Positions 1 to 64,000 of a stretch of DNA of 64,000 nucleotides are shown here, piece by piece; position 1 is the stretch's first letter; each line of letters begins with the position of its first letter. A model generated the notes under the pieces. That model was given only the letters and a program-made list of their open reading frames with translations. It searched no databases and had not been told where the DNA came from. The DNA lies in NCBI RefSeq assembly GCF_002216065.1, contig NZ_CP022282.1, positions 124,001 to 188,000 on the forward strand, written 5' to 3'. Source of the stretch: Chryseobacterium sp. T16E-39 (lineage in GTDB: Bacteria > Bacteroidota > Bacteroidia > Flavobacteriales > Weeksellaceae). Both the position numbers and the translations under genes were made by a program.

Positions 1-1
1 A

Positions 2-976
2 AAGGCATTTGAAATTAATAAAAGAACAAGCGAGCTTCTAGATAAAGGTAATTCAGCTGAATTAGAAAGTTTGCTTTCTGAATTTTTGAAAATATCCAAA
101 GCATATAAAATACAGACGAATCTTGAGGCTAAAGAATGGGCTAAAATGATCTATTCTTCTCAAAATAATAATTTTGAACCTACCTATTTTATACGAAAAG
201 TAAAAGATTATCAGGGAACCGGTGATCCGACTGCCTTAAAGCAATATGAGGCAGATTATGCAGTTTCGGAAACTGAAGCCGTGGTCGCTGATAATGGGAC
301 CATTGTAAAAGATTCAGTTGCGATAACGGCTCTTAACCCTGAAATCAATAAACAGATTTCTCCTGAGAAATACTTTAAAAATCACCTTACCAACTCCTAT
401 TTTTATACGGATTCTCTAAAAGATGTTCTAAATAATATTAATACAATAAAGAACTTTGATTTCTTTTCAGAGTACATTCATATCTATCTATGGATCGCTT
501 TTTTCCTTGCTGCTTTTATTTTTAGTTTCAGAATCGTTGGATTACGGTCACTACTGTTTAGTGTTATAAGTATAGGTGTATTGATTTTGGCTATTACCTT
601 ATTATCTGTTTTGTATTCTTTTTTGAAGGTCGGAAAAGGGGAGTTCTTTGCTTCTTATCTTACACTGGCTGTTTCTGTGATCATTCTTATGGTACCCATA
701 TTTATGATGAGAAAAGCCGGAAAAATGATTTCTTCCATTTTTCTTACGATTTCAATGACGGGCTTTGCTCTATTTGTATTTCTGATCTTTGGAATTATCA
801 GTCTTCATCAGAAAGAAAATTGTATGGATACGAGAACCGTGCATTCTTATATTGAATGTCCCACGGTTATTGATGCGATAGGACTTAATTTAAGCTATAT
901 TATCTTAGTATGTGGTTTTGTGTTTATGTATTTCTATACCACAATTCTTCAGAAATGGAAAGCAATGCCTCAATAG
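2..976 (+). CDS. membrane protein of unknown function, 5' end cut by the window
   Basis: The reading frame is open from base 2, so the true start lies outside the window; the first possible internal start is a TTG at 71 and is probably not used. The first ~170 codons encode a soluble, charged, mostly helical region. The rest encodes about five hydrophobic membrane segments (from the DFFSEYIHIYLW stretch to the C-terminus) with a short loop holding two Cys (NCMDTR, IECPT). I do not recognise the family and assign no function. A strong terminator follows at 986-1032. Confidence 0.75.
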   Translation, partial: KAFEINKRTSELLDKGNSAELESLLSEFLKISKAYKIQTNLEAKEWAKMIYSSQNNNFEPTYFIRKVKDYQGTGDPTALKQYEADYAVSETEAVVADNGTIVKDSVAITALNPEINKQISPEKYFKNHLTNSYFYTDSLKDVLNNINTIKNFDFFSEYIHIYLWIAFFLAAFIFSFRIVGLRSLLFSVISIGVLILAITLLSVLYSFLKVGKGEFFASYLTLAVSVIILMVPIFMMRKAGKMISSIFLTISMTGFALFVFLIFGIISLHQKENCMDTRTVHSYIECPTVIDAIGLNLSYIILVCGFVFMYFYTTILQKWKAMPQ

Positions 977-985
977 CTTAAACAA

Positions 986-1032
986 GATAAAAATCCTCAT
1001 TTGTATTAAATGAGGATTTTTATTTTTTTAAT
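986..1032 (+). terminator. rho-independent terminator after the membrane protein gene
   Basis: The stem AAATCCTCATTT / AAATGAGGATTT is a perfect 12-bp inverted repeat with a 5-nt loop, followed by a T-rich run. It closes the transcript of the truncated upstream gene. Confidence 0.85.
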
Positions 1033-1053
1033 TGATCATATAATAAGGTGTCG

Positions 1054-1107
1054 AAAAATACTTGTCTGTTTTTCGGTTGTAGTATGGATTTTCTGTATCT
1101 AAATTTG
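1054..1107 (+). promoter_or_regulatory. promoter and putative operator of the DUF1203 gene
   Basis: A Bacteroidota -7 box TAAATTTG lies at 1100-1107, with a TTG at 1077-1079, 20 nt upstream, as a -33 element. The -33 lies inside a 28-nt block (1054-1081) that recurs with three mismatches at 1588-1615, before the PEP-mutase-like gene. The core is ATACTTGTC, two variable bases, then TTTTTCGGTTG. Reuse of the block at the same place in two promoters suggests a regulator site; which regulator binds is not known. Confidence 0.6.
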
Positions 1108-1118
1108 AAATAAAAAAT

Positions 1119-1589
1119 ATGACTAATTTTAGATTCGAAGCACTGAATGATGTAGACTTTGCTTATTTGAATGATTTATCAGAAACTGAACTTTCAGAAA
1201 AAAATATAAGAAAGTTGAAAGTAGACAAGTTTCCAGGTTTTCCGTGTAGGGTTACTTTGGAGGATGCAAAAGTTGATGAACATGTTTTTCTTCTTAATTA
1301 TGATTTTCATAAGGCAGACTCTCCCTATAAAGCAAGCGGACCTATTTTTATAAGGGCAAACAAAGCAACCAGAATTTATGAGATCAATGAGGTTCCAACC
1401 ATGTTTAACCACCGGCTTCTTTCTATTCGGGGTTATACCAAAGAAGGAATCATGCTTTTCGCAGACGTTTTCGAAGGAAAACTTTTGAAAGAAAAGATTC
1501 CGGTTATTTTTGAAAATCCGGACATTCAATATATCCATATTCACAATGCAAAACCTGGATGTTTTGGTTGTGCTGTAGCAAGAGCTTAA
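1119..1589 (+). CDS. DUF1203 family protein
   Basis: A 156-aa cytoplasmic protein without signal peptide. The blocks FPGFPCRVTLEDA, KASGPIFIR and the C-terminal IHNAKPGCFGCAVAR match the DUF1203 family, which has no established function. The C-terminal CxxC-like pair (C-F-G-C) is a family hallmark. It has its own promoter at 1077-1107 and shares a 28-nt upstream block with the next gene, so the two are probably co-regulated although each has its own leader. Family call from recognised motifs; no function assigned. Confidence 0.8.
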   Translation: MTNFRFEALNDVDFAYLNDLSETELSEKNIRKLKVDKFPGFPCRVTLEDAKVDEHVFLLNYDFHKADSPYKASGPIFIRANKATRIYEINEVPTMFNHRLLSIRGYTKEGIMLFADVFEGKLLKEKIPVIFENPDIQYIHIHNAKPGCFGCAVARA

Positions 1590-1642
1590 AAATACTTGTC
1601 CATTTTTCGGTTGCAAAATAAAGCATACTGTGATTAACTTTA
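1588..1642 (+). promoter_or_regulatory. promoter and second copy of the 28-nt operator, before the PEP-mutase/ada operon
   Basis: Bases 1588-1615 repeat the block at 1054-1081 (25 of 28 identical), and overlap the last codon of the DUF1203 gene. The TTG at 1611-1613 is placed 21 nt before TAACTTTA (1635-1642), a near-consensus -7 box. The arrangement copies that of the DUF1203 promoter. Confidence 0.55.
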
Positions 1643-1654
1643 TAAAAAAATAAA

Positions 1655-2428
1655 ATGACAAATATTCAAATTTTCAGAGATTTACATCATACTATTGAAC
1701 CACTATTGATCGGGAATGTATGGAATGTACAAAGCGCTAAAATATATGAACAGCTAGGATACAAAGCACTGGCCACTTCAAGTTCTGCCGTAGCAAATAG
1801 CTTGGGTTATGAGGATGGAGAAGGGATGAGTTTTGATGAATATTTCTATATTGTTGAAAGGATATTAAAATCTGTACGTATTCCTTTATCCGTCGATTTA
1901 GAAGGAGGATATGGTAATACAAGTGATCATATTGTTTCTAATATTGCGAGGTTAGCAGCAATGGGAGTGGTGGGTATTAATATTGAAGACAGTATCGTGG
2001 TTGATGGTACAAGGAGATTATTAACCCGTGATGAACTCTATGAAAAATTCCAGCCTGTTGTATCAAAACTGAAAGAAAATTCTATAGAAATTTTTATCAA
2101 CTTCAGAACAGATCCCTTTTTATTGGGAATTGAGAATCCTGTTGATGAAACATTACAGAGAATAAAGATTTTTGAAGAGCTTGGAATGGACGGTATTTTT
2201 GTTCCTTGTATCACTTCTGAAAATGATATTGAAACCATTGTCAATGCTACAGAAACTCCAATCAATGTAATGTGTATGCCCGATTTGCCCGATTTTAAAA
2301 CATTAAAAAATTTAAAGGTTAAAAGAATTTCTTCAGGTAATTTTTTAAATGGATATATTTATAATCGTTTGGAGGATATGGGCCGTGTGGTTCTTACAGA
2401 ACAAAGTTTTTCACCTATTTTTATTTAA
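1655..2428 (+). CDS. isocitrate lyase / PEP mutase family protein
   Basis: A 257-aa TIM-barrel protein of the ICL/PEP-mutase superfamily: substrate-loop region NVWNVQSAKIYEQLGYKA, metal-site region SVDLEGGYGN (~residues 79-88), GVVGINIEDS (~104-113) and IFINFRTD. It lacks the KKCGH loop of true isocitrate lyases, so it is more likely a C-C or P-C lyase/mutase of unknown substrate. It is two bases upstream of ada on the same strand, which implies one transcript. A role in the alkylation response is only an inference from that linkage. Confidence 0.82.
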   Translation: MTNIQIFRDLHHTIEPLLIGNVWNVQSAKIYEQLGYKALATSSSAVANSLGYEDGEGMSFDEYFYIVERILKSVRIPLSVDLEGGYGNTSDHIVSNIARLAAMGVVGINIEDSIVVDGTRRLLTRDELYEKFQPVVSKLKENSIEIFINFRTDPFLLGIENPVDETLQRIKIFEELGMDGIFVPCITSENDIETIVNATETPINVMCMPDLPDFKTLKNLKVKRISSGNFLNGYIYNRLEDMGRVVLTEQSFSPIFI

Positions 2429-2430
2429 TT

Positions 2431-3474
2431 ATGAGACTTACAGAGGATAGAATGTATCAGGCCTCTTTGGATAAGGATTCTACTTTTGAGGGAACCTATT
2501 GGATGGCTGTAAAAACGACAGGAATATTCTGCCGGCCTACCTGCACGGCCAGAAAGCCAAAGAGAGAAAATGTAGAATTTTTTCTGGACACTAAAGAAGC
2601 TATTCATCACGGTTACAGAGCATGTAAAGTATGCAGGCCACTCGAAAAACTGAATGAAACACCTTCTTACATTCAGGCATTACTAAATGAACTCATGCAC
2701 GATGAATCTTTGAAAATTAAAGATGCCGATTTGCTAACCAGAAATATTGAACCGGTGACTGTACGTCGCTGGTTTCTCAAAAACCATGGGATTACTTTTC
2801 AGGCCTATCAGAGAAAACTGAGAATGAATAAAGCTTTCAAAAAAATAAAGAATGGAGAAAGTATCATTGAGGCAGCTTTAGACTCCGGATATGAGAGCCT
2901 GAGTGGCTTTAATGAACGTTTTAAAAATATCGTTGGTGTTTCTCCTAAACATACCAAAATGCAGGGAATTATTGATCTTAAAAGAATTGAAACTCCACTG
3001 GGAACAATGTTTGCCTGTGCCGTAGATGAAGGAATTTGTCTGCTGGAATTTACAGACCGGAAAAACATGGAGAAGCAGTTTGTATCACTATCGAAAGCAT
3101 TAAATGCAGAGATCGTCCAGGGAGAGAACAAGCACTTTCAACAATTAGAAAGAGAATTGGAAGAGTATTTTAATGGGAAAAGGAAAACGTTTGATGTTCC
3201 ATTGTATATGACAGGGACTGAGTTCCAGGAAAAAGTATGGAATCTTTTATGCGAGATCCCAATGGGAGAGACCAGGACATACAAGCAACAATCAGAGTTT
3301 TTAGGAAATCCAAAAGCTATCAGGGCTGTTGGCACGGCTAATGGGATCAATAAAATAGCCATTCTTGTTCCGTGTCACCGTGTCATTGGGTCGAATGGAG
3401 ATCTGGTGGGATATGCAGGCGGAATCTGGAGGAAACAAAAATTATTGGAATTAGAGAAAGCGATATTGTTCTGA
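2431..3474 (+). CDS. ada: bifunctional Ada: methylphosphotriester/O6-methylguanine repair protein and AraC-type regulator
   Basis: A 347-aa protein with the full Ada architecture. The N-terminal zinc domain carries Cys34, Cys38, Cys65 and Cys68 (GIFCRPTC, RACKVCRP); the first Cys is the phosphotriester methyl acceptor. An AraC-type HTH follows (~90-180), then the methyltransferase domain with the PCHRVIG active site (Cys315). In the family, self-methylation turns the protein into an activator of its own operon. Here it is the second gene after the PEP-mutase-like gene, so the repeated 28-nt block upstream is a candidate Ada site (inference). Confidence 0.93.
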   Translation: MRLTEDRMYQASLDKDSTFEGTYWMAVKTTGIFCRPTCTARKPKRENVEFFLDTKEAIHHGYRACKVCRPLEKLNETPSYIQALLNELMHDESLKIKDADLLTRNIEPVTVRRWFLKNHGITFQAYQRKLRMNKAFKKIKNGESIIEAALDSGYESLSGFNERFKNIVGVSPKHTKMQGIIDLKRIETPLGTMFACAVDEGICLLEFTDRKNMEKQFVSLSKALNAEIVQGENKHFQQLERELEEYFNGKRKTFDVPLYMTGTEFQEKVWNLLCEIPMGETRTYKQQSEFLGNPKAIRAVGTANGINKIAILVPCHRVIGSNGDLVGYAGGIWRKQKLLELEKAILF

Positions 3475-3519
3475 TTTTATTTAATTTTATAGATTATTCT
3501 ATTAGGCTATTTTGAATCT

Positions 3520-4053
3520 ATGAGTTCTGTAAATATCATCCAAACACTTATTGATGCTGATCTTTTTCGGACTCAAAAAACAATTCAACGATATGATTTT
3601 CTGAAAATAAAAGAAGAGACTGACACCAATGTCTATTTCGTGGAAGAAGGAAGTGTCCGAATCTTTATCATGGATGAAGATGAAGAGCGGATTATCAGGT
3701 TTGGATACACCGGAAATATCATTGTTTCTTTGGATTCATTTTTATCTGACAAGCCATCGGATTTCTATATTCAGGCTATTAAAAAGACGAAAGTGAAAAT
3801 AGCTTCAAAGAAAGATTTTTATGAATTTATCCAGTCAAGTGATGCGAATTTGAGACTATGGACTTTTATTTTAGAGGATCTTGTTTTGCAACAGATCGAA
3901 AGAGAAAAAGACCTGCTGATCAATTCTCCCCGTGAGCGTTTTGAAAGAGTTTTAAAGAGAAGTCCAAAATTATTTCAGGAAATCCCTAATAAATATATTG
4001 CCAACTACCTTCGAATGAGTCCCGAGACGTTATCAAGATTAAAAAAATCTTGA
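3520..4053 (+). CDS. Crp/Fnr family transcriptional regulator
   Basis: A 177-aa protein. A cyclic-nucleotide-binding-like beta-roll (~20-115, with VYFVEEGSVRIF and RFGYTGNIIVSL) is followed by a helical linker and a short C-terminal HTH (NKYIANYLRMSPETLSRLKK). The HTH is the compact form common in Flavobacteriia. It lacks the Fnr Fe-S cysteines, so the effector is unknown. The last codons lie in an 8-bp inverted repeat (TCAAGATT, 4033-4040 / AATCTTGA, 4046-4053) that may help end transcription. Confidence 0.85.
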   Translation: MSSVNIIQTLIDADLFRTQKTIQRYDFLKIKEETDTNVYFVEEGSVRIFIMDEDEERIIRFGYTGNIIVSLDSFLSDKPSDFYIQAIKKTKVKIASKKDFYEFIQSSDANLRLWTFILEDLVLQQIEREKDLLINSPRERFERVLKRSPKLFQEIPNKYIANYLRMSPETLSRLKKS

Positions 4054-4063
4054 GTTCAATCAA

Positions 4064-4083
4064 TATTTAAAGATCTTTAAATA
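4064..4083. promoter_or_regulatory. perfect 20-bp palindrome, possible regulator site
   Basis: The sequence TATTTAAAGATCTTTAAATA is its own reverse complement. It lies between the Crp/Fnr gene and the DinB gene, 25 bp upstream of the DinB start. Its symmetry would suit a dimeric regulator such as the Crp-like protein next to it. This is inference; AT-rich palindromes also arise by chance. Confidence 0.4.
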
Positions 4084-4107
4084 CAGAAATTTGTATAAAA
4101 AGAATCA

Positions 4108-4659
4108 ATGAAAATTTCTTCGTCACAATTAATTTCCGAATTAAAGAGTATTACACAAAGTAATATCCAGTATATAGAAACAATTTTGCAGAAAACTGAT
4201 CAGGAGGAGCTTAATCAAAGGACCTCTGAAAACTCCTGGAGTGCTCTCGAATGTATTGAACATCTTAATCTTTATGACTGTTTTTATATCCCGGAAATTT
4301 CTAAGCGAATCCACGCTTCCAAGACTTCTCCAAAAGCAACTTTTTCACCAGGGATATTAGGAAACTATTTTGCAAAATCAATGCTTCCCAAAGAAAAATC
4401 GAATGCCATGAAAACTTTCAAAGCAATGAATCCCATTCATAGCAGACTGGATAAAAATGTTATAAAGAAGTTTATTGAAGGGCAACAGCAACTACTCAAC
4501 CTATTGGATAAAGCAAAAGATATTGATCTGGAAAAAACGAAGACAAGCATCAGTATTTCCAAGCTGATCAAGCTGAAATTAGGGGATACTTTACGATTTG
4601 TAATTTACCATCAAGTGAGGCATATCGAGCAGGTAAAAAAAGTACTCAGAAATGTTTAA
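4108..4659 (+). CDS. DinB-like (DfsB) four-helix protein
   Basis: A 183-aa helical protein with the DinB_2 pattern: WSALECIEHLNLYD (~residue 50), which provides the first metal-binding His, and the C-terminal YHQVRHIEQ with the HxxxH pair. Such proteins are metal-binding thiol transferase-like or hydrolase-like enzymes, mostly uncharacterised. It follows the Crp/Fnr gene by ~55 bp, with a palindrome between, so it may be a target of that regulator. Confidence 0.8.
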   Translation: MKISSSQLISELKSITQSNIQYIETILQKTDQEELNQRTSENSWSALECIEHLNLYDCFYIPEISKRIHASKTSPKATFSPGILGNYFAKSMLPKEKSNAMKTFKAMNPIHSRLDKNVIKKFIEGQQQLLNLLDKAKDIDLEKTKTSISISKLIKLKLGDTLRFVIYHQVRHIEQVKKVLRNV

Positions 4660-4733
4660 AATTAAGAAAAAATTATAAGGATTGGGAAAGGCTGTCTTAT
4701 TTTGATTTCGTATTTTTAGGCAAAAATTTACAC

Positions 4734-5339
4734 GTGAAAAAATTACTATTTGCAGTTTGCCTGTCAGTGTCAGCTTTAAGTTTTGCTCAGGACTATTCTG
4801 TACCGGCGGCAAGTCCGCGTCAAAAGGTGGAACAACAGTTTTCTATGTCTAAGATAAGTATCGATTACGGAAGACCTGGAGTAAAAGGACGTAAAATTTT
4901 CGGGGAGCTGGTTCCTTACGGACAAGTTTGGAGAGCAGGAGCGAACTCATCAACAAAGATCACATTCGGACAGGCTGTTAATTTTGGTGGAAAAACAGTT
5001 CCGGCCGGGACTTATGGTTTATTTATTGTTCCAACAGAAAAAGAATGGAAAGTTATCTTGAATAAAGATTTCCAACAGTGGGGAGCTTACACCTATGACG
5101 CAAAACAGGATGTGGTGGATATTACCGTACCCGTAAATAAATTAGCGGATAAACAGGAGTGGTTTGAGATTACATTGAATCCTACAGACGAAAATTCTGG
5201 AAATCTGGTTATTAAATGGGATATGGCTCAGGCTGAGGTGGCTTTAAAACCGGCTAAATTAGATGCTGTTATCAAAATTTCCGATAAACTAAAAGAAATC
5301 AAAAAAATAGAAACTGACGCAGCTAAAACAAAAAGCTAA
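4734..5339 (+). CDS. DUF2911 domain-containing secreted protein
   Basis: A 201-aa protein with a Sec signal peptide (KKLLFAVCLSVSALSFAQ) and the DUF2911 core: SPRQKVEQQFSMSKISIDYGRPGVKGRKIFG, then WRAGANSSTKITF, then PAGTYGLF. The family is widespread in Bacteroidota and has no known activity. The start is a GTG at 4734, which places the signal peptide correctly. It is the first gene of a tight unit: the GNAT gene starts 5 bases after its stop, and the cupin gene overlaps that one. Confidence 0.88.
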   Translation: MKKLLFAVCLSVSALSFAQDYSVPAASPRQKVEQQFSMSKISIDYGRPGVKGRKIFGELVPYGQVWRAGANSSTKITFGQAVNFGGKTVPAGTYGLFIVPTEKEWKVILNKDFQQWGAYTYDAKQDVVDITVPVNKLADKQEWFEITLNPTDENSGNLVIKWDMAQAEVALKPAKLDAVIKISDKLKEIKKIETDAAKTKS

Positions 5340-5343
5340 GACT

Positions 5344-5874
5344 ATGAATTTTTCGATTCAACCTATTTTAGAAGATAAAGAATTTCAATTAATCCCCTTA
5401 ATACAAGGGGATTTTGAATCTGTATATGAGGTAGCATCCGATCCCAAAGTTTGGGAGCAGCATCCAAATAAAGACCGTTACAAAAGAGAGGTTTTTGAAA
5501 GTTTTTTTCAAGGCGCTATGGAAAGTAAAGGTGCTTTTAAAATCATAGATAAGACTTCAGGAGATGTATTGGGAAGCAGCAGATATTATAATTTTGACGA
5601 AAAAGATAACTATATTTTTATAGGTTATACTTTTTATGGAACGAAATGCTGGGGAAAAGGAGTTAATCCAAAAATTAAAAAACTAATGCTGGATTATATC
5701 TTTCAGTTTGTGGATAAAGTCCATTTTCATGTAGGCAAAGAAAACCTTCGTTCTCAGATTGCTATGGAGAGATTGGGTGGAGAAAAGATTGGAGAGGAGG
5801 AAGTTGCTTATTTTGCTGAACCTACCAGAACCAATTTCGTCTATGAAATTAAAAAAGAAAACTGGGTAAAATGA
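5344..5874 (+). CDS. GNAT family N-acetyltransferase (RimJ/RimL-like)
   Basis: A 176-aa protein. It starts with a FQLIPLIQGDFESVYEVASDP strand-helix unit and has the acetyl-CoA-binding region around GYTFYGTKCWGKGVNPKIKKL (~95-120), then a C-terminal VGKENLRSQIAMERLGGEKIGEE. This fits the RimJ/RimL-type GNAT fold. The substrate is not evident. It is the middle gene of the DUF2911-GNAT-cupin unit; its stop overlaps the next start by 4 bases (ATGA). Confidence 0.85.
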   Translation: MNFSIQPILEDKEFQLIPLIQGDFESVYEVASDPKVWEQHPNKDRYKREVFESFFQGAMESKGAFKIIDKTSGDVLGSSRYYNFDEKDNYIFIGYTFYGTKCWGKGVNPKIKKLMLDYIFQFVDKVHFHVGKENLRSQIAMERLGGEKIGEEEVAYFAEPTRTNFVYEIKKENWVK

Positions 5875-6230
5875 AAAAATATAAAATTCAAAAATCCCCG
5901 TTTGTAGTTCCTACAACAGACGGAAAATTAATTGAAGAACATTGGGGAAATTCTACCCAGAATTCCAATGTGTCTATCGCTCATATGGTAGCACCTCCTG
6001 ATTGGAGTGAGCCACACCAAACCCCACAGTTTGATGAGTTTACCATCATTATTTCCGGTAAAAAACAGTTTGAAATAGATGGTGAAATTGTCATCCTTGA
6101 AAAAGGGCAAAGTATTCTTGTGGAGAAAGGAGCGCGAGTGCGATACAGCAACCCTTTTACAGAACCATGCGAGTATATTGCTATTTGTCTTCCCGCCTTT
6201 TCTATGGATCTTGTGAATAGAGAGGAGTAG
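5871..6230 (+). CDS. cupin domain-containing protein
   Basis: A 119-aa single-domain cupin: HQTPQFDEFTIIISGKKQFEIDG (motif 1 region), LEKGQSILVEKGARVRYSNP and the final strand YIAICLPAFS. Only one of the usual metal-binding His residues of motif 1 is plain, so metal binding is uncertain. It is translationally coupled to the GNAT gene through an ATGA overlap. Confidence 0.82.
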   Translation: MKKYKIQKSPFVVPTTDGKLIEEHWGNSTQNSNVSIAHMVAPPDWSEPHQTPQFDEFTIIISGKKQFEIDGEIVILEKGQSILVEKGARVRYSNPFTEPCEYIAICLPAFSMDLVNREE

Positions 6231-6922
6231 TTGGGAGTGGGAAGTTGAAAATGGAGAGTTGAAAGTAATGGAAGCTTGATGAGGGAGTATGAGTGTTTGA
6301 GTGTATTAGGAGAGTATTAGAGTAGAAGAAATTTCGATCTTTTTATAGCCTGGGGTGTGTTTGAGGGATCATCTGAAATGGTGTTTATAACGGACTATTG
6401 TCATTCAGAGCGAAACGGAGTGTAGTGTGGAATCTCTACACTATTTTTATGTTATCATTTCTACAAAACAAACCCCAATGCTCTTAGAAGGAAACTTTAG
6501 TTATTTTAAGTTTAATACTTACTGCATATGAAGAGCACTTAAGTTTTAAAGAAATCTCTGATTTCTTTTTATATTCACGCTTCATAGGCGAAGCCCATCT
6601 TTGCTATCTTACATTCTACACTATAATCATCAATCTTTGCGTTAAAAAACTTGACAATAATTAATCGCAAAGACGCAAAAGGTCTCAAAAGTCTTATGCT
6701 GTAAGATCGCGAAGGCGTTTCACTCAGCAAAGGCTCTCGTCAATATGTGATAAAGCAATATTTTAGAGCGATAGATTGACCATCAATCTTGTCTTCAGAG
6801 CACGAAATTAAACCCTGCAAGCGCAGTATGGAATCCAATCAGTGCATTAATGTCACAAATTTAAATACAATGATTTACCAATTGTTACACTTTTACACTG
6901 GTAAATTGTTACATTAAAAAAA
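6231..6922. repeat. 692-bp gene-free region made of dispersed repeat units
   Basis: No convincing gene. From the stop codon on there are purine-rich units (GGAGAGTTGAAAGT, GAGTGTTTGAG; 6231-6325) that recur after holA at 10370-10450. At 6400-6435 lies a GTCATTC...GAATCTC unit related to the hairpin at 48556-48621. At 6661-6682 is TTAATCGCAAAGACGC, which recurs inverted at 48715-48738. All look like genome-wide non-coding repeats. Confidence 0.6.
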
Positions 6923-7660
6923 TTACTTCAAAACCTCCTTCAAAAACATCAACGTATGATTCCATGCTCTCTTCGCCATTACTTCATTGTAATCCGGAGA
7001 TTTTGGATCTGTGAATGTATGTTTTGAATGTGCATAGGTGATAATCTGCCAATCTGCACTTCCTTCATTCATTTCTTTGATGAGGTTATCATAATCCTGT
7101 GGAGTAACCCCCTTGTCATCAGCTGGGTTTTCAATTAGCATCTTCGTTGAAATAGGGCCGTTTTTTCTTGTCTGGTCCTTACCAATACTTCCATGAATAG
7201 AAATAACTCCTGCTACAGGCATATTGGCTCTTGCTACTTCTAAAGCTCCGGTTCCACCAAAACAATATCCGATAACAGCAAATTTAGTGGCGCCATTTTT
7301 CTTCAATTGTTCTAATGCCAATGAAATACGTTTCTGATATTCTGTATAGTTTTGTTTATAGTGTCCTGATGCTTTTCCTGCTGCATCGCTGTCGGCAGGG
7401 ATATTTCCTTCTCCATAAATGTCTGCTATAAAAGCAATATACCCTTGTTTTTCAAGTTCTGCAGCTGCAGTTTTAGCTTCGTCATCAATTCCTTTCCATG
7501 CAGGTAATATCAGTACCCCCGGAAGTTTTTTTCCGGCATTGGAGGTTACCATTCCATTCAGTTTTTGTGAGCCGTCCTGATAGGAAACCGATTTAAGATT
7601 CTGGCTGAATAATACTCCTGATGTCATGAAAATAGTGGTTAGTAAGATTGAACGTATCAT
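6923..7660 (-). CDS. dienelactone hydrolase family protein, secreted
   Basis: A 245-aa alpha/beta hydrolase with a signal peptide ending at SGVLFSQ (~20). The nucleophile elbow GYCFGG carries Cys133 rather than Ser, the hallmark of dienelactone hydrolases. Asp181/182 (ENPADDKG) and His214 (HSKHTF) complete the triad. A periplasmic location is inferred from the signal peptide. The substrate is not evident; no catechol-degradation genes are nearby, so a generic esterase role is as likely. Confidence 0.88.
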   Translation of the reverse strand: MIRSILLTTIFMTSGVLFSQNLKSVSYQDGSQKLNGMVTSNAGKKLPGVLILPAWKGIDDEAKTAAAELEKQGYIAFIADIYGEGNIPADSDAAGKASGHYKQNYTEYQKRISLALEQLKKNGATKFAVIGYCFGGTGALEVARANMPVAGVISIHGSIGKDQTRKNGPISTKMLIENPADDKGVTPQDYDNLIKEMNEGSADWQIITYAHSKHTFTDPKSPDYNEVMAKRAWNHTLMFLKEVLK

Positions 7661-7730
7661 AGTTGGTTATTATTTAAAAGTTAGTAGAGTTATTTGAATT
7701 AATGTTATGTATGTCAATGATTGTTAAAAG

Positions 7731-7844
7731 GTGAAATTGCAAAATTGCTGAATTGCAGAATCGCTTTTATGGTAGTTCATATTAACCATCCTCATTTTTT
7801 AATAAGTGAAATTGCAAAATCGTGGAATTGCAAAATCGCTTTTA
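7731..7844. repeat. pair of 39-bp direct repeats in the gap before the dienelactone hydrolase gene
   Basis: Copies at 7731-7769 and 7806-7844 agree at 35 of 39 bases (both begin GTGAAATTGCAAAAT and end AATCGCTTTTA). A degenerate inverted copy lies after holA at 10493-10530. Otherwise the 7661-8000 gap holds nothing that looks like a gene. Confidence 0.65.
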
Positions 7845-8000
7845 CACCAGTCAGTACCAACAATTCTCTATTTCTTAACCCTGTATAAAGTATTTGCTAA
7901 GATCGCGGATCTTGTAATCCGTACCTCCAGTCTTGAACCATCTAAATTAATAAAATAACTTATAATGAGGAGTAATAAAATGCTAATAATTGGATCTTTA

Positions 8001-8612
8001 TCAGATTTTCAATCCCAAATCAATCAGTTCTTTTTCTAAATTAGTTTCGGGAAAAACCTGAATGGTATGGAAGCCCAAGGTTTTTGCCATTTCTATATTT
8101 TTGGGGTTATCATCAATGAAAACTGATTCATCAGCCTGAATATTGTAACGCTCCAATAATAGATGCCAGATCTTAGGATCCGGTTTTATTAGTTTCTCGG
8201 CTCCTGAAACGACTATTTTACCTCCGAAAAGTTGAAAGAAATCATAGTTTTCCAAAGCGTAAGGAAATGTTTCTTCAGACCAGTTCGTGAGTCCATAAAG
8301 GTGATAGTCTGTTTTGCTTAGTTTTTTCAGAACTGCCACATTTTGTGGGATATCACTTTTTAGCATGACATGCCAATTGTCATAATAGGCTCTTAATTCT
8401 TTTTCCCAATCCGGAAATTTCATAACCTGAATATCAGTTCCTTCCATAAGGCTTCTTCCCCGGTCTTGCTCTTCATTCCATTCTGACTGAGCGATATGGG
8501 TGAGGAAGTATTCCATTTTATCGTCATCGTTGAAATAGGTTTTAAAAAAATACCTCGGATTCCAATCCATAAGAACGCCTCCAAAATCGAATATAATGTT
8601 TGTGATACTCAT
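8001..8612 (-). CDS. HAD family phosphatase (YihX-like, subfamily IA)
   Basis: A 203-aa HAD hydrolase. Motif I is DFGGVLMDW (nucleophile Asp ~10), motif II LTNWSEETFP (~113), motif III KLIKPDPKIW with the Lys, and motif IV FIDDNPKNIEMAKTLGF (~168). The helical cap fits the haloacid dehalogenase-like/alpha-D-glucose-1-phosphatase (YihX) group. The substrate is a small phosphate ester not predictable from sequence. Stands alone. Confidence 0.88.
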   Translation of the reverse strand: MSITNIIFDFGGVLMDWNPRYFFKTYFNDDDKMEYFLTHIAQSEWNEEQDRGRSLMEGTDIQVMKFPDWEKELRAYYDNWHVMLKSDIPQNVAVLKKLSKTDYHLYGLTNWSEETFPYALENYDFFQLFGGKIVVSGAEKLIKPDPKIWHLLLERYNIQADESVFIDDNPKNIEMAKTLGFHTIQVFPETNLEKELIDLGLKI

Positions 8613-8888
8613 ATTAACTGTTGACTTTTATTTAAAAACAGAAAAAATTTAAAGCCTGTTATTTTGAAAAGTAAAACTCACATAAGACAAAAAATCATAG
8701 ATTTTCAGAAATGTTTATGCGTTCTTTTATGGTGACTTTAAATTAATGTAGCTTAAATTTATGGAAATTTAATATCATGATCACTATCGGATGTATTTTA
8801 AAATTATGAATTATTAGTTAACCAAATAAGTTGTTTTTAACAACGAAGTATTAAAATTTAGCTATATAATCACCTCTTTTTTGAACAA

Positions 8889-9323
8889 TTAATGATCGGC
8901 TTTATAAAACTGATATTGGTCATTTTCATAATAGGCATTAATATGCTGTAAACCATTCGTAAGAATAATTTCTTCAGCACCAATAATAGAATTATACCTT
9001 GCGGTCTGTTCAAAAGTTTTTTCTGTTAATTTGATCTGGGGAGCTTTACACTCGATCAAAATTTTTGGCTGAGTTTTTTCTGTGATCAGAAGGTCAATTC
9101 TTTTGGTGAGGCCATTTAAAACGATCTTCTTTTCTGTAATCAACGCAGATACAGAATAAGACTTTACCGTAAGATAATAGTGTATCCAATGCTGTCTTAC
9201 CCATTCTTCAGGGGTAAGCAAAAGGTAAGTTTTACGAACTAAATCATAAATAAAAAACTTATCTTTGTCCTTCTTGAATTTAAAATCAAAAGTTTCTCTA
9301 AAATTCAGTTTTGGAAGTTCCAT
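8889..9323 (-). CDS. HsdR N-terminal domain protein (PD-(D/E)XK nuclease fold)
   Basis: A 144-aa protein matching the type I restriction HsdR_N_2 domain: KTYLLLTPEEWVRQHW at the N-terminus and KRIDLLITEKTQPKILIECKAP, with the D...ExK nuclease core, at ~80-100. It has no motor or specificity partner nearby, and in Flavobacteriia this stand-alone protein commonly sits beside holA, so it is not part of a restriction system here. Its start is only 6 bp from that of the divergent holA gene. Confidence 0.85.
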   Translation of the reverse strand: MELPKLNFRETFDFKFKKDKDKFFIYDLVRKTYLLLTPEEWVRQHWIHYYLTVKSYSVSALITEKKIVLNGLTKRIDLLITEKTQPKILIECKAPQIKLTEKTFEQTARYNSIIGAEEIILTNGLQHINAYYENDQYQFYKADH

Positions 9324-9329
9324 TAAAAG

Positions 9330-10367
9330 ATGAAAGAATTAGATTTAATCCTCAAAAATATTAAAAATAAAGAAGTTTTACCGATTTATTTTTTCCACGG
9401 AGACGAACCTTATTTTATTGATGTTGCTATAAAGGCGCTTGAACATAACTTTTTGGAAGAAGATGAAAAGGCGTTCAATCAGACAGTGACCTACGGGAAG
9501 GATACTTCCTATCAAGAGATTCTTTCTTTAGCAAGACAGTTTCCTATGATGGGAGACAAGCAGGTGATCATTGTAAAAGAGGCTCAGGATTTAAAACTCA
9601 ATGAAGAAGAAAACAGAATTCTGGAAGCTTATGTAGAAAATCCGGTGCCTTCTACGGTTCTGGTTTTTGCTCATAAACATAAGAAACTCGATAGCAGGAA
9701 AAAAGTAACAAAGGCTCTAGATAAAGCCAAAGTGCTTTTCCTCAGTGAATCGATCAGAGATAATAATCTTCCAAAATGGATTGCAGATGAATGTATTCAG
9801 TTAAATATCAAAACTGCACCTAATATTTCACACCTTTTAGCCGAATATTTAGGTAATGACCTGTCCAGAATTGCCAACGAACTTGGTAAATTAAAGATCA
9901 TTCTTAAAGAAGGTGAAGTTCTGGATGGAACAATTATCGAAAACCATATTGGCATTAGTAAGGAATACAATGTATTTGAACTTCAAAAGGCTTTAGGAAC
10001 AAAGAATGCTAATGCAGCATTTAAAATTGCCCATTTTATGGGAAAAAATCCTAAAAATAATCCTTTTGTAATGATGTTGGCCAGTCTGTATAACTACTTT
10101 TCAAATGTAATTATTTATCAGACGATGGCAGGGCAACCCCCACAGGTAATTGCTTCTCAAATGGGAATTAATCCTTATTTTATCAAAGATTATGCTGAAA
10201 CAGCAAGATTATATCCTTTAAAGCATGCGACAAGGGTTGTTTCTATTTTAAGGGAATTTGATATGAAAGGAAAGGGACTTGGGGCTGTGAATATGAGCGA
10301 AGGAGAATTGATCAAGGAATTGGTGTATAAGATTATTAATGTAGATAAGTTTAAGATGAAGGTTTAA
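9330..10367 (+). CDS. holA: DNA polymerase III subunit delta
   Basis: A 345-aa protein with the delta-subunit layout: N-terminal AAA+-like domain beginning PIYFFHGDEPYFIDVAIKAL, a second segment with FPMMGDKQVIIVKEAQDL, and the C-terminal collar domain with FELQKALGTKNANAAFKIA and AVNMSEGELIKELVYKI. It loads the sliding clamp as part of the replicase clamp loader. The start codon is 6 bp from the divergent HsdR_N-like gene, so its promoter must overlap that coding region. Confidence 0.93.
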   Translation: MKELDLILKNIKNKEVLPIYFFHGDEPYFIDVAIKALEHNFLEEDEKAFNQTVTYGKDTSYQEILSLARQFPMMGDKQVIIVKEAQDLKLNEEENRILEAYVENPVPSTVLVFAHKHKKLDSRKKVTKALDKAKVLFLSESIRDNNLPKWIADECIQLNIKTAPNISHLLAEYLGNDLSRIANELGKLKIILKEGEVLDGTIIENHIGISKEYNVFELQKALGTKNANAAFKIAHFMGKNPKNNPFVMMLASLYNYFSNVIIYQTMAGQPPQVIASQMGINPYFIKDYAETARLYPLKHATRVVSILREFDMKGKGLGAVNMSEGELIKELVYKIINVDKFKMKV

Positions 10368-10665
10368 GGGAGTGGAAAGTGGAGAGTTGAAGGTTGAAAG
10401 TGTTTGAGAGTAAGAGTGTTTGAGAGTGTTAGATTTTGAGGGTGTTAGGGTGATGGAATTAAAAAAGATTACTTTTATAACACTGCATTTTTAAGCGATT
10501 TTACGATTCAGCAGTTTTACAATTTTACAAACTCAAAACCCATTACAACGATCATCGACAACCGACATATTGATTATTGACAAGTATCATTAAAATTCCT
10601 TTAATAAAACATTTAAAATTACGAAATTAGCGAACTTTAATTTTAATCTTTTTGAAAAGTAAATT
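10368..10665. repeat. repeat-rich gap between holA and trxB
   Basis: Immediately after the holA stop come GGGAGTGGAAAGTGGAGAG and GAGTGTTTGAG units, matching those after the cupin gene (6231-6325) and also placed right after a stop codon. At 10493-10530 lies an inverted, degenerate copy of the 39-bp repeat at 7731-7844. No gene is visible. Confidence 0.55.
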
Positions 10666-11607
10666 ATGGAGCAAAATATTTTAGATTGTGTAATCGTTGG
10701 ATCAGGGCCTTCTGGATTTACAGCGGCAATTTATGCGGCAAGAGCAGATCTTAAACCTGAATTGTTTACAGGTTTGGAGCCAGGCGGACAATTAACAACA
10801 ACAACGGAGGTTGATAACTTTCCCGGATATCCTGCAGGTATTACAGGTCCTGAAATGATGATGGATTTGCAAAAACAGGCAGAAAGATTTGATACCAAAG
10901 TTCATTATGAAATGATCACGAAAGCCGAGTTTTCTAAGGAAGTAGGAGGGGTACATAAATTATATGCGGGAAACAAGGAGATTTTGGCAAAAACGGTAAT
11001 TATCTCTACTGGGGCTACTGCAAAGTACCTGGGTCTGGATGATGAGAAAAAATATAATGGTGGAGGTGTTTCTGCATGTGCTACTTGTGACGGATTTTTC
11101 TATAGAGGAAAAGACGTTGTGGTAGTAGGAGCAGGAGATACAGCAGCTGAAGAAGCGACTTATCTTGCTAAATTGGTGAATAAAGTGACCATGTTGGTGA
11201 GAAAAGATGAGTTCAGAGCTTCAAAAGCGATGATCCACAGAGTTCAGAACACACCTAATATTGAAGTGAAATTTCACCATGAGTTAATTGGTATTGAAGG
11301 TGAAAATAATTTGGTAGAAAGAGCGGTAGTGATCAACAATCAAAATCAGGAGAAATCTACAGTTGACGTTCACGGAATTTTTATCGCTATCGGTCACAAA
11401 CCGAATACAGGTATTTTTGCCGGACAAATTAACCTTGATGAGAACGGATATATCGTGACTGAAAAAGGATCTACAAGAACGAATCTTCCTGGTGTTTTTG
11501 CGGCAGGTGACGTTCAGGACCATATATACAGACAAGCAATTACAGCAGCAGGAAGTGGATGTATGGCGGCAATTGATGCTGAGAAGTACCTTGCAGAGTT
11601 ACATTAA
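10666..11607 (+). CDS. trxB: thioredoxin-disulfide reductase
   Basis: A 313-aa flavoprotein with the FAD-binding GSGPSG (12-17), redox-active CATCDG (Cys138 and Cys141), NADPH-binding GAGDTA (155-160) and the C-terminal FAD motif GVFAAGDVQD. Length and order are those of bacterial low-Mr thioredoxin reductase, which transfers electrons from NADPH to thioredoxin in the cytoplasm. A terminator follows at 11636-11669. Confidence 0.95.
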   Translation: MEQNILDCVIVGSGPSGFTAAIYAARADLKPELFTGLEPGGQLTTTTEVDNFPGYPAGITGPEMMMDLQKQAERFDTKVHYEMITKAEFSKEVGGVHKLYAGNKEILAKTVIISTGATAKYLGLDDEKKYNGGGVSACATCDGFFYRGKDVVVVGAGDTAAEEATYLAKLVNKVTMLVRKDEFRASKAMIHRVQNTPNIEVKFHHELIGIEGENNLVERAVVINNQNQEKSTVDVHGIFIAIGHKPNTGIFAGQINLDENGYIVTEKGSTRTNLPGVFAAGDVQDHIYRQAITAAGSGCMAAIDAEKYLAELH

Positions 11608-11635
11608 TACTCAAATCTGATACAATATATAGTAG

Positions 11636-11669
11636 ACGCATCATGAATTTGATGCGTTTATTTTTTATC
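11636..11669 (+). terminator. rho-independent terminator of trxB
   Basis: ACGCATC / GATGCGT stem with an 8-nt loop, followed by a T-rich tract. Confidence 0.8.
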
Positions 11670-11771
11670 CTGTTTTAGGAGATTTTGCTGGCTAGTAAAG
11701 AGCTGGCTGAAAATAATCGAATTGATTTCTAGTGGATTATTTCATTTTGTTAAAATTTACCGGGAAATTAT

Positions 11772-11802
11772 TTTGTCAGAATTAAAAAACATTCTATATT
11801 TG
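11772..11802 (+). promoter_or_regulatory. consensus Bacteroidota promoter of the tRNA-Ser gene
   Basis: TTTG at 11772-11775, a 19-nt spacer, and TATATTTG at 11795-11802 match the -33/-7 consensus exactly. The transcript would begin about 25 nt before the tRNA. It is one of the two clearest promoters in the window. Confidence 0.8.
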
Positions 11803-11835
11803 CACCACTGAAAACGACAGTATAACTGAAGTTAA

Positions 11836-11920
11836 GGAGAGATGGCAGAGTGGTCGATTGCGATAGTCTTGAAAACTATTGACTGTAACAGGTCCGGGGG
11901 TTCGAATCCCTCTCTCTCCG
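11836..11920 (+). tRNA. tRNA-Ser (anticodon TGA)
   Basis: An 85-nt sequence with acceptor stem GGAGAGA / TCTCTCC, the A-box-like TGGCAGAGTGGTCGA, a 5-bp anticodon stem ATAGT / ACTAT holding CTTGAAA (anticodon TGA, reads UCA), a variable arm of class II type, and the T-arm loop GGTTCGAATCC. The discriminator base is G; CCA is not encoded, as usual in Bacteroidota. The long variable arm confirms serine. Confidence 0.95.
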
Positions 11921-11949
11921 CTAAGAGGTAAAACTTAAAAAACAAAGAA

Positions 11950-12017
11950 CCTACAATTTGTAAAAATTGTAGGTTTTTTGTTTTTTTGGAGATATATTCA
12001 AAATTTTCAAAAATGCT
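11950..12017 (+). terminator. terminator hairpin downstream of tRNA-Ser (copy A of a repeated element)
   Basis: Stem CCTACAATTT / AAATTGTAGG (11950-11973) with a GTAA loop and a T-run, then TTCAAAAATGCT at 12006-12017. A second, covarying copy lies at 13507-13568, beyond the lipase gene. It serves as the tRNA terminator here. Confidence 0.75.
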
Positions 12018-12269
12018 CAAAAAAGTTGTGGCAAAATCGTGGCACTCTTAAATCTCACAAAAAATGTCGTAGAATTGAGATTAAATGCTTGTAAATTAAA
12101 TATTAGGAATATTTAACGACTTGATTTTAGAATGCATTAGTTCGACATTTATTAACTTTTAATAGTGTAGGTTATCCAGATTATATTTAAATTTAGATTA
12201 TGGAAAAGTGTTAATTTCAGGTTTCATATACCTCAAATTTCATTCTTTACCAATAAAAACTAATATACT
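12018..12269. other. gene-free leader region before the lipase gene
   Basis: AT-rich, with no reading frame of note and no clear consensus promoter. The opening stretch contains TTGTGGCAAAATCGTGGCA, a tandem of GTGGCA, just after copy A of the hairpin element. I see nothing else. Confidence 0.35.
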
Positions 12270-13289
12270 ATGGAACAACAAGAAAAACCAACGGTAGCAG
12301 CTGTTGCTACTGAATCTGACAAAGTAAATGCCCTTAAGTATGCCGGCGCTATTCAAATGGCGGTCGGTGTTGGTAAATACGCTCCGCCGGACCAGGACTA
12401 TTATCCTGATAAGGAAGCATATTATAAAGTATATAACGATCCTAGCTTTGCCCTTGTGCGAGATGTTGATTTTTTGGCTAATTTCAATATACAATACACA
12501 ATACAGGTCAAGGAAAATGTGGCCACGATGGACGGCAAGGAGATCGTAATATTACCGGAGGAGTACTTATCCTACTATGGTTATATCGCAATGGAAGCAA
12601 ATCCCACCGATCCTAAAAATCCGATTTGCGTGGTAGCCTTTCGTGGTACACAAACTCTTTTTGAATCATATGAAGATAAAAGATTTGCAGAGGAGTCCTT
12701 CATAGAGTATGACAATATGGGTAAATGCAAAATCCCACAAGGCTTTCATGAAATGTTGAAAAAGGCCCAGATTGTACCGCTGAAGAATAGTGGAAATACT
12801 GGCCGGGCTTCGTTATTTGAGTTTGCAAGAAATCCGGGCGTCCTTTTTGGAGGGAACGCGCCCAAATATATAACGGCTATAGGATATAGTCTGGGTGCTA
12901 CAATGGCTACTTATTTTGCTGCACTGGCAACCTTGAAAGGCAGGGATAATGTCCGCCTCTTTACCTTTGCATCGCCAAGGGTAGGAAACTTTAATTTTAT
13001 TACCTGGGCTGCCCAACTAATTAAAGAAAATAACATAGTTCGAAGTTATAACAGTGCCGATGAGGTTCCTACACTTCCTGACTGGCCTAGTATCAATGGT
13101 AATCGTTGTTTACATGTACCTGGTAAAGAATTTCAAGTGGATTCTACTAATGATTATAAACATGTTAGACCTGGTCCGGAATGTGCACATCAATTGTCCG
13201 TTTATATGTACCTGATGGACAGTAGTAAAAACCCCAATGTTGTTGGTGCTGGCGGTCATAAAGATTGTATGCCCGTAACAGAAAAATAG
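12270..13289 (+). CDS. class 3 lipase family protein
   Basis: A 339-aa protein without a signal peptide. FRGTQTL (~124-130) precedes the oxyanion region, GYSLGAT (205-211) holds the nucleophile Ser207, FASPRVGNFNF is the classic fungal-type lipase block, and NSADEVPTLP gives Asp264; the catalytic His is one of those near 298-310. This is a Lipase_3 alpha/beta hydrolase. It lies alone between two look-alike hairpin elements (11950 and 13507) and has its own terminator, which hints at a separately acquired unit. Confidence 0.87.
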   Translation: MEQQEKPTVAAVATESDKVNALKYAGAIQMAVGVGKYAPPDQDYYPDKEAYYKVYNDPSFALVRDVDFLANFNIQYTIQVKENVATMDGKEIVILPEEYLSYYGYIAMEANPTDPKNPICVVAFRGTQTLFESYEDKRFAEESFIEYDNMGKCKIPQGFHEMLKKAQIVPLKNSGNTGRASLFEFARNPGVLFGGNAPKYITAIGYSLGATMATYFAALATLKGRDNVRLFTFASPRVGNFNFITWAAQLIKENNIVRSYNSADEVPTLPDWPSINGNRCLHVPGKEFQVDSTNDYKHVRPGPECAHQLSVYMYLMDSSKNPNVVGAGGHKDCMPVTEK

Positions 13290-13292
13290 TAA

Positions 13293-13326
13293 AGGAGGGT
13301 GTCTCAAAAGGCACCCTCCTTTTTTG
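13293..13326 (+). terminator. strong rho-independent terminator of the lipase gene
   Basis: AGGAGGGTG / CACCCTCCT, a GC-rich 9-bp stem, followed by TTTTTT. It begins four bases after the stop codon. Confidence 0.9.
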
Positions 13327-13506
13327 GGGATCTCCTGGATAGTTTTTTCTGTTCTTATGGTATGCCCGGAGGAAAAACACACTCCGTCATATTTAAAGCC
13401 TCTTTGCAACACCAGACTTGTATGCAAAAAAAATAGTGTAGGTATTAGGCGTTCGATTGTTATTCCTTTCAGTCCGCTACAAATGAAACTTTAGAAATTT
13501 ATTAAG

Positions 13507-13568
13507 CCAGCAATTTGTGAAAATTGCTGGTTTTTTATTTTTCTATAAGTAGTATCTTCAAAAATGCT
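13507..13568 (+). repeat. copy B of the hairpin element, 3' of the lipase gene
   Basis: Stem CCAGCAATTT / AAATTGCTGG with a GTGA loop (13507-13530), then a T-run and TTCAAAAATGCT (13557-13568). Compared with copy A (11950-12017) both arms of the stem changed together, so the fold is kept. No gene lies before it in this position. The rest of the 13327-13838 gap shows nothing recognisable. Confidence 0.55.
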
Positions 13569-13838
13569 AACTGTTTTAGTTTACAACTCCTTTCAATACA
13601 GGAATGCTTTTATATGAATTTTTCAATTCTAATTTTAGTTACTACTTTAAAAAATTCCCATCTTACACATCTAGCATGTAAAAAACAATGTTCAGGATTA
13701 TAAATTAGAACGTTGTTTCGTGATTAAGTTGTTTATTTTTAGTTTGTTATGTTATTTTTAAATAAAAGGTTCGCATTTATCCTATGGAACATTCCAAGGT
13801 TTCCCCATACCTAATTTTGCATCATAAATATCTTTATT

Positions 13839-14459
13839 ATGAAAGCACTCCTGATTTTTTCGGTCATGTTGTTTAATTATTTTCAACCCGATATTGCACC
13901 ACCGACCAGCAAAGAATATCTGAATTATTCTATTATAAAAGACAATAAAATCATTGGTAATATCCGTGTGGAACGTTCTTTGAAAGACGATGTTACCGAA
14001 TATCTTTTTGAATCCCGAGCCAAAGTAAAAATACTTTACAGTATTGAGATTTATGACAAAATGGGGGTCACCTTTAAACAGAATATTCTGCAGCAGGCCA
14101 AACTTTATCGAACAATGAACGGGAAACTGAAAGTGAACAATACTGCTACCTGGAACGGAAGTTTTTATAATCTTTCGGACAAAGATGGAGCCAATGGTTC
14201 TCTAAAACAGTCTATTTTCAGCTCTACGGCAAGTCTGTATTTTAATGAGCCTGAAAAAATAAAATCTGTTTTTTCAGAGAAATTCCAAAAAATGATTCCT
14301 ATCCAGAAGATTAATTCTAAAAAATACAAGATCGATCTGCCGAACGGAAACACTACTACGTACACATACAACAATGGAATTTGCACTTTGGTCGAGGCCA
14401 ATACAGATTTTGCAAACTTAAAGTTTGTTCTTGATACAAACCTAAATAAGATCAATTAA
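13839..14459 (+). CDS. DUF6134 family protein
   Basis: A 206-aa protein with a short hydrophobic N-terminus (KALLIFSVMLFNYF), probably a signal peptide. The LNYSIIKDNKIIGNIRVER start, a mid region of alternating strands, and TTTYTYNNGICTLVEA match the DUF6134 family of Bacteroidota. The fold seems to be a single large beta-sheet, as in lipid-binding YceI/LolA-like barrels, but I cannot show that. Function unknown. Confidence 0.72.
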   Translation: MKALLIFSVMLFNYFQPDIAPPTSKEYLNYSIIKDNKIIGNIRVERSLKDDVTEYLFESRAKVKILYSIEIYDKMGVTFKQNILQQAKLYRTMNGKLKVNNTATWNGSFYNLSDKDGANGSLKQSIFSSTASLYFNEPEKIKSVFSEKFQKMIPIQKINSKKYKIDLPNGNTTTYTYNNGICTLVEANTDFANLKFVLDTNLNKIN

Positions 14460-14694
14460 AGAGCCATTACAATTGAATGTTATTTACTGGATAAATTCAA
14501 AATTAGAATTCTTTCTCAGGATCCTATCTCACTATTTGTTTAACATTTATTGCAGACGTGAGATAATTTTTGGTCAACTCAAAATTCATTAATGAGTGTA
14601 TTTATGACCAGTATTTTCTTACCTTAGTAAAAGGTTTCACGTTTCTCGTAGGATCTAAATAAGAAATTTTTTTGAAAACTATAAATAGATATTC

Positions 14695-16368
14695 ATGATG
14701 TTTCAACGTTCTCTAATTATTTTCGTCTTCTTATTCTTAGGTGTACAACAAGGTTATGGTCAATCAGCTGATATTAACCTTAAATTTAGGTATGAGAATA
14801 AAGTTAATCCTACAGGTATTGATGTATCTTATACTTTGTCCGAAGATTTTAGCAATAACACGGAGAGATTATTATTTTTATTAGATAAAATGTATCCATT
14901 ACAAAGGAGTAGTGATACCGTGTCTAATTTGCAGGTAAAAGATAGGCTAGGAGTATTTCCTCTTAAACTTCAGACAGGTGATAAGTCAAATAGTTCAGAC
15001 TATATAAACTGGAAGGCTCTACGTGCTCAGAATGGACCATTAACGGTTTCATATTATGTACCACTGGCGCCACGAATTGCTTTGAAAAGTGGACCTGTAA
15101 AAGACTTACAGGCTGCAGGGGATGGATTGTCAGGGGCAATCGGAAGTTTTCTGTTATTTCCTGACCATTCAAAGAAAATTACGATTAATCTCCATTGGAC
15201 GTTAAATAACGGTCAGGAGGCTGTTTGCAGCCAGGGTTTTGGGAAAAATGTTTCGTTCCAGACATCTGTGATTGATCTTTTTGAAACACAATTTCTGGCA
15301 GGAAGCCTGTATTCCCATGCAAGCGCTAAAGCAAATATGGGATTTAGTATGTATGGACTGGGGCAGGAAATAAACAGTGAGTTGAATGCTTCTGCGGATT
15401 GGTATGAGAAGGCATATACAACCATAAGAGATAGTCTGAATGGGCCACCCACTTCCCCTTTTTATTATTTTTTCAGGTCTTACGACGGTAATCCGATGTC
15501 AAGTGGAAGGGCTACGAATGGATCGTTTCTTCTGTACCTTCCTAAACAAATGTCAATGAATGATGAAGATACAAAAGTACTATCAGCTCATGAAATGATC
15601 CATGTTTTTGTCTCGGACCTTATTGATCCTGATGGACTGACAGATTGGTATGTAGAGGGTATTGCCGATTATCTTTCAGTAAAATTATTGTACGATGGAC
15701 AATTGATTAGCGAAAAAAAATATCTTGAAGTAGTCAATGAACAGGCAGCTGAATATTATACGAATACATTGAGGAATACACCGAACAAAAAAATACCAGA
15801 GGTTATGTGGTCGGGTACTAATGCATGGACTACGCCTTATACCAGAGGATCAATGTATTTTGCTGACCTTGAGGGAAAACTAAGGATGCACAAAACGAAA
15901 GTCACTGTGCTTGCACTGATTAACACATTGGATTCTATGAAAAAACGAGGAGAGCCAATCACTTCTGATTCATGGGTAAGCCTGCTGAAGAAAGAGGCCG
16001 GAGCATGGGCTGTAGCGGATTATGAAAGCATGTTGGCAGGCAATCTACTGATTCCGGTAGATAATGCTTTTGGTGAGAAGTTTAAAAGAAAACCTGTTAA
16101 GGCAAGATTTTTTGACCTGGGTTTTGAGTATCCAAAGTCTATCAAAGCTGGTGAGCAGATTAAAAATATAAAAGTCAATTCCCCTGCTGCAAGAGCTGGA
16201 TTACAAGACGGGGATACGATCAACAATGCGGTAGACCTTATTCCGTTATACAGAAGTTATTCAAAATCTTTAACTATTGAGGTAAAAAGAAACGGTAAAG
16301 TAATTCCAATCACCTATGAGCCTCGTTCAACATCGGCCACTGCCTATATGTGGACGATTGCTAAATAG
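14695..16368 (+). CDS. M61-like metallopeptidase with C-terminal PDZ domain, secreted
   Basis: A 557-aa protein with a signal peptide (MFQRSLIIFVFLFLGVQQGYGQ). A beta-rich N-terminal region leads to the gluzincin motif HEMIH (His299, Glu300, His303) and the downstream ligand Glu321 in WYVEGIADYL. The C-terminus (from ~460) is a PDZ domain with IKVNSPAARAGLQDGDTI. This architecture is that of glycyl-aminopeptidase-like M61 enzymes; the N-terminal half is divergent, so the exact family is inferred. The terminator at 16456-16495 follows. Confidence 0.8.
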   Translation: MMFQRSLIIFVFLFLGVQQGYGQSADINLKFRYENKVNPTGIDVSYTLSEDFSNNTERLLFLLDKMYPLQRSSDTVSNLQVKDRLGVFPLKLQTGDKSNSSDYINWKALRAQNGPLTVSYYVPLAPRIALKSGPVKDLQAAGDGLSGAIGSFLLFPDHSKKITINLHWTLNNGQEAVCSQGFGKNVSFQTSVIDLFETQFLAGSLYSHASAKANMGFSMYGLGQEINSELNASADWYEKAYTTIRDSLNGPPTSPFYYFFRSYDGNPMSSGRATNGSFLLYLPKQMSMNDEDTKVLSAHEMIHVFVSDLIDPDGLTDWYVEGIADYLSVKLLYDGQLISEKKYLEVVNEQAAEYYTNTLRNTPNKKIPEVMWSGTNAWTTPYTRGSMYFADLEGKLRMHKTKVTVLALINTLDSMKKRGEPITSDSWVSLLKKEAGAWAVADYESMLAGNLLIPVDNAFGEKFKRKPVKARFFDLGFEYPKSIKAGEQIKNIKVNSPAARAGLQDGDTINNAVDLIPLYRSYSKSLTIEVKRNGKVIPITYEPRSTSATAYMWTIAK

Positions 16369-16455
16369 AAACAGCTGGCTAAAAATATTTAATCCAATCA
16401 TTTGAGTAAGAGTATCTTTGGAATAATTACTTAATTTAAAGAGTTTGGTATAAAT

Positions 16456-16495
16456 AAAAAACCTGCTATTAATTACTAATAACAGGTTTTTATTT
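16456..16495. terminator. bidirectional terminator between the peptidase gene and the small-peptide operon
   Basis: AAAACCTGCTATTA / TAATAACAGGTTTT, with A- and T-runs on the two sides. It can serve the plus-strand peptidase gene and the minus-strand peptide genes that converge on it. Confidence 0.75.
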
Positions 16496-16509
16496 TTACA
16501 ATAAAGTTT

Positions 16510-16656
16510 TTAACTTAATATTTCACATGGTGCAAAACAATACAGCCATGGACATCTTTTTACTCCTGGAGGTGGACAGCATATTTCAGCACAGGTTACG
16601 GCTCCACCATTAGTGATCTTCAATTGATCTCTTGAAATTTTTTTTAAATTTTTCAT
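16510..16656 (-). CDS. 48-aa bacteriocin-like Cys-rich peptide with GG leader
   Basis: Encodes 48 aa. The leader MKNLKKISRDQLKITNGG ends in a double glycine, the cleavage signature of peptides exported by C39-peptidase ABC transporters. The predicted core after GG is rich in Cys (six) and Pro: TCAEICCPPPG, RCPWLYCFAPC. The start is an ATG with an A-rich upstream. It follows the sibling peptide gene at 16687 by 30 bp. It belongs to the family seen in Chryseobacterium and named bacteriocin-like protein; antibacterial activity has not been shown. The gene ends just before the terminator at 16456-16495. Confidence 0.8.
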   Translation of the reverse strand: MKNLKKISRDQLKITNGGAVTCAEICCPPPGVKRCPWLYCFAPCEILS

Positions 16657-16686
16657 AATAAAGTAATTTGGGGTTAAATTTGAAAT

Positions 16687-16830
16687 TTATGGCTGATTTC
16701 CGCCACCACATCCGTCATATGCCGTGCACTGCCATTTGCCATTGATTAAGCATATTTGACCACCTGGACAGTTGATACCACCCTTAATTGTTTTCAAATC
16801 CTGTTTGTTGATTTTCTTTAAATTTTTCAT
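16687..16830 (-). CDS. 47-aa bacteriocin-like Cys-rich peptide with GG leader
   Basis: Encodes 47 aa. The leader MKNLKKINKQDLKTIKGG is nearly the same as that of the peptide at 16510. The core has four Cys in the order CPGGQIC, WQC, DGC and ends in GGGNQP. Two different cores behind one conserved leader is the pattern of ribosomally made exported peptides. It is the first gene of the two-gene unit. No transporter, peptidase or modification enzyme is nearby, so export would have to be in trans. Confidence 0.8.
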   Translation of the reverse strand: MKNLKKINKQDLKTIKGGINCPGGQICLINGKWQCTAYDGCGGGNQP

Positions 16831-17180
16831 AATAAATTTGGTTTAGTTCTATGCTAAAATTAATCAATTTTTATTAATAGAAATTAAGTTATCAAGAAAA
16901 TGTTTTTGTTTAATTGCTTTTTATATAGTGGTTTTTACTTTTGTTTCGCAGGTATAGTGAAAATAATTTCTCATTTATGGAATCGATTAAATATCCGGAA
17001 AGGCTTTTGTTAATTGAGTTTTTTTTAAGCTAATGAACATCCTAAGGGCAAATGTTCCTTACGTAAAATCTTGCCTTATGGCAAGCTCGTTTTCATTGTG
17101 ATTTGGTAATTTTGGTTAAGAGATTTGAAAGTGTGAGACTTGTATAATCAGAATATATAAACCAAAATCTAAATATTACT
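16831..17180. other. intergenic region between the divergent peptide operon and the alpha/beta hydrolase gene
   Basis: Holds no gene. A 6-bp palindrome CTTGCC TTAT GGCAAG lies at 17070-17085, and a -7 box TAATTTTG at 17107-17114 faces the plus-strand hydrolase gene. No -33 element is clear, and I see no consensus promoter for the peptide operon. Confidence 0.4.
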
Positions 17181-18056
17181 ATGAAAAATTTAATCAAATT
17201 CAATCAACTCTTTAAACCATTGCTAATGGTTTTTGTTATGATGCTTACAGCATCATCATTATATGGACAGAAAATCAAACCGTCAAGTAGTGGATACGTA
17301 CCTGTAAATGGTATCAAGATGTATTACGAAGTGTATGGAGAGGGTAAACCGATCATTTTATTGCATGGTGCTTTTATGACAATTGATATGAACTGGGGGC
17401 AGCTGATTCCGGAATTATCAAAAAATAGAAAAGTAATAGCAGTTGAATTGCAGGGACATGGACATACAGAGTTTTCGGAAAGGAAATTATCTCAGGCTAC
17501 TTTAGCAAGTGACGTAGTAGGGCTAATGGACTACCTGAAAATTGAGAGTGCCGATGTTGCGGGCTATAGTTTTGGGGGGGCAATAGCGTATCAGTTTGCT
17601 ATTCAAAACCCTAAAAGACTAAATAGTTTAGTGATTATTTCTGCCACCTATAAAAGTAGCGGCTGGATACCCGAAGTAGGCAATGCTTTTAAGAAAATGA
17701 AACCTGAAATGTTTACAGGTAGTCCTTTACAGACTGCATATGACGCTGTAGCACCTGATAAAACAAAATGGACAAAGTTCTTGCAACAGATGATGGCCAC
17801 TGCCGGAGAACCATTCGATTTAGGTGATGCTAATATTGCGAAAATTTCTGCACCTGTATTAATTATAGCTGGAGATAATGACGGACTGGATAAAATTGAG
17901 TTGATGAAAACCTATAAATTACTAGGTGGTGGTGTTTCTGCGGATATGGGAGCGATGCCAAAATCACAATTGGCTATTGTTCCCGGACAGGGGCATGTAA
18001 GCCTGATGATGCAGACTTCAACAATTTTAAACTATTTGAATAATTTTCTAAAATAA
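17181..18056 (+). CDS. alpha/beta hydrolase, secreted
   Basis: A 291-aa protein with a long N-terminal signal region ending at SSLYGQ (~30). The oxyanion motif LLHGAF (~61-66), nucleophile elbow GYSFGG (Ser130), Asp in IIAGDNDGLD (~232) and His in GQGHVSLM (~274) make a full triad. It resembles epoxide-hydrolase/haloperoxidase-type alpha/beta hydrolases; the substrate is unknown. A bidirectional terminator at 18117-18144 separates it from the convergent deiminase gene. Confidence 0.87.
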   Translation: MKNLIKFNQLFKPLLMVFVMMLTASSLYGQKIKPSSSGYVPVNGIKMYYEVYGEGKPIILLHGAFMTIDMNWGQLIPELSKNRKVIAVELQGHGHTEFSERKLSQATLASDVVGLMDYLKIESADVAGYSFGGAIAYQFAIQNPKRLNSLVIISATYKSSGWIPEVGNAFKKMKPEMFTGSPLQTAYDAVAPDKTKWTKFLQQMMATAGEPFDLGDANIAKISAPVLIIAGDNDGLDKIELMKTYKLLGGGVSADMGAMPKSQLAIVPGQGHVSLMMQTSTILNYLNNFLK

Positions 18057-18116
18057 ACCAATGCTTTTGAAAAAGACAGATTAATTTCAACTTTAAAAAC
18101 ACTTAAGGTAAAAAGC

Positions 18117-18144
18117 AAAAGCGTATTCATTTTGAATACGCTTT
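18117..18144. terminator. bidirectional terminator between convergent genes
   Basis: AAAGCGTATTC / GAATACGCTTT, a perfect 11-bp stem with A- and T-runs on either side, between the converging hydrolase and deiminase genes. Confidence 0.85.
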
Positions 18145-18151
18145 CATTTTT

Positions 18152-19273
18152 CTATCTTGGCTGCTGTTGTGTTACACAATGCACCATTCCACCATTGGCA
18201 AATAGATTACGGCAATCGATTCCAACTACTGTTTTATCTGGGTACAGCTGTTGGATTATTTGATTTGCAACTACGTCGTTAGGGTCATTGTAATTGGGAA
18301 CCAATACCCGGTTGTTTGCAATATAATAATTGATGTATGATGCGCGGCCAACATTTTTCCCATAAGTAGTCATCACATCATTTCTTGTCAAAGGAATCTT
18401 AACAAATTGATAAGTGGTACCATTTTTACCTGTTGCACTGTATAATTTATCAATATCATTATCCGGAACCTGCCAATAGGCAAGATCGTTAGAATTCATG
18501 GTGATAATTGTGGATGAATTGACAAATCTGGCAAACCCATCAATGTGCATATCTGTGATATCGAGGCCTGCTTTTCCTTCCAGCCAGATAAATTTAGTTA
18601 TGCCTAAATTTTTGGTAAATATTGCTTCTGCCTGTTGTTGAGTCATTCCAGGATTTCTATTGGTATTAAGGATGGAGCTTTTACATGCCATTAATACCCC
18701 ATTTCCATCAATTTCAACGCTGCCTCCTTCATTGATCATGACGGCATTAAGATTTACTTTTGGAGTACCATTGTCAGCTGCGATTTTAGAAGGAATTGTA
18801 TTACAGTTGTTAAAATCAGCCTTATTACCCCAGCCATTAAATCCCCAATCCTGAATAAATAACTGTCCGTTTTTATCCTTTACATAGATGGGGCCATTGT
18901 CTCTTACCCAAACATCATCGGTTGGATAAAGCTTAAAATTGATGTTTGATAATGAAACTCCGGCGTTATTTAGCAGCCCCTCAATACGTTCTTTTTCTAC
19001 ACCATCATACGCAATGATATGAACCTTTTCACTTTGAGCAAGTTCTTTGGTCATAGCGACCCAGGTTGCATCCAGTCGGTTACGATAGGTCATACCGTAT
19101 TGATACTGATGTGGCCATTGAAGCCATGTTCCCTCGTGGGGAGCCGATTCTTCAGGCATCTTGTAAACAATAGCATCGGGGCCGGTTGTATTTGAATTAT
19201 CCGTAGACTCTCCCTGAGTACAGGAAAATAAAACAATAGGTAATAATAAAAGTGTGATTTTCTTTTGTTGCAT
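18152..19273 (-). CDS. agmatine deiminase family protein, lipoprotein
   Basis: 373 aa from the ATG at 19273. An in-frame ATG 24 bases upstream (19297) lies in the predicted -7 box and would put eight residues before the signal peptide, so it is rejected. The start gives MQQKKITLLLLPIVLFSC, with a lipobox Cys. The PAD/agmatine-deiminase signature includes DDVWVRDNGP, EGGSVEIDGNG, DMHIDGFARF and the C-terminal GGMVHCVTQQ with Cys366. Most family members are cytoplasmic; the lipid anchor suggests action on an extracytoplasmic guanidino substrate or peptidyl-arginine. Confidence 0.88.
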   Translation of the reverse strand: MQQKKITLLLLPIVLFSCTQGESTDNSNTTGPDAIVYKMPEESAPHEGTWLQWPHQYQYGMTYRNRLDATWVAMTKELAQSEKVHIIAYDGVEKERIEGLLNNAGVSLSNINFKLYPTDDVWVRDNGPIYVKDKNGQLFIQDWGFNGWGNKADFNNCNTIPSKIAADNGTPKVNLNAVMINEGGSVEIDGNGVLMACKSSILNTNRNPGMTQQQAEAIFTKNLGITKFIWLEGKAGLDITDMHIDGFARFVNSSTIITMNSNDLAYWQVPDNDIDKLYSATGKNGTTYQFVKIPLTRNDVMTTYGKNVGRASYINYYIANNRVLVPNYNDPNDVVANQIIQQLYPDKTVVGIDCRNLFANGGMVHCVTQQQPR

Positions 19274-19294
19274 AATTAATCTATTTTGATAGGA

Positions 19295-19302
19295 CAAAAT
19301 TA
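19295..19302 (-). promoter_or_regulatory. -7 box of the deiminase gene
   Basis: TAATTTTG on the minus strand matches TAnnTTTG. It lies between the AraC gene and the deiminase gene, so the deiminase can be transcribed on its own, and its presence rules out the start at 19297. Confidence 0.5.
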
Positions 19303-19341
19303 GATCGATAAATGCGCTCAGAGTTGTCCGGAATTGACAAC

Positions 19342-20163
19342 TTACTTCAACGGCAACAAAATATAAGTTAATTGATCTTCCCGACCATCAGTATGTTTTT
19401 CATACTTTTCTATGATCGGGGAATGAGAGAATTCAAGACCGGAATTAAAGATCCATCGGGAATAGATCTTCGCATAGGTTTCGTCTATTGTTTCATAACC
19501 GCCATGGTGAGCAAAACGGGCATATTTACCTCCAAATATCATTTTTGAGGGTAATTTTTTATGTTTTGACTGCGATGTTGAACATGCATCATAGCGACAG
19601 TTTATTTCAGTTTTAATTAATGGCTCATCAACGATTACCCCAAAATATTCCGTCTCTGAAATAGGAAATTCATTTTGCATAAACTTTTCCCATAACCATT
19701 CGATTTCCTCATTGTTGTAATAGGTTTGAATGCTCTGATAATAGATCTGCATTGGCTTGAGGTATACCATTTCGGGTTCTAACAGGATGTCCGATGTTAC
19801 TGGAATCAGATCGGGACCGCAAAGTAGCTTTTCCTTGCTTAATTTTGCTGCCTTTGGGGAAATCCCAAAATGCTGCTTAAAAGCTTTGGAAAAAGAGGCA
19901 ATATTTGCAAAACCCACTTCAAGAGCAATAGAGGTAAGGCTTTCCTTACTGTAAAGAATTAATTTGTAAGCATTTTCTACTTTTAATCTTTGCTGGAAAG
20001 CACCGATGGTTTCCCCACAGCTATACTTAAAAATACGTTGTATATTTCTGTAAGAATAATGCGATACATCTTCCAGATCCTTAACAGAGATTGGTTCGTC
20101 ATAATTTTTCTCGATAAAATGTATCGTCCTGTAAATACAATTCATCTGCTCTTCCATAAGCAA
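19342..20163 (-). CDS. AraC family regulator with C-terminal GyrI-like effector domain
   Basis: A 273-aa protein. The AraC double HTH is at the N-terminus (~10-110; ISVKDLEDVSHYSYRNIQRIFK and IASFSKAFKQHFGISPKAAK). The C-terminus (~120-273) is a GyrI/BmrR-like small-molecule domain, the reverse of the common AraC order and as in Rob/SoxS-type GyrI proteins. It precedes the deiminase gene on the same strand by 68 bp, so that gene is a likely target. Confidence 0.85.
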   Translation of the reverse strand: MLMEEQMNCIYRTIHFIEKNYDEPISVKDLEDVSHYSYRNIQRIFKYSCGETIGAFQQRLKVENAYKLILYSKESLTSIALEVGFANIASFSKAFKQHFGISPKAAKLSKEKLLCGPDLIPVTSDILLEPEMVYLKPMQIYYQSIQTYYNNEEIEWLWEKFMQNEFPISETEYFGVIVDEPLIKTEINCRYDACSTSQSKHKKLPSKMIFGGKYARFAHHGGYETIDETYAKIYSRWIFNSGLEFSHSPIIEKYEKHTDGREDQLTYILLPLK

Positions 20164-20264
20164 AGATATTTCAGATGAAAGCTACAAAAAATAAAGATAG
20201 GCTACTATACTTTTAGATTGATCGGGCAAACCTTTCATTTTTTAAGAAATAAATAAAATGAAGA

Positions 20265-20660
20265 TTATGTTTTGCTGATAAACTTAACCCTAGGTTTACT
20301 ATCTATCCTTAATACACTTTGTTGTTGAAATTTGCGGATGTATTTCTGTGTAACGCTGTCCAGTAATGCATTTCTTTCTTTGGTTGGCTTACCGATAAAA
20401 GTAACGACTTTTGTATTTTCTGATATCGTTAATTTTGTCTGTGTGTCTTTCCATTTACCCACAGCATCGGTTTCGGTGTATCCTTCAGGAAAATAGCCTG
20501 TTATCACGTTATCAGAGAAATCTTTCCATTGTTGTGGAGTTACATTTCCACCGGTAGGAATATTGGTGCCAAAATACAGGTCGGTTCGCTGCATTGTGGC
20601 ACATGAAACAAGAGCTAAGCTTAAAATAGCCGGGATTATCAGTTTTTTTTGTGTTTTCAT
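20265..20660 (-). CDS. DUF3574 lipoprotein
   Basis: 131 aa. The N-terminus MKTQKKLIIPAILSLALVSC has a lipobox Cys. The rest shows the DUF3574 blocks: DLYFGTNIPTGGNVTPQQWKDF, GYFPEGYTETDAVGKW and SENTKVVTFIG. Family function is unknown. It has its own gap on both sides and no plain operon partner. Confidence 0.78.
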   Translation of the reverse strand: MKTQKKLIIPAILSLALVSCATMQRTDLYFGTNIPTGGNVTPQQWKDFSDNVITGYFPEGYTETDAVGKWKDTQTKLTISENTKVVTFIGKPTKERNALLDSVTQKYIRKFQQQSVLRIDSKPRVKFISKT

Positions 20661-20842
20661 GAGGTTATAAATTTTAGTCGTGAGGGAAAAATTTTATGAT
20701 ACGATATCATTTTGTGGCTGGAAATAATAATTGCTTTTCATCGTTGAGATCCATTTATTAATCTGCAGTTCGGTCAACAAATATAAAATTTTATTGCAAC
20801 AATTCAATCCGATAAAGCATATGATAAGTCCGCAAATTCAGA

Positions 20843-21352
20843 TTATAGGCGAATTTGAAATAGCTTAACGCATAATGGAATAAGTCCTAAAGAGATAATT
20901 ATAAAAATGAGAACTCTTACATAATTAAGTTTTTGCCATAATGATACTCTTGAAAGCAGGTCTTTTGGGAATTGTTGTGATTCTGCTATTTTCTGGAAAT
21001 CTATAATTTGAGGAGCAAAGAAAGATAAAGTCCAGACTCTTACCATTACGTGAAGAATAAATAGTACTAATAACCAATTTTTAACAGGGTCGATTTTCCA
21101 GCAGAAAATAATACTAAGAATAAATGCAACTTCATGGATAGAATGCAAAACAATCCAAAAAACTTTAAGACTAGCTCCATTTCCATCAAGAAGTAGTTTA
21201 AAATTTTGGGGTGGGGAAGAAGCCCACTTAGGAACAAAAACAAGGGTTTCAAAAATCTGGGCTCCATTCATTAAAAAATAAAGCAACGTTGTAATACAAA
21301 GCCATACTTCGGCTCTTGTTACATAACTGATGGTTAGATTTTCTACATTCAT
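20843..21352 (-). CDS. four-TM membrane protein (DUF1772-like)
   Basis: A 169-aa protein with four predicted membrane helices (around 13-40, 63-85, 92-115 and 143-165). The layout, with SSPPQNFKLLL after the first helix and LHVMVRVWTLSFFAP in the third, is like the DUF1772/anthrone-oxygenase-type membrane proteins; that match is weak. It starts 2 bp after the MarR gene, so it is co-transcribed with the regulator and likely under its control. Confidence 0.65.
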   Translation of the reverse strand: MNVENLTISYVTRAEVWLCITTLLYFLMNGAQIFETLVFVPKWASSPPQNFKLLLDGNGASLKVFWIVLHSIHEVAFILSIIFCWKIDPVKNWLLVLFILHVMVRVWTLSFFAPQIIDFQKIAESQQFPKDLLSRVSLWQKLNYVRVLIFIIISLGLIPLCVKLFQIRL

Positions 21353-21354
21353 GA

Positions 21355-21810
21355 TTATTTTTGGTTTAAATGATCCGAGGTTTCTTTCATTATTGCTGTT
21401 GCCTCAGTGAAATACCGTTCAACAACTTGCAATTCATCTTCTGAAAAAGTAGATATAAGTTTAACCGTTTTTTGCTGCAATTCATCAAAAAGTGGTTGCA
21501 GTAATTTCATTGAATTGTCAATATTAGGAATGACGATTACCTTTCTTCTGTCTTCTTTAGTAAACTCTCTTCTAAGCAATTCTTTTTTTTCCAAACGATC
21601 AATTAATGCGGTTACAGCCCCTGTCGTCAGTCCTGTTAGTTTTGATATCTCACCCGCTGTAATTGATGAATGCTGTAATATAAGTCCTAAATACTTATGA
21701 TCTGTTCCTGTTAAACCTGCTTTTCGTGCTATTGCCTCATGCATAATAATGGAAGCATCAGAGTATTGTTTGCTTATCGTTTTGAAATGCTCTATTTTTT
21801 TCTTATCCAT
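21355..21810 (-). CDS. MarR family transcriptional regulator
   Basis: A 151-aa protein with the MarR winged HTH: AGEISKLTGLTTGAVTALIDRLEKKELLRREFTKEDRRKVI spans recognition helix and wing (~50-95). The flanking helices form the dimer region. It is first in a two-gene unit with the membrane protein at 20843. An inverted repeat TATCTT-N7-AAGATA lies at 21831-21849, 20 bp before the start, which suggests autorepression; the ligand is unknown. Confidence 0.88.
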   Translation of the reverse strand: MDKKKIEHFKTISKQYSDASIIMHEAIARKAGLTGTDHKYLGLILQHSSITAGEISKLTGLTTGAVTALIDRLEKKELLRREFTKEDRRKVIVIPNIDNSMKLLQPLFDELQQKTVKLISTFSEDELQVVERYFTEATAIMKETSDHLNQK

Positions 21811-21830
21811 TAATATAATTATTTATAAAG

Positions 21831-21849
21831 TATCTTAGGTGTAAAGATA
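21831..21849 (-). promoter_or_regulatory. putative MarR operator overlapping the -7 box
   Basis: Inverted repeat TATCTT (21831-21836) / AAGATA (21844-21849). On the minus strand the TATCTTTA it contains looks like a TAnnTTTG -7 box, so binding would block transcription of the MarR unit. Confidence 0.45.
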
Positions 21850-21973
21850 TTATTTTATAATGATATTTTAGTATGATTTCAATTTTTTATTTGTACTTAT
21901 TGTGATCGACTGAGTGATAGCCGGTGTTGAAGGTATAGCATGTCCTTTTTGTCAGTATAAAAGGTTAAAACAA

Positions 21974-22007
21974 AAAAAGCCTTTAAATAATAGAATTTAA
22001 AGGCTTT
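21974..22007 (-). terminator. terminator of the mreB gene
   Basis: AAAGCCTTTAAAT / ATTTAAAGGCTTT, a 13-bp stem with flanking A and T runs, 18 bp beyond the mreB stop codon. Confidence 0.8.
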
Positions 22008-22024
22008 CTTGTTTTTTATGATGA

Positions 22025-23053
22025 CTAGTTACTCATAAGAAATCTAAACTTATTGATATTTTTAAGAGCGATACCCGTTCCGCGTACAACAGCTCTCAAA
22101 GGATCTTCAGCAACACATACAGGCAATCCCGTTTTTTTATGGATCCTGTCAGCCAGCCCATGGAGAAGAGCCCCTCCTCCAGCAAGGTATATCCCAGTTT
22201 TATAGATATCCGCAGCGAGTTCAGGAGGCGTTAGGGAAAGGGTTTCCATAACTGCATCTTCAATTCTCATCAAAGATTTATCCAGTGCCTTGAAAATCTC
22301 TTTATAATTGACCATGATCTCTTTGGGTTTACCGGTAATCATATCTCTTCCCTGTACAGGAATGTCTTCCAGAGGATATTCCAGTTCTTCCAGTGCAGAT
22401 CCTATTTCTATTTTTATTCTTTCAGCAGTTCTCTCTCCAACATATAAATTGTAGTGTGATCTTAGGAAATAAGCAATATCATTCGTAAAAACATCCCCTG
22501 CTATTTTTAAAGATCTGTCACAAACAATGCCTCCAAGTGCAATGACTGCTATTTCTGTAGTTCCACCTCCTATATCCACAATCATATTTCCCTCCGGATT
22601 CTGAACGTCAATTCCGGCCCCAATAGCAGCTGCCATCGGTTCATAGATCAGTTTTACTTCTTTTGCATTAACCTTCAGCGCAGAATCCTTCACCGCTCTT
22701 TTTTCAACTTCAGTAATTCCTGAAGGAATGCATATTACAATTCTCAGCGCAGGCTGGATAAATCTGCCCTTGATTCCCGGTATCTGTTTTATAAATTCTT
22801 TGATCATGTGTTCAGAAGCATGAAAATCTGCAATGACTCCATCTTTTAATGGACGTACGGCTTTAATATTTTCATGGGTTTTCCCTTGCATAAGCTTCGC
22901 CTGTTCTCCGACAGCAATTGGTTTTCCTGTAGTACGGTCTATAGAGACTATGGAGGGCTGATCAATGATAATTTTGTTATTGTGTATGATTAAAGTATTA
23001 GCGGTTCCAAGATCCATTGCGATCTCTTGCGTAAACATATCAAATAGCCCCAT
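22025..23053 (-). CDS. mreB: rod shape-determining protein MreB, stand-alone copy
   Basis: A 342-aa actin-like ATPase. It has the phosphate-1 motif AMDLGTANTLI, connect-1 IYEPMAAAIGAG, phosphate-2 MIVDIGGGTTEIAVI and the adenosine motif GIYLAGGGALLHGL, all intact. MreB filaments steer lateral cell-wall synthesis at the inner membrane. Full-length and catalytically intact, yet no mreC, mreD, pbp or rodA follows; a terminator comes at once. It may be a second mreB; whether the usual mreBCD cluster exists elsewhere cannot be seen here. Confidence 0.9.
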   Translation of the reverse strand: MGLFDMFTQEIAMDLGTANTLIIHNNKIIIDQPSIVSIDRTTGKPIAVGEQAKLMQGKTHENIKAVRPLKDGVIADFHASEHMIKEFIKQIPGIKGRFIQPALRIVICIPSGITEVEKRAVKDSALKVNAKEVKLIYEPMAAAIGAGIDVQNPEGNMIVDIGGGTTEIAVIALGGIVCDRSLKIAGDVFTNDIAYFLRSHYNLYVGERTAERIKIEIGSALEELEYPLEDIPVQGRDMITGKPKEIMVNYKEIFKALDKSLMRIEDAVMETLSLTPPELAADIYKTGIYLAGGGALLHGLADRIHKKTGLPVCVAEDPLRAVVRGTGIALKNINKFRFLMSN

Positions 23054-23485
23054 CTTTTTTCGTTGTTTTTATAGGCTGCAAAGTACGGCTTTATGTATTA
23101 AAATAACAGCCTCTGAGTTATGTTATAGGCGTTAAATTTGTGTTAATTATCGTTTAAATGATTTCAATGGAGAGGGGACTTTCTATTGATAATTTTGCGA
23201 TGCATTATTGAGGGATAAATTTCAGAGAAAAGAATAATGGTTTGCGGTAGGGGTAAAAAAAATCCCCAGAAAAATCTGAGGATAAAAACTAATAACCATG
23301 AAAACTCAAATTAAACATGAGTTGCTTATGGTATTGAAAAATTGTGCCAATAATTTACCGACAGAAATAAATTAAGACTTTTTAAGACTTTTTGTGAGAA
23401 TATAAGAAAATAGCCCCATCAATTTTCTGAATTATAGAAGCAAAAAATGAAATTTTGGGGTTTAGGATAACATTTTTTATAGGTT
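23054..23485. other. gene-free region between mreB and the metallo-beta-lactamase gene
   Basis: A short imperfect stem ATCCCCAGA / TCTGAGGAT lies near 23262-23283. A plus-strand frame of 25 codons at 23298-23375 (ATG to TAA) has nothing to support it. I see no strong regulatory site. Confidence 0.35.
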
Positions 23486-24241
23486 TTATTTTTTAAAGAG
23501 CTTAATTGTATAATCAAGTAATTCTTTATTTCCATATTCCCCATGACCCGGAATAACAATTTTTACATTAGGATATTGCTTTTTAATATTTTCAACCGTA
23601 TTTGACCAGGCAGAAACATTTGAATCTCCTAAATAACCTTTGCTGGCGCCAATTTCTTTTATAAGACAGCCTCCAAACATGATGTTTTCACTTGGAAAAT
23701 AGCCAATGACATTATCTTTAGTGTGGCCTTCTCCAAAGAATTTTACAACGACATCTTCGTTACCTACTTTGAGAAGTAATGAATCCTGAAAACTGTTTTT
23801 AGGAATAGTATAGCGATTTTCTTTAGCCAATTCTATGGTTTTAAAATAAGCGTATGAAGAGATCTGATACTGATCAAATGCTTTTAGCCCACCTAAACAA
23901 TCACTATGAAAATGAGTAGGAACGATAGCATTTATTTTACAGTGTAATGTTTCTTTAATCCATTTGATGAGCTTTTCAGAGCTTTTATCATTGGTAGGAG
24001 TGTCAAATACAACAGCTTCATTGCTATTGGTGACAATCAGACCATTACAGGGAACATTCCCAAAATCATGAGTTTGCTGAAAAGAGGTGTGCTCAAAAGA
24101 ATTTTTAGAAATCTGAGTAATGATTAAATCATCACTTTTGTATACAACTTTAGGTTTGAACACCTCTTTTTTTTGAGAATTGCAATTTAAAGTAATTAAG
24201 GAAAGTATAATTATTAATGATATTTTTATAATGATTTTCAT
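23486..24241 (-). CDS. subclass B1 metallo-beta-lactamase, predicted lipoprotein
   Basis: A 251-aa protein with all B1 zinc ligands: His110-x-His112-x-Asp114 (HFHSDCLGG), His173 (GEGHTKDN), Cys192 (MFGGCLIK) and His233 (PGHGEYG). Cys115 occupies the position after the Asp, as in CcrA/CfiA (HWHGDC), not the Arg of BlaB. The N-terminus MKIIIKISLIIILSLITLNC has a Cys suited to lipidation, which would tether it to a membrane as in NDM-1. The sequence differs clearly from the BlaB/IND/CGB types as I remember them. It should hydrolyse beta-lactams including carbapenems, but activity cannot be read from sequence. Confidence 0.88.
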   Translation of the reverse strand: MKIIIKISLIIILSLITLNCNSQKKEVFKPKVVYKSDDLIITQISKNSFEHTSFQQTHDFGNVPCNGLIVTNSNEAVVFDTPTNDKSSEKLIKWIKETLHCKINAIVPTHFHSDCLGGLKAFDQYQISSYAYFKTIELAKENRYTIPKNSFQDSLLLKVGNEDVVVKFFGEGHTKDNVIGYFPSENIMFGGCLIKEIGASKGYLGDSNVSAWSNTVENIKKQYPNVKIVIPGHGEYGNKELLDYTIKLFKK

Positions 24242-24430
24242 TTTGTTACGCTATTTTTGATAGAATTTAAACTTTGAATCCGGATCTTTATACGATGCTA
24301 TTCCATATTAAATAAAATTAAGAAAAAAAGGAAGCCGGAAATAATATCCGAAGAAAAATTAAAAATACAACCAGAGTTCGGAGATACATTTAATTTTATA
24401 ATCACTTCTGAATAATTTTTAAATAAAACG

Positions 24431-25030
24431 ATGAATTATAAAAGCTTTGCAAAAAGGATTATTCAACTCAGGGAAGCAGATCTTGAATTTCGTGATCATC
24501 TTATCCGAAAAGGACAACTTGGAAATGGATATCATACAGGTATGGAGGAACTGCATAACAAAAATGCGGCAATATTGGGTGAAATCATCAGTGCTATAGG
24601 GTATCCCACAACAGATAAAGTGGGTACTGAAGCCAGTGAAGCAGCCTGGCTGGTTATCCAGCATTCAATTGGTCGCCCAGAATTTATGAAAGACTGTGCT
24701 GTACTCTTAAAAGATGAAGTGGATCATGGAAAAGCTGATCCCAAAAACTGGGCTTATCTGAGCGATCGGATTGCCGTATTACAAGAAAAGCCCCAACTTT
24801 ATGGAACTCAGTTTGATTGGAATGAAAACGGAGAACTAAGTCCAAATGCTTTTGATAGTCTGATGCAGGTAAATGAGAGAAGACGGTCTATAGGGCTTAA
24901 TACACTCGAGGAACAAATAGAACTGATCCGGAAAAGGGTGAAAAAAGAAAATCAACTTCCACCGAAAGATTTTGATGAGAGAAAAAAGGAAATGAACGAA
25001 TGGCGAAAAAAAGTAGGCTGGATCAAGTAA
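24431..25030 (+). CDS. DUF6624 family protein
   Basis: A 199-aa helical protein without signal peptide: LREADLEFRDHL, GEIISAIGYPTTDKVG, AAWLVIQHS, DEVDHGKADPKNWAYLSDRIAV and GTQFDWNENGEL match the DUF6624 family of Bacteroidota. Function unknown. It converges on the response-regulator gene at 25040, whose stop is ~10 bp from its own. Confidence 0.75.
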   Translation: MNYKSFAKRIIQLREADLEFRDHLIRKGQLGNGYHTGMEELHNKNAAILGEIISAIGYPTTDKVGTEASEAAWLVIQHSIGRPEFMKDCAVLLKDEVDHGKADPKNWAYLSDRIAVLQEKPQLYGTQFDWNENGELSPNAFDSLMQVNERRRSIGLNTLEEQIELIRKRVKKENQLPPKDFDERKKEMNEWRKKVGWIK

Positions 25031-25039
25031 ATTGTAAAG

Positions 25040-25738
25040 TCAGATCATCTTATTTTTGAGTTCTTTATATTTTGAACGTCCGATGGGTAATATCTCACCT
25101 GTCTTAAGTATAAGTTCATATCGGCTGCCTGGACTGACGACGATCCTTTCAGCCTGTTGAAGATTGACCAGATAAGATTTATGAATTCGCTCAAATCTAT
25201 CCGGAAGAAGCTGTTGCAGTAACTCAAGTGATTTGTCGTGAAGTTCCTGCTGCCCGTTTTTAAGACAGAGTTCTGTATAAATTCCTGCGCCTTTAATGTA
25301 AATAACTTCACTAATATTGATTAACCGGATTTGCCCTGATTTCTTTACTGCTAGGTATTTAACACCTTCCTCAGATTTTATGGCCGGACTGATAAATCGG
25401 TTCAGTGCCTGAAAAAGCCTTGTCTGATCAAAAGGCTTGGGAACAAAATCAAGTACACCATACGCAAAAGCGGTAATGGCTTTATCAATATTAGCTGAAA
25501 CAATAATCGTGTGAAACGAAGCGGCCACCATTTGCTCCAACACTTCAAACCCATTGTCTCCATTGAGATTAAGATCCAGCAAAAGCAGATCAGGAAGTTG
25601 GAGGGTAATTTCATCAAGTCCTTTTTGCAGGGAATCACAGACTACAATCCGGACAGGCTTATTGCCAAAAAATTCGGTTGTCATCCGTTGCAAACGACGG
25701 GCGATTCTGGCTTCGTCTTCTATGATCAGTATATTCAT
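25040..25738 (-). CDS. LytTR-family response regulator
   Basis: 232 aa from the ATG at 25738; an in-frame start 30 bases upstream (25768) lies in the kinase gene and is not needed. The receiver domain (1-115) has the phospho-acceptor Asp55 in LLLLDLNLNG, and Lys in VPKPFD. The C-terminal LytTR domain (~130-232) has RIHKSYLVNLQQ and EILPIGRSKYKEL. The start codon overlaps the kinase stop by one base (TAATG), so the two are translated together. The likely targets include the adjacent divergent receptor gene. Confidence 0.9.
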   Translation of the reverse strand: MNILIIEDEARIARRLQRMTTEFFGNKPVRIVVCDSLQKGLDEITLQLPDLLLLDLNLNGDNGFEVLEQMVAASFHTIIVSANIDKAITAFAYGVLDFVPKPFDQTRLFQALNRFISPAIKSEEGVKYLAVKKSGQIRLINISEVIYIKGAGIYTELCLKNGQQELHDKSLELLQQLLPDRFERIHKSYLVNLQQAERIVVSPGSRYELILKTGEILPIGRSKYKELKNKMI

Positions 25739-27402
25739 TATGATAAAATTTGAATGGTGGATCTCCAACCTTTTTCTGTGGCACCAGAAATGAATTTCCA
25801 GTTATCTCCATAGCTTTCAGTGAGACGTGCTTTGATATATTTAAAACCATTGCCACCTGTTCTGTCTGTTATTATTTGTTGATTCTTTGCGATGGTTTCA
25901 AATACATATTGCTTACTTTCCTTTGAAGCGGAGTAATGCAATACAAAAGTAATGGTGTTTCCGGGAAGTGGTTCACTATGGGTAATGCCATTTTCCAGCA
26001 ATGTATGAATAATAGCGGGAGGGATGAGCTGTGTTTCATCTATCCCGATTTGCTCCCACCGATAATTGATTTCTTTACGGAAACCCATAACAGAAAGATG
26101 CTGACGGCAAAGCTCCAGTTCCTTTGTCACAGGGATCAGGGTTTGTTCAGAAATTTCATTCATAATGTCAAATTCTGAGGCTAATGCTTGTATAAAAAGG
26201 GCTCCTTCCTTTGGAGATTCTTCAACCCAATCCATCATCGAGGTCAGGGTGTTTCTTAAAAAATGAGGTTGAATATTCTTTTTAAGCAGTTCCAGTTGCA
26301 GCTTTGAGGATAGGAGTAAAGCATGCTGATGTTCAGCTTCAATCACGCTGGTTCTGATCGAATGCAGATAGAGCATACACAATACAATTATTGTAAAACT
26401 GATAAATAGTCCATAATCATAAAATATAAATTTAGCCACCAGAGCACTTATGATAAGGCCCACCAATAAAATAAAGCCACCCTTTTCTTTTTGAATAATA
26501 GCATTCAGGACGACGATAAAGTTGGCGATCAGCATGGCAAGGCTATAAAGGCGGGCAGTCAGGTCATAATGTCCATAATTTGATACATATAAAAATATTA
26601 ATGTTCCAAGTAAAGCAGTCATTAACCATATTCCCTTTTTAAACTTAAACTGGATGATAAAATAGGCAGGGACGAGTAGTGCATTAGCAAATGTAAGCCA
26701 GCCTATGATTTCCAGCCGTATAAAGAATTCAGAGTAAGGGATCACCACATGAAATTTCAGGTATTCCATGATCAGTAAAGCGAAGAAAAGAAGACATATG
26801 GTGCCAAAGATCAGGATATCCCAGTGTCTGCGTTTGCTGTTCAGGAAAAGAAAAAAGTAATACACTGCTGCAATAAGAAAAGCACCGGCCATCAGGTTCA
26901 TGTAGGACATAGTAACCAATGGTTTTGTCAGTAAAGAATTATAAGGGTCTATTTTAAATCCGATGCTGCGTTGGACATGCGGAAGTAAGGATTGTGAACT
27001 CCTTAAGGCAACCGTATGAAAACCGGGTGAAATCAGATGATCCGGAATCCTGAAATAACTGCTTTCTGTACCAGGTATTTCAGGTTTGCCATTTTGAGGA
27101 ATTTTTCCGTTATTCCCGATAAATACGCCATCCCAATAAACATCAAATGATCCAAAGGATTCAATCTGGAGGCCAAGGGGTAAGAATTGGTCTTCAACCT
27201 GACGGATTTCCAGATGTGTCCGGGACCAGAAGATATTGTTGCCGGTATTGCCTCTATCCTTAGTCCAGTTTTTATCATTATAGTCTTTGGAAGCCCAGGC
27301 TAAATCATCACCTGTTTTGTAAACAGGTATGGGGTCTTCCGTACGAATCACAGATGGGTTCAGTATGCCGAGAAATATCAGCAAAAACATAAAATGATGC
27401 AT
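25738..27402 (-). CDS. LytS-type sensor histidine kinase with extracytoplasmic and 7TM region
   Basis: 554 aa from the ATG at 27402; upstream in-frame codons are rejected because they would precede the signal-like MHHFMFLLIFLGIL. The order is: an extracytoplasmic galactose-binding-like domain (~25-165), about seven membrane helices (~175-355, 7TMR-DISM-like), then the His_kinase region LELLKKNIQPHFLRNTL with His380 and a C-terminal ATPase domain (ITDRTGGNGFKYIKARL). It pairs with the LytTR regulator that follows. The gene is divergent from the outer-membrane receptor at 27513. Confidence 0.88.
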   Translation of the reverse strand: MHHFMFLLIFLGILNPSVIRTEDPIPVYKTGDDLAWASKDYNDKNWTKDRGNTGNNIFWSRTHLEIRQVEDQFLPLGLQIESFGSFDVYWDGVFIGNNGKIPQNGKPEIPGTESSYFRIPDHLISPGFHTVALRSSQSLLPHVQRSIGFKIDPYNSLLTKPLVTMSYMNLMAGAFLIAAVYYFFLFLNSKRRHWDILIFGTICLLFFALLIMEYLKFHVVIPYSEFFIRLEIIGWLTFANALLVPAYFIIQFKFKKGIWLMTALLGTLIFLYVSNYGHYDLTARLYSLAMLIANFIVVLNAIIQKEKGGFILLVGLIISALVAKFIFYDYGLFISFTIIVLCMLYLHSIRTSVIEAEHQHALLLSSKLQLELLKKNIQPHFLRNTLTSMMDWVEESPKEGALFIQALASEFDIMNEISEQTLIPVTKELELCRQHLSVMGFRKEINYRWEQIGIDETQLIPPAIIHTLLENGITHSEPLPGNTITFVLHYSASKESKQYVFETIAKNQQIITDRTGGNGFKYIKARLTESYGDNWKFISGATEKGWRSTIQILS

Positions 27403-27512
27403 ATTGTAAATATACAAGGTAATTCGTAAAAAAGGATAGCCGTTTGAAAGCCTGTAGAGCAGTTCACATGTTTTTACTTCTACCGGAATGACCGGCATTC
27501 TAATTTTACATC

Positions 27513-29885
27513 ATGAAACAAATAATACTTTTTCTGATCATGGTAACTGTACAATACTCCTTTGCACAGCAGGCCCAGATAACCGGCATGATTAATGAAA
27601 ATCCATCTACTCCTTTGGCCTATGTCACTGTAATACTAACTGATAATACAGAAAAGCCTGTTGTTACCAGTATTTCTGACACAAAAGGAATATTCCGGTT
27701 GGATAATATACCTGTTGGGAATTATACAATCAGTTATAAATTGATGGGTTTTAAAACCATTATTAGACCCATAAACATTAGTCTGGGGGGGAGTGTAAAC
27801 ATTGGAACCATAGTTTTAGAGCCTGATGCAAAATTATTACAGGAAGTTGCCTTAAAAGGGCAGCGTGGATCGGTGAGTTTAAAACTTGACAAAAAAGTTT
27901 TTGAAGTCGGAAAAGATGTGCTCTCCCAATCAGGAGCGGTAACGGATCTTTTGAATATGGTCCCTTCAGTGAGTGTAAATCCTGGCGGTGGGATCAGTTT
28001 ACGGGGCAACAGCAATGTACTGGTATTGATCAACGGGAGGCGAACGGGATTAACACAGGGAAATGCGTTGGAACAATTACCTGCTGACCAGGTGGAACGG
28101 GTAGAAGTGATTACTAATCCTTCTTCCAGGTTTGATGCAGCCGGTTCGGCCGGAATCATTAATATTATCCTGAAAAAGAATAAAAAAGCAGGTTTTAGTG
28201 GTCAAATGCGTGTTGTGGGTGGTATTCCGAACGAAACCAGGATCAGTCCCAGTATTAATTTTAAATCGAATAAACTCAATTTGTTTGCTACTTATGGACT
28301 GAGATTATCCGATTATGTGGGATTATACACCATGCAACAATCTACCGGGCTTTCTGGTACACCGGTTTACCTGAATCAGCGCCAGGATGAGAACAGGCAT
28401 GATGATGCCAGATTGCTGTATTTTGGTGCAGATTACCAGATCGATGAGCATAATACAATTACTGCCGCATTTCTCCGAAATTCGACAAGGGATCATGATA
28501 AGTCAAGGCTGAACTACCTTTACTCAGACAAAAGAGGTGTGCTTGATAGTAGTTTAACTCGTAATGGAGAATCCTGGGAGAAAAGAAGCTATAATCAGCT
28601 GGAATTTAATTATACCAAAAGCTTTGATCGAACAGGTAAGAAATTGACGGTGGATATGCAATATGATTTTTGGGACAGTGACAAGGAATGGAATCTGGAA
28701 ACCAGTCGGATTTTCCCCTTACCCAATACATTTCCAACGATCAGGACAAGTTCAATCGGGGGAAGTAAAGACCTGATGATTAAAACGGATATGATACAAC
28801 CACTGGATAGTACCTCCACACTTGAATATGGATTAAAAGTAGAGGATCGCAGGGTAAACACTGATTTTATTGCTGAACAACAAAATGTTTCAGGTTGGGA
28901 GATCATTGACCAGATTGATAATCATCTTTTGTATAAAGAACTGATCGGAAGTGCCTACGTACAATTTTCCGGGAAGAAAGGTGATTTTAGCTACCAGGGA
29001 GGATTGCGTGGTGAACTTACCCGGATAGGAATTGAAGACCGAATGGGCAGTTATACCAATAATAAAAATTATGGACGTCTATTTCCAACGATCAATATGA
29101 GTTATCATTTTAACAAAGAAACCACTCTGCAGGGGAGCTACAGCAAACGGATCAACCGGCCGTCCCTGAATATGATCTATCCTTTCAATGAACTGACTGA
29201 TTTGAGTACCCGTTATGTTGGCAATCCGGATCTTAATCCATCTTATGCTCATGTATTTGAACTAGGTTTTTTAAAGAACTGGAAGACGCTTACTTTTAAT
29301 CCTTCGCTGTATTATCAAAGAAATAATGGAGTTATTGAAGATTATACCTACAGAAACCCTGATGGACTTTTCATTACAATGCCAGTCAATATCGATAAGG
29401 AAACCCGGATGGGTATGGAATTGTCGTTATTGTATAATCCTGCTAAATGGTTGCAGGTTAATGCGGAACTTAATTTATTTCATTATGCTAAAAAAGGTCT
29501 TTATCAGAATCAGATCTTCGATTATTCAGGGGACACTTTTACTTCACGGGTAAGTGCCCAATTGAAATTGAAAGATAAGCTTGCTTTCCAGACGGTATAT
29601 AATTTCCGGGGTGCTAATGCTACAGCACAAACCCATACAAATGCGGTACACAGTATTGATTTTGGATGTAGTAAAACTTTCTTAAAAGATAAGGCTACCG
29701 TTACATTTGATGTCAGTAACCTTTTTGCATTACGGAAATTAACAAGTAGTACGGTAGGATCAGATTACGTAATCAATCAGATGAATATTCCTAATGCTGC
29801 GCGATATAGGTTGACACTGGTCTATCGTCTTAATCTAAAAGATAATCAGAATGTGAGACAGGCAAAAAGTGGAAATCGGGATTAA
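27513..29885 (+). CDS. outer membrane beta-barrel family protein (TonB-dependent receptor-like)
   Basis: A 790-aa protein. A signal peptide (to SFAQ, ~19) is followed by a carboxypeptidase-regulatory-like domain (~22-105), a plug-like region (~130-215, with GISLRGNSNVLVLINGRR and QVERVEVITNPSSRFDAAGSAGIINI) and a long beta-barrel of the OMP_b-brl_3 type to the C-terminus. It has no SusD partner, so the substrate is unlikely to be a SusCD glycan. It shares an intergenic region of 110 bp with the two-component system, a common sign of control by that pair. Confidence 0.86.
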   Translation: MKQIILFLIMVTVQYSFAQQAQITGMINENPSTPLAYVTVILTDNTEKPVVTSISDTKGIFRLDNIPVGNYTISYKLMGFKTIIRPINISLGGSVNIGTIVLEPDAKLLQEVALKGQRGSVSLKLDKKVFEVGKDVLSQSGAVTDLLNMVPSVSVNPGGGISLRGNSNVLVLINGRRTGLTQGNALEQLPADQVERVEVITNPSSRFDAAGSAGIINIILKKNKKAGFSGQMRVVGGIPNETRISPSINFKSNKLNLFATYGLRLSDYVGLYTMQQSTGLSGTPVYLNQRQDENRHDDARLLYFGADYQIDEHNTITAAFLRNSTRDHDKSRLNYLYSDKRGVLDSSLTRNGESWEKRSYNQLEFNYTKSFDRTGKKLTVDMQYDFWDSDKEWNLETSRIFPLPNTFPTIRTSSIGGSKDLMIKTDMIQPLDSTSTLEYGLKVEDRRVNTDFIAEQQNVSGWEIIDQIDNHLLYKELIGSAYVQFSGKKGDFSYQGGLRGELTRIGIEDRMGSYTNNKNYGRLFPTINMSYHFNKETTLQGSYSKRINRPSLNMIYPFNELTDLSTRYVGNPDLNPSYAHVFELGFLKNWKTLTFNPSLYYQRNNGVIEDYTYRNPDGLFITMPVNIDKETRMGMELSLLYNPAKWLQVNAELNLFHYAKKGLYQNQIFDYSGDTFTSRVSAQLKLKDKLAFQTVYNFRGANATAQTHTNAVHSIDFGCSKTFLKDKATVTFDVSNLFALRKLTSSTVGSDYVINQMNIPNAARYRLTLVYRLNLKDNQNVRQAKSGNRD

Positions 29886-29918
29886 AGAAATCTCATCATG
29901 TCAGAAACTGATCTTAAT

Positions 29919-30389
29919 TTAGCATTTTAGAATAAAGCCAAGACCCATTTTAAAGTTGGTATTATAAAGAGACGAAGGCATTTTTTTCTTTTTTAAATAA
30001 TTAAGTATTAAGCTGTCTAATTCTTTACGCTGTTTTTTAGTCAAATTGCATTCTATAGCCTCATAATCCTTATTCATCTTTAATAATTGACCCGTGTCAT
30101 TGATATGAAAAATATAAACCAGCCTTAATTTTCTGCAAGGAGTGCAGCCCACTGAAATTCTATGTTTTATCAAGTACGGCGAGATACATTTTCCCATAAC
30201 ATCATCATTGATAACAGACCAATCCAATGTTTGAAGATCGTTTAATTCATTTGTTTTGACGGTTGCTTTTGGACTTGTTGTTTTCGGGGCTGCCGATGGG
30301 GTATGGTTGAGTGATTTTTTATCCTTTTCACAACTGAACAGGAGGAGCAATAGGCAAAAAGAAAATAGGATTGAGGGTATTGCTTTCAT
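29919..30389 (-). CDS. lipoprotein of unknown function
   Basis: A 156-aa protein with a lipobox N-terminus (PSILFSFCLLLLLFSC), then a Ser/Pro/Lys/Thr-rich linker (~25-50). The mature part has a Cys cluster KCISPYLIKHRISVGCTPCRKL and a basic Lys-rich helix near the C-terminus. The Cys pattern does not match any family I know. Expected on the periplasmic face of a membrane. It converges with the preceding receptor gene. Confidence 0.65.
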   Translation of the reverse strand: MKAIPSILFSFCLLLLLFSCEKDKKSLNHTPSAAPKTTSPKATVKTNELNDLQTLDWSVINDDVMGKCISPYLIKHRISVGCTPCRKLRLVYIFHINDTGQLLKMNKDYEAIECNLTKKQRKELDSLILNYLKKKKMPSSLYNTNFKMGLGFILKC

Positions 30390-30661
30390 AATATGTTGAC
30401 AAAATTGGTAAACACTTTAATTTTCTGATAGAAACCTTTTTAGCTATTGTAAGATTCTGATAGGAGCGAATAAAATATCATGTAAATTTATAAAACAATT
30501 ATTAAGAATATCATGCTATTTCATATAAGTTGTTGATATATAATCTTGTTCATCTTTCATTTCTGCTGTTTATGAATATAAGCCAGTTCCTTTAATCATG
30601 TACTTTGAATATTTTGGCGCCAACATCTCAAGACATTTTATTATTTTTATAGAAAATAAAC

Positions 30662-31090
30662 ATGATGACCGACTGTATTTTTTGTAAAATAATCAACAGA
30701 GAACTTCCCGCCAGTATTATTCATGAAGATGATCATGTGATTGCTTTTATGGACATACAACCCGTTAATCCGGGGCACATATTGGTCGTTCCAAAAGTTC
30801 ACAAAGAACTTATTGCGGAAGTTGATGAGGACTTAACTTCCAGGATGTTTAAGATCGCAGCTAAAATTAATCGTGCGATCAGAAAATCGAATATACATTC
30901 TGAGGGTATTAATTATTTTCTTGCGGATGGTGAGGCGGCTGGACAGGAAGTTTTTCATACCCATCTGCATATTTTTCCAAGATTCCGGAATGATGGTTTT
31001 GGGCTGAGGTTCAGCGAAAATTACACCCAGCTGCCACAACGGGAAGAACTGGATGAAATTTGCGTAACGATTAAGGAATCGATGGAATAG
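30662..31090 (+). CDS. HIT family protein
   Basis: A 142-aa protein with zinc-ligand-like IFCKII at the start, PVNPGHILVVPKVH and the histidine triad HTHLHIFPR (His99, His101, His103). It should act as a nucleotide hydrolase or transferase (HINT-like) in the cytoplasm. ATG codons at 30662 and 30665 are in frame; either can be the start. Confidence 0.92.
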   Translation: MMTDCIFCKIINRELPASIIHEDDHVIAFMDIQPVNPGHILVVPKVHKELIAEVDEDLTSRMFKIAAKINRAIRKSNIHSEGINYFLADGEAAGQEVFHTHLHIFPRFRNDGFGLRFSENYTQLPQREELDEICVTIKESME

Positions 31091-31116
31091 TAAGTCTTCA
31101 AACGGCGTTATTATGA

Positions 31117-32790
31117 TTAAAGGACGGCAGGAAGGATATATTTTTCCAGCATTTTTGCTACTTGAGGGTGCGCATAATTTTGTCCATATGCACTCGCTGT
31201 AATAACAATTACTAAAGGCTGGTCCTTAAAAATAAGGATGTAATTTCCTCCATTACCTGCACAGTAGAATGCTTCCACCTTTTTACTGCCTGTATCAAAG
31301 GTTTTGTTCCAAAAAAGATAGCTGTAATACTCGTCCTTTCTGTCTTGAATTTTAACCTGTTTTGTGAGAGTCTTTTTTACCCAATCCTGGGGTATGATTT
31401 GTTTTCCATTCCAGATTCCATTGTTTTTATAAAGCTGCCCGTATTTTGCAAAATCCAATGCATTCATTTGAATACTCCCGGCTGTGTTTGGGATGTTCTG
31501 CGGAGTATATTGCCATTTGTAATTTTTAATTCCTAAAGGATGAAAGAGTTTTTCTTCTGCAAATTTTTCTAAACTCGATGGAACCGATTGGTTGATGATG
31601 TCTCCAAGGACGATCACACCTGCGGTAAAGTAATGCCAGTTATTTTTTAAAGCCGGATTATAGGGCAGATTCATTGTAAAATCAACCCAATTATTGGTTG
31701 GATACATATTTTCTTCATTTCCTGGAGAGTTTTCATTTCCATCATCTCCATCAAACCCTGATGACATCGTTAAAAGCTCTTTAATCGTTGCGTTGTCTTT
31801 TCCTGAAGAAAATTGATAAGACTGTAGATTATAAAAGGCGTCCAATTTTTGATTTTCATCTTTAATGAAATGATCACCAATTGCTATTCCCATTAAGGTT
31901 GAGGCGAAAGATTTTCCAACAGATCTTGGGTCGTGCAATGTGCTTCTGTTTTCCCCGTTAAAATATTCTTCAATCTGTATTTTTCCATCATTAATGACAA
32001 CGATGCTGTTGATTTGTTTAAAAATACCTTCATCAATAGAGCCTTTCAGTTCTTTTATTTTGTTTTCATTGAATTTTTTAGAGGAAACTTCAAGACCTTC
32101 ATAAGGAGTGGGTTTGTTGAGTAAAATGGAGTTGATGTCAATTTTAGGATGGCGTAACACCTGTAAGATCAATTCACCTTTTGCCAGTACAGGACTGACT
32201 TTAGTTTCATTATTTATATGGACATAAGCCCGGATTTCCATGCGCAGGTGATGCTGGCCATCCTTTAATGCTTCCTCTCCGCCGTTTGCCATAAATCTGT
32301 TCCAAAAAGACTCACTCCACGATCCCTGACCATTCGTATTATTGATCAACGGTCTGTTGAGTACGACGGCAGTATCCTGCACTTTCTGATAGGGAGCACC
32401 AGGTAAAAGATTACTTTTATAAATTTCCTTATTATCTATCCAAAGTGTGAATTGATAATTTCCTTTTCTGAATAAGGAGTCTTTGACAATATTTGGAGAA
32501 AGTTTCGATTTGTAGGTTGTAAGAGGATGATCAAAGAAAGCGATAAACGAAAGATCACTTTTGTTGGTCAATGTGTATTTTTTGATCAGATCATTTTCTT
32601 TAATCTGTTTTGCGTTTTTAAATGATGACAGGAATGCTATTTTTCCAATATTTTCAGAGTACAGCTCACTGCCTGAATCTGATGGGGAAGAAAGGTTGTT
32701 CTGGGCATTGGCCTTTTGAACAAACGCTAGGAAAATAGTACAGAGTAAAATTATATTTTTCACAGGATTAAAGATTATTGACTTCTGCAA
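31117..32790 (-). CDS. serine hydrolase (class C beta-lactamase-like fold) with N-terminal extension
   Basis: A 557-aa secreted protein with a signal peptide (IILLCTIFLAFVQKANAQ). A ~200-aa beta-rich N-terminal region is unlike the beta-lactamase fold. The catalytic domain begins near 235 with the SxxK motif SVGK (Ser290, Lys293). The later blocks TMSSGFDG and YCAGNGGNYILIF are typical of esterase/peptidase-like penicillin-binding-protein-fold hydrolases. True beta-lactamase activity is not implied. First of four such proteins in this 9-kb stretch. Confidence 0.85.
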   Translation of the reverse strand: MQKSIIFNPVKNIILLCTIFLAFVQKANAQNNLSSPSDSGSELYSENIGKIAFLSSFKNAKQIKENDLIKKYTLTNKSDLSFIAFFDHPLTTYKSKLSPNIVKDSLFRKGNYQFTLWIDNKEIYKSNLLPGAPYQKVQDTAVVLNRPLINNTNGQGSWSESFWNRFMANGGEEALKDGQHHLRMEIRAYVHINNETKVSPVLAKGELILQVLRHPKIDINSILLNKPTPYEGLEVSSKKFNENKIKELKGSIDEGIFKQINSIVVINDGKIQIEEYFNGENRSTLHDPRSVGKSFASTLMGIAIGDHFIKDENQKLDAFYNLQSYQFSSGKDNATIKELLTMSSGFDGDDGNENSPGNEENMYPTNNWVDFTMNLPYNPALKNNWHYFTAGVIVLGDIINQSVPSSLEKFAEEKLFHPLGIKNYKWQYTPQNIPNTAGSIQMNALDFAKYGQLYKNNGIWNGKQIIPQDWVKKTLTKQVKIQDRKDEYYSYLFWNKTFDTGSKKVEAFYCAGNGGNYILIFKDQPLVIVITASAYGQNYAHPQVAKMLEKYILPAVL

Positions 32791-32897
32791 ATCTCATGAA
32801 AAAACAGGAAGAAAAATAGAACAAAATTAACATCTCCCTTTATGTATAATAAAAATTGATGTCTGTTGAGATGTGAAAAATTGTAACCAAAATGAAT

Positions 32898-32905
32898 TAC
32901 ATTTG
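32898..32905 (+). promoter_or_regulatory. -7 box of the DUF2071 gene
   Basis: TACATTTG fits TAnnTTTG, 40 bp before the start codon. A good -33 is missing, so the promoter may need help. Confidence 0.45.
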
Positions 32906-32945
32906 TTTTGAATAGAGAAGGTGATACACTAAAAAAAATACAGAA

Positions 32946-33656
32946 ATGAAACTGCCTACCATACATGGATATATAGACCGAAGGATATTGATCAATTTTA
33001 CAGCTGATCCCAAGATTGTAGAAAAAATTGTTCCCTCTCCGTTCAGACCGAAATTGTATAAAAATAAAGCAATAGTAGGTATTTGTCTTATCAGGCTTAA
33101 AAATATAAAAGCGTTTGGGTTACCAGATTTTATGGGTTTTGGTTCTGAAAATGGAGCCCATCGTATCGCCGTAGAATGGGATGAAAATGGTGAACTGAAA
33201 TCAGGAGTTTACATTCCGCGCAGAGATACTTCATCCAGAATAAACAGCCTTGTAGGAGGACGCATTTTTCCGGGTAAGCATTATCATGCAAAGTTTAATG
33301 TAAAGGAGAAAGATCAAAATTATCATATCGATTTTACAAGCTCCGATCAATTAGTTACTTCAATCGATGCAAAAGAAGCTTTAACCTTTGATACCCATTC
33401 AATATTTGAAACTTTGGAACAGGTGTCAGATTTTTTTCAAGAAGGAAGCCTGGGGTACTCCCCAAATAAAGATAAGTTTGAGGGACTTCAGCTGAACACT
33501 TATCAATGGGAGATGAAGCCGTTGGAGGTTTTGGATGTAAAGTCAACTTTTTATGAAAATGAACACCTTTTCCCAAAAGGTTCTATAGCCTTTGATAATG
33601 CATTATTAATGACCAATATTGAACATACATGGCATACAATGCCCAATAAATTCTAA
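32946..33656 (+). CDS. DUF2071 family protein
   Basis: A 236-aa cytoplasmic protein: TIHGYIDRRILINFTADPKIVEKIVPSPFRPKLY at the start, IVGICLIRLKNIKAFGLP and VYIPRRDTSSRINSLVGGRIFPGKHYHAKF are typical of the DUF2071 (acetoacetate-decarboxylase-like) family. No catalytic role is assigned. The TfoX gene follows after 28 bp on the same strand, and the two are likely co-transcribed. Confidence 0.82.
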   Translation: MKLPTIHGYIDRRILINFTADPKIVEKIVPSPFRPKLYKNKAIVGICLIRLKNIKAFGLPDFMGFGSENGAHRIAVEWDENGELKSGVYIPRRDTSSRINSLVGGRIFPGKHYHAKFNVKEKDQNYHIDFTSSDQLVTSIDAKEALTFDTHSIFETLEQVSDFFQEGSLGYSPNKDKFEGLQLNTYQWEMKPLEVLDVKSTFYENEHLFPKGSIAFDNALLMTNIEHTWHTMPNKF

Positions 33657-33684
33657 GTGATATATAAAATCAAAAAGACAGATT

Positions 33685-34020
33685 ATGTATAATGAAACAC
33701 TCGTCAACCGGATACGTGAAGCCTTAATAAATGAGAAAGATGTCGTTGAAAAAAAGATGTTTCAGGGACTGAGTTTTATGGTGGATGATAAGCTGTGTAT
33801 TGGAGTTCGTAATGATGAAATCCTATGCAGGATCGATCATGAACAAGCGGAATTAGAATTGGAAAAAGAATATTGCCGTCCGATGATACATGGTCAAAGG
33901 ATCGCGAAGGGGTATATTTTTGTCAGTGAAGATGGATATCACCGGAATAAGGATTTCCAATACTATATAGACCTTTGTCTAGATTACAATAAAATTGTGC
34001 AGAAAGCTAAAAAGAAATAA
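33685..34020 (+). CDS. TfoX/Sxy N-terminal domain protein
   Basis: A 111-aa protein matching the TfoX_N domain alone: NRIREALINEKDVVEKKMFQGLSFMVDDKLCIGV, then MIHGQRIAKGYIFVSEDG. Full TfoX/Sxy also has a C-terminal domain, absent here. In gamma-proteobacteria TfoX induces competence, but single-domain forms like this are common elsewhere and of unknown function. Confidence 0.85.
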   Translation: MYNETLVNRIREALINEKDVVEKKMFQGLSFMVDDKLCIGVRNDEILCRIDHEQAELELEKEYCRPMIHGQRIAKGYIFVSEDGYHRNKDFQYYIDLCLDYNKIVQKAKKK

Positions 34021-34062
34021 TCTCTGCATACTTACAAAAGAGACAGAAAAAATAAGTTCTTT

Positions 34063-35115
34063 CTATTTACCAATAACCATAAACTGATCCAACCTTTTAG
34101 CAAGTTCCCCCTGTTTACAGCCGGCAATAAAATACACAAATCCCACTTTTGAATCTTTGTAAAACTGAAACAATGAGTTGTAACAGTTACCATTGCTGCC
34201 CCCGTGAGAATACTTTAAGCCGTATGGTGTCTGCTCAACATACACACCTAATCCCATGGAAATTTTCAGGTTCGGATCCATATCCTCTTCATGAATTTCT
34301 ACTTGTGGGACAGCCATAGCCTGGAAGATACTCCCTGGGATATAGCTTTCCTTTAAAGACTCAATTACAAATTGAGCATATTGCTTAGGTTCGGTGTAAA
34401 GGCTGTAAGAGGGATGTGGCTTTAGATAAGGTTCATTTCGGGCTCTTTCACTGTTGTTATCTTTTACTCCATCCGCCAGGTGTTGCTTTACATAGTCATT
34501 GTATACCAGTGAAGAATTTTTCATAGACATCGGTTTCAATACATACTTTTCAACCAGTTCATTTACTTTTTTGCCTGTTAAATGTTCTACAACAAGACCA
34601 AGATATTCATAACCTTCACCTGAGTACCCGAATTTGGTTCCGGGAGTAAAGTTAATGGTCAGCTTATTATTTTCTCTCCAGTTCGGAAATCCTGTAGTAT
34701 GATCAAGAACCATTTTTGCGGTTATAAGCTTATATCGGTCGTCGTAGGCAATATCAGGATAAGGGTAATATTGGTAAAGGGGGGTATCCAAATTAAGTAC
34801 TCCTTCCTTGACAAGTTGAAGAACGGTATAGGCAAATATCGGTTTGGTCATCGACGCAGCTTCAAAGAGTGTATTTTTGTCGACTGGTTCCTGTTGGGCA
34901 TTCATCATTCCGGTGGATTTCGAATATACGATTTTATTGTCCTTGATTACTGCTACTGATAATGCGGATATTTGCAGAGAATCCATTTGTTTTTTAATAA
35001 AAGCGTCCATTTCTTTAGAAGATACGTCCTTACCTTTAACGGTTTTAATTTGCGCGGATATGTTTTGACAGGCAAAAGCAAACATACAGATGATACAGAT
35101 ATTAAAATTTTTCAT
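34063..35115 (-). CDS. serine hydrolase (class C beta-lactamase-like fold)
   Basis: A 350-aa secreted protein (signal to QNISAQ, ~22). SxxK is Ser88-M-T-Lys91 (ASMTKPIF); the second motif is Tyr163 in FGYSGEGYEYLG; the third is SHGGSNGNCYNSL. All three catalytic blocks are in place, which supports an active penicillin-binding-protein-like hydrolase or esterase. It is divergent from the related gene at 35301 and separated by 185 bp. Confidence 0.88.
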   Translation of the reverse strand: MKNFNICIICMFAFACQNISAQIKTVKGKDVSSKEMDAFIKKQMDSLQISALSVAVIKDNKIVYSKSTGMMNAQQEPVDKNTLFEAASMTKPIFAYTVLQLVKEGVLNLDTPLYQYYPYPDIAYDDRYKLITAKMVLDHTTGFPNWRENNKLTINFTPGTKFGYSGEGYEYLGLVVEHLTGKKVNELVEKYVLKPMSMKNSSLVYNDYVKQHLADGVKDNNSERARNEPYLKPHPSYSLYTEPKQYAQFVIESLKESYIPGSIFQAMAVPQVEIHEEDMDPNLKISMGLGVYVEQTPYGLKYSHGGSNGNCYNSLFQFYKDSKVGFVYFIAGCKQGELAKRLDQFMVIGK

Positions 35116-35300
35116 GTATTTCTTTTTATTAAAGTTAAGCTACTCATTAAAATTTGAATCTACTTATTAACAAGACAATTATAAATGTATAATGGTTACA
35201 GACAAAATATTGTTTTATTATTTTAAAGAATAGGATAAAAAATAAGGTATTTAATATTCATAAAAGTTACTTATTTTTAATACACCAAATCTACAATACC

Positions 35301-37109
35301 ATGATGATTAAAGCTCCTATTTATATTAGCCTTGTATTTGGGCTGTTAGCAAGCTCTCTATCTGCACAAACAGACGTTCAGTTAAAAAATGAAATTTCAA
35401 AAGTAGAATCGGGATTGATGCCAGCTGTCCGCTTTCAGGGCGAGCCCACCTGGACTATAGAATCCAGAATGAAATATTATAATGTTCCCGGAGTTAGTAT
35501 CGCTGTTATTAAAGATTCTAAAGTAATCTGGGCCAAAGCTTATGGACTGGCAGATGTAGAAAATAGAACCCCGGCAACAACCCAAACATTATTTCAGGTA
35601 GCCTCTATGAGTAAGCCTGTAAGTGCTTATGCAGCATTGAAAGAAGTGGAGCTTGGAAAAATAGATCCGAATGCAGATGTCAATTCTTATTTGAAATCCT
35701 GGAAAATTCCGGATAATCAATTTACCAAAGAGAAAAAAGTAACCCTTAAAAATATTGTTAGCCATACTGCAGGCTTTACTGTAGGAGGTTTTCCAGGATA
35801 TGAGGTCGGAAAGCCAGAGCCTACATTGATTCAGCTTTTAAATGGGCAAAGTCCGGCGAATACACCTGCAATATTCGTTAATAAAGAACCGGGGAAACCA
35901 TTCCGATATTCCGGTGGCGGATATTGTGTAATGCAGCAGATGCTTATGGATATTGAGGATAAAGATTTTGCCACGATAATGAAAGAAAGAGTTCTTAAAC
36001 CGCTGAATATGCAAAACAGTACGTACGCACAGCCTTTGCCGGAAGCTCAATCCAAATTGGCAGCTACGGCATACGCTGAAAACGGATCAAAAGTCCAGGG
36101 AAGATATCATATCTATCCTGAACAGGCACCAGCCGGTTTGTGGTCTACAGCTGAAGATTATGCCAAGTTTATTATCGATATTCAAAATACACTGAGTGGT
36201 AAAAGCCAAACGGTCATTTCGAAAAAGATGGCGGAGGAATTTACAAGCCCTTTTATTGAACCTTTTGTCGGGTTGGGAATTTTCCTTGAAAATAAAAACG
36301 GACAGGTCTACTTTTCTCATGGAGGTTGGAATGAAGGATTCTCCAGTCAGTTTACAGGAAGTAAAGTTAGTGGTGATGGAATCGTCATCTTAACGAATAC
36401 CAATAAACCTGAATTTGTCAATGAACTGCTTCGTTCGGTTGCCACCGTATATCAATGGCCCAATTATATGCCACCGGTTGATAAAATTTTACCTTTAACA
36501 TCCAATGATCTAAATAATACTATAGGTCGTTATAGACTTGATACATATGGATTTTGTAAGATTTATCAGGAAAAAGGAAAACTGATGGTGATCAATAATG
36601 TGGAATCTCCGGCTGAACTTATTAAAGTAGGGGAAAACAGCTATACACTAAGGAATTGGGACTATAAGATAACGTTTCAAAAAAATGCTAAAACAGACAA
36701 AAAAGAGCTTGTTCAGATTTTGCTTGATAAGAAGACCATTCGATTAAGAGGTGATCAGATGAGTAAAGATGAAAAAACACCTTTAGAACTGATTCTGGAA
36801 GGACAATTCGATAAAGGCTTAGCAGCTTATCAGAAAGCCAAAATTACCGACCCTAATAATGAACAGCTTTCAGAAGGTTCTTTAAATGGAGCCGGTTATG
36901 CCTTACTTCGACAAAAGGATTTCACCAAAGCCATTGATGTTTTCCGTGTAAATACCATATTGTATCCTAAAAGTGATAATGTATATGATAGCTTAGGTGA
37001 AGCCTACCTGAATGCAGGACAGAAAGATAAAGCTAAAGAAAATTACAAAAAGGTACTGGAAATCAATCCTAATCAAGAGAATGCAGCTAAAGTTTTAAAA
37101 ACTTTATAA
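35301..37109 (+). CDS. serine hydrolase (class C-like) fused to C-terminal TPR domain
   Basis: A 602-aa secreted protein (signal to SSLSAQ, ~23). Ser102-M-S-Lys105 (ASMSKPVS), YSGGGYCVMQ (~203) and SHGGWNEGF (~345) are the three catalytic motifs. A beta-rich segment follows (~390-490). The last ~110 aa form TPR repeats (GYALLRQKDFTKAIDVF, VYDSLGEAYLNAGQKDKAKENYKKVLEINP). The TPR may bind a protein partner in the periplasm. The layout is common in Bacteroidota. Confidence 0.88.
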   Translation: MMIKAPIYISLVFGLLASSLSAQTDVQLKNEISKVESGLMPAVRFQGEPTWTIESRMKYYNVPGVSIAVIKDSKVIWAKAYGLADVENRTPATTQTLFQVASMSKPVSAYAALKEVELGKIDPNADVNSYLKSWKIPDNQFTKEKKVTLKNIVSHTAGFTVGGFPGYEVGKPEPTLIQLLNGQSPANTPAIFVNKEPGKPFRYSGGGYCVMQQMLMDIEDKDFATIMKERVLKPLNMQNSTYAQPLPEAQSKLAATAYAENGSKVQGRYHIYPEQAPAGLWSTAEDYAKFIIDIQNTLSGKSQTVISKKMAEEFTSPFIEPFVGLGIFLENKNGQVYFSHGGWNEGFSSQFTGSKVSGDGIVILTNTNKPEFVNELLRSVATVYQWPNYMPPVDKILPLTSNDLNNTIGRYRLDTYGFCKIYQEKGKLMVINNVESPAELIKVGENSYTLRNWDYKITFQKNAKTDKKELVQILLDKKTIRLRGDQMSKDEKTPLELILEGQFDKGLAAYQKAKITDPNNEQLSEGSLNGAGYALLRQKDFTKAIDVFRVNTILYPKSDNVYDSLGEAYLNAGQKDKAKENYKKVLEINPNQENAAKVLKTL

Positions 37110-37184
37110 GATATATGTAGAGCCAAAAAATTATTACTAAAATATCTAGACGGTTTAAAATCAGGAAAATATCATTCGCTATTC

Positions 37185-37215
37185 TTTGAATCCATTTCCA
37201 TAAAGCTTAAATTTG
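37185..37215 (+). promoter_or_regulatory. consensus promoter of the ClC channel gene
   Basis: TTTG at 37185-37188, a 19-nt spacer and TAAATTTG at 37208-37215 match the Bacteroidota -33/-7 consensus exactly. Confidence 0.75.
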
Positions 37216-37239
37216 TGAAAAATTGAATACATAAAGGTC

Positions 37240-38490
37240 ATGACAAGGAAACAAATTCAAAGACATCACTATTTCAGATTAATTTTAGTATCTGCTATCA
37301 TTAGTATTTGTGCCTCTTCTCTGGGATATTCCTTGAAGTTTATGACCGAACATTTTCAAAAATTACTGTTTCACTTTGCAGAGAAGCAGAACCGATTATA
37401 CTTTATTATTCTTCCGACAATAGGGATCACGGCGATCTATTTTCTAAGAAAATATCTTTTCAAGAACCGAAAGAATAAAGGGATTACTGAAATTTATAAG
37501 ACAGTTGATCAGAGAAAAGATCATTTACCACTATTTAAAATTCCGTCTCATTACTTTAACGGTTTTCTTACGGTGGTTTTCGGTGGTTCCACAGGGATTG
37601 AGGTGTCGACCGTGGTGGCAACAGCAACTATTGGAAATGCGGCGTATGAAAAGCAATTTTCTGCGAATATTTATAAGTTGGAATTGATTTGTGCAGGAGT
37701 TGTAGCTGGAGTAGCCATTTTATTTGGAAGCCCTATTGCCGGTTGGCTATTTGCCATGGAGGTTATTGCAAGGAAATTCAACAAAACACTTTTTATCAGT
37801 TGTACAGCTTCCGCGATAGTTTCCGGGATTTTTCTATATTTTGTAAAGAGTGAACCGTTGCTTCCTTTTGAGATTACGGGATGGAAATGGAGTGCAGTGC
37901 CATTCTTTGTGCTTTTGAGTTTATTAGGCGGTGTCTTATCAGTATATTTTACGTTTCTGGTAATTAAAATTAAAGATTTCTTTTCAGGGATCTCCAATAA
38001 CTTTTTGAGGGTTAATCTTGGTGCTTTGATCGTAGGAGGAATGATCTTTTGTTTTCCTTTTTTATATGGAGACAGTTATCATTCGCTTTCAGAAATCCTT
38101 ACCCATCCTGAAAGCTATTCTTTCCTTTTTCTTGCTTGTCTGATCTTTCTAAAACCATTAGCTTCTTCATTAACGCTTGGAGCTGGAGGTGATGGAGGTG
38201 TTTTTGCACCGAGTATTGTTGCAGGAGCATTTTTAGGTTTTACATTCGCCTTTTTTTGTAATACATTTTTTGGTACTTCTTTGGTCTACTTGAACTTTGT
38301 TTTAGTAGGAGCAGCTGCTACTTTATCAGCTTCTATTTATGCTCCTTTTACTGCACTGTTCTTGGTTTGTAATCTTGCTCCGAACGGGTACCTGTTATTC
38401 TTTCCGATTTTATTAGGTTGCCTGATCTCCAAAAATCTGGCAAAAAGAATATTGCCTTATAATGTGTATACGTATAACATGAAAGCGTAG
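37240..38490 (+). CDS. ClC family chloride channel/transporter
   Basis: A 416-aa polytopic membrane protein. The gating-Glu region reads GGSTGIEVSTVVATATIG in place of the usual GxEGP block, keeping the Glu. The GxFxP motif is intact (GAGGDGGVFAPSIVAGAFLGF), but the GSGIP filter motif is not recognisable; its place has KGITEIYK. No C-terminal CBS domains. Probably an anion channel or Cl-/H+ exchanger, with unusual selectivity residues. It has its own consensus promoter at 37185-37215. Confidence 0.85.
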   Translation: MTRKQIQRHHYFRLILVSAIISICASSLGYSLKFMTEHFQKLLFHFAEKQNRLYFIILPTIGITAIYFLRKYLFKNRKNKGITEIYKTVDQRKDHLPLFKIPSHYFNGFLTVVFGGSTGIEVSTVVATATIGNAAYEKQFSANIYKLELICAGVVAGVAILFGSPIAGWLFAMEVIARKFNKTLFISCTASAIVSGIFLYFVKSEPLLPFEITGWKWSAVPFFVLLSLLGGVLSVYFTFLVIKIKDFFSGISNNFLRVNLGALIVGGMIFCFPFLYGDSYHSLSEILTHPESYSFLFLACLIFLKPLASSLTLGAGGDGGVFAPSIVAGAFLGFTFAFFCNTFFGTSLVYLNFVLVGAAATLSASIYAPFTALFLVCNLAPNGYLLFFPILLGCLISKNLAKRILPYNVYTYNMKA

Positions 38491-38502
38491 AGGATCAATT
38501 TT

Positions 38503-38529
38503 TGAGATTGCTTCGTACCTCGCAATGAC
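38503..38529 (+). repeat. dispersed 27-bp repeat (GAGATTGCTTCG...CTCGCAATGAC)
   Basis: Starts 13 bp beyond the ClC stop codon. The copy at 43690-43716 is 26 of 27 identical (one T/A change). The two ends TGAGATTGC and GCAATGAC are nearly inverted repeats, so it can form a small hairpin. Its intergenic position fits a REP-like element. Confidence 0.7.
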
Positions 38530-38575
38530 TTTGTGCTTTTATTACATAGATCAAGCAGATTGAAGACAAATATTA

Positions 38576-39595
38576 CTACTTCTCATCCAAAATAGCTTCT
38601 ATCGCTTCAGCAATCTCATAAACATTCCCCTGTTTTTGATTAGATAAGATAATAATCGTTCTACCTTTTCCTGTGTCGGTCTGTACAAGAGCCTGATAAT
38701 GGATGGCACTGCCATCATGCACGTGAGTAATGACCTTATCACCATCCATACTTCCATTCCCTAAACCGGATTGTTTATCTTGGCCTACAGGCATCATTAT
38801 TTCGCGTGTGGAAGAGGGATTGATTAGACAAAAAGTATCTATACAATGTGCCCATTTGTAAAAATCTTCCAAATTCAGGCTGGTCCAGCCGGATATGGGA
38901 ACTTCTAATCCATCTTGTTTAAAATTATTGTCAAATGATCTGGCCATGAATGGATCTTTATCCGTAGGGTCCACTAATCCATTGGTAATACCTGCTTTTT
39001 TTAGAATTTTTTGTAAAACAAATTCATTAAAAGGCATTCCCGTTACTTTTTCAATTATTCTCCGGCGCAAAAAAACATTGTTATTATTATAGGCGTAACT
39101 ACTTCCTGGTTCAAAATCAAGTTTTTGAAGGGATTGTAGATCCTTCCAATGGTCCGCATCGCTATGTACCGTTTGCCATTTTATATCCGGGAGTCCACTG
39201 GTATATTGTAATAAATTTTTGATGCTTATGCTTGTGGCCCACGAAGGTAAGTCAGGAAAAAATTGGGATACTTTATCATTGATATTTAATTTGCCCTGTT
39301 CCTGGAGCATCATCAATCCAACAGCGTCAAACTCTTTAGCAATCGATCCGATATGAAAACGATATTGGGTTGTGAGAGGGATCTTTTTTGAGGCATCTGC
39401 ATAACCTATAGCTTTTTTTACCATTACCTTTCCATGGTCTGCTATCAGTATATTCCCATTGAAAAGACCAGATTGATGAGTTTTATCCAAATAGGAATTG
39501 ATTAAAGCAATTTTATTTTTTTGACCAAATGTCAATGTTCCTATTAAAAATACAGCAATAAAAAGAATGATGCGGCTGTGGTTAGATGAGGTCAT
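38576..39595 (-). CDS. serine hydrolase (class C beta-lactamase-like fold)
   Basis: 339 aa from the ATG at 39595, which places the signal peptide (IILFIAVFLIGTLTFGQ) correctly; the ATG at 39688 would add 31 residues before it. SxxK is Ser84-I-A-Lys87 (GSIAKEFD), the Tyr motif is YAYNNNN, and the third block is HVHDGSAIHYQA. It is the fourth of its kind in the window. A short palindrome TACAATATAATTGTA (39612-39626) lies just upstream and may be a regulator site. Confidence 0.87.
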   Translation of the reverse strand: MTSSNHSRIILFIAVFLIGTLTFGQKNKIALINSYLDKTHQSGLFNGNILIADHGKVMVKKAIGYADASKKIPLTTQYRFHIGSIAKEFDAVGLMMLQEQGKLNINDKVSQFFPDLPSWATSISIKNLLQYTSGLPDIKWQTVHSDADHWKDLQSLQKLDFEPGSSYAYNNNNVFLRRRIIEKVTGMPFNEFVLQKILKKAGITNGLVDPTDKDPFMARSFDNNFKQDGLEVPISGWTSLNLEDFYKWAHCIDTFCLINPSSTREIMMPVGQDKQSGLGNGSMDGDKVITHVHDGSAIHYQALVQTDTGKGRTIIILSNQKQGNVYEIAEAIEAILDEK

Positions 39596-39739
39596 GATTT
39601 TTTTTTCAAGGTACAATATAATTGTATTTGATGTGTTTTTTTTAACCAAATAATTAGTAATGATAGATTTTACATTGTTTGATGTCATTTCACCTGCTAT
39701 TTTTTATCAATTGATAAATGCTTCCTGAAACATATCCTT

Positions 39740-39747
39740 TAGTTTTG
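39740..39747 (+). promoter_or_regulatory. -7 box of the ACT-domain gene
   Basis: TAGTTTTG fits TAnnTTTG and lies only 10 bp before the start codon, so the transcript would be almost leaderless. Confidence 0.45.
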
Positions 39748-39757
39748 TACAAAAAAA

Positions 39758-40162
39758 ATGTCAGGAGAAACAGATTTAAAGATATTGCTGCAAAATATGG
39801 AACCGGTATTGAATGCCGGGGAATATGTCTTTTGTAAAGTTGAAAAACTTAATCATATTCCTGATATAGAGAGACTTCTGTTTTTCTTCCGTGAAAAAGA
39901 AGCAGTAACAGTTGTTTTGGAAAAATCTGTTGCAGATAATTGGCAGCTAGGATACGAATACATTTCTTCATGGATCACTCTGAATATCCACTCCTCATTA
40001 GAAGCCGTGGGACTTACAGCAGCTTTTGCCAATGCCTTAAAGCAAGAACATATTAGCTGTAACGTGGTGGCTGCTTATTTTCACGATCACATTTTTGTAG
40101 CTAAAAATGATGCTGAAAAAGCGATGGCAGCATTGGAGAAGTTGAGAGACAAAAAAGAGTAA
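39758..40162 (+). CDS. ACT domain-containing protein
   Basis: A 134-aa protein of the tandem ACT type (COG3602-like): the start SGETDLKILLQNMEPVLNAGEYVFC, the strand SSWITLNIHSSLEAVGLTAAFANAL and a final SCNVVAAYFHDHIFVAKNDAEKAMAALE with the ligand-site features of the family. It probably binds an amino acid. It stands alone, with convergent AraC gene at 40166. Confidence 0.85.
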   Translation: MSGETDLKILLQNMEPVLNAGEYVFCKVEKLNHIPDIERLLFFFREKEAVTVVLEKSVADNWQLGYEYISSWITLNIHSSLEAVGLTAAFANALKQEHISCNVVAAYFHDHIFVAKNDAEKAMAALEKLRDKKE

Positions 40163-40165
40163 TTT

Positions 40166-41083
40166 TTAATTAAACATTTCCCTGAATCCAAGTGGAGTAG
40201 TATTGGTCATCTTTTTAAAGAATTTACTAAACGATTGTGGATGTTCAAATCCCAGTTCGTAAGCTATTTCACTGACGCTATGTCCTGTGGTACTTAGTTT
40301 TTCTTTAGCTTTTTCAGTTAATTTCTGATGAATAAAATGTTGGGTACTTTGTCCGGTAAGATTTTGGAGTAAAGTTCTTAAATACCCTGTTGAAATGTTT
40401 AGCTGCTCCGAAATATACTGAACGGTGGGAATTCCATTATTCACAATCATCTCACTGTTGAAATATTGGTTGAGGAGTATTTCCAGGCGTTCCAGAATTT
40501 CATGATGGGCTTTGTCACGGGTGATGAACTGTCGTTGATAAAAACGGTTGGAGTAGTTGAAAAGCGCTTCCAATAGAGAAACCATTATATCACTGCTGAA
40601 CTTATCTGTATTGGTATTGTATTCCAGACGGATGTTTTCCATTAATTGCTGGAGGATCTGTTCTTCATCGTCAGAAAGGAAAAGGGCTTCATGAAGGGAA
40701 TAGTCGAAAAACTCATATTGCTTGATGGTTTTTGCCAAAGTCTTATTCCATAGAAAATCAGGATGGATCATCAGCATCCAGCCTTCTGCAGGGCGTGACT
40801 GCTCTTCTCTTTCAATACGTAAAACCTGATTGGGAGCCATAAAAAAGAGAATTCCTTCATCAAAATCATAATCCTGCTGACCATATTTGTATTTGTGATT
40901 CATATTCCTTTTTACAGAAAGGGAATAAAAATCAAATACCAGACTTTCATTTACTTTTTGCGGCGGGCTTTTCATATCAGCAAAATCAATGATGCTTATG
41001 AGTGGATGCTTAGGTTTTGGTAAGCCTCTCAGGGTATGAAACTGTGAAATGGTTTTGATTCTGATGGGTTCTGTTGATGCCAT
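40166..41083 (-). CDS. AraC family regulator, paralog 1
   Basis: A 305-aa protein with an N-terminal cupin-like sensing domain (GILFFMAPNQVL region) and a C-terminal AraC double HTH; the final block SEIAYELGFEHPQSFSKFFKKMT is identical in the second paralog at 43770. The two differ in the sensing domain. It follows the epimerase gene on the same strand, separated by a terminator. It may bind the CGTAGCC direct repeats at 42114-42144 and 45799-45829, though the second paralog is an equal candidate. Confidence 0.87.
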   Translation of the reverse strand: MASTEPIRIKTISQFHTLRGLPKPKHPLISIIDFADMKSPPQKVNESLVFDFYSLSVKRNMNHKYKYGQQDYDFDEGILFFMAPNQVLRIEREEQSRPAEGWMLMIHPDFLWNKTLAKTIKQYEFFDYSLHEALFLSDDEEQILQQLMENIRLEYNTNTDKFSSDIMVSLLEALFNYSNRFYQRQFITRDKAHHEILERLEILLNQYFNSEMIVNNGIPTVQYISEQLNISTGYLRTLLQNLTGQSTQHFIHQKLTEKAKEKLSTTGHSVSEIAYELGFEHPQSFSKFFKKMTNTTPLGFREMFN

Positions 41084-41090
41084 AATCTTT

Positions 41091-41137
41091 TGATAAAAGA
41101 GAAGAATATACTCAATTTATTCAGCATATTCTTCTCT
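41091..41137 (-). terminator. terminator of the epimerase gene
   Basis: AGAGAAGAATAT / ATATTCTTCTCT, a perfect 12-bp stem (41098-41137), followed on the minus strand by TTTTATC. It separates the epimerase gene from the AraC gene that follows on the same strand. Confidence 0.8.
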
Positions 41138-41164
41138 GATGTGATACAGTAAATTTACGATTTA

Positions 41165-42061
41165 TTAAGCAGGAAAGTAAACTTCACCTTCCAATTCCGG
41201 CAGTAATTCAATTTCAGTAGGCTGCCAGTTCAATGTTTTCTGCGTTTCAGTACTTGATGCCAAAATATTGAACTTGGCAAAATGCGCAAACCAGGTAAAG
41301 TGTTCTTCAACTTCACTGGCAGCAATCGAACGTGTTGGCAAACCTAGTTTTGAACCTATGATTTCGGCGATTTTTTTAAACTCGATTCCCTGTTCAGCAA
41401 CGCCATTATAGCGGGTTCCGCTTCCTGAGTGTTTTTCTACAGCGAGGCGGAATAATTTAGCTGCATCCTTGCGGTGTACGGCTGGCCAGAAATTTGTCCC
41501 GTTGTCGATAAAAGCTGAAAAACCTTTGGCTTTTGCAATGCTGATCAGAGATGGGATGAAGCCTATTTTATCTCCAAGATCATGAACGACTGGTGGAAAG
41601 CGCATTACTGCTACATGCACTCCCTTAGCAGCAACTTTATCAGCTGCGCGCTCTGTTAAAATCCTTGGAATTGCATCCCCTTCAGGCATGTCATTTTCCG
41701 TGACGATTCCTTCTTTTTGGATCACTCCGATTCCGGAAGTAATGATAAACGGTTTTTCTGTTCCTTCCAATGCAGCACCTATAGTTTCGATGACCATCCC
41801 ATCCAGGACACACATTTCTTTAAACTTACTGAAATCATGGATAAATCCAAGATGAATCACGGCATCGGAGCTTTTTACAGCATCGATTAATGTTTCGGGT
41901 TGACTAAGATCTCCATAGTAGACCTCTGCACCTGCTTCCTTCAATCTGTTGGCTGCCTCTTCTGATCGGGCCAGTCCCAGAACTTTGTGTCCTCCGGTTA
42001 ATAATTCTTTTACGGTTGCTGAGCCTATAAAGCCTGTGGCTCCTGTTACGAATACTTTCAT
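41165..42061 (-). CDS. NAD(P)-dependent epimerase/SDR family oxidoreductase
   Basis: A 298-aa Rossmann protein. GATGFIGSATVKELL (~7-21) is the dinucleotide-binding turn, with VLGLARS as the second strand. DAVKSSDAVIHLGFIHDF follows. The catalytic Tyr of extended SDRs is not obvious, so it may be an atypical (NmrA/epimerase-like) member. A pair of CGTAGCC direct repeats 52 bp upstream and the aldo/keto reductase promoter with the same pair suggest common activation. Confidence 0.87.
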   Translation of the reverse strand: MKVFVTGATGFIGSATVKELLTGGHKVLGLARSEEAANRLKEAGAEVYYGDLSQPETLIDAVKSSDAVIHLGFIHDFSKFKEMCVLDGMVIETIGAALEGTEKPFIITSGIGVIQKEGIVTENDMPEGDAIPRILTERAADKVAAKGVHVAVMRFPPVVHDLGDKIGFIPSLISIAKAKGFSAFIDNGTNFWPAVHRKDAAKLFRLAVEKHSGSGTRYNGVAEQGIEFKKIAEIIGSKLGLPTRSIAASEVEEHFTWFAHFAKFNILASSTETQKTLNWQPTEIELLPELEGEVYFPA

Positions 42062-42085
42062 TTTTATACTTGTTTTTTTACTCTA

Positions 42086-42144
42086 CAAAGTTGTTGAGAA
42101 AGCATTTTTTCTACGTAGCCAGAACGCATTTTGTTGTAGCCGGA
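42086..42144 (-). promoter_or_regulatory. AraC-type direct-repeat operator and -7 box of the epimerase gene
   Basis: Plus-strand CGTAGCCAGA (42114-42123) and TGTAGCCGGA (42135-42144) are 21 nt apart, two helical turns. On the minus strand a TTTG (42086-42089) lies 24 nt downstream of the proximal repeat. The aldo/keto reductase promoter (45771-45829) has the same elements with the same two distances. Confidence 0.65.
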
Positions 42145-42166
42145 AATTTCAAAAGTTGAGTCTAAT

Positions 42167-42958
42167 TTATACTGTTTTCAAAACCCCACCGTCCGCTCTT
42201 AAACTTGCTCCATTGGTGGCTATAGATAATGGGCTTGAAAGATAAGTTGCCAGATGAGCGATTTCTTTTGGATTAATAAATCTTTGCAATAATGAGTCTG
42301 GATTGGTTTGCTTGATAATCGCCGCTTTCATTTGCTCAATGCCAATATTTTGATGGGCTGCAATCGTCTCAATATTAGCTGCAACACCTTCAGAGTAAGT
42401 AGGGCCACCGAGAATAGTATTCACTGTCACTTCTGTTCCTTTGGTAAGTTTTGATAAGCCATTGCTGATAGCCATCATAGAGGCTTTTGTCATTCCATAG
42501 TGGATCATATTGGCAGGAATATTGACGCCTGATTCACTGCTGATGAAAATGATTCTTCCCCATTTCTTTTTCAACATCTCGGGGAGTAATTGTCTGGAGA
42601 GTTTTACAGAGCTCATAACATTAATTTCAAAAATGCTGTACCAGGCTTCATCGGTGATCATTTCGAAGTCTTTCAACTCGAAAATTCCAACATTATTGAT
42701 CAGGATGTCAATATCATTCAATTGTTCAAGCAGGTCATGTACTTCTTCTTTCTTTGAAAAGTCTGCGGCGATTCCGGATACTTCTGTATTGGGAAATTCC
42801 TGTTTGAGTTGATTAACTGCATTTTCGGTTTTCTCTTTTTCCCTTCCGTTAATGATAACTTCAGCATCTTCCTGTAGTAATTGTCTGGCGATTGCAAAAC
42901 CTATTCCTTGGGTTGAGCCACTGATGAACGCTCTTTTTGAGGTCAATTCTAAATTCAT
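42167..42958 (-). CDS. SDR family oxidoreductase
   Basis: A 263-aa classical SDR: GSTQGIGFAIARQLL (~10-25), DILINNVGIF, the catalytic Ser in IISSESG and YGMTK (Tyr/Lys pair, ~155). It reduces or oxidises an unknown carbonyl/alcohol. It is 51 bp downstream of tetR on the same strand, and the gap has a copy of the palindrome before tetR, so TetR probably represses both. Paired with the epimerase (105 bp further). Confidence 0.92.
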   Translation of the reverse strand: MNLELTSKRAFISGSTQGIGFAIARQLLQEDAEVIINGREKEKTENAVNQLKQEFPNTEVSGIAADFSKKEEVHDLLEQLNDIDILINNVGIFELKDFEMITDEAWYSIFEINVMSSVKLSRQLLPEMLKKKWGRIIFISSESGVNIPANMIHYGMTKASMMAISNGLSKLTKGTEVTVNTILGGPTYSEGVAANIETIAAHQNIGIEQMKAAIIKQTNPDSLLQRFINPKEIAHLATYLSSPLSIATNGASLRADGGVLKTV

Positions 42959-42972
42959 TTTGTTGTTATTTT

Positions 42973-42998
42973 ATTTTTGTAATGATCAATCCAAAAAT
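42973..42998 (-). promoter_or_regulatory. TetR operator before the SDR gene
   Basis: A 26-nt palindrome beginning ATTTTTGTA and ending CCAAAAAT, with GATC at its centre. It matches the site before tetR at 24 of 26 positions. Confidence 0.6.
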
Positions 42999-43009
42999 GG
43001 ATAAAAAAA

Positions 43010-43591
43010 TTAGCTGAGGACAGCTAATTGCATTTCTATTTGTTGGGACAGTATCTTTTTGTCGGGATATATTCTCCTTAGGGTATTCAATCCACACCAG
43101 AAGGTGATGAGATATTTTCCTAGTATCGAAGCATCGGTTTGATTTTTAATTTCTTCTATTTGCTGTGCTTTACGAATGCTTTCTGTGTACATTTCCTCTA
43201 CCTCTTTTAGAATTTGTATTGATTCTTTTTCCAGCTCTTCATCAATGTAAGTCATTTCTACAACGGTGTTGGCAATAATACAACCCTTAAGATGGGCAGC
43301 TTGGTCTTCGGTAGCAATGCTTCTGAAAAAATCTTTGATCATTTCAATCGGAGATTCGCTTTTTTCCAATTCATTTTTAAATTCTGCAAAAGCTTCTCTT
43401 CTTTGCTGCATCGCTTCGCGAAAGACCTGTTTTTTGCCTCCTTTAAAAGTATTGTAAAAACTTCCGCTTCCGGTTCCCGTAATGGATAGCAGGTCACTTA
43501 AAGAAGTGGCAGTATATCCTTTTTTCCAGAAAATATCCTGTGCTTTTTCTATCAGTTCTGTGCTGGCGTGAATGTTGGGTCTTCCTCTCAT
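43010..43591 (-). CDS. TetR/AcrR family regulator
   Basis: A 193-aa protein with an N-terminal TetR HTH (GYTATSLSDLLSITGTGSGSFYNTFKGGKKQVFREAM, ~25-60) and an all-helical ligand-binding domain. The operator at 43595-43620 overlaps its -7 box, and the same site occurs before the SDR gene at 42973-42998. Autorepression and control of the SDR are therefore likely. Such TetR/SDR pairs often sense electrophiles or carbonyls; the ligand is not known here. Confidence 0.9.
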   Translation of the reverse strand: MRGRPNIHASTELIEKAQDIFWKKGYTATSLSDLLSITGTGSGSFYNTFKGGKKQVFREAMQQRREAFAEFKNELEKSESPIEMIKDFFRSIATEDQAAHLKGCIIANTVVEMTYIDEELEKESIQILKEVEEMYTESIRKAQQIEEIKNQTDASILGKYLITFWCGLNTLRRIYPDKKILSQQIEMQLAVLS

Positions 43592-43594
43592 TTT

Positions 43595-43621
43595 ATTTTT
43601 GTAATGATCGATACAAAAATA
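43595..43621 (-). promoter_or_regulatory. TetR operator overlapping the tetR -7 box
   Basis: A 26-nt palindrome (43595-43620), arms ATTTTTGTA / TACAAAAAT with 9 perfect pairs and GATC at the centre. On the minus strand it contains TATTTTTG (43614-43621), a TAnnTTTG box, so binding would block transcription. Confidence 0.65.
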
Positions 43622-43689
43622 GAGAAATATTTTTTCCTAGCAGCAATTTTTCAAAAAATTCTTTGATGATGGTTCAATGATACTGCTGT

Positions 43690-43716
43690 TGAGATTGCTT
43701 CGTTCCTCGCAATGAC
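43690..43716 (+). repeat. second copy of the 27-bp dispersed repeat
   Basis: 26 of 27 bases match the copy at 38503-38529. It lies in the gap between tetR and the second AraC gene, next to ATCTCGCGGATTACGCAGATC, another unit of the kind common between genes in this group. Confidence 0.7.
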
Positions 43717-43769
43717 AGGGTATTATTGTATCTCGCGGATTACGCAGATCAAAAAAATCGTTCTACTCA

Positions 43770-44678
43770 TCAATTAAACGACTCTCTGAATTCAACCGGA
43801 CTCATCTTCGTCATTTTCTTAAAAAACTTACTAAAAGACTGTGGGTGTTCAAATCCTAACTCATACGCAATTTCACTGATTGATAATTGAGTTGTTGACA
43901 GCTTTTCCTTAGCGAGATTATTAAGCTTATCATGAATATGCTGTTGAGTGCCCTGGCCAGTCAATGATCGTAAAAGGTCACTCAGATAGCTGGGAGAAAT
44001 ACTGAGTTTTTCTGCCAGAGAATGCACTGTGGGAATTCCATATTCAGGCAGGGAAGAAGTATTGAAATATTGATCAAGCGCTTCTTCAAATTTTTCCAAT
44101 ATGCTGTGATTGGCGGCTTTTCGGGTGATAAACTGACGTTTGTAAAATCGGTTGCTATAGCTTACAAGAAGCTCTATTTGTGCAATCATTACATCCTGGC
44201 TGAAATCATCAATCCTGCTTTTTAATTCTTCTTCCATGATGGCAAATACTGCCATAATGGTTTCCTTTTCCTGTTCTGAAAGATGTAAAGCTTCATTGGC
44301 GGCATAGGAAAAGAAGCCGTATTCCTTAATCTTTTTAGCTATTGGATAGGACAGAAGAAAATCAGGATGGAACAACAGGATATAGCCGGAACTCGCTCTG
44401 CCATCGGGACTTTCAAAGACCTGATTGGGAGCAGTAAATATGAGTCCACCTTCTCTGAAATCGTAGTAATTCTGTCCGTATCTTGCCTGGTTGCACATTT
44501 CTGTTTTATATGCGACTTTGTAGAAATTCAGAATCATGGTTTCAGACATTTCTCCAGGCTGAACCGTAATGTCTTTGATATTGATAAAACTCACCAAAGG
44601 ATGTAAGGGCTTTGGGAGCCCTAACACCTTATGCAGATCGGATAAAGATTCAAATTTTTGTGGAATATTTTTATCCAT
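43770..44678 (-). CDS. AraC family regulator, paralog 2
   Basis: A 302-aa protein collinear with the AraC at 40166 over its whole length: LGLPKPLHPLVSFI, YDFREGGLIFTAPNQV and the C-terminal EIAYELGFEHPQSFSKFFKKMT. The sensing domain has diverged more than the HTH, so the two probably share a DNA site but respond to different signals. It lies between tetR and the aldo/keto reductase gene, and the latter is 82 bp upstream on the same strand. Confidence 0.88.
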   Translation of the reverse strand: MDKNIPQKFESLSDLHKVLGLPKPLHPLVSFINIKDITVQPGEMSETMILNFYKVAYKTEMCNQARYGQNYYDFREGGLIFTAPNQVFESPDGRASSGYILLFHPDFLLSYPIAKKIKEYGFFSYAANEALHLSEQEKETIMAVFAIMEEELKSRIDDFSQDVMIAQIELLVSYSNRFYKRQFITRKAANHSILEKFEEALDQYFNTSSLPEYGIPTVHSLAEKLSISPSYLSDLLRSLTGQGTQQHIHDKLNNLAKEKLSTTQLSISEIAYELGFEHPQSFSKFFKKMTKMSPVEFRESFN

Positions 44679-44760
44679 TTCAATGAATGTATTTAATCAG
44701 GAAATTCTTGTACAATTTAGGAATAAATCTCTTTGTGAAATTGATTCTTTTTAGGTAAAA

Positions 44761-45744
44761 TTAATCTTTTAATGTTCTTAGTCTGGCAATGTCTTCGTCT
44801 CTTCTGTCACCGTAAATCTGAATGGTAGATAGTGCTCTTTCTATCTGATCAAATTCACTGTCGTTGAGTATAATATCCGCTGAACCCATGTTTTCTGCGA
44901 TCCTTTGCAGATTTCTGGAACCGGGGATTGGAACGATGAAATTGTTTTTATGCAGCATCCATGCGAGAGAGATTTGTGCAGGAGTTGCTTCTTTGAGCAG
45001 GGCAAATTCATGCAACAGTTCAAGCAATGGCTGATTGGCAATAATATTATCTTTCTCAAAACGGTTGATGACTCTTCGGGCATCAATTCCTTTAAACTCA
45101 GTTTCTGTATTTACCTGACCGGAAAGAAAGCCATTGGCTAATGGTGAAAAAGCTACAAATCCGATTCCGAGCTCTTCACATGTTGGGATCACATCCTTCT
45201 CAAACTGTCTCGCCATAATTGAATATTCACTCTGAATGGCTGTGATCGGTGTGACCGCATGGGCTTTTCGAATTTCCTCTTCTGTAGCCTGCGACTGGCC
45301 CCAGCCCAGGATTTTTCCTTCCCTGATCAGTTCACCCATACAATACGCAATGTCCTCAACAGGAATATCTTTGTTAACGCGGTGTTGATAATACAATTCG
45401 ACATGGTCTGTTTTCAGTCTTTTTAAAGAATTTTCCACTTTACTTTTGATGATCTCCATTAGTTTCCCCGTGGAATATGATTCTATGCTTTCCTGAATCC
45501 AGAATTTGGTGGCAATAGTTACTTTATTTCGGATTCCTGTTAAGGCTTCACCAAGTAACTCTTCGTTGCTGCCCATTCCGTAGGCTTCGGCGGTATCAAA
45601 AAAGGTACAGCCCATGTCGTAGGTGTTGTGAAGTAAGTCAATGGATTCTTTCCGGTCAGGTATAGAACCATATCCCTGGCTTAGTCCCATACTGCCATAA
45701 CCGATAGCCGATACTTCGAGGTTTCTCAATTTTCTTGATTTCAT
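44761..45744 (-). CDS. aldo/keto reductase
   Basis: 327 aa from the ATG at 45744; an in-frame ATG 36 bases upstream would fall at the -7 region and is rejected. The core has Asp/Tyr (FFDTAEAYGMGSNEEL), Lys (ATKFW) and His (YYQHRVN), the AKR tetrad, in order, and the NADPH-binding PIPGSRNLQRIAENMGS near the C-terminus. Related to the AKR11/13 type. The start is preceded by a -7 TTTG and by the same CGTAGCC direct repeats as in the epimerase promoter. Confidence 0.92.
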   Translation of the reverse strand: MKSRKLRNLEVSAIGYGSMGLSQGYGSIPDRKESIDLLHNTYDMGCTFFDTAEAYGMGSNEELLGEALTGIRNKVTIATKFWIQESIESYSTGKLMEIIKSKVENSLKRLKTDHVELYYQHRVNKDIPVEDIAYCMGELIREGKILGWGQSQATEEEIRKAHAVTPITAIQSEYSIMARQFEKDVIPTCEELGIGFVAFSPLANGFLSGQVNTETEFKGIDARRVINRFEKDNIIANQPLLELLHEFALLKEATPAQISLAWMLHKNNFIVPIPGSRNLQRIAENMGSADIILNDSEFDQIERALSTIQIYGDRRDEDIARLRTLKD

Positions 45745-45770
45745 TGTATTCTTATTTAAAATTAATGATA

Positions 45771-45829
45771 CAAAGGTCACCTTATTGTATTGGCTTGACG
45801 TAGCCGGATTGAGGGATCACGTAGCCTGA
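45771..45829 (-). promoter_or_regulatory. AraC-type direct-repeat operator and -7 box of the aldo/keto reductase gene
   Basis: Plus-strand CGTAGCCGGA (45799-45808) and CGTAGCCTGA (45820-45829), 21 nt apart. The minus-strand TTTG (45771-45774) lies 24 nt from the proximal repeat. Repeat-to-repeat and repeat-to-TTTG distances both equal those before the epimerase gene. Confidence 0.68.
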
Positions 45830-45986
45830 TTACGGAAATGATCTGAAATCAAAAAAGTTTAGTAAAAAAGAATGAAAACCGGAAAGAGGAAGAGGCTGTA
45901 ATTTTTTTAAGTTTCCAAATGTCTGATTAACCCCTGAAATTGTCTGTTTCAAATACTTTGTCAGTGTTCTGCCTTTCTGTAGGGGC

Positions 45987-45994
45987 TATGTTTG
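45987..45994 (+). promoter_or_regulatory. -7 box of the alpha/beta hydrolase gene
   Basis: TATGTTTG fits TAnnTTTG, 28 bp before the start codon; the -33 is weak. The rest of the 45745-46022 gap is the operator region described above. Confidence 0.5.
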
Positions 45995-46022
45995 CACCAT
46001 AATCATACAAAAATAAACAACA

Positions 46023-46967
46023 ATGAAAGCATTCAGAACCATTTCAGCAGCAAGTATTTTATGTGTAACATTATTTTCAGTAGTGACGGTTTCCTGCAGT
46101 GAGGAAAGCGAGATCATTACCCAGGAAGTACAGGTGGTGAACCATCGTAACGCCAAAACAAAATTTATTAAAGTAAAAGGTAACGACATCGCCTACCGTA
46201 CATGGGGGAAAGAAGGTGGAATACCTCTGGTATTATTACCTGGATTAGGAGGTTCTATGGACGACTGGGATCCGGCGGTAACCGATGGGTTGGCTGAGAA
46301 ATATAAGATCATCATCTTTGATAACCAGGGGGTAGCTTCTTCAAAAGGAACAACACCGAATACCGTACAGGGAATGGCTGATGATGCCATCGCTTTTATC
46401 AAAGCGCTTAACCTGACCAAAGTGAATATCATGGGCTTTTCGATGGGTGGATTTGTCGCTCAGCGGGTTGTTCTGACGGAGCCAGCTCTGATCAATAAAG
46501 TGATCTTAACCGGTACCGGACCTAAAGGAGCGATCGGATTATCCAACCTGCCGAATATCATTGCCGGAACTGCAGGATTGGGACCTGAAGAATCCTTTTT
46601 GAAGTTTGGATTTACCCAATCTGCTGCGAGTGTTGCTGCCGGAAAAGCTTCTTATGAAAGAATCCAGCTCCGTACCACAGACAGAGATCTTGCATTAAGC
46701 GATGCAACATCCAATGCACAGTTTACGGCCGTTTTAAGCTGGGCACAGCCTGATCCTAATTCGCTTGAAGATATAAAAATGATCAAACAACCTGTTCTGA
46801 TCGCTCATGGAGAAAATGATCTTCCCGTGTCGGTTCAGAATGCACAGAATATGAAACAAAATTTAGAGCATGCCGATCTTGTGGTCTTTCCGGATTCCGG
46901 ACATGCGTCTTTCTTTCAGAATCATAATGCGTTTGTGGCGAAAGCCGTTGCGTTTTTAAGTGAGTAG
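46023..46967 (+). CDS. alpha/beta hydrolase, lipoprotein
   Basis: A 314-aa protein. The lipobox VVTVSC (Cys25) marks it as membrane-anchored. The oxyanion loop LLPGLGGSMDDW (~71-82), nucleophile elbow GFSMGG (Ser140), Asp in HGENDLPVSV (~263) and His in DSGHASFF (~294) form the triad of a peptidase/perhydrolase-like enzyme. The substrate is unknown. Divergent from the aldo/keto reductase gene. Confidence 0.88.
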   Translation: MKAFRTISAASILCVTLFSVVTVSCSEESEIITQEVQVVNHRNAKTKFIKVKGNDIAYRTWGKEGGIPLVLLPGLGGSMDDWDPAVTDGLAEKYKIIIFDNQGVASSKGTTPNTVQGMADDAIAFIKALNLTKVNIMGFSMGGFVAQRVVLTEPALINKVILTGTGPKGAIGLSNLPNIIAGTAGLGPEESFLKFGFTQSAASVAAGKASYERIQLRTTDRDLALSDATSNAQFTAVLSWAQPDPNSLEDIKMIKQPVLIAHGENDLPVSVQNAQNMKQNLEHADLVVFPDSGHASFFQNHNAFVAKAVAFLSE

Positions 46968-46985
46968 TTTTTGTTTTTAATTGAG

Positions 46986-47018
46986 AGCCTATCGGTAACG
47001 GTAGGCTTTCTGTTTTTG
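46986..47018 (+). terminator. terminator of the alpha/beta hydrolase gene
   Basis: AGCCTATCG / CGGTAGGCT stem with a short loop, then a T-rich tract. Confidence 0.75.
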
Positions 47019-47090
47019 TTACATGCAAGACACTATTTATGACAATGATCATCAGGGCTGTAGTATAGTTCTATTACCCTATTTTTGAAC

Positions 47091-47213
47091 AGATCTCGAT
47101 ACATTTTTCTAACGAAAAACACTCGATCTGACGGAAGATCAAAGTTTATATAAGTATAGAGAAAATTGGGTACGTCACTTCGAGTAGATTTTGAAAAAAT
47201 CGTATCGAGAAGT
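47091..47213. repeat. inverted-repeat element, two ~42-nt arms
   Basis: The left arm (47091-47132) begins TCTCGATAC and ends CTCGATCTGACG. The right arm (47172-47213), read on the other strand, begins TCTCGATACG and ends CTCGAAGTGACG. The middle of each arm is A/T-rich. This is a paired, REP-like repeat between the alpha/beta hydrolase and DUF5700 genes. I see no gene in 46968-47373. Confidence 0.65.
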
Positions 47214-47373
47214 TTCTGTTTTTGAAGGGTGAAATTTAATTTAGATTTTTTAACCCCAAAACATCATTTATTTTACCAGCTGGATTTAACAATATGCCCC
47301 TACAAAATTTATTACACAACATTTGTGTTTTTTAGTACTTTAGCCATACACTATTGTATTAAAAAATAAATCA

Positions 47374-48465
47374 ATGAAACCGAGAATTTTACTTACTTTT
47401 TTTCTTTTTCTCACAGCCCAATTGGCTTATTCTCAAACTTTCGATGATTCGTCATGTTGGGAATATTTTAAAATCACTGAAAGTTTAAAGAAGAATGAAC
47501 CCCTTGATAAGAAAACCTGGAATCAGTTTCTGAAAAATGAGGCTATACAGGTTTATCTGAAGGATCAGGGAGTAGACAGTACCTATACAGAAAGCTACAG
47601 AAAGACGATGGAGATCGTTTATATGCCAAAAAACAGCAGCATATTGCAGGAAAAACTGAAAGACCGAAACAACAACTGGTGGATCTATAATGTGAACGAG
47701 TATAAAGTGAATGAGGACCAGATGAAAAAGTATCTTACAGAGATCAAAAAAGACCCTAAAAAGTATTTTGAAACCTGCTATCAATATACTTATCAGATGC
47801 TTCCAAAGAAGAATCATACCACAGCTCCTGAATATAAAATTACGATCATTCCTATTCACAATGATGCCCACGTGGAAAGCAAATGGATGGTGTTCACACT
47901 TCTTGCAGCATATTTTCACGACAATAATAAAATGGGAGTACTGGGAGGTCATGAATTTCAGCATGTATTAAGGCCCCGTCTGGTATTTGATGTCGAAGAT
48001 CAGGATAAAGTATTGGTGGCAATTCTTCAGAGAATATTAAATGAAGGAAGTGCGGATCTTGTTGACAAGCGGTACGAGGGTGATGATGCGATGAAGCTTT
48101 TGGAATTTCAAAGAGAGTATGGTAAAGAATTTCTCACCGAGGGAGCGAAAGTGATTAAAAATATGGACTCTCTGCTATCCGTAAAACCATTAGACCGTTC
48201 GAAATTAAAGATCAATAAACTCATCAACAGCTGGAGTACAAGTGGTCATATTCCGGGGTATTATATGGCGAATATCATTGAAAAGGGAGGATACAAAAAA
48301 GAGTTGATCAAGCATATTGAAGATCCTTTCGAATTTGTTTACCTCTATGATAAGGCTTCTAAAAAGGTTAAAGACGCTTATATATTGTCTGCTACAACAA
48401 TGGATCTTATTCATGAGCTGGATAAAAAGTACAGACCTAAAGCCCAAGTGCAACAGCACTCATAA
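47374..48465 (+). CDS. DUF5700 putative zinc-dependent protease
   Basis: A 363-aa secreted protein (signal to LAYSQ, ~21). The zinc motif HEFQH occurs mid-protein (GGHEFQHVLRPRLVF, ~residue 193), and NEGSADLVDKRYEG (~226) supplies a possible third ligand, as in gluzincin-like enzymes. The surrounding layout matches the DUF5700 family. Probably periplasmic; no substrate is known. Confidence 0.78.
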   Translation: MKPRILLTFFLFLTAQLAYSQTFDDSSCWEYFKITESLKKNEPLDKKTWNQFLKNEAIQVYLKDQGVDSTYTESYRKTMEIVYMPKNSSILQEKLKDRNNNWWIYNVNEYKVNEDQMKKYLTEIKKDPKKYFETCYQYTYQMLPKKNHTTAPEYKITIIPIHNDAHVESKWMVFTLLAAYFHDNNKMGVLGGHEFQHVLRPRLVFDVEDQDKVLVAILQRILNEGSADLVDKRYEGDDAMKLLEFQREYGKEFLTEGAKVIKNMDSLLSVKPLDRSKLKINKLINSWSTSGHIPGYYMANIIEKGGYKKELIKHIEDPFEFVYLYDKASKKVKDAYILSATTMDLIHELDKKYRPKAQVQQHS

Positions 48466-48555
48466 TAATTCTCTCTATTAAAGAGCACGGATTTTATCTC
48501 CAATAAAGAATTTTGTTTTTATTGAATACAATTCCAGGATACTTATCCACAATAT

Positions 48556-48621
48556 TGTCATTCCGTAGGAATCTAAACGAAGCTTTTAAAAATGCATTGT
48601 TGAGATTCCTACGGAATGACA
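48556..48621. repeat. 66-bp hairpin with a perfect 19-bp stem
   Basis: TGTCATTCCGTAGGAATCT (48556-48574) and its exact reverse complement (48603-48621) frame a 28-nt loop. The stem extends with one mismatch. No T-run follows, so a terminator is unlikely. The outer GTCATTC and GAATCT resemble the unit at 6400-6435. Confidence 0.75.
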
Positions 48622-48741
48622 TATCTGGGTAAAATATAATACGTTTATATAATAGCACTTATCGAAAATTTTAGATTTTCCTGCACCTTAAAGCAGCATT
48701 ATATCTATAAAAAAACTTTGCGTCTTAGCGATTAATCAACC

Positions 48742-49374
48742 CTAATTAAGCTCTACAAAAAGCTCCTCGTTAGGCCTTCTCACTTTTTTAAGATTCACGA
48801 GCCAGTCATTTTCTTCATCTCTATACCCTAAAGCCAAAAGAACTGTACTCTTCAATCCCTGCTCACGAAGATTAAGGATCTCATCATACGCTTCACTGTC
48901 GAATCCTTCCAGAGGAGTAGCATCTACTTTCACATGGGCAGCGGCAAGAAGACCAAACCCCAATGCAAGGTAAGCCTGATGGGCAGCACCCACAAAATGC
49001 TGTTCCTTACTTCTCTGATCCATGATGCCGAGAAGTTTTAAACGATAGTCATCAGTGGCACTGGAAGGCAGGTTACGTTCCTTATTGCTGAATTCGAAGA
49101 ATGTATTCACTCTTTCCGGAGTGTACTCGTCCCATGCGGCAAAAACCAGCAGGTGAGAAGCCTGAAGAATCTGCTTCTGTTCCCATGAAAAAGGATATAA
49201 CTTTTCTTTTAATTCCTGATTGGTGATCACAAAAACCTTGAAAGGCTGTAAACCTGAACTCGAAGGCGACAAACGAATCGCTTCAAGGATCTGGTCGATC
49301 TTTTCATTTTCTATTGTTTTACCATTATAGCTTTTAGTGGCAAATCTCCATTGTAATGTTTCCTGTAATGACAT
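48742..49374 (-). CDS. nitroreductase family NAD(P)H-dependent oxidoreductase (NfsB-like)
   Basis: A 210-aa flavoenzyme of the nitroreductase fold: RFATKSYNGKTI (FMN phosphate region, residues 9-20), IRLSPSSSGLQPFKVFVI, GAAHQAYLALGFGLLAAA and STVLLALGYRDEEND. It reduces quinones or nitro compounds. It is divergent from the HxlR regulator at 49551, the usual partner for control of such reductases. A -7 box TAACTTTG lies on the minus strand at 49429-49436. Confidence 0.9.
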   Translation of the reverse strand: MSLQETLQWRFATKSYNGKTIENEKIDQILEAIRLSPSSSGLQPFKVFVITNQELKEKLYPFSWEQKQILQASHLLVFAAWDEYTPERVNTFFEFSNKERNLPSSATDDYRLKLLGIMDQRSKEQHFVGAAHQAYLALGFGLLAAAHVKVDATPLEGFDSEAYDEILNLREQGLKSTVLLALGYRDEENDWLVNLKKVRRPNEELFVELN

Positions 49375-49428
49375 AATGTTGAGTGTTTTTTATTAAAATC
49401 TGTTGAGGTTTTAATCTCATTTATGGTA

Positions 49429-49533
49429 CAAAGTTAGGGTGTTTAGGTTTCCAAAATACACCTGTTCCCTGTTGGTAACCAGTTACAAAAAAGTAACCAG
49501 GTGAATTTTTATAGGAAGATTTGCGTAATTTTG
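49429..49533. promoter_or_regulatory. divergent promoters and putative HxlR operator
   Basis: TAACTTTG (minus, 49429-49436) faces the nitroreductase and TAATTTTG (plus, 49526-49533) faces the HxlR gene. Between them GTAACCAG occurs twice (49475-49482 and 49493-49500), 18 nt apart, framed by CACCTGTT and CCAGGTG. Confidence 0.5.
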
Positions 49534-49550
49534 ATTAATAATTTCAGGGT

Positions 49551-49937
49551 ATGAAAAAAGATAAAATTGAAATCGGAGAAAAATGCAAAAGCCACATCCG
49601 CGGAGTAAAGGATACCATGGATCTGCTTGATGGAAAATGGAAAACCCTTATTATAAGCCATCTTTATTATGTGGGGACGATGCGTTTTATGGATTTAAAA
49701 AGACAGGTGGAAGGGATTGCTTCCAAAACCCTTTCCAAAGAATTGAAAGACCTCGAAATGAATAATCTGGTCAAAAGGACCCAAAACAACACCATGCCCG
49801 TTTCCGTAGATTATCAACTGACCTGTTTTGGAGAAAGCCTGCATACGATTATTGATACCATGGGTGAATGGGGGATCAGGTACAGGAAAGATTTATTAGG
49901 AAAAGAAACGAAAGTGGTTGCTGAAGTTATCGACTGA
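49551..49937 (+). CDS. HxlR family transcriptional regulator
   Basis: A 128-aa winged-HTH protein: KDTMDLLDGKWKTLIISHL, RFMDLKRQVEGIASKTLSKELKDLEMNNLVKRT and VDYQLTCFGESLHTIIDTMGEWG are the family blocks. One conserved Cys lies near the N-terminus (EKCKSH), a position used by redox-sensing members (HypR, QorR). Divergent from a nitroreductase, it likely controls that gene in response to quinones or electrophiles (inference). Confidence 0.9.
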   Translation: MKKDKIEIGEKCKSHIRGVKDTMDLLDGKWKTLIISHLYYVGTMRFMDLKRQVEGIASKTLSKELKDLEMNNLVKRTQNNTMPVSVDYQLTCFGESLHTIIDTMGEWGIRYRKDLLGKETKVVAEVID

Positions 49938-50109
49938 TTCTTCCAACGAAATGAAATTTTGATTGAAGAAGTATTACCATAAAACTTAAGAGAACAGTCT
50001 TTTTACTTCAAATTTCAATTAGAGGGAAGATTGTAAATGAAAAATCTGAAAGTTTTACCTTTTTATCCTGCCCGAAAAAGGTAATATTGTAACAATTAAA
50101 TGCAGACTC

Positions 50110-50457
50110 ATGGACTTAAAAATACTTTCAATTGTTTGGGGGGTAAAGGACCTTAACAGAGCCATTACGTTTTGGTGCAAGGCATTAAATTACGAGCTTA
50201 AAAGAGATCCCGATATCGATTTTGCGATTTTAATCCCCAAAAATGGTACAGGGATGCAATTGTCGTTGAAGTTAACCAGTTCCGATGAACCCAAGAGGCA
50301 TCATATCGATCTCATAACGGAAAATCAGAAAGAAGAAGTTAATCGGCTGCTCAGCATTGGAGCTACGAAAGTAGAAGATTGGAATTATGAACCGGATGCT
50401 GACTATGTAGTCCTGCTTGATCCTGAAGGAAACTCTTTTTGTGTAGTTCAGGCGTAA
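50110..50457 (+). CDS. VOC family protein (glyoxalase/bleomycin-resistance fold)
   Basis: A 115-aa protein with two beta-alpha-beta-beta-beta modules: WGVKDLNRAITFWCKALNYEL and HHIDLITENQKEEVNRLL, ending in VVLLDPEGNSFCVVQ. Metal ligands are partly visible (His in RHHIDL, Glu in DPEGN). No specific reaction is inferable. It converges with the AraC gene at 50492. Confidence 0.87.
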   Translation: MDLKILSIVWGVKDLNRAITFWCKALNYELKRDPDIDFAILIPKNGTGMQLSLKLTSSDEPKRHHIDLITENQKEEVNRLLSIGATKVEDWNYEPDADYVVLLDPEGNSFCVVQA

Positions 50458-50491
50458 AAGACCAGGATGCACTGAATTATTTTGCCTTCCT

Positions 50492-51448
50492 TTATTTCAG
50501 ATTATTACTGTATTTTTTTGGCTTTTGACCCATATGTTTTTCAAATACTCTTGAAAAATGACTTAGGTTTTCAAACCCCATTTGATAGCCTGCTTCTGAT
50601 ACGGATAGTTTTTCATCCCGCAAAAGCCGGGCAGCTTCTTTCATGCGTAAATGCTGATAGTAATCGTAAATTCCCATGCCGAAAACCTGGGTGAATATTC
50701 TGCGGAGCTTAAGTTCGTTCATTCCTGCAATTTGTTTCAGTTCTGCAATGCTGGTTGGTTGGCTTAATGAAGAAACTATTTTGTCGCGCACCTGGTAAAT
50801 AGATTTTATTTCCTTTCCGCTTAGTTTTTGGTGGACTGAACTTTCCCGTTTGCGCAAACTTTCAAATAAATAAAAAAGAAGTTCCATTGCCTTGATCTTG
50901 TAGTAATAACTTTTCATTGTGTCTGGCGCTTCTTTTTTCACGATGTCGTTTACGGTGCGTAAAATATCATCCGTCATCAATTCTTCAATCAGAAAACTGT
51001 TGGTATCATCGAACAGGAATTGAAAATAGGGAGATTCCTCCTTCAGAAAACTTTTCAGATAATCGGCACTGATGCTGATGGAAACATAGGTGGCCTGTGT
51101 ATTTTTTGTAAAATTGATTTTCTGCTGTATCGTAAATGGGAATATACGTACAAAGGGTGCATCTCCGGGCAGTTTGATTGTACTTGTACCAGAAGAGGTC
51201 CCGTCATCATCAAAGATGTTATAAAATAAAAACCCAATACTGTCTTTGATCGATGAGGTTGCAGTTTTGCGGATAAAATTCTTTTTAATGTTAAACGTAC
51301 CAAAATGCATGGCTATATCCGGCAAAAATGTGAAGGCTTTAAAAAGTTTGACCTCGACATACTGTAGCTCGTCCAGTGTAGTCAGTCCTACCTTGGTTGC
51401 ATATTCAAGAATTCTGTGGTCTATATCTTTATGATCTGCATTGCTCAT
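50492..51448 (-). CDS. AraC family transcriptional regulator
   Basis: A 318-aa protein whose C-terminal AraC double HTH (~220-318; QVFGMGIYDYYQHLRMKEAARLLR, LSVSEAGYQMGFENLSHFSRVFEKHMGQKPKKY) is typical; the N-terminal ~200 aa form a separate domain. It is divergent from the FAD monooxygenase gene by 102 bp, and inverted TTTACGA/TCGTAAA half-sites at 51453-51459 and 51490-51496 lie between, which suggests it controls that gene. Confidence 0.88.
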   Translation of the reverse strand: MSNADHKDIDHRILEYATKVGLTTLDELQYVEVKLFKAFTFLPDIAMHFGTFNIKKNFIRKTATSSIKDSIGFLFYNIFDDDGTSSGTSTIKLPGDAPFVRIFPFTIQQKINFTKNTQATYVSISISADYLKSFLKEESPYFQFLFDDTNSFLIEELMTDDILRTVNDIVKKEAPDTMKSYYYKIKAMELLFYLFESLRKRESSVHQKLSGKEIKSIYQVRDKIVSSLSQPTSIAELKQIAGMNELKLRRIFTQVFGMGIYDYYQHLRMKEAARLLRDEKLSVSEAGYQMGFENLSHFSRVFEKHMGQKPKKYSNNLK

Positions 51449-51452
51449 AATT

Positions 51453-51512
51453 TTTACGACTATTTTTAATAGCTATTGGAGTATTTTAATCGTAAAGTTA
51501 CTGCTAATTTTG
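51453..51512. promoter_or_regulatory. operator/promoter region between AraC and FAD monooxygenase genes
   Basis: TTTACGA (51453-51459) and its inverse TCGTAAA (51490-51496) are 37 nt apart; a -7 box TAATTTTG lies at 51505-51512 for the monooxygenase gene. Confidence 0.45.
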
Positions 51513-51550
51513 TTCTATCAATGTTACAATAACAATTAAATTTTCAAGTT

Positions 51551-52660
51551 ATGAAAAAACAAGTTTTGATCTCAGGGGCAAGCTTTGCCGGATTAACATT
51601 AGCCTATTGGTTAAACAAATTTGGTTATAAGGTGACAGTCGTAGAAATCGGCAAAGAGCTTAGAAGCGGCGGTTCACCCATCGATGTCCGTGGCAAAGCC
51701 CTGGATATTGTAAAAGAAATGGGAATACTACAAAAAATAAAAGACCAGGAATTTATCCATACCGATGAGGTTGTCAATGCCAAAGGTGAAACACTCACTA
51801 CTTTTTCAATCAATGCACTGGAAGAATATCTCGGTGATATTGAAATCCATCGCAGCGACCTGGTAGATATTATTTTTGATATTGTTCCTAAGGATGAAGT
51901 CGAAATTGTTTTCGGAAACAGCATAAAAACATTGATCCAACATGAAGATCGGGTTGATGTGTCCTTTGAACATGGAGCGGACAGAAGTTTTGATTTTGTA
52001 TTTGGGGCAGATGGTACGCACTCTATTGTAAGGAAACTTGTATTCGGTCCTGAAGAAAATTTCAAAAAGTTTTTCGGTGTTTACTTTGCTTTTGCTAAAG
52101 CGGATCATATAGAAACAGGTAAGTCGGGTAATACGGGAATCGTATACCGGGAGTTGGGTAAACAAGCTGTTATCTACCATTTTAAAGAGGGAGCGAACGC
52201 TATACTCATGTTTAGAGCACCTCAATTGGATTGGGATTATAGAAATAATGAACAGCACAAACAAATTCTGAAAGAATATTTTGGCAACAATACGAATTGG
52301 AAAATCCCTGAAATATTAGATACCATGCTGCATTCTGACAATTTGTATTTTGATGAAGCCTGTCAGATTCATATACCGAACTGGACGAAAGGGCGTGTTG
52401 CCTTACTTGGAGATGCAGCACATGCTCCAAGCTTTTTTACAGGAATGGGGACAAGTCTGGCTTTACAAGGTGCAACGTTGCTAGCAAAGGAGCTTAACGC
52501 CAATGATGATTATAGAACTGCTTTTGGGAAGTATCATGAAATTTTCAAACCAGTTGCAGAAGACATTCAATCCCGCATTACACGAGGGTTAAAAGTGCAG
52601 CTACCCGAAACAGAAGAAGAGTTACAGGCATCTTTTGCGGCGATGACTAATAATCCATAA
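51551..52660 (+). CDS. FAD-dependent monooxygenase (aromatic hydroxylase family)
   Basis: A 369-aa flavoprotein. The N-terminal FAD motif GASFAGLTLAYWL (7-19), the DG motif GADGTHSIVRKL (~155), and the second FAD motif LLGDAAHAPSFFTGMGTSLAL (~285) are all present, as in PHBH-like/TetX-type hydroxylases. The substrate is not evident, and a tetracycline-inactivating role cannot be called from this. Divergent from an AraC regulator, and followed by a small peptide gene 66 bp away. Confidence 0.88.
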   Translation: MKKQVLISGASFAGLTLAYWLNKFGYKVTVVEIGKELRSGGSPIDVRGKALDIVKEMGILQKIKDQEFIHTDEVVNAKGETLTTFSINALEEYLGDIEIHRSDLVDIIFDIVPKDEVEIVFGNSIKTLIQHEDRVDVSFEHGADRSFDFVFGADGTHSIVRKLVFGPEENFKKFFGVYFAFAKADHIETGKSGNTGIVYRELGKQAVIYHFKEGANAILMFRAPQLDWDYRNNEQHKQILKEYFGNNTNWKIPEILDTMLHSDNLYFDEACQIHIPNWTKGRVALLGDAAHAPSFFTGMGTSLALQGATLLAKELNANDDYRTAFGKYHEIFKPVAEDIQSRITRGLKVQLPETEEELQASFAAMTNNP

Positions 52661-52725
52661 AAATTAAGAGCTATTTTATAGTTAATTTATTTATATTTGA
52701 TAAATAACCATAAAATAAAAAATTC

Positions 52726-52896
52726 ATGAAAAATTTTAAGAAAATTTCAAGACAAGAAATGAAATCAGTTATCGGATCAGGTACTCCTATCACATGTCCT
52801 GCAAAATACTATCTTAAATGTGAATCTATTTATGTTTGTGATCCTGATCAAGGCATTTATGACTGTGTTTGTTCTTGTGTTCCAATCGGATCTTAA
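52726..52896 (+). CDS. 56-aa Cys-rich bacteriocin-like peptide
   Basis: Encodes 56 aa. The leader MKNFKKISRQEMKSVIGSG closely follows that of the two peptides at 16510 and 16687 (MKNLKKI..), but the double glycine is replaced by GSG. The core has six Cys: TCPAKYYLKCESIYVC and YDCVCSC. The ATG has an A-rich upstream. The gene lies between the FAD monooxygenase gene and its own terminator. Same family call as the other two; antibacterial function is not shown. Confidence 0.78.
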   Translation: MKNFKKISRQEMKSVIGSGTPITCPAKYYLKCESIYVCDPDQGIYDCVCSCVPIGS

Positions 52897-52912
52897 AAAG
52901 AATTTTTCATAT

Positions 52913-52949
52913 GAAAAAAAAAGCCATCTGTAATAGGTGGCTTTTTTTA
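52913..52949 (+). terminator. terminator of the small-peptide gene
   Basis: AAAAGCCATC / GGTGGCTTTT stem with a 7-nt loop and a T-run. It starts about 20 bp beyond the peptide stop codon. Confidence 0.8.
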
Positions 52950-53108
52950 TGAGATAATCTATTGAAAGTCATTAGAGTAAAGTGCCATGCGAAAGGATTC
53001 GTGAGGCAGCGGGGGGATTTTTTTCTACTTATGTATCAAGTTAATATTCTAGAAATTGCTTTCTTTAGTTCAACACTATTAAACAATGAAGAAACTCATT
53101 AAATGCTT

Positions 53109-53534
53109 TTAATTAACTTGTATTGAATGTTTTTCTCTTAATTTTTGGAGGGCTATTTTATCAGTAAGTAGTCCAAAGGGATTATCATTTATATCTATCC
53201 ATTCGAGCCTATTAATATCATCTGTATTCACTTTAAGATTTTCAACGTCAAGAATTCTTGCCGTATAGTAGATTATAAGGATTTGGCTTCCGTCAAATAT
53301 AGACTGTATAAAATCTTCCTGTGTATAGAGATGACCTGTAATTTCAATTTTAACATTTAGTTCTTCCAAAAATTCCCTGTGGAGACAATCCAGAATTCCT
53401 TCTCCAAATTCCAAGCCACCACCGGGCAACTTACAATAAAATTCTTCCTTGTTATACTCGTAAACTGTCAGCATCTTTCCTTCATGCTCACAGATAGCAT
53501 AAACCCTTATATTAAAACCATTAATTTTATTCAT
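53109..53534 (-). CDS. NUDIX hydrolase behind a TPP riboswitch
   Basis: A 141-aa single-domain NUDIX protein. The NUDIX box spans ~38-60 (GGGLEFGEGILDCLHREFLEEL) with the REFLEE core Arg53, Glu54, Glu57 and Glu58. It hydrolyses a nucleoside-diphosphate-X or similar pyrophosphate. The 5' leader contains a TPP riboswitch and a terminator hairpin, and this gene is the only one behind it. That suggests a thiamine-related substrate (thiamine pyrophosphate, HMP-PP or an oxidised derivative), an inference from the regulation, not from residues. Confidence 0.85.
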   Translation of the reverse strand: MNKINGFNIRVYAICEHEGKMLTVYEYNKEEFYCKLPGGGLEFGEGILDCLHREFLEELNVKIEITGHLYTQEDFIQSIFDGSQILIIYYTARILDVENLKVNTDDINRLEWIDINDNPFGLLTDKIALQKLREKHSIQVN

Positions 53535-53569
53535 AGAGCCTGTTTAATTTATAAATTATTAGGCTTTAG

Positions 53570-53611
53570 AGAAAAAGAAATCAGCCAACTATCCATAATG
53601 GTGCCGGCTGC
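53570..53611 (-). terminator. riboswitch expression platform: terminator hairpin
   Basis: On the minus strand CAGCC pairs with GGCTG (stem bases 53606-53610 and 53581-53585) and is followed by ATTTCTTTTT. It lies directly after the TPP aptamer, so bound TPP would end transcription before the NUDIX gene. Confidence 0.65.
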
Positions 53612-53688
53612 TTTTCCCTACGACGGTATTAACCGTATCAGGTTCAAAGAGACTCTCTCAATTTCGTATAGAAATACCCCTAAAGCTT
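53609..53688 (-). ncRNA. TPP riboswitch (THI element)
   Basis: Read on the minus strand the sequence has the conserved order TTTAGGGGTATT, then TTGAGAGAGTCTC, then TTTGAACCTGATACGG, then TTAATACCGTCGTAGGGAA. These are the P2/J loop, THI-box and P4/P5 segments of the TPP aptamer. GCTTT/AAAGC closes P1. A -7 box TATATTTG (53691-53698) lies just upstream, so the transcript begins near the aptamer's 5' end. Confidence 0.92.
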
Positions 53689-53690
53689 AG

Positions 53691-53698
53691 CAAATATA
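53691..53698 (-). promoter_or_regulatory. -7 box of the riboswitch transcript
   Basis: Minus-strand TATATTTG matches the consensus and lies immediately before the aptamer. No clear -33. Confidence 0.55.
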
Positions 53699-53805
53699 CT
53701 AATTCTAAAAACTCTCAGTAAAAAGAATATTTAAACATTTCAGTTTGATTTATTAATTAATTTCATTATATTAGAGAATAAGACTCTTGTGTCTTATCTA
53801 ATTTT

Positions 53806-54084
53806 ATGTTTAAAGAAATGAGCGAGTCTATTGAAAGACTCCAAAATGTAGCGGCGTTAGAATTTATAAAAAATGTGGATTTTTCTAGTAGTATACTAGG
53901 TGAAAATCTGATGCAGGATCTTAGATCAGCTACTAAAGCCTTTGATGACTTATCAAATAAATTGAAAATGGATACGTCACAAGTAAGTTTAAGAACTGGG
54001 GCCGAAGTATATTGTAATTACGGTACTATAAGACCAGAAGATATTAATTATGAATATAAAGTAATGGTATCCATCAGAAATTAA
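53806..54084 (+). CDS. small protein of unknown function
   Basis: A 92-aa protein with an amphipathic, mainly helical N-terminal half (SIERLQNVAALEFIKNV, QDLRSATKAFDDLSNKL) and a beta-like C-terminus (EYKVMVSIRN). I do not recognise the family. It has no signal peptide. An ATG at 53821 is also possible. A short inverted repeat ATAAGAC / GTCTTAT (53778-53797) precedes it and a terminator follows. Confidence 0.55.
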   Translation: MFKEMSESIERLQNVAALEFIKNVDFSSSILGENLMQDLRSATKAFDDLSNKLKMDTSQVSLRTGAEVYCNYGTIRPEDINYEYKVMVSIRN

Positions 54085-54086
54085 TA

Positions 54087-54121
54087 ACAACAAAACTGCC
54101 CCTTAATTGGGGCTTTGTTTT
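54087..54121. terminator. bidirectional terminator between convergent small genes
   Basis: GCCCC / GGGGC with TTAATT loop, bordered by CAAAA and TTTGTTTT. It lies between converging small genes at 53806 and 54120. Confidence 0.75.
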
Positions 54122-54479
54122 AATTATCATCCAAAGAAAACATTTTTTGAAATTTGAGAAAACATAGGTATTGTAACATATGAACATGTTGAGTTTCCTC
54201 ATTGAAAAAATTATCTGCTCCATCTAGATCAAATCGAATTAATACTTGCCGATCTTTTGTGAATCTAATTTCAACACTTTTACTTTCTGAATGTTCATAT
54301 CTCCAACAGTCGTAACATTTTCTAAATCCAAAATCATTAAGCCATCCATCGTCTAATCTTATTGGTTCAATTTGTGTAATTTCCTCATTAGTAATTTTTT
54401 CTAATAATTGATCGTCAATTATTGTACGATCTCCGTTTATATTGACATAACTGCCAATAATTATTTTATCTTTTTTCAT
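54120..54479 (-). CDS. small Bacteroidota phage/accessory-type protein, unknown function
   Basis: A 119-aa protein. The order IGSYVNINGDRTIIDD, then IEPIRLDDGWLNDFGFRK, then a beta section, then HVHMLQYLCFLKF near the C-terminus follows a small protein family common in Bacteroidota mobile or phage-related regions (its members end in a VHxLQxLYF block). No activity is known. Two Cys, CYDCWR, may bind a metal. Confidence 0.6.
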   Translation of the reverse strand: MKKDKIIIGSYVNINGDRTIIDDQLLEKITNEEITQIEPIRLDDGWLNDFGFRKCYDCWRYEHSESKSVEIRFTKDRQVLIRFDLDGADNFFNEETQHVHMLQYLCFLKFQKMFSLDDN

Positions 54480-54514
54480 AATACAAAAATAATATTACTA
54501 CTTAAGAATAGCAA

Positions 54515-54541
54515 AAGCATTAATCTGACAATTAATGCTTT
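54515..54541. terminator. hairpin with A/T flanks upstream of the 54120 gene
   Basis: AAGCATTAAT / ATTAATGCTT, 10 bp, with CTGACA loop and TTGTGTT after. No gene ends here, so it may be a relic of a lost gene. Confidence 0.45.
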
Positions 54542-54602
54542 GTGTTGTGTGCTTATTGGATAGGGGTTTATACGAGTTCTACCATTTGCTATATTCTAAC
54601 TC

Positions 54603-54768
54603 TTTTTCCCTTTGCTGGCGCGAGCATCTTGCTCGTGTCCATATAAATAATATGTTACAAAATAATTCGAGAAACTTAAGTCTCTTGAATTATTCATTAT
54701 TTTTTCGGTTTAAATTTATACTTATAAATGGGCAACGAGCGTGACGCTCGCGCCAGCGTGGGGAAAAA
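54603..54768. mobile_element. 166-bp foldback element, MITE/REP-like
   Basis: The left end (from 54603) reads TTTTTCCC, then GCTGGCGCGAGC at 54614-54625 and GCTCGTG. The right end read inversely is nearly the same: TTTTTCCCCAC, then GCTGGCGCGAGC, GTCAC, GCTCGT. The two arms are about 38 nt long and mostly identical. Each arm has an inner GAGC...GCTC hairpin, and the A/T-rich middle has AATAATTC / GAATTATT as another. It encodes nothing; GC content is much higher than its surroundings. Confidence 0.7.
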
Positions 54769-54913
54769 TTCGGAATGTCTAATCAAGTTTTCATAGAATT
54801 GGCAAAAAGTGATTCAGATTTTTATTATCTAAGACATACAATAACTAAAGATTGTATATTTTTTTAGGAAAATCAAATAAGTTAGATGTCATTCAATAAG
54901 AAGGCTTTTTTGT

Positions 54914-54921
54914 TATATTTG
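54914..54921 (+). promoter_or_regulatory. -7 box of the 54936 gene
   Basis: TATATTTG at 54914-54921 overlaps the in-frame GTG at 54921, so that codon cannot be the start, and the ATG at 54936 is chosen. Confidence 0.55.
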
Positions 54922-54935
54922 TGAAAACTAGTAAC

Positions 54936-55679
54936 ATGGAGTATAAAGAGCAATTAAAAAATTTAGATTATAGTAAGGTCAATAATTTCCTTAGTGAAAA
55001 TACTCTGAACTTTGGCAATAGAACAGTTGTAACATCAGCAATACTAATTTTAGCGTCGCTTAATTTCTTGAGTATAGAAGGGATTGAAATAGAAGGAATT
55101 ACATTATCAATAAATACTACAATAATAATTGTCGTTATTTTACTTGTTAATCTGTACTATTATCAACAGTTTTTTATTTCTTTAAAGGTAGATGATAGTA
55201 AATATGTATCACCTGAAGAATATACTCAATTTGGAAAAGATTTAAATACCGTATCCGAACCAATAAAGGCTCAACTACTAGAATATATAAGCAAAGGAAA
55301 AGAAATGACTGAAAAATTGGTAAGTCCCGATTTGACGGCAAAAGAGGGATTGAAATTAGAGAAAGAAGTTTCATTAGTTTATGAAGAAATTAAAAAATTT
55401 CAGGAAATCTTAGAGAGAACTAAAAATGCTGTAATTGCTGATAATCTAAAAGCTCAAAAATTTGCCAAACTCACAAATAGTTATAATAGATTGAATGCCA
55501 GGATGCCTAAATGGATTTATTATTTAGGCCTTGTATCAGTAATTTTTAGATTCATTATATTTTCTTATCAAGTTTATAAAATTCAAGAGCATCCATTGGA
55601 TTATATTATTGAGAATGAGATGAATTATTATAAAGTGATTTTTGAAAGTAAAGAACTAAAAGATGCTTTAAAAAAATAA
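54936..55679 (+). CDS. membrane protein of unknown function
   Basis: 247 aa from the ATG at 54936 (a GTG at 54921 lies in the -7 box). Two hydrophobic segments near 35-75 form a hairpin, and one more lies near residues 180-205 (MPKWIYYLGLVSVIFRFIIF). A long coiled-coil-like region (~100-170, KEMTEKLVSPDLTAKEGLKLEKEVSLV) lies between. No family recognised. Situated in an accessory region with no operon partner. Confidence 0.6.
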   Translation: MEYKEQLKNLDYSKVNNFLSENTLNFGNRTVVTSAILILASLNFLSIEGIEIEGITLSINTTIIIVVILLVNLYYYQQFFISLKVDDSKYVSPEEYTQFGKDLNTVSEPIKAQLLEYISKGKEMTEKLVSPDLTAKEGLKLEKEVSLVYEEIKKFQEILERTKNAVIADNLKAQKFAKLTNSYNRLNARMPKWIYYLGLVSVIFRFIIFSYQVYKIQEHPLDYIIENEMNYYKVIFESKELKDALKK

Positions 55680-55701
55680 AGTAGCCATTGCTTTGAAATA
55701 T

Positions 55702-56289
55702 CTAGAATAAATTCCCCTTTTGTTCCAAAATACTATATACAACACCTCTTTTACAATATTTAGTGTCGCCCATCGAATATTTCACAACAACTATTTTTTC
55801 AGGATTAGTTTTACTATCAAATTGAAAGTCAATTAATCCTTTTTTATCATTTTTACTTTTTAATCCAAAGGCTAGATGACCAGAAATAGGACCTCCAAAT
55901 ACAACTGAAAGAACGATTCTTTTATCACTGTTTGTTTTATTTTTGAAAACGGGGATTACATGGAGCTCTGTCATTCCTTTTCTAAACGAAAAGTCGTATT
56001 CTTGGGTTCTAACTGAATAAGTTCCTGAGAGGTTTTTTAATAATATATCATATTTTAACTTACTATCTACATTGTCATAGTCATCTTTTAAAATTAGCTT
56101 TTCACTAAAAATAGAATCTGATTCTATATTGTACATGGTATTTATCGAAGCCGAATTATCGTCTTCAATGTTAAAAGCAAAGGCTATTATTGCCAAGATG
56201 AAAAAAGATGCTGTCAGAGCCCCAATAATAATGAAAAATGTTTTCAGGCAACCACGTGTTTTTTGAGGTTTTGTAACAATATTATCCAT
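55702..56289 (-). CDS. membrane-anchored protein of unknown function
   Basis: 195 aa from the ATG at 56289, chosen over an ATG 18 bases upstream so that the polar start (MDNIVTKPQKTRGC) leads into a single membrane helix (TFFIIIGALTASFFILAIIAFAF). The rest is beta-rich and should lie outside the cytoplasm (TYSVRTQEYDFSFRKGMTELHVIPVF). No family recognised. Divergent from the XRE gene; a palindrome pair lies between. Confidence 0.6.
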   Translation of the reverse strand: MDNIVTKPQKTRGCLKTFFIIIGALTASFFILAIIAFAFNIEDDNSASINTMYNIESDSIFSEKLILKDDYDNVDSKLKYDILLKNLSGTYSVRTQEYDFSFRKGMTELHVIPVFKNKTNSDKRIVLSVVFGGPISGHLAFGLKSKNDKKGLIDFQFDSKTNPEKIVVVKYSMGDTKYCKRGVVYSILEQKGNLF

Positions 56290-56321
56290 GATTTTAATTT
56301 TACACAAAGAAAGAAAATATA

Positions 56322-56348
56322 ACTATATAGTCTTTACGGTAAACCGTA
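56322..56348. promoter_or_regulatory. putative XRE operators between divergent genes
   Basis: Two palindromes: ACTATATAGT (56322-56331) and TACGGT-AA-ACCGTA (56335-56348). A -7 box TATATTTG at 56415-56422 then precedes the XRE gene. Confidence 0.4.
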
Positions 56349-56443
56349 ATATATGGCAAAAAATGGAATTTATCAATTAGATATAAACAGAACATATAAA
56401 ATCCAATTTTTCTCTATATTTGTACAAAGCACAACAAACCACT

Positions 56444-56809
56444 ATGGAAAAGCTAAGAAGTCTAAGAAAGCAGCGAGGATACACTCAGGAATACATGTCA
56501 AAAATCTTATCAACGGATGTTTCCAACTATTGCCGAAAGGAGAGTGGAGATGTCAAAATATTTGAGGACGAGTGGGAGAAGTTAGCGAAGGCTTTGGATG
56601 TTTCTGTGGAGGACATCAAAGAGGAGAGAGGTGCTCAGATTCAGCATAATGAAAACTCTACATTAAACGATAATTCGAGTATCAATTACAATCAATTTTG
56701 TAATATTCCTAATTACTTGTTAGAAAACCAACAGGAATATATCAACCTTCTAAAAGAGCAGATCGAAGCTTTAAAAGAAGAAAATAAAAGATTAAAATCA
56801 GGGAAATAA
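56444..56809 (+). CDS. XRE family helix-turn-helix regulator with C-terminal coiled coil
   Basis: 121 aa from the ATG at 56444; an upstream TTG lies within the -7 box and is rejected. The N-terminal HTH (LRSLRKQRGYTQEYMSKILSTDVSNYCRKESGDVKIFEDEWEKLAKAL is the full span, ~1-60) is a Cro/C1 type. A linker rich in Asn follows, then a C-terminal coiled coil (LKEQIEALKEENKRLK) that can dimerise it. The form is common in Chryseobacterium accessory regions. Confidence 0.82.
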   Translation: MEKLRSLRKQRGYTQEYMSKILSTDVSNYCRKESGDVKIFEDEWEKLAKALDVSVEDIKEERGAQIQHNENSTLNDNSSINYNQFCNIPNYLLENQQEYINLLKEQIEALKEENKRLKSGK

Positions 56810-56838
56810 ATCTGTTAAAAACAGATCAACAACATACC

Positions 56839-56870
56839 ATACTGCTTCCAACGAGGCAGTATTTTTTTTG
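56839..56870 (+). terminator. terminator of the XRE gene
   Basis: ATACTGC / GCAGTAT stem with a 10-nt loop and a T-run. The same 7-bp stem recurs in the terminators at 59141 and 62884. Confidence 0.85.
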
Positions 56871-56894
56871 TGGTAAAATACTGTGTTTTCCGCG

Positions 56895-56910
56895 CTACGT
56901 GTTTCTACGT
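56895..56910 (+). promoter_or_regulatory. tandem CTACGT half-sites upstream of the 57022 gene
   Basis: CTACGT occurs at 56895-56900 and 56905-56910, exactly one helical turn apart. It may be a regulator site for the two-gene unit that follows; weak. Confidence 0.3.
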
Positions 56911-57021
56911 AACTCACCATTTGGTTATTTATACTATGAAATTTCAATCTTTTTCTCCGTTACTTTGGAGTGTTCGCAGAACTGAAACTTGATAGGATAA
57001 CTAAAAAACTAAAATACGACC

Positions 57022-57975
57022 ATGAAAATTATTACCATCACCTTACCCTTATCTCCGGATTATCATAATGCATCCGCAGACCTTCAAAAAAAAGGATATA
57101 CCTTATCCTTTGAGTTGCAAGACGGTACCCACACTGTAGAGACGCCGTCCATACCTGTCGGAAAACTGGTGTATCTTGACAATACCAATCTGATGGCGCA
57201 GCTTTCTTTTACTTACAATTATGACGAAGAAAATAAAGTAGTGACCATCAGCGGTCCAGATTATACTGCAGAAGATGCCGTTTGCCTGACGACCTATCCG
57301 GAAGGAACTGAAGAATATGCTTACCAAAGAGGATCGGAAGTCAAGATCAGCACCCAAAAGTCATTGTATAATCCCAACTGGAACTATAATACACCGATGA
57401 CACCTCAACTGGATCAGCTTTTTGCGGATACGGTGAAGGAGGCTAACCAGGCTTTAATTGATGCTTTCCTAAAAGAAGAACTGACAGTTCAGGTAAAGAC
57501 CACACCTCCCGCACTGACTCCCGAGGAGCATGATGAGCTTAAAGTCGTGTATCAAGATGGTGTTTTTGCCGGATTTTATAACCCGGAAGAGCATTATGGC
57601 GGTGAGTTTGTCGTAAGGTCTATTTTTTCTGTGTGGGGTGGGGAAGTTACCTTCAACAAAAATGAGAATTTTGCTAATGTCATCGGCAGTACCAACGATC
57701 CCAAGATCGCAGGTAAATCATGGCTAAAATTGTGGTGTGATCAGTTTGGAATATATCCTGTAAGCTGTAGCTCTCTCAATTACAGTCCGGTTACCTGTAA
57801 TACAAGTCTTGTAGGAGGGCACGTGATCCTGGGAAAAAAGGCACAAACTGTACCTAAAGGATCCAATAGTGTTTACATTATGCCGATTTGTACTGCTCAT
57901 AATAACAATAACAATGTGTATATGGCGGCTATTGTTTATCAGAAAGGAATCTGGCTGAAAAATTATCTGAATTAA
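57022..57975 (+). CDS. unknown protein with C-terminal Cys/His (HNH-like) motif
   Basis: A 317-aa protein without a signal peptide. The first ~120 aa appear beta-rich. The C-terminal 100 aa have a possible metal-binding set: Cys249, Cys259, His267 (SLVGGHVILG), Cys290 and His293 (YIMPICTAHNNNNN), an order recalling small HNH/treble-clef domains, though the usual CxxC pairs are absent. I name no function. It is followed after 38 bp by a second unknown gene, which ends at a strong terminator, so the two form a unit. Confidence 0.6.
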   Translation: MKIITITLPLSPDYHNASADLQKKGYTLSFELQDGTHTVETPSIPVGKLVYLDNTNLMAQLSFTYNYDEENKVVTISGPDYTAEDAVCLTTYPEGTEEYAYQRGSEVKISTQKSLYNPNWNYNTPMTPQLDQLFADTVKEANQALIDAFLKEELTVQVKTTPPALTPEEHDELKVVYQDGVFAGFYNPEEHYGGEFVVRSIFSVWGGEVTFNKNENFANVIGSTNDPKIAGKSWLKLWCDQFGIYPVSCSSLNYSPVTCNTSLVGGHVILGKKAQTVPKGSNSVYIMPICTAHNNNNNVYMAAIVYQKGIWLKNYLN

Positions 57976-58013
57976 GAGTTTACAAAAAAATAATAACCAA
58001 AAATATCAACAAT

Positions 58014-58352
58014 ATGGTACACTTAACATTGCGGTCCGTTGAAGAATGCATCATGACCGCGTATAATCAATACCTTAAAGGTAAAGACGGAACGATTACA
58101 TGCCCAACCATTGACAATGGTAAGGTAACAATCCAGACCGTGATCCGTAGCTCTCAGTTCGACTGTGGTTTTGCGGGGAACCAAATGAATAAAGCTGATA
58201 AAGCCAACCTTAAACAATGGTGTGCCAGCAATCCCGGAGGAGGCTGGGCTTTCGGATTCAGAGATACAGATGCTAATCATCCGGATAATATCAACGTTAC
58301 CCTCATTAATAAAACAAACCTGATGTTTAATTTTCATGTTTATCTCTATTAA
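58014..58352 (+). CDS. unknown protein, second gene of the two-gene unit
   Basis: A 112-aa protein. It opens with VHLTLRSVEECIMTAYNQYL, has three well-spaced Cys, and a Gly/Asn-rich C-terminus (SNPGGGWAFGFRDTDANHPDNINVTLINKTNLMFNFHVYLY). Two alternative frames run on the other strand, but the codon pattern and spacing favour this frame. No known family. Expected to be made with the upstream protein. Confidence 0.58.
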   Translation: MVHLTLRSVEECIMTAYNQYLKGKDGTITCPTIDNGKVTIQTVIRSSQFDCGFAGNQMNKADKANLKQWCASNPGGGWAFGFRDTDANHPDNINVTLINKTNLMFNFHVYLY

Positions 58353-58378
58353 ATAAGATTGTTTTTCTAAATATAATT

Positions 58379-58404
58379 CCCGGCAACAAGTTGCCGGGTT
58401 TTTT
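58379..58404 (+). terminator. terminator of the two-gene unit
   Basis: CCCGGCAAC / GTTGCCGGG, a perfect 9-bp GC-rich stem with a 2-nt centre, then TTTTTT. Confidence 0.9.
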
Positions 58405-58552
58405 GATCATTTTAGATCAAATGTAAAAGGTTTGATTTTTCTTTATCTTTAGAGAATGATGAACATGTCAAGAACTGGAAGGACCCCTATATATTGAATG
58501 AATAGGATTTAAACCTCATTCAGACAAGAATGTTATAACTTAAAAATCGTAA

Positions 58553-59119
58553 ATGAATAAGAGTACAAAATTTTTAGTGGTAATACTGATGCTAGCTTGT
58601 TTTAATGTATTCTCCCAAACTATTAAGAATAATGGTAGTTTTTCAATAAACCCATTTATTAATTCTTTTATTGAAAATCTTATCAATAAAGAGACAAATT
58701 TAGATAAGAATTATCTTACATTAATAAGTCTTATAGATAAAGATGGAAACTATAATATTGATTTGGAACTTACTACAGGAAGCATAGAGACTTTAAAGGT
58801 CGCTTCTTCTAAAGAAGAAAAATTAGCCTATGGGAATATTAAAGTTCTATTGATTGGAAAAACAAGTGATGATTTGAAATTTTTAAAGAGATCAATAAAA
58901 AAAACGATTAAGGTATTCACCAATAAAGATTTATCCAAGAACAATATGGGCTTTTTTGACGAAGATTATGTCTGGAGTACATTTTTCGATAAGAATAGGA
59001 AATTAATATATGTTTACATCCCTGAAGAAAAAGAATCAGCTGATGAGATTTTTAAGAATTTAAAAACGAAAATAAGACTAAGTCCCAAATTTAGAAGTAT
59101 GGGCTGTAATTGTTTTTAG
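58553..59119 (+). CDS. secreted protein of unknown function
   Basis: A 188-aa protein with a signal peptide (STKFLVVILMLACFNVFSQ). The mature part alternates helices and strands (LISLIDKDGNYNIDLELTTG, KVLLIGKTSDDLKFLKRSIKKTIKVF) and ends with MGCNCF. The terminal Cys pair is unusual. No family recognised. A terminator at 59141-59173 follows. Confidence 0.6.
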   Translation: MNKSTKFLVVILMLACFNVFSQTIKNNGSFSINPFINSFIENLINKETNLDKNYLTLISLIDKDGNYNIDLELTTGSIETLKVASSKEEKLAYGNIKVLLIGKTSDDLKFLKRSIKKTIKVFTNKDLSKNNMGFFDEDYVWSTFFDKNRKLIYVYIPEEKESADEIFKNLKTKIRLSPKFRSMGCNCF

Positions 59120-59140
59120 TTGTATCGATCAAAATACACC

Positions 59141-59173
59141 CAATACTGCCTGAATAAAGCAGTATTGTTTTTT
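59141..59173 (+). terminator. terminator after the secreted protein gene
   Basis: CAATACTGC / GCAGTATTG stem with a short loop, then a T-run. It has the same ATACTGC core as the terminators at 56839 and 62884. Confidence 0.85.
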
Positions 59174-59338
59174 AGAGTTATCCCTACTAAATCACTTTGT
59201 TGTATTCCCTGTAATCAGCCACTAATCAGGGATATATTAATTTTTATGATATTTTCCTGAAACGAAAATTTTGTCTTGTTTTACTGAGTTAAATTCCAGT
59301 AATTTGCACGCTATTAATAATAAGACTAAATAATAATA

Positions 59339-61705
59339 ATGAAGTTGAAATTACTTATTCTAATGATCTTCTTTTCTACGATGGCGTTGGCACAGGAAAA
59401 GGAAGGAAATAATGGTTCAGTGAAAGGGACTGTAACAACGGCAGACGGAAATAGTGGGCAGGGCGTTGACGTTAAGGTTAAGGAACTGAATATAACTACT
59501 ACCGCAGGAGCTGATGGTAACTATGAACTGAAAAACCTTCCCCCTGGAAAATATACGATATTGGTTGCCAAAGGAAAATCTGATGGCTATTCCCAGGAAA
59601 TAGAGATCACCCCTGAAAATGAACATGTTCTTTTGAACATTCAATTGGATTACTCATCCCAAAAGCTGGAAGAGGTCATCGTAAGTTCAGGAGGGAACCG
59701 TTTTGCTAAAAAAGAAAGTGATGATGCTTCAAAAATGCCTTTGAAGAACATGGAAAATCCACAGGTTTATTCCATTGTAAGCAAGGAGCTGATGAAAGAG
59801 CAGAATATTACAGATTATAACAGTGCTTTTAAAAATATTCCGGGAGCTGGTATTGCGGAAGTAAGAAACCAGGGAAGAACAACGAATATGTCCCGTGGAT
59901 TTCCAACCCCACAACTGGTAAGAAACGGAGTAGGGAGTTTTACTTATAATTCCATCGATCCTGCGAACCTGGAGCGTATAGAAGTGATCAAAGGGCCTTC
60001 AGCAACTTTGTTTGGAAGTACGATCTCTTCTTTTGGAGGATTGTTCAATAGGGTAACGAAAAAACCATTTGATACTTTTAAGGGTGAGATATCATATTCA
60101 GCAGGAAGCTGGGATCTGAACCGTTTTACGGCAGATATCAATACGCCGCTGAACCCGGAAAAAACAATGTTGTTAAGATTCAATACCGCATTTCATAGCG
60201 AAAACAGCTTTCAGGATGCTGGATTCAACAGAAGCTTTTTATTAGCACCTAGCTTTTCTTATGCGGTGAATGACAGGCTGACCTTCTTATTGGATGTAGA
60301 ATTTGGGATCATGAAAGGAACTTCACCCACCAGGTTGGCTCCATACATCAGCAAGGACCCGACGAAACCAGCATTGGCTACAAGTATCGAGGATATGAAC
60401 ATTCCTTATACCCGTTCTTTTGCTAATAATACAGTGAACTATACCGGGCAGCAGTACAATATTTTTGCCCAGATGAAATATAAAATATCTGATACATGGA
60501 ATTCTCAGACAATCGTTTCACGAACAAGATCTGCATCAGAAGGATATGTAGTATCATTATCTGCCTTATCAGACACAACATTAAGACAGTCGGTAACAAA
60601 GCAGGATTATCCGTATTATGGAACTGATATTCAACAGAATTTTATCGGGGATTTTAAAATCGGGGAACACAGAAACAGAGTCGTGGCAGGATTGGATTTT
60701 TACAGTCTGAAAGCTTACCGTAATGATGCAACCGTAAATATGCCTGCGATCGACTACAGAAATCCGGGAGCTGCTTACAATAACTTTACAATCTCTAAAA
60801 TAGAACCGCTATTTGACAATGTAACCTTCAATAATTTTACATCCAACAACGAGCAGACATACAGTGCGTATGTATCTGATGTATTTAATGTAACCGATAA
60901 ATTCATCGCGATGGCAGGGGTACGATTGGACAGATATTTCAATAAAGGGTCTTATTACCCTGAAAAAGATCTTACCGTTGGAGATTATAACCAGACTGCA
61001 TTCTCTCCCAGATTTGGATTATTGTACCAGTTGATTGAAAAGAAATTATCTTTGTTTACCAACTATATGAATGGTTTCAACAATGTAGGAGGTTCCGATT
61101 TTAATGGAAATCCTTTTAAACCAAGTCAGGCCAATCAGTGGGAAGGCGGGGTGAAATTAGACCTTAATAAATTCAGTGCTACGGTAAGTTATTATAACAT
61201 CAGGGTAACGAATATGACGAGACCTGATCTTGACCATACGGAAGCAAGTTTCCTTATTCAGGATGGAACACAGTTGAGCAAAGGATTTGAAGCTGAATTG
61301 ATCGCGAATCCGGTTCCGGGATTGAATATCGTTGCAGGATTCAGTTATAACGACAGTAAATATACAAAGGCGAGCGCTGATGTAGATGGCTTAAGACCTT
61401 CTACGGCAAGTTCTCCAACAATGGCAAACATTTGGGCGAGCTACCGTTTCATCAATGGCCCTTTAAGTGGCCTTGGAGTAGGAATCGGAGGAATTTACGG
61501 AAGTAAATATTATCAGACCAACACCCATACCTTTACATTCAGTATTCCTGAATACACGGTATTGGATGCTTCTGTTTTCTATGACAGACCAAAATTCAGA
61601 ATCGGGCTGAAAGTGGATAACTTAACCAATGAAAAATATTGGTCGTACCGTTTGGCAGCTCAGAACCCAACAAGGGTAACGGGTAGTTTTACATTTAAAT
61701 TTTAA
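59339..61705 (+). CDS. TonB-dependent siderophore receptor
   Basis: A 788-aa outer-membrane protein with signal (to MALAQ, ~19), a carboxypeptidase-regulatory-like domain (~25-110), a plug (~130-235, with KNIPGAGIAEVRNQGR, MSRGFPTPQLVRNG, ERIEVIKGPSATLFGS) and a 22-strand barrel ending in the usual aromatic residue (TGSFTFKF). The plug motif set is that of FhuA/FecA-like siderophore receptors. A PepSY membrane protein follows after 14 bp, so both act in iron-siderophore uptake and reduction. No Fur box was identified with confidence. Confidence 0.92.
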   Translation: MKLKLLILMIFFSTMALAQEKEGNNGSVKGTVTTADGNSGQGVDVKVKELNITTTAGADGNYELKNLPPGKYTILVAKGKSDGYSQEIEITPENEHVLLNIQLDYSSQKLEEVIVSSGGNRFAKKESDDASKMPLKNMENPQVYSIVSKELMKEQNITDYNSAFKNIPGAGIAEVRNQGRTTNMSRGFPTPQLVRNGVGSFTYNSIDPANLERIEVIKGPSATLFGSTISSFGGLFNRVTKKPFDTFKGEISYSAGSWDLNRFTADINTPLNPEKTMLLRFNTAFHSENSFQDAGFNRSFLLAPSFSYAVNDRLTFLLDVEFGIMKGTSPTRLAPYISKDPTKPALATSIEDMNIPYTRSFANNTVNYTGQQYNIFAQMKYKISDTWNSQTIVSRTRSASEGYVVSLSALSDTTLRQSVTKQDYPYYGTDIQQNFIGDFKIGEHRNRVVAGLDFYSLKAYRNDATVNMPAIDYRNPGAAYNNFTISKIEPLFDNVTFNNFTSNNEQTYSAYVSDVFNVTDKFIAMAGVRLDRYFNKGSYYPEKDLTVGDYNQTAFSPRFGLLYQLIEKKLSLFTNYMNGFNNVGGSDFNGNPFKPSQANQWEGGVKLDLNKFSATVSYYNIRVTNMTRPDLDHTEASFLIQDGTQLSKGFEAELIANPVPGLNIVAGFSYNDSKYTKASADVDGLRPSTASSPTMANIWASYRFINGPLSGLGVGIGGIYGSKYYQTNTHTFTFSIPEYTVLDASVFYDRPKFRIGLKVDNLTNEKYWSYRLAAQNPTRVTGSFTFKF

Positions 61706-61719
61706 TCATAAGAGATCCG

Positions 61720-62850
61720 GTGGCGAATAAGACATTTAAAAAAGCAATACGACAGATCCATTTGTGGCTGGGATTAGCGACAGGGATCATTGTCTTTGTG
61801 ATCTGTATCACCGGATCTCTCTATGTTTTTGAAGAAGAGATAAGGGATGCAACCGGCAAAGAATTAATGCATGTGGAGCCCCAATCTCAACCTTTTATAG
61901 GATTGGAAAGCATCATCCTGAATTTTCAGAAGATCACTCCTAAAGACAAGATCACTTCGATCAGGATCACGGAAAATGAGCCCGGTGCTACAGTTCAGAT
62001 CCTGAATAAAAAGAAACAAATTTTCTATTTTAATCCTTATACTGGTGGTTTGATAGGCAAACAGGGCCGCGACTGGCTGAATACCGTGTTTGACCTGCAT
62101 ACTTCCCTAATGTTAGGCGAAACAGGGAAAATGATCCAGGGCTGGAGTGTAGTGATCTTTTTACTTATGCTGATAACAGGCTTGGTCCTTTGGTATCCGG
62201 CACGCATAAAACAGGCAAAACAAAGTCTGACGATCAAGTGGGAAGCTTCTGTAAAAAGGAAAATTTACGATTTCCATAATGTTTTGGGATTCTATGCTTC
62301 CATTCTTTTAATCATCCTGGCGCTTACCGGAATGTATTTCGCTTTTTCCGGAGTTAAAACAGCAGTGGAGATGGTAACCAACTCCAAATTAGGTAAGGGG
62401 GATTCTTCTATAAAAATGGCCTTCGATCCGAAAGCTAATTTAGCGGTACGATACAATACCATTTATAAAACATTGACTGAGAAGTACCCTGGTGCTATTT
62501 CGATGACCTATTCGGTAAGAAAAAAAGATGAAATGCGTGTACGGATGATCTATCCTTATCAATGGTCACGAAAACAAAATACCTTCTTTTTTAATCGCAA
62601 TACCGGCGAACTTCTACGCAGTAAACTATACAAAAACAATAATGCCGCTGATACAGTGGAAGCTGCGAATTACGACCTCCATACCGGAAAATTTTTCGGA
62701 ATTATTGGAAAGATCCTGTGGCTTTTAGCATCACTGATCGGAGCGTCTTTGCCTGTAACCGGTTTCATTATGTGGTGGAACAAAAGGAAAGCAAAAAAGA
62801 AAAAACCGAAGAAAAAACATCATCATAAGGTTTTGAAAAAGGTTGTTTGA
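61720..62850 (+). CDS. PepSY-associated membrane protein (iron-regulated)
   Basis: A 376-aa protein with a GTG start. It has four membrane helices: TM1 after HLWLGLATGIIVF, TM2 after FDLHTSLMLG (WSVVIFLLMLITGLVLWY), TM3 with FHNVLGFYASILLIILALTGMYF, and TM4 after YDLHTGKFFG. The conserved His in each HLW/LHT/FHN/LHT unit fits haem- or metal-binding ferric-reductase-like members. A basic Lys-rich C-terminal tail ends it. It is co-transcribed with the siderophore receptor. Confidence 0.9.
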   Translation: MANKTFKKAIRQIHLWLGLATGIIVFVICITGSLYVFEEEIRDATGKELMHVEPQSQPFIGLESIILNFQKITPKDKITSIRITENEPGATVQILNKKKQIFYFNPYTGGLIGKQGRDWLNTVFDLHTSLMLGETGKMIQGWSVVIFLLMLITGLVLWYPARIKQAKQSLTIKWEASVKRKIYDFHNVLGFYASILLIILALTGMYFAFSGVKTAVEMVTNSKLGKGDSSIKMAFDPKANLAVRYNTIYKTLTEKYPGAISMTYSVRKKDEMRVRMIYPYQWSRKQNTFFFNRNTGELLRSKLYKNNNAADTVEAANYDLHTGKFFGIIGKILWLLASLIGASLPVTGFIMWWNKRKAKKKKPKKKHHHKVLKKVV

Positions 62851-62883
62851 AAATACAATGCTGATTAAATAATGATAAAAAAG

Positions 62884-62913
62884 TACTGCTTCTATTGGGC
62901 AGTATTTTTTTTT
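62884..62913 (+). terminator. terminator of the receptor/PepSY operon
   Basis: TACTGC / GCAGTA stem with a 9-nt loop, then a long T-run; third use of the same stem in the window. Confidence 0.8.
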
Positions 62914-63241
62914 GAAGTCAGGAGTGGGTAAATGACCTGAAAAATTAAAAAATTCCCTGCAATTAGAATAAGCATTAAGTTTAAAAATAGTTCACAACCT
63001 ACTGAATGTTAATTATGGTTAAGCTTTTATAAGATGATTAATTGCTCTGAAGAAAAATAGTGTGTGTAAAATTGTTATTTTATTAAAATAATATTCTTGC
63101 TGTAAGTATTGTGTAAGCAATATTTAGATAAATTGTCTGTAAAATTTTAATTAAAGTTAATACATCCCGTGGTTTTGTTAATACTTTGTTAAAAGATAGT
63201 CTGTGATTTTTATAGAATTTTGCCCCAATAAAAAATGTCGC
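62914..63241. other. gene-free upstream region of the phosphatase gene
   Basis: AT-rich, with no reading frame of interest. Near-consensus -7-like sequences exist (TACTTTG and GAATTTTG near 63190-63225) but none fits TAnnTTTG exactly. Confidence 0.35.
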
Positions 63242-64000
63242 ATGAATCTTATCAAAACTTCCTTATTTATTTTCCTTTCTGTTACCGGTTCCAATGCTTT
63301 TGCTCAGAAACATTCACCGCAGAAAAAAGTGGTCTTTATCATTGTAGATGGTATTGCTGAAGATATGCTGGGTAAAACCAAAATTCCTAATCTTGATAAA
63401 ATAAAAAAAGATGGTGCATTGCTGAAAGCTTATGTGGGAGGAGAAAAAGGAGGTTACAGCGAAACCCCTACGATTTCGGCAGTAGGGTATAACAGTTTAC
63501 TGACGGGGACATGGGTAAATAAACACAATGTTTTCGATAATGATATTAAAGACCCTAACTATAGTTATCCTACGATTTTCAAACTATTGAAAGATCAGTT
63601 TCCTAATAAAAAGACTGCTATATTTTCAACGTGGGAAGATAACCGTACCAAATTGGTTGGTGAGAATCTGGATGCAACAGGGAAAGTAAAGGTGGATTTT
63701 GCTTATGACGGAATGGAAAAAGATACCAAGAATTTTCCACATGATAAGCAAAGGAGCTATATCCGTAAAATCGATAGTTTGGTTGCCGGAAAAGCAGCCA
63801 ACTATATTACAGAAAATGGACCGGACCTCTCATGGGTCTATTTAGAATTTTCCGATGATATGGGGCATGGATATGGAGATGGTGATATTTTGTACAAAGC
63901 AATTTCTTTCGAAGACCAGTTGATCGGGAAAATATATGAGGCGGTGAAAAAACGTGAGGCAAAACACGGGGAAGACTGGTTGTTTATAGTCACTACAGAT
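63242..64000 (+). CDS. alkaline phosphatase family protein (nucleotide pyrophosphatase type), 3' end cut by the window
   Basis: 253 codons are visible before the window ends. The signal peptide (NLIKTSLFIFLSVTGSNAFAQ) is followed by KKVVFIIVDGIAEDML with the first metal-binding Asp, the nucleophile region SETPTISAVGYNSLLTGTW (Thr/Ser), and later DDMGHGYGDGD with Asp and His ligands; the visible end FIVTTD should lead to the His of the TTDHG motif just outside. It should hydrolyse phosphate mono- or diesters in the periplasm. The start is an ATG at 63242. Confidence 0.88.
   Translation, partial: MNLIKTSLFIFLSVTGSNAFAQKHSPQKKVVFIIVDGIAEDMLGKTKIPNLDKIKKDGALLKAYVGGEKGGYSETPTISAVGYNSLLTGTWVNKHNVFDNDIKDPNYSYPTIFKLLKDQFPNKKTAIFSTWEDNRTKLVGENLDATGKVKVDFAYDGMEKDTKNFPHDKQRSYIRKIDSLVAGKAANYITENGPDLSWVYLEFSDDMGHGYGDGDILYKAISFEDQLIGKIYEAVKKREAKHGEDWLFIVTTD

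Follow-up and report, generated by a model that had tools for sequence, protein, structure and literature searches.

A thiM-type TPP riboswitch upstream of a lone NUDIX hydrolase gene in Chryseobacterium sp. T16E-39

In the genome of Chryseobacterium sp. T16E-39 we identified a TPP riboswitch whose target is unusual, a single NUDIX hydrolase gene standing alone; the arrangement is singular within what was searched. This type of vitamin-B1 riboswitch normally precedes B1-making genes. The window, that is the whole stretch of 64,000 nucleotides analysed here (G000:C1:124001-188000), belongs to a single-contig genome of 4.87 Mb. Our overall reading, to which we assign a probability of about 0.55, is that a working TPP OFF switch of the thiM type has been joined, in a variable slot, to a Flavobacterium-like NUDIX gene whose product would act on a thiamin-linked substrate. 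Since a full aptamer and a kept expression platform directly precede the lone gene, TPP repression is the natural reading of the leader, in agreement with what the initial annotation had claimed, and we consider it highly probable that the NUDIX gene is regulated by TPP.

On the minus strand, positions 53691-53598 match the Rfam TPP model RF00059 with 75.0 bits (gathering score 54.3, E 5.8e-13), and the match covers the model from end to end (1-105). The P1 stem is formed by GCTTT (53686-53682) and AAAGC (53614-53610). The aptamer with a closing P1 that had been read from the letters is therefore complete and scores above the Rfam threshold. Its 5' P1/P2 strand, GCTTTAGGGG (53686-53677), can pair either with the P1 3' strand or with a downstream strand that we call anti-P1. 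Three further RF00059 hits are found in the same genome, for a total of four: one of 79.1 bits ahead of the thiS-thiC operon, one of 73.7 bits, lower than that of the window, ahead of thiM-thiE-thiD-tenA-HAD phosphatase, and one of 40.5 bits, below the cut-off, ahead of a TonB-receptor plug domain protein. Directly abutting the aptamer is the probable promoter box TATATTTG (53698-53691, minus strand), which has the form TAnnTTTG. The box proposed earlier stands in sequence and position, and it is probably a Bacteroidetes -7 box. Boxes just 5' of the aptamer also occur elsewhere, as TACATTTG or TATATTTG in thiM-type leaders and as TAACTTCG-like sequences in thiC-type leaders.

The open reading frame behind the leader (53534-53109, minus strand, 141 amino acids) matches PF00293 with 44.2 bits against a cut-off of 21.1. 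Its Nudix box reads G39-x5-E45-x7-R53-E54-F-x-E57-E58, followed by N60 where the consensus has G, and residues E45, R53, E54, E57 and E58 are invariant across 42 aligned sequences. By both score and catalytic box the protein therefore falls within the Nudix family, the box being intact except for this G to N change at its end. No thi gene or transporter adjoins the gene, and the next gene (52726-52896) lies on the plus strand, which confirms the earlier description of a lone 141-amino-acid NUDIX gene. All 12 named NCBIfam NUDIX equivalog families listed, among them NudI, MutT, NudC, RppH and PRK08999, remained below their cut-offs; the best score was that of NudI (20.5 bits vs 95), and the NUDIX-ThiE fusion PRK08999 reached 19.2 vs 245. 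Structure comparison returned a generic MutT-like fold with tied matches. Comparison with NudJ-type HMP-PP hydrolases gave a weak profile match (E 0.00098) and a structural match that was likewise tied.

The unit is located in a variable slot (52655-56384) that is occupied by other genes in G179, a sister genome. Flanking sequences of the two genomes match at 90-92% up to 52654 and again at 86% from 56385, and between these points the 3.7 kb with the riboswitch-NUDIX unit is replaced in G179 by about 7.1 kb (L172:7240-14346), including a Dam-family methyltransferase and a DGQHR-domain, DndB-like protein. The sole piece shared inside the slot is one 119-nt repeat stretch (54628-54746). It is part of an inverted repeat at 54603-54768 with 34-nt arms that are 82% complementary, and it recurs in G179 directly after the FAD gene; the inverted repeat may mark an edge of the slot. 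This FAD gene (51551-52660, plus strand) encodes a monooxygenase (PF01494) related to a tetracycline destructase model, far below the cut-off of that model (232.3 vs 550). The plus-strand gene at 52726-52896, in the same variable slot, encodes a 56-amino-acid bacteriocin-like peptide with a Chryseobacterium leader (NF047798, 35 bits vs 23.5). PADLOC returned a single weak match, PDC-S07, at 35.4 bits.

At E<=1e-40 the NUDIX gene of the window was found in 1 of 173 genus genomes, and at family scale in 5 of 320, namely the genome of the window plus four from another genus, whose copies are 53-54% identical. In the Flavobacterium group, relatives of 54-67% identity were found at E<=1e-36 in 11 of 348 genomes. 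We collected 110 loci with NUDIX relatives (20 + 16 + 20 + 20 + 17 + 17, some being the same place twice), with flanks of about 1.5 or 4 kb that were shorter at contig ends. An Rfam TPP match at the gathering score was present at only one of the 110, the window's own locus (L005). A loose regular expression for the THI motif, applied to 106 of the loci, matched L005 and 17 others, and Rfam backs none of the 17. The initial annotation had tied its reading in part to conservation of the riboswitch-NUDIX order in related genomes. On these counts a conserved order is rejected, which removes the support that conservation would have given. Since Flavobacterium-group relatives have no Rfam TPP hit nearby, this NUDIX family works elsewhere without TPP control. 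In our view the absence of conservation points to a single, recent joining event and not to a switch that has died. A literature search found no paper that treats Chryseobacterium together with a TPP riboswitch, and we claim this absence only within the search made.

Gene and leader appear to differ in origin. The nearest database proteins are from Chryseobacterium sp. G0240 (P0002, 80%) and from Flavobacterium (P0007, P0010 and others, 62-67%). In a tree whose bootstrap had not settled, the window protein pairs with that of G0240 (100/98); the next node (96/91) adds a clade in which the named members belong to Flavobacterium, and a genus-wide copy falls elsewhere. Each of the 88 genus genomes examined contains a relative at about 50-56% identity, broken by a stop in G063, and the window genome has this genus-wide relative too, as a paralogue. 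The closest named relatives of the paralogue are Chryseobacterium, with 85.6% nucleotide identity to Chryseobacterium sp. BLS98 (L078). In a further observation, a tRNA gene directly precedes a more distant NUDIX relative at five Flavobacterium-group loci (L158-L161, L165). Four Flavobacterium genomes of the clade have as their strongest TPP hit a thiC-like one, 69-72% identical to the window core, and a second hit that is weak. Among the matches listed from 171 genus genomes, the best for the leader was the thiM leader of G057 (87%, 95 nt, E 1.2e-23). The thiM leader of the window genome itself matched at 85% over 78 nt (E 1.3e-16), and recent copying of it is not favoured. Positions 53000-53800 of the window found no plasmid match. 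A Weeksellaceae-type leader thus seems to have been joined to a Flavobacterium-type gene, a joining that we infer from these comparisons.

The aptamer core of the window is 86-90% identical to 13 thiM-type rows from 12 places (L003 and L130 being the same), and only 69-76% identical to the remaining rows compared. By sequence, the leader is of the type that precedes thiM-thiE-thiD-tenA. An alternative partner for P1, as sought in the expression platform of a TPP switch, is provided by the anti-P1 strand TCTCTAAAGC (53572-53563, minus strand), which can base-pair with the 5' P1/P2 strand. Its equivalent, with 9-10 nt of complementarity to that strand, was present in 49 of 49 distinct leaders, counting that of the window, at a position some 42-52 nt 3' of the aptamer GGGA. 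These are the leaders that fitted the search pattern (L001, L003, L099-L128, L131-L145, L147 and the window); L004, L146 and L148-L154 did not fit and were not counted. The loci were taken mostly from the best-scoring ones, which are of thiC type, and start codons were chosen by rule, so that a few may be wrong (L121 looks so). The 5' P1/P2 strand has the common form [G/A]CTTTAGGGG, and anti-P1 is mostly TTCCTAAAGC or TTCCTGAAGC in the thiM type and TTCCTAAAGT in the thiC type. The end pair between the two strands is G-C in the thiM type and A-T in most of the thiC type; L100 and L104 have an A-C mismatch there, and L115 and L121 have G-T. In mononucleotide shuffles of the downstream sequence, the pairing score of the window was reached in 0 of 200, and those of the other leaders in at most 5 of 200.

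We extended the comparison to nine further families of the order with a set of 19 leaders, several of which are closely related. In 13 of them a strand able to pair with the AGGGG side was recognised by eye (5 of TTCCTAA type, 8 of GCCCCT type). With 300 dinucleotide shuffles as the background, a script placed 5 of the 19 at p<0.05; L199, one of these, is not among the 13. The anti-P1 element is evident in leaders of Weeksellaceae and Flavobacterium, and outside these groups it is suggestive. Together with the hairpin that separates it from the aptamer, it may form a shared translational platform in TPP leaders.

Folding of the window leader indicated how such a platform could act. When P1 was enforced in the minimum-energy fold, a stem of AGCCT (53565-53561) and AGGCT (53541-53537) just 5' of the ATG formed unforced, and it disappeared when anti-P1 was enforced. 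The free RNA favours anti-P1 (-42.6 vs -38.2 kcal/mol). In 45 of the 49 leaders, pairing of the start region was higher with P1 formed (means of 0.56 vs 0.35). For the window it was paired 0.60 in the P1 state vs 0.39 in the anti-P1 state, and when a longer 3' end was folded it was less paired in the P1 state (0.57 vs 0.65); because the longer end reverses the difference, window-specific support for occlusion depends on the span folded. The window leader and the genome's own thiM leader (0.47 vs 0.49) are among the 4 exceptions. In these folds the leader behaves as a translational OFF switch would, from which we infer the TPP response, the OFF sign and the translational level of the window switch. 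In the mechanism that we propose, bound TPP would hold P1, leaving the downstream strand CTAAAGCC free to form the AGCCT/AGGCT sequestor (53565-53537) by the start codon, and this stem would lower translation. When TPP is absent, GCTTTAGGGG would leave P1 and pair with TCTCTAAAGC, the sequestor stem would be broken, and the enzyme would be made. The hairpin at 53610-53582 would serve mainly as a spacer for this strand exchange. Translational strand exchange is, in our judgement, the probable mode of control.

Control would instead be transcriptional if TPP promoted a genuine terminator at the hairpin, as the initial annotation had it. The segment 53615-53570 folds at a stable -13.8 kcal/mol, the hairpin (53610-53582, between P1 and anti-P1) is followed by a T-rich tail (53577-53571), and thiM-type leaders are likewise T-rich after it, so that the structure itself was described correctly. 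Its role as a terminator is doubtful: a hairpin stands at the same place in other leaders (45 rows compared; L139 and L140 failed the pattern although the anti-P1 element is present in both), and thiC-type leaders keep it without a U-run. No competing strand was found 5' of the hairpin, and anti-P1, positioned beyond the T-rich tail, could not act before termination and so cannot decide it. A terminator scan of 53400-53850 listed a single site, at 53841-53824, and not the hairpin; the scan looks for an uninterrupted stem with a loop of 3-8, and the inner loop of this hairpin could have let it escape. A conserved spacer hairpin is the more likely identity, and we regard terminator control as unlikely.

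We weighed two further explanations. A mobile NUDIX gene may have been captured behind a copied thi leader, in which case the riboswitch works and the substrate, in nucleotide clean-up for example, is unrelated to thiamin. The single occurrence among 173 genus genomes, the position in a variable slot, the generic fold, the weak matches to named NUDIX families and the relatives that lack a nearby TPP hit all speak for such an event. However, promoter box, aptamer and anti-P1 are all present, which is more than a chance landing must keep, and the stem at the start site uses the NUDIX gene's own upstream bases. Capture with an unrelated substrate is a real possibility, to which we give distinctly less than even odds. 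The leader might alternatively be a decaying relic that supplies a promoter and has lost its TPP response, as the single occurrence could suggest, together with the one of two occupancy calculations that showed no occlusion in the P1 state. Decay fits poorly with a full-length 75.0-bit aptamer and with the retention of P1, anti-P1 and the promoter box, and we consider it improbable.

ThiC, ThiM, ThiE, ThiD and TenA all scored above cut-off in the genome, as did ThiL (314.9 bits), TPK (128.5 bits), ThiG and ThiF. The ThiG protein was found by Pfam and gave nothing in the NCBIfam scan, a radical-SAM/BATS protein was taken as ThiH, and ThiS was named by reading only. With ThiL, TPK and two thi operons present there is no obvious gap, and a missing pathway step as the role of the NUDIX enzyme is not supported. 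Salvage of thiamin by TPP hydrolysis fits poorly, because the enzyme would be made when TPP is scarce. Under that regime it would most likely cleave a pyrophosphate belonging to, or competing with, thiamin metabolism, and candidates are damaged or antivitamin thiamin diphosphates and HMP-PP analogues. By analogy, a thiamin-related substrate is a tentative proposal whose chances we put a little short of even. Adenosine thiamine triphosphate has the general build of Nudix substrates, a nucleoside diphosphate linked to X, and its cleavage, or that of thiamin-capped RNA, would give TPP back. Such a TPP-recovery hydrolase, produced solely at low TPP, is a long shot; if it were true, the riboswitch would complete a feedback circuit fed from stored, adenylylated B1.

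The anti-P1 strand (TTCCTAAAGC/T and variants) offers a concrete, testable model of TPP control for Weeksellaceae and part of the other Flavobacteriales. The unit itself would be a TPP regulon of one gene, the product of which has yet to be placed in B1 metabolism, and screening the enzyme directly could reveal what it cleaves. The unit further points to re-use of a thi leader ahead of a gene from another lineage. If the unit were only a captured promoter, its interest would be small.

The function of TPP riboswitches in Bacteroidetes is called uncertain in the excerpted text of PMC5613172. Among known systems, the Flavobacterium NUDIX proteins (L035-L038) and P0002 of G0240 share the clade of the window protein (support 96/91); unlike the window, the Flavobacterium loci L035-L038 have no Rfam TPP hit. 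E. coli NudJ/YmfB is a hydrolase of HMP-PP and antivitamin pyrophosphates, as summarised in excerpts of PMC5158307, and is 15% identical to the window protein, with a structural match that is equalled by MutT, Ap4A hydrolase and others. Oxo- and oxythiamin diphosphate are substrates of Nudix enzymes from yeast and plants according to the same excerpts (PMC5158307). Like the window protein these are Nudix enzymes, with a part in thiamin damage control, and they differ in being eukaryotic and in that TPP control is not known from those excerpts. A Nudix gene downstream of a putative TPP riboswitch, as in the window, has a counterpart in yzgD of the Paenibacillus thiaminase I operon (excerpt of PMC5627462). 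In contrast to the lone, single-domain window gene, yzgD is described there as a member of a multi-gene operon, preceded by thiM, thiD and thiE, and as having an additional HAD domain. The leader itself is most directly compared with that of thiM-thiE-thiD-tenA in the same genome (L003/L130), whose core is 88% identical, with the same P1 (GCTTT/AAAGC), a hairpin, and an anti-P1 strand CCTAAAGC at a similar distance. The bases around the start codon differ between the two, and whereas that leader heads a thiamin operon, the window copy heads one NUDIX gene.
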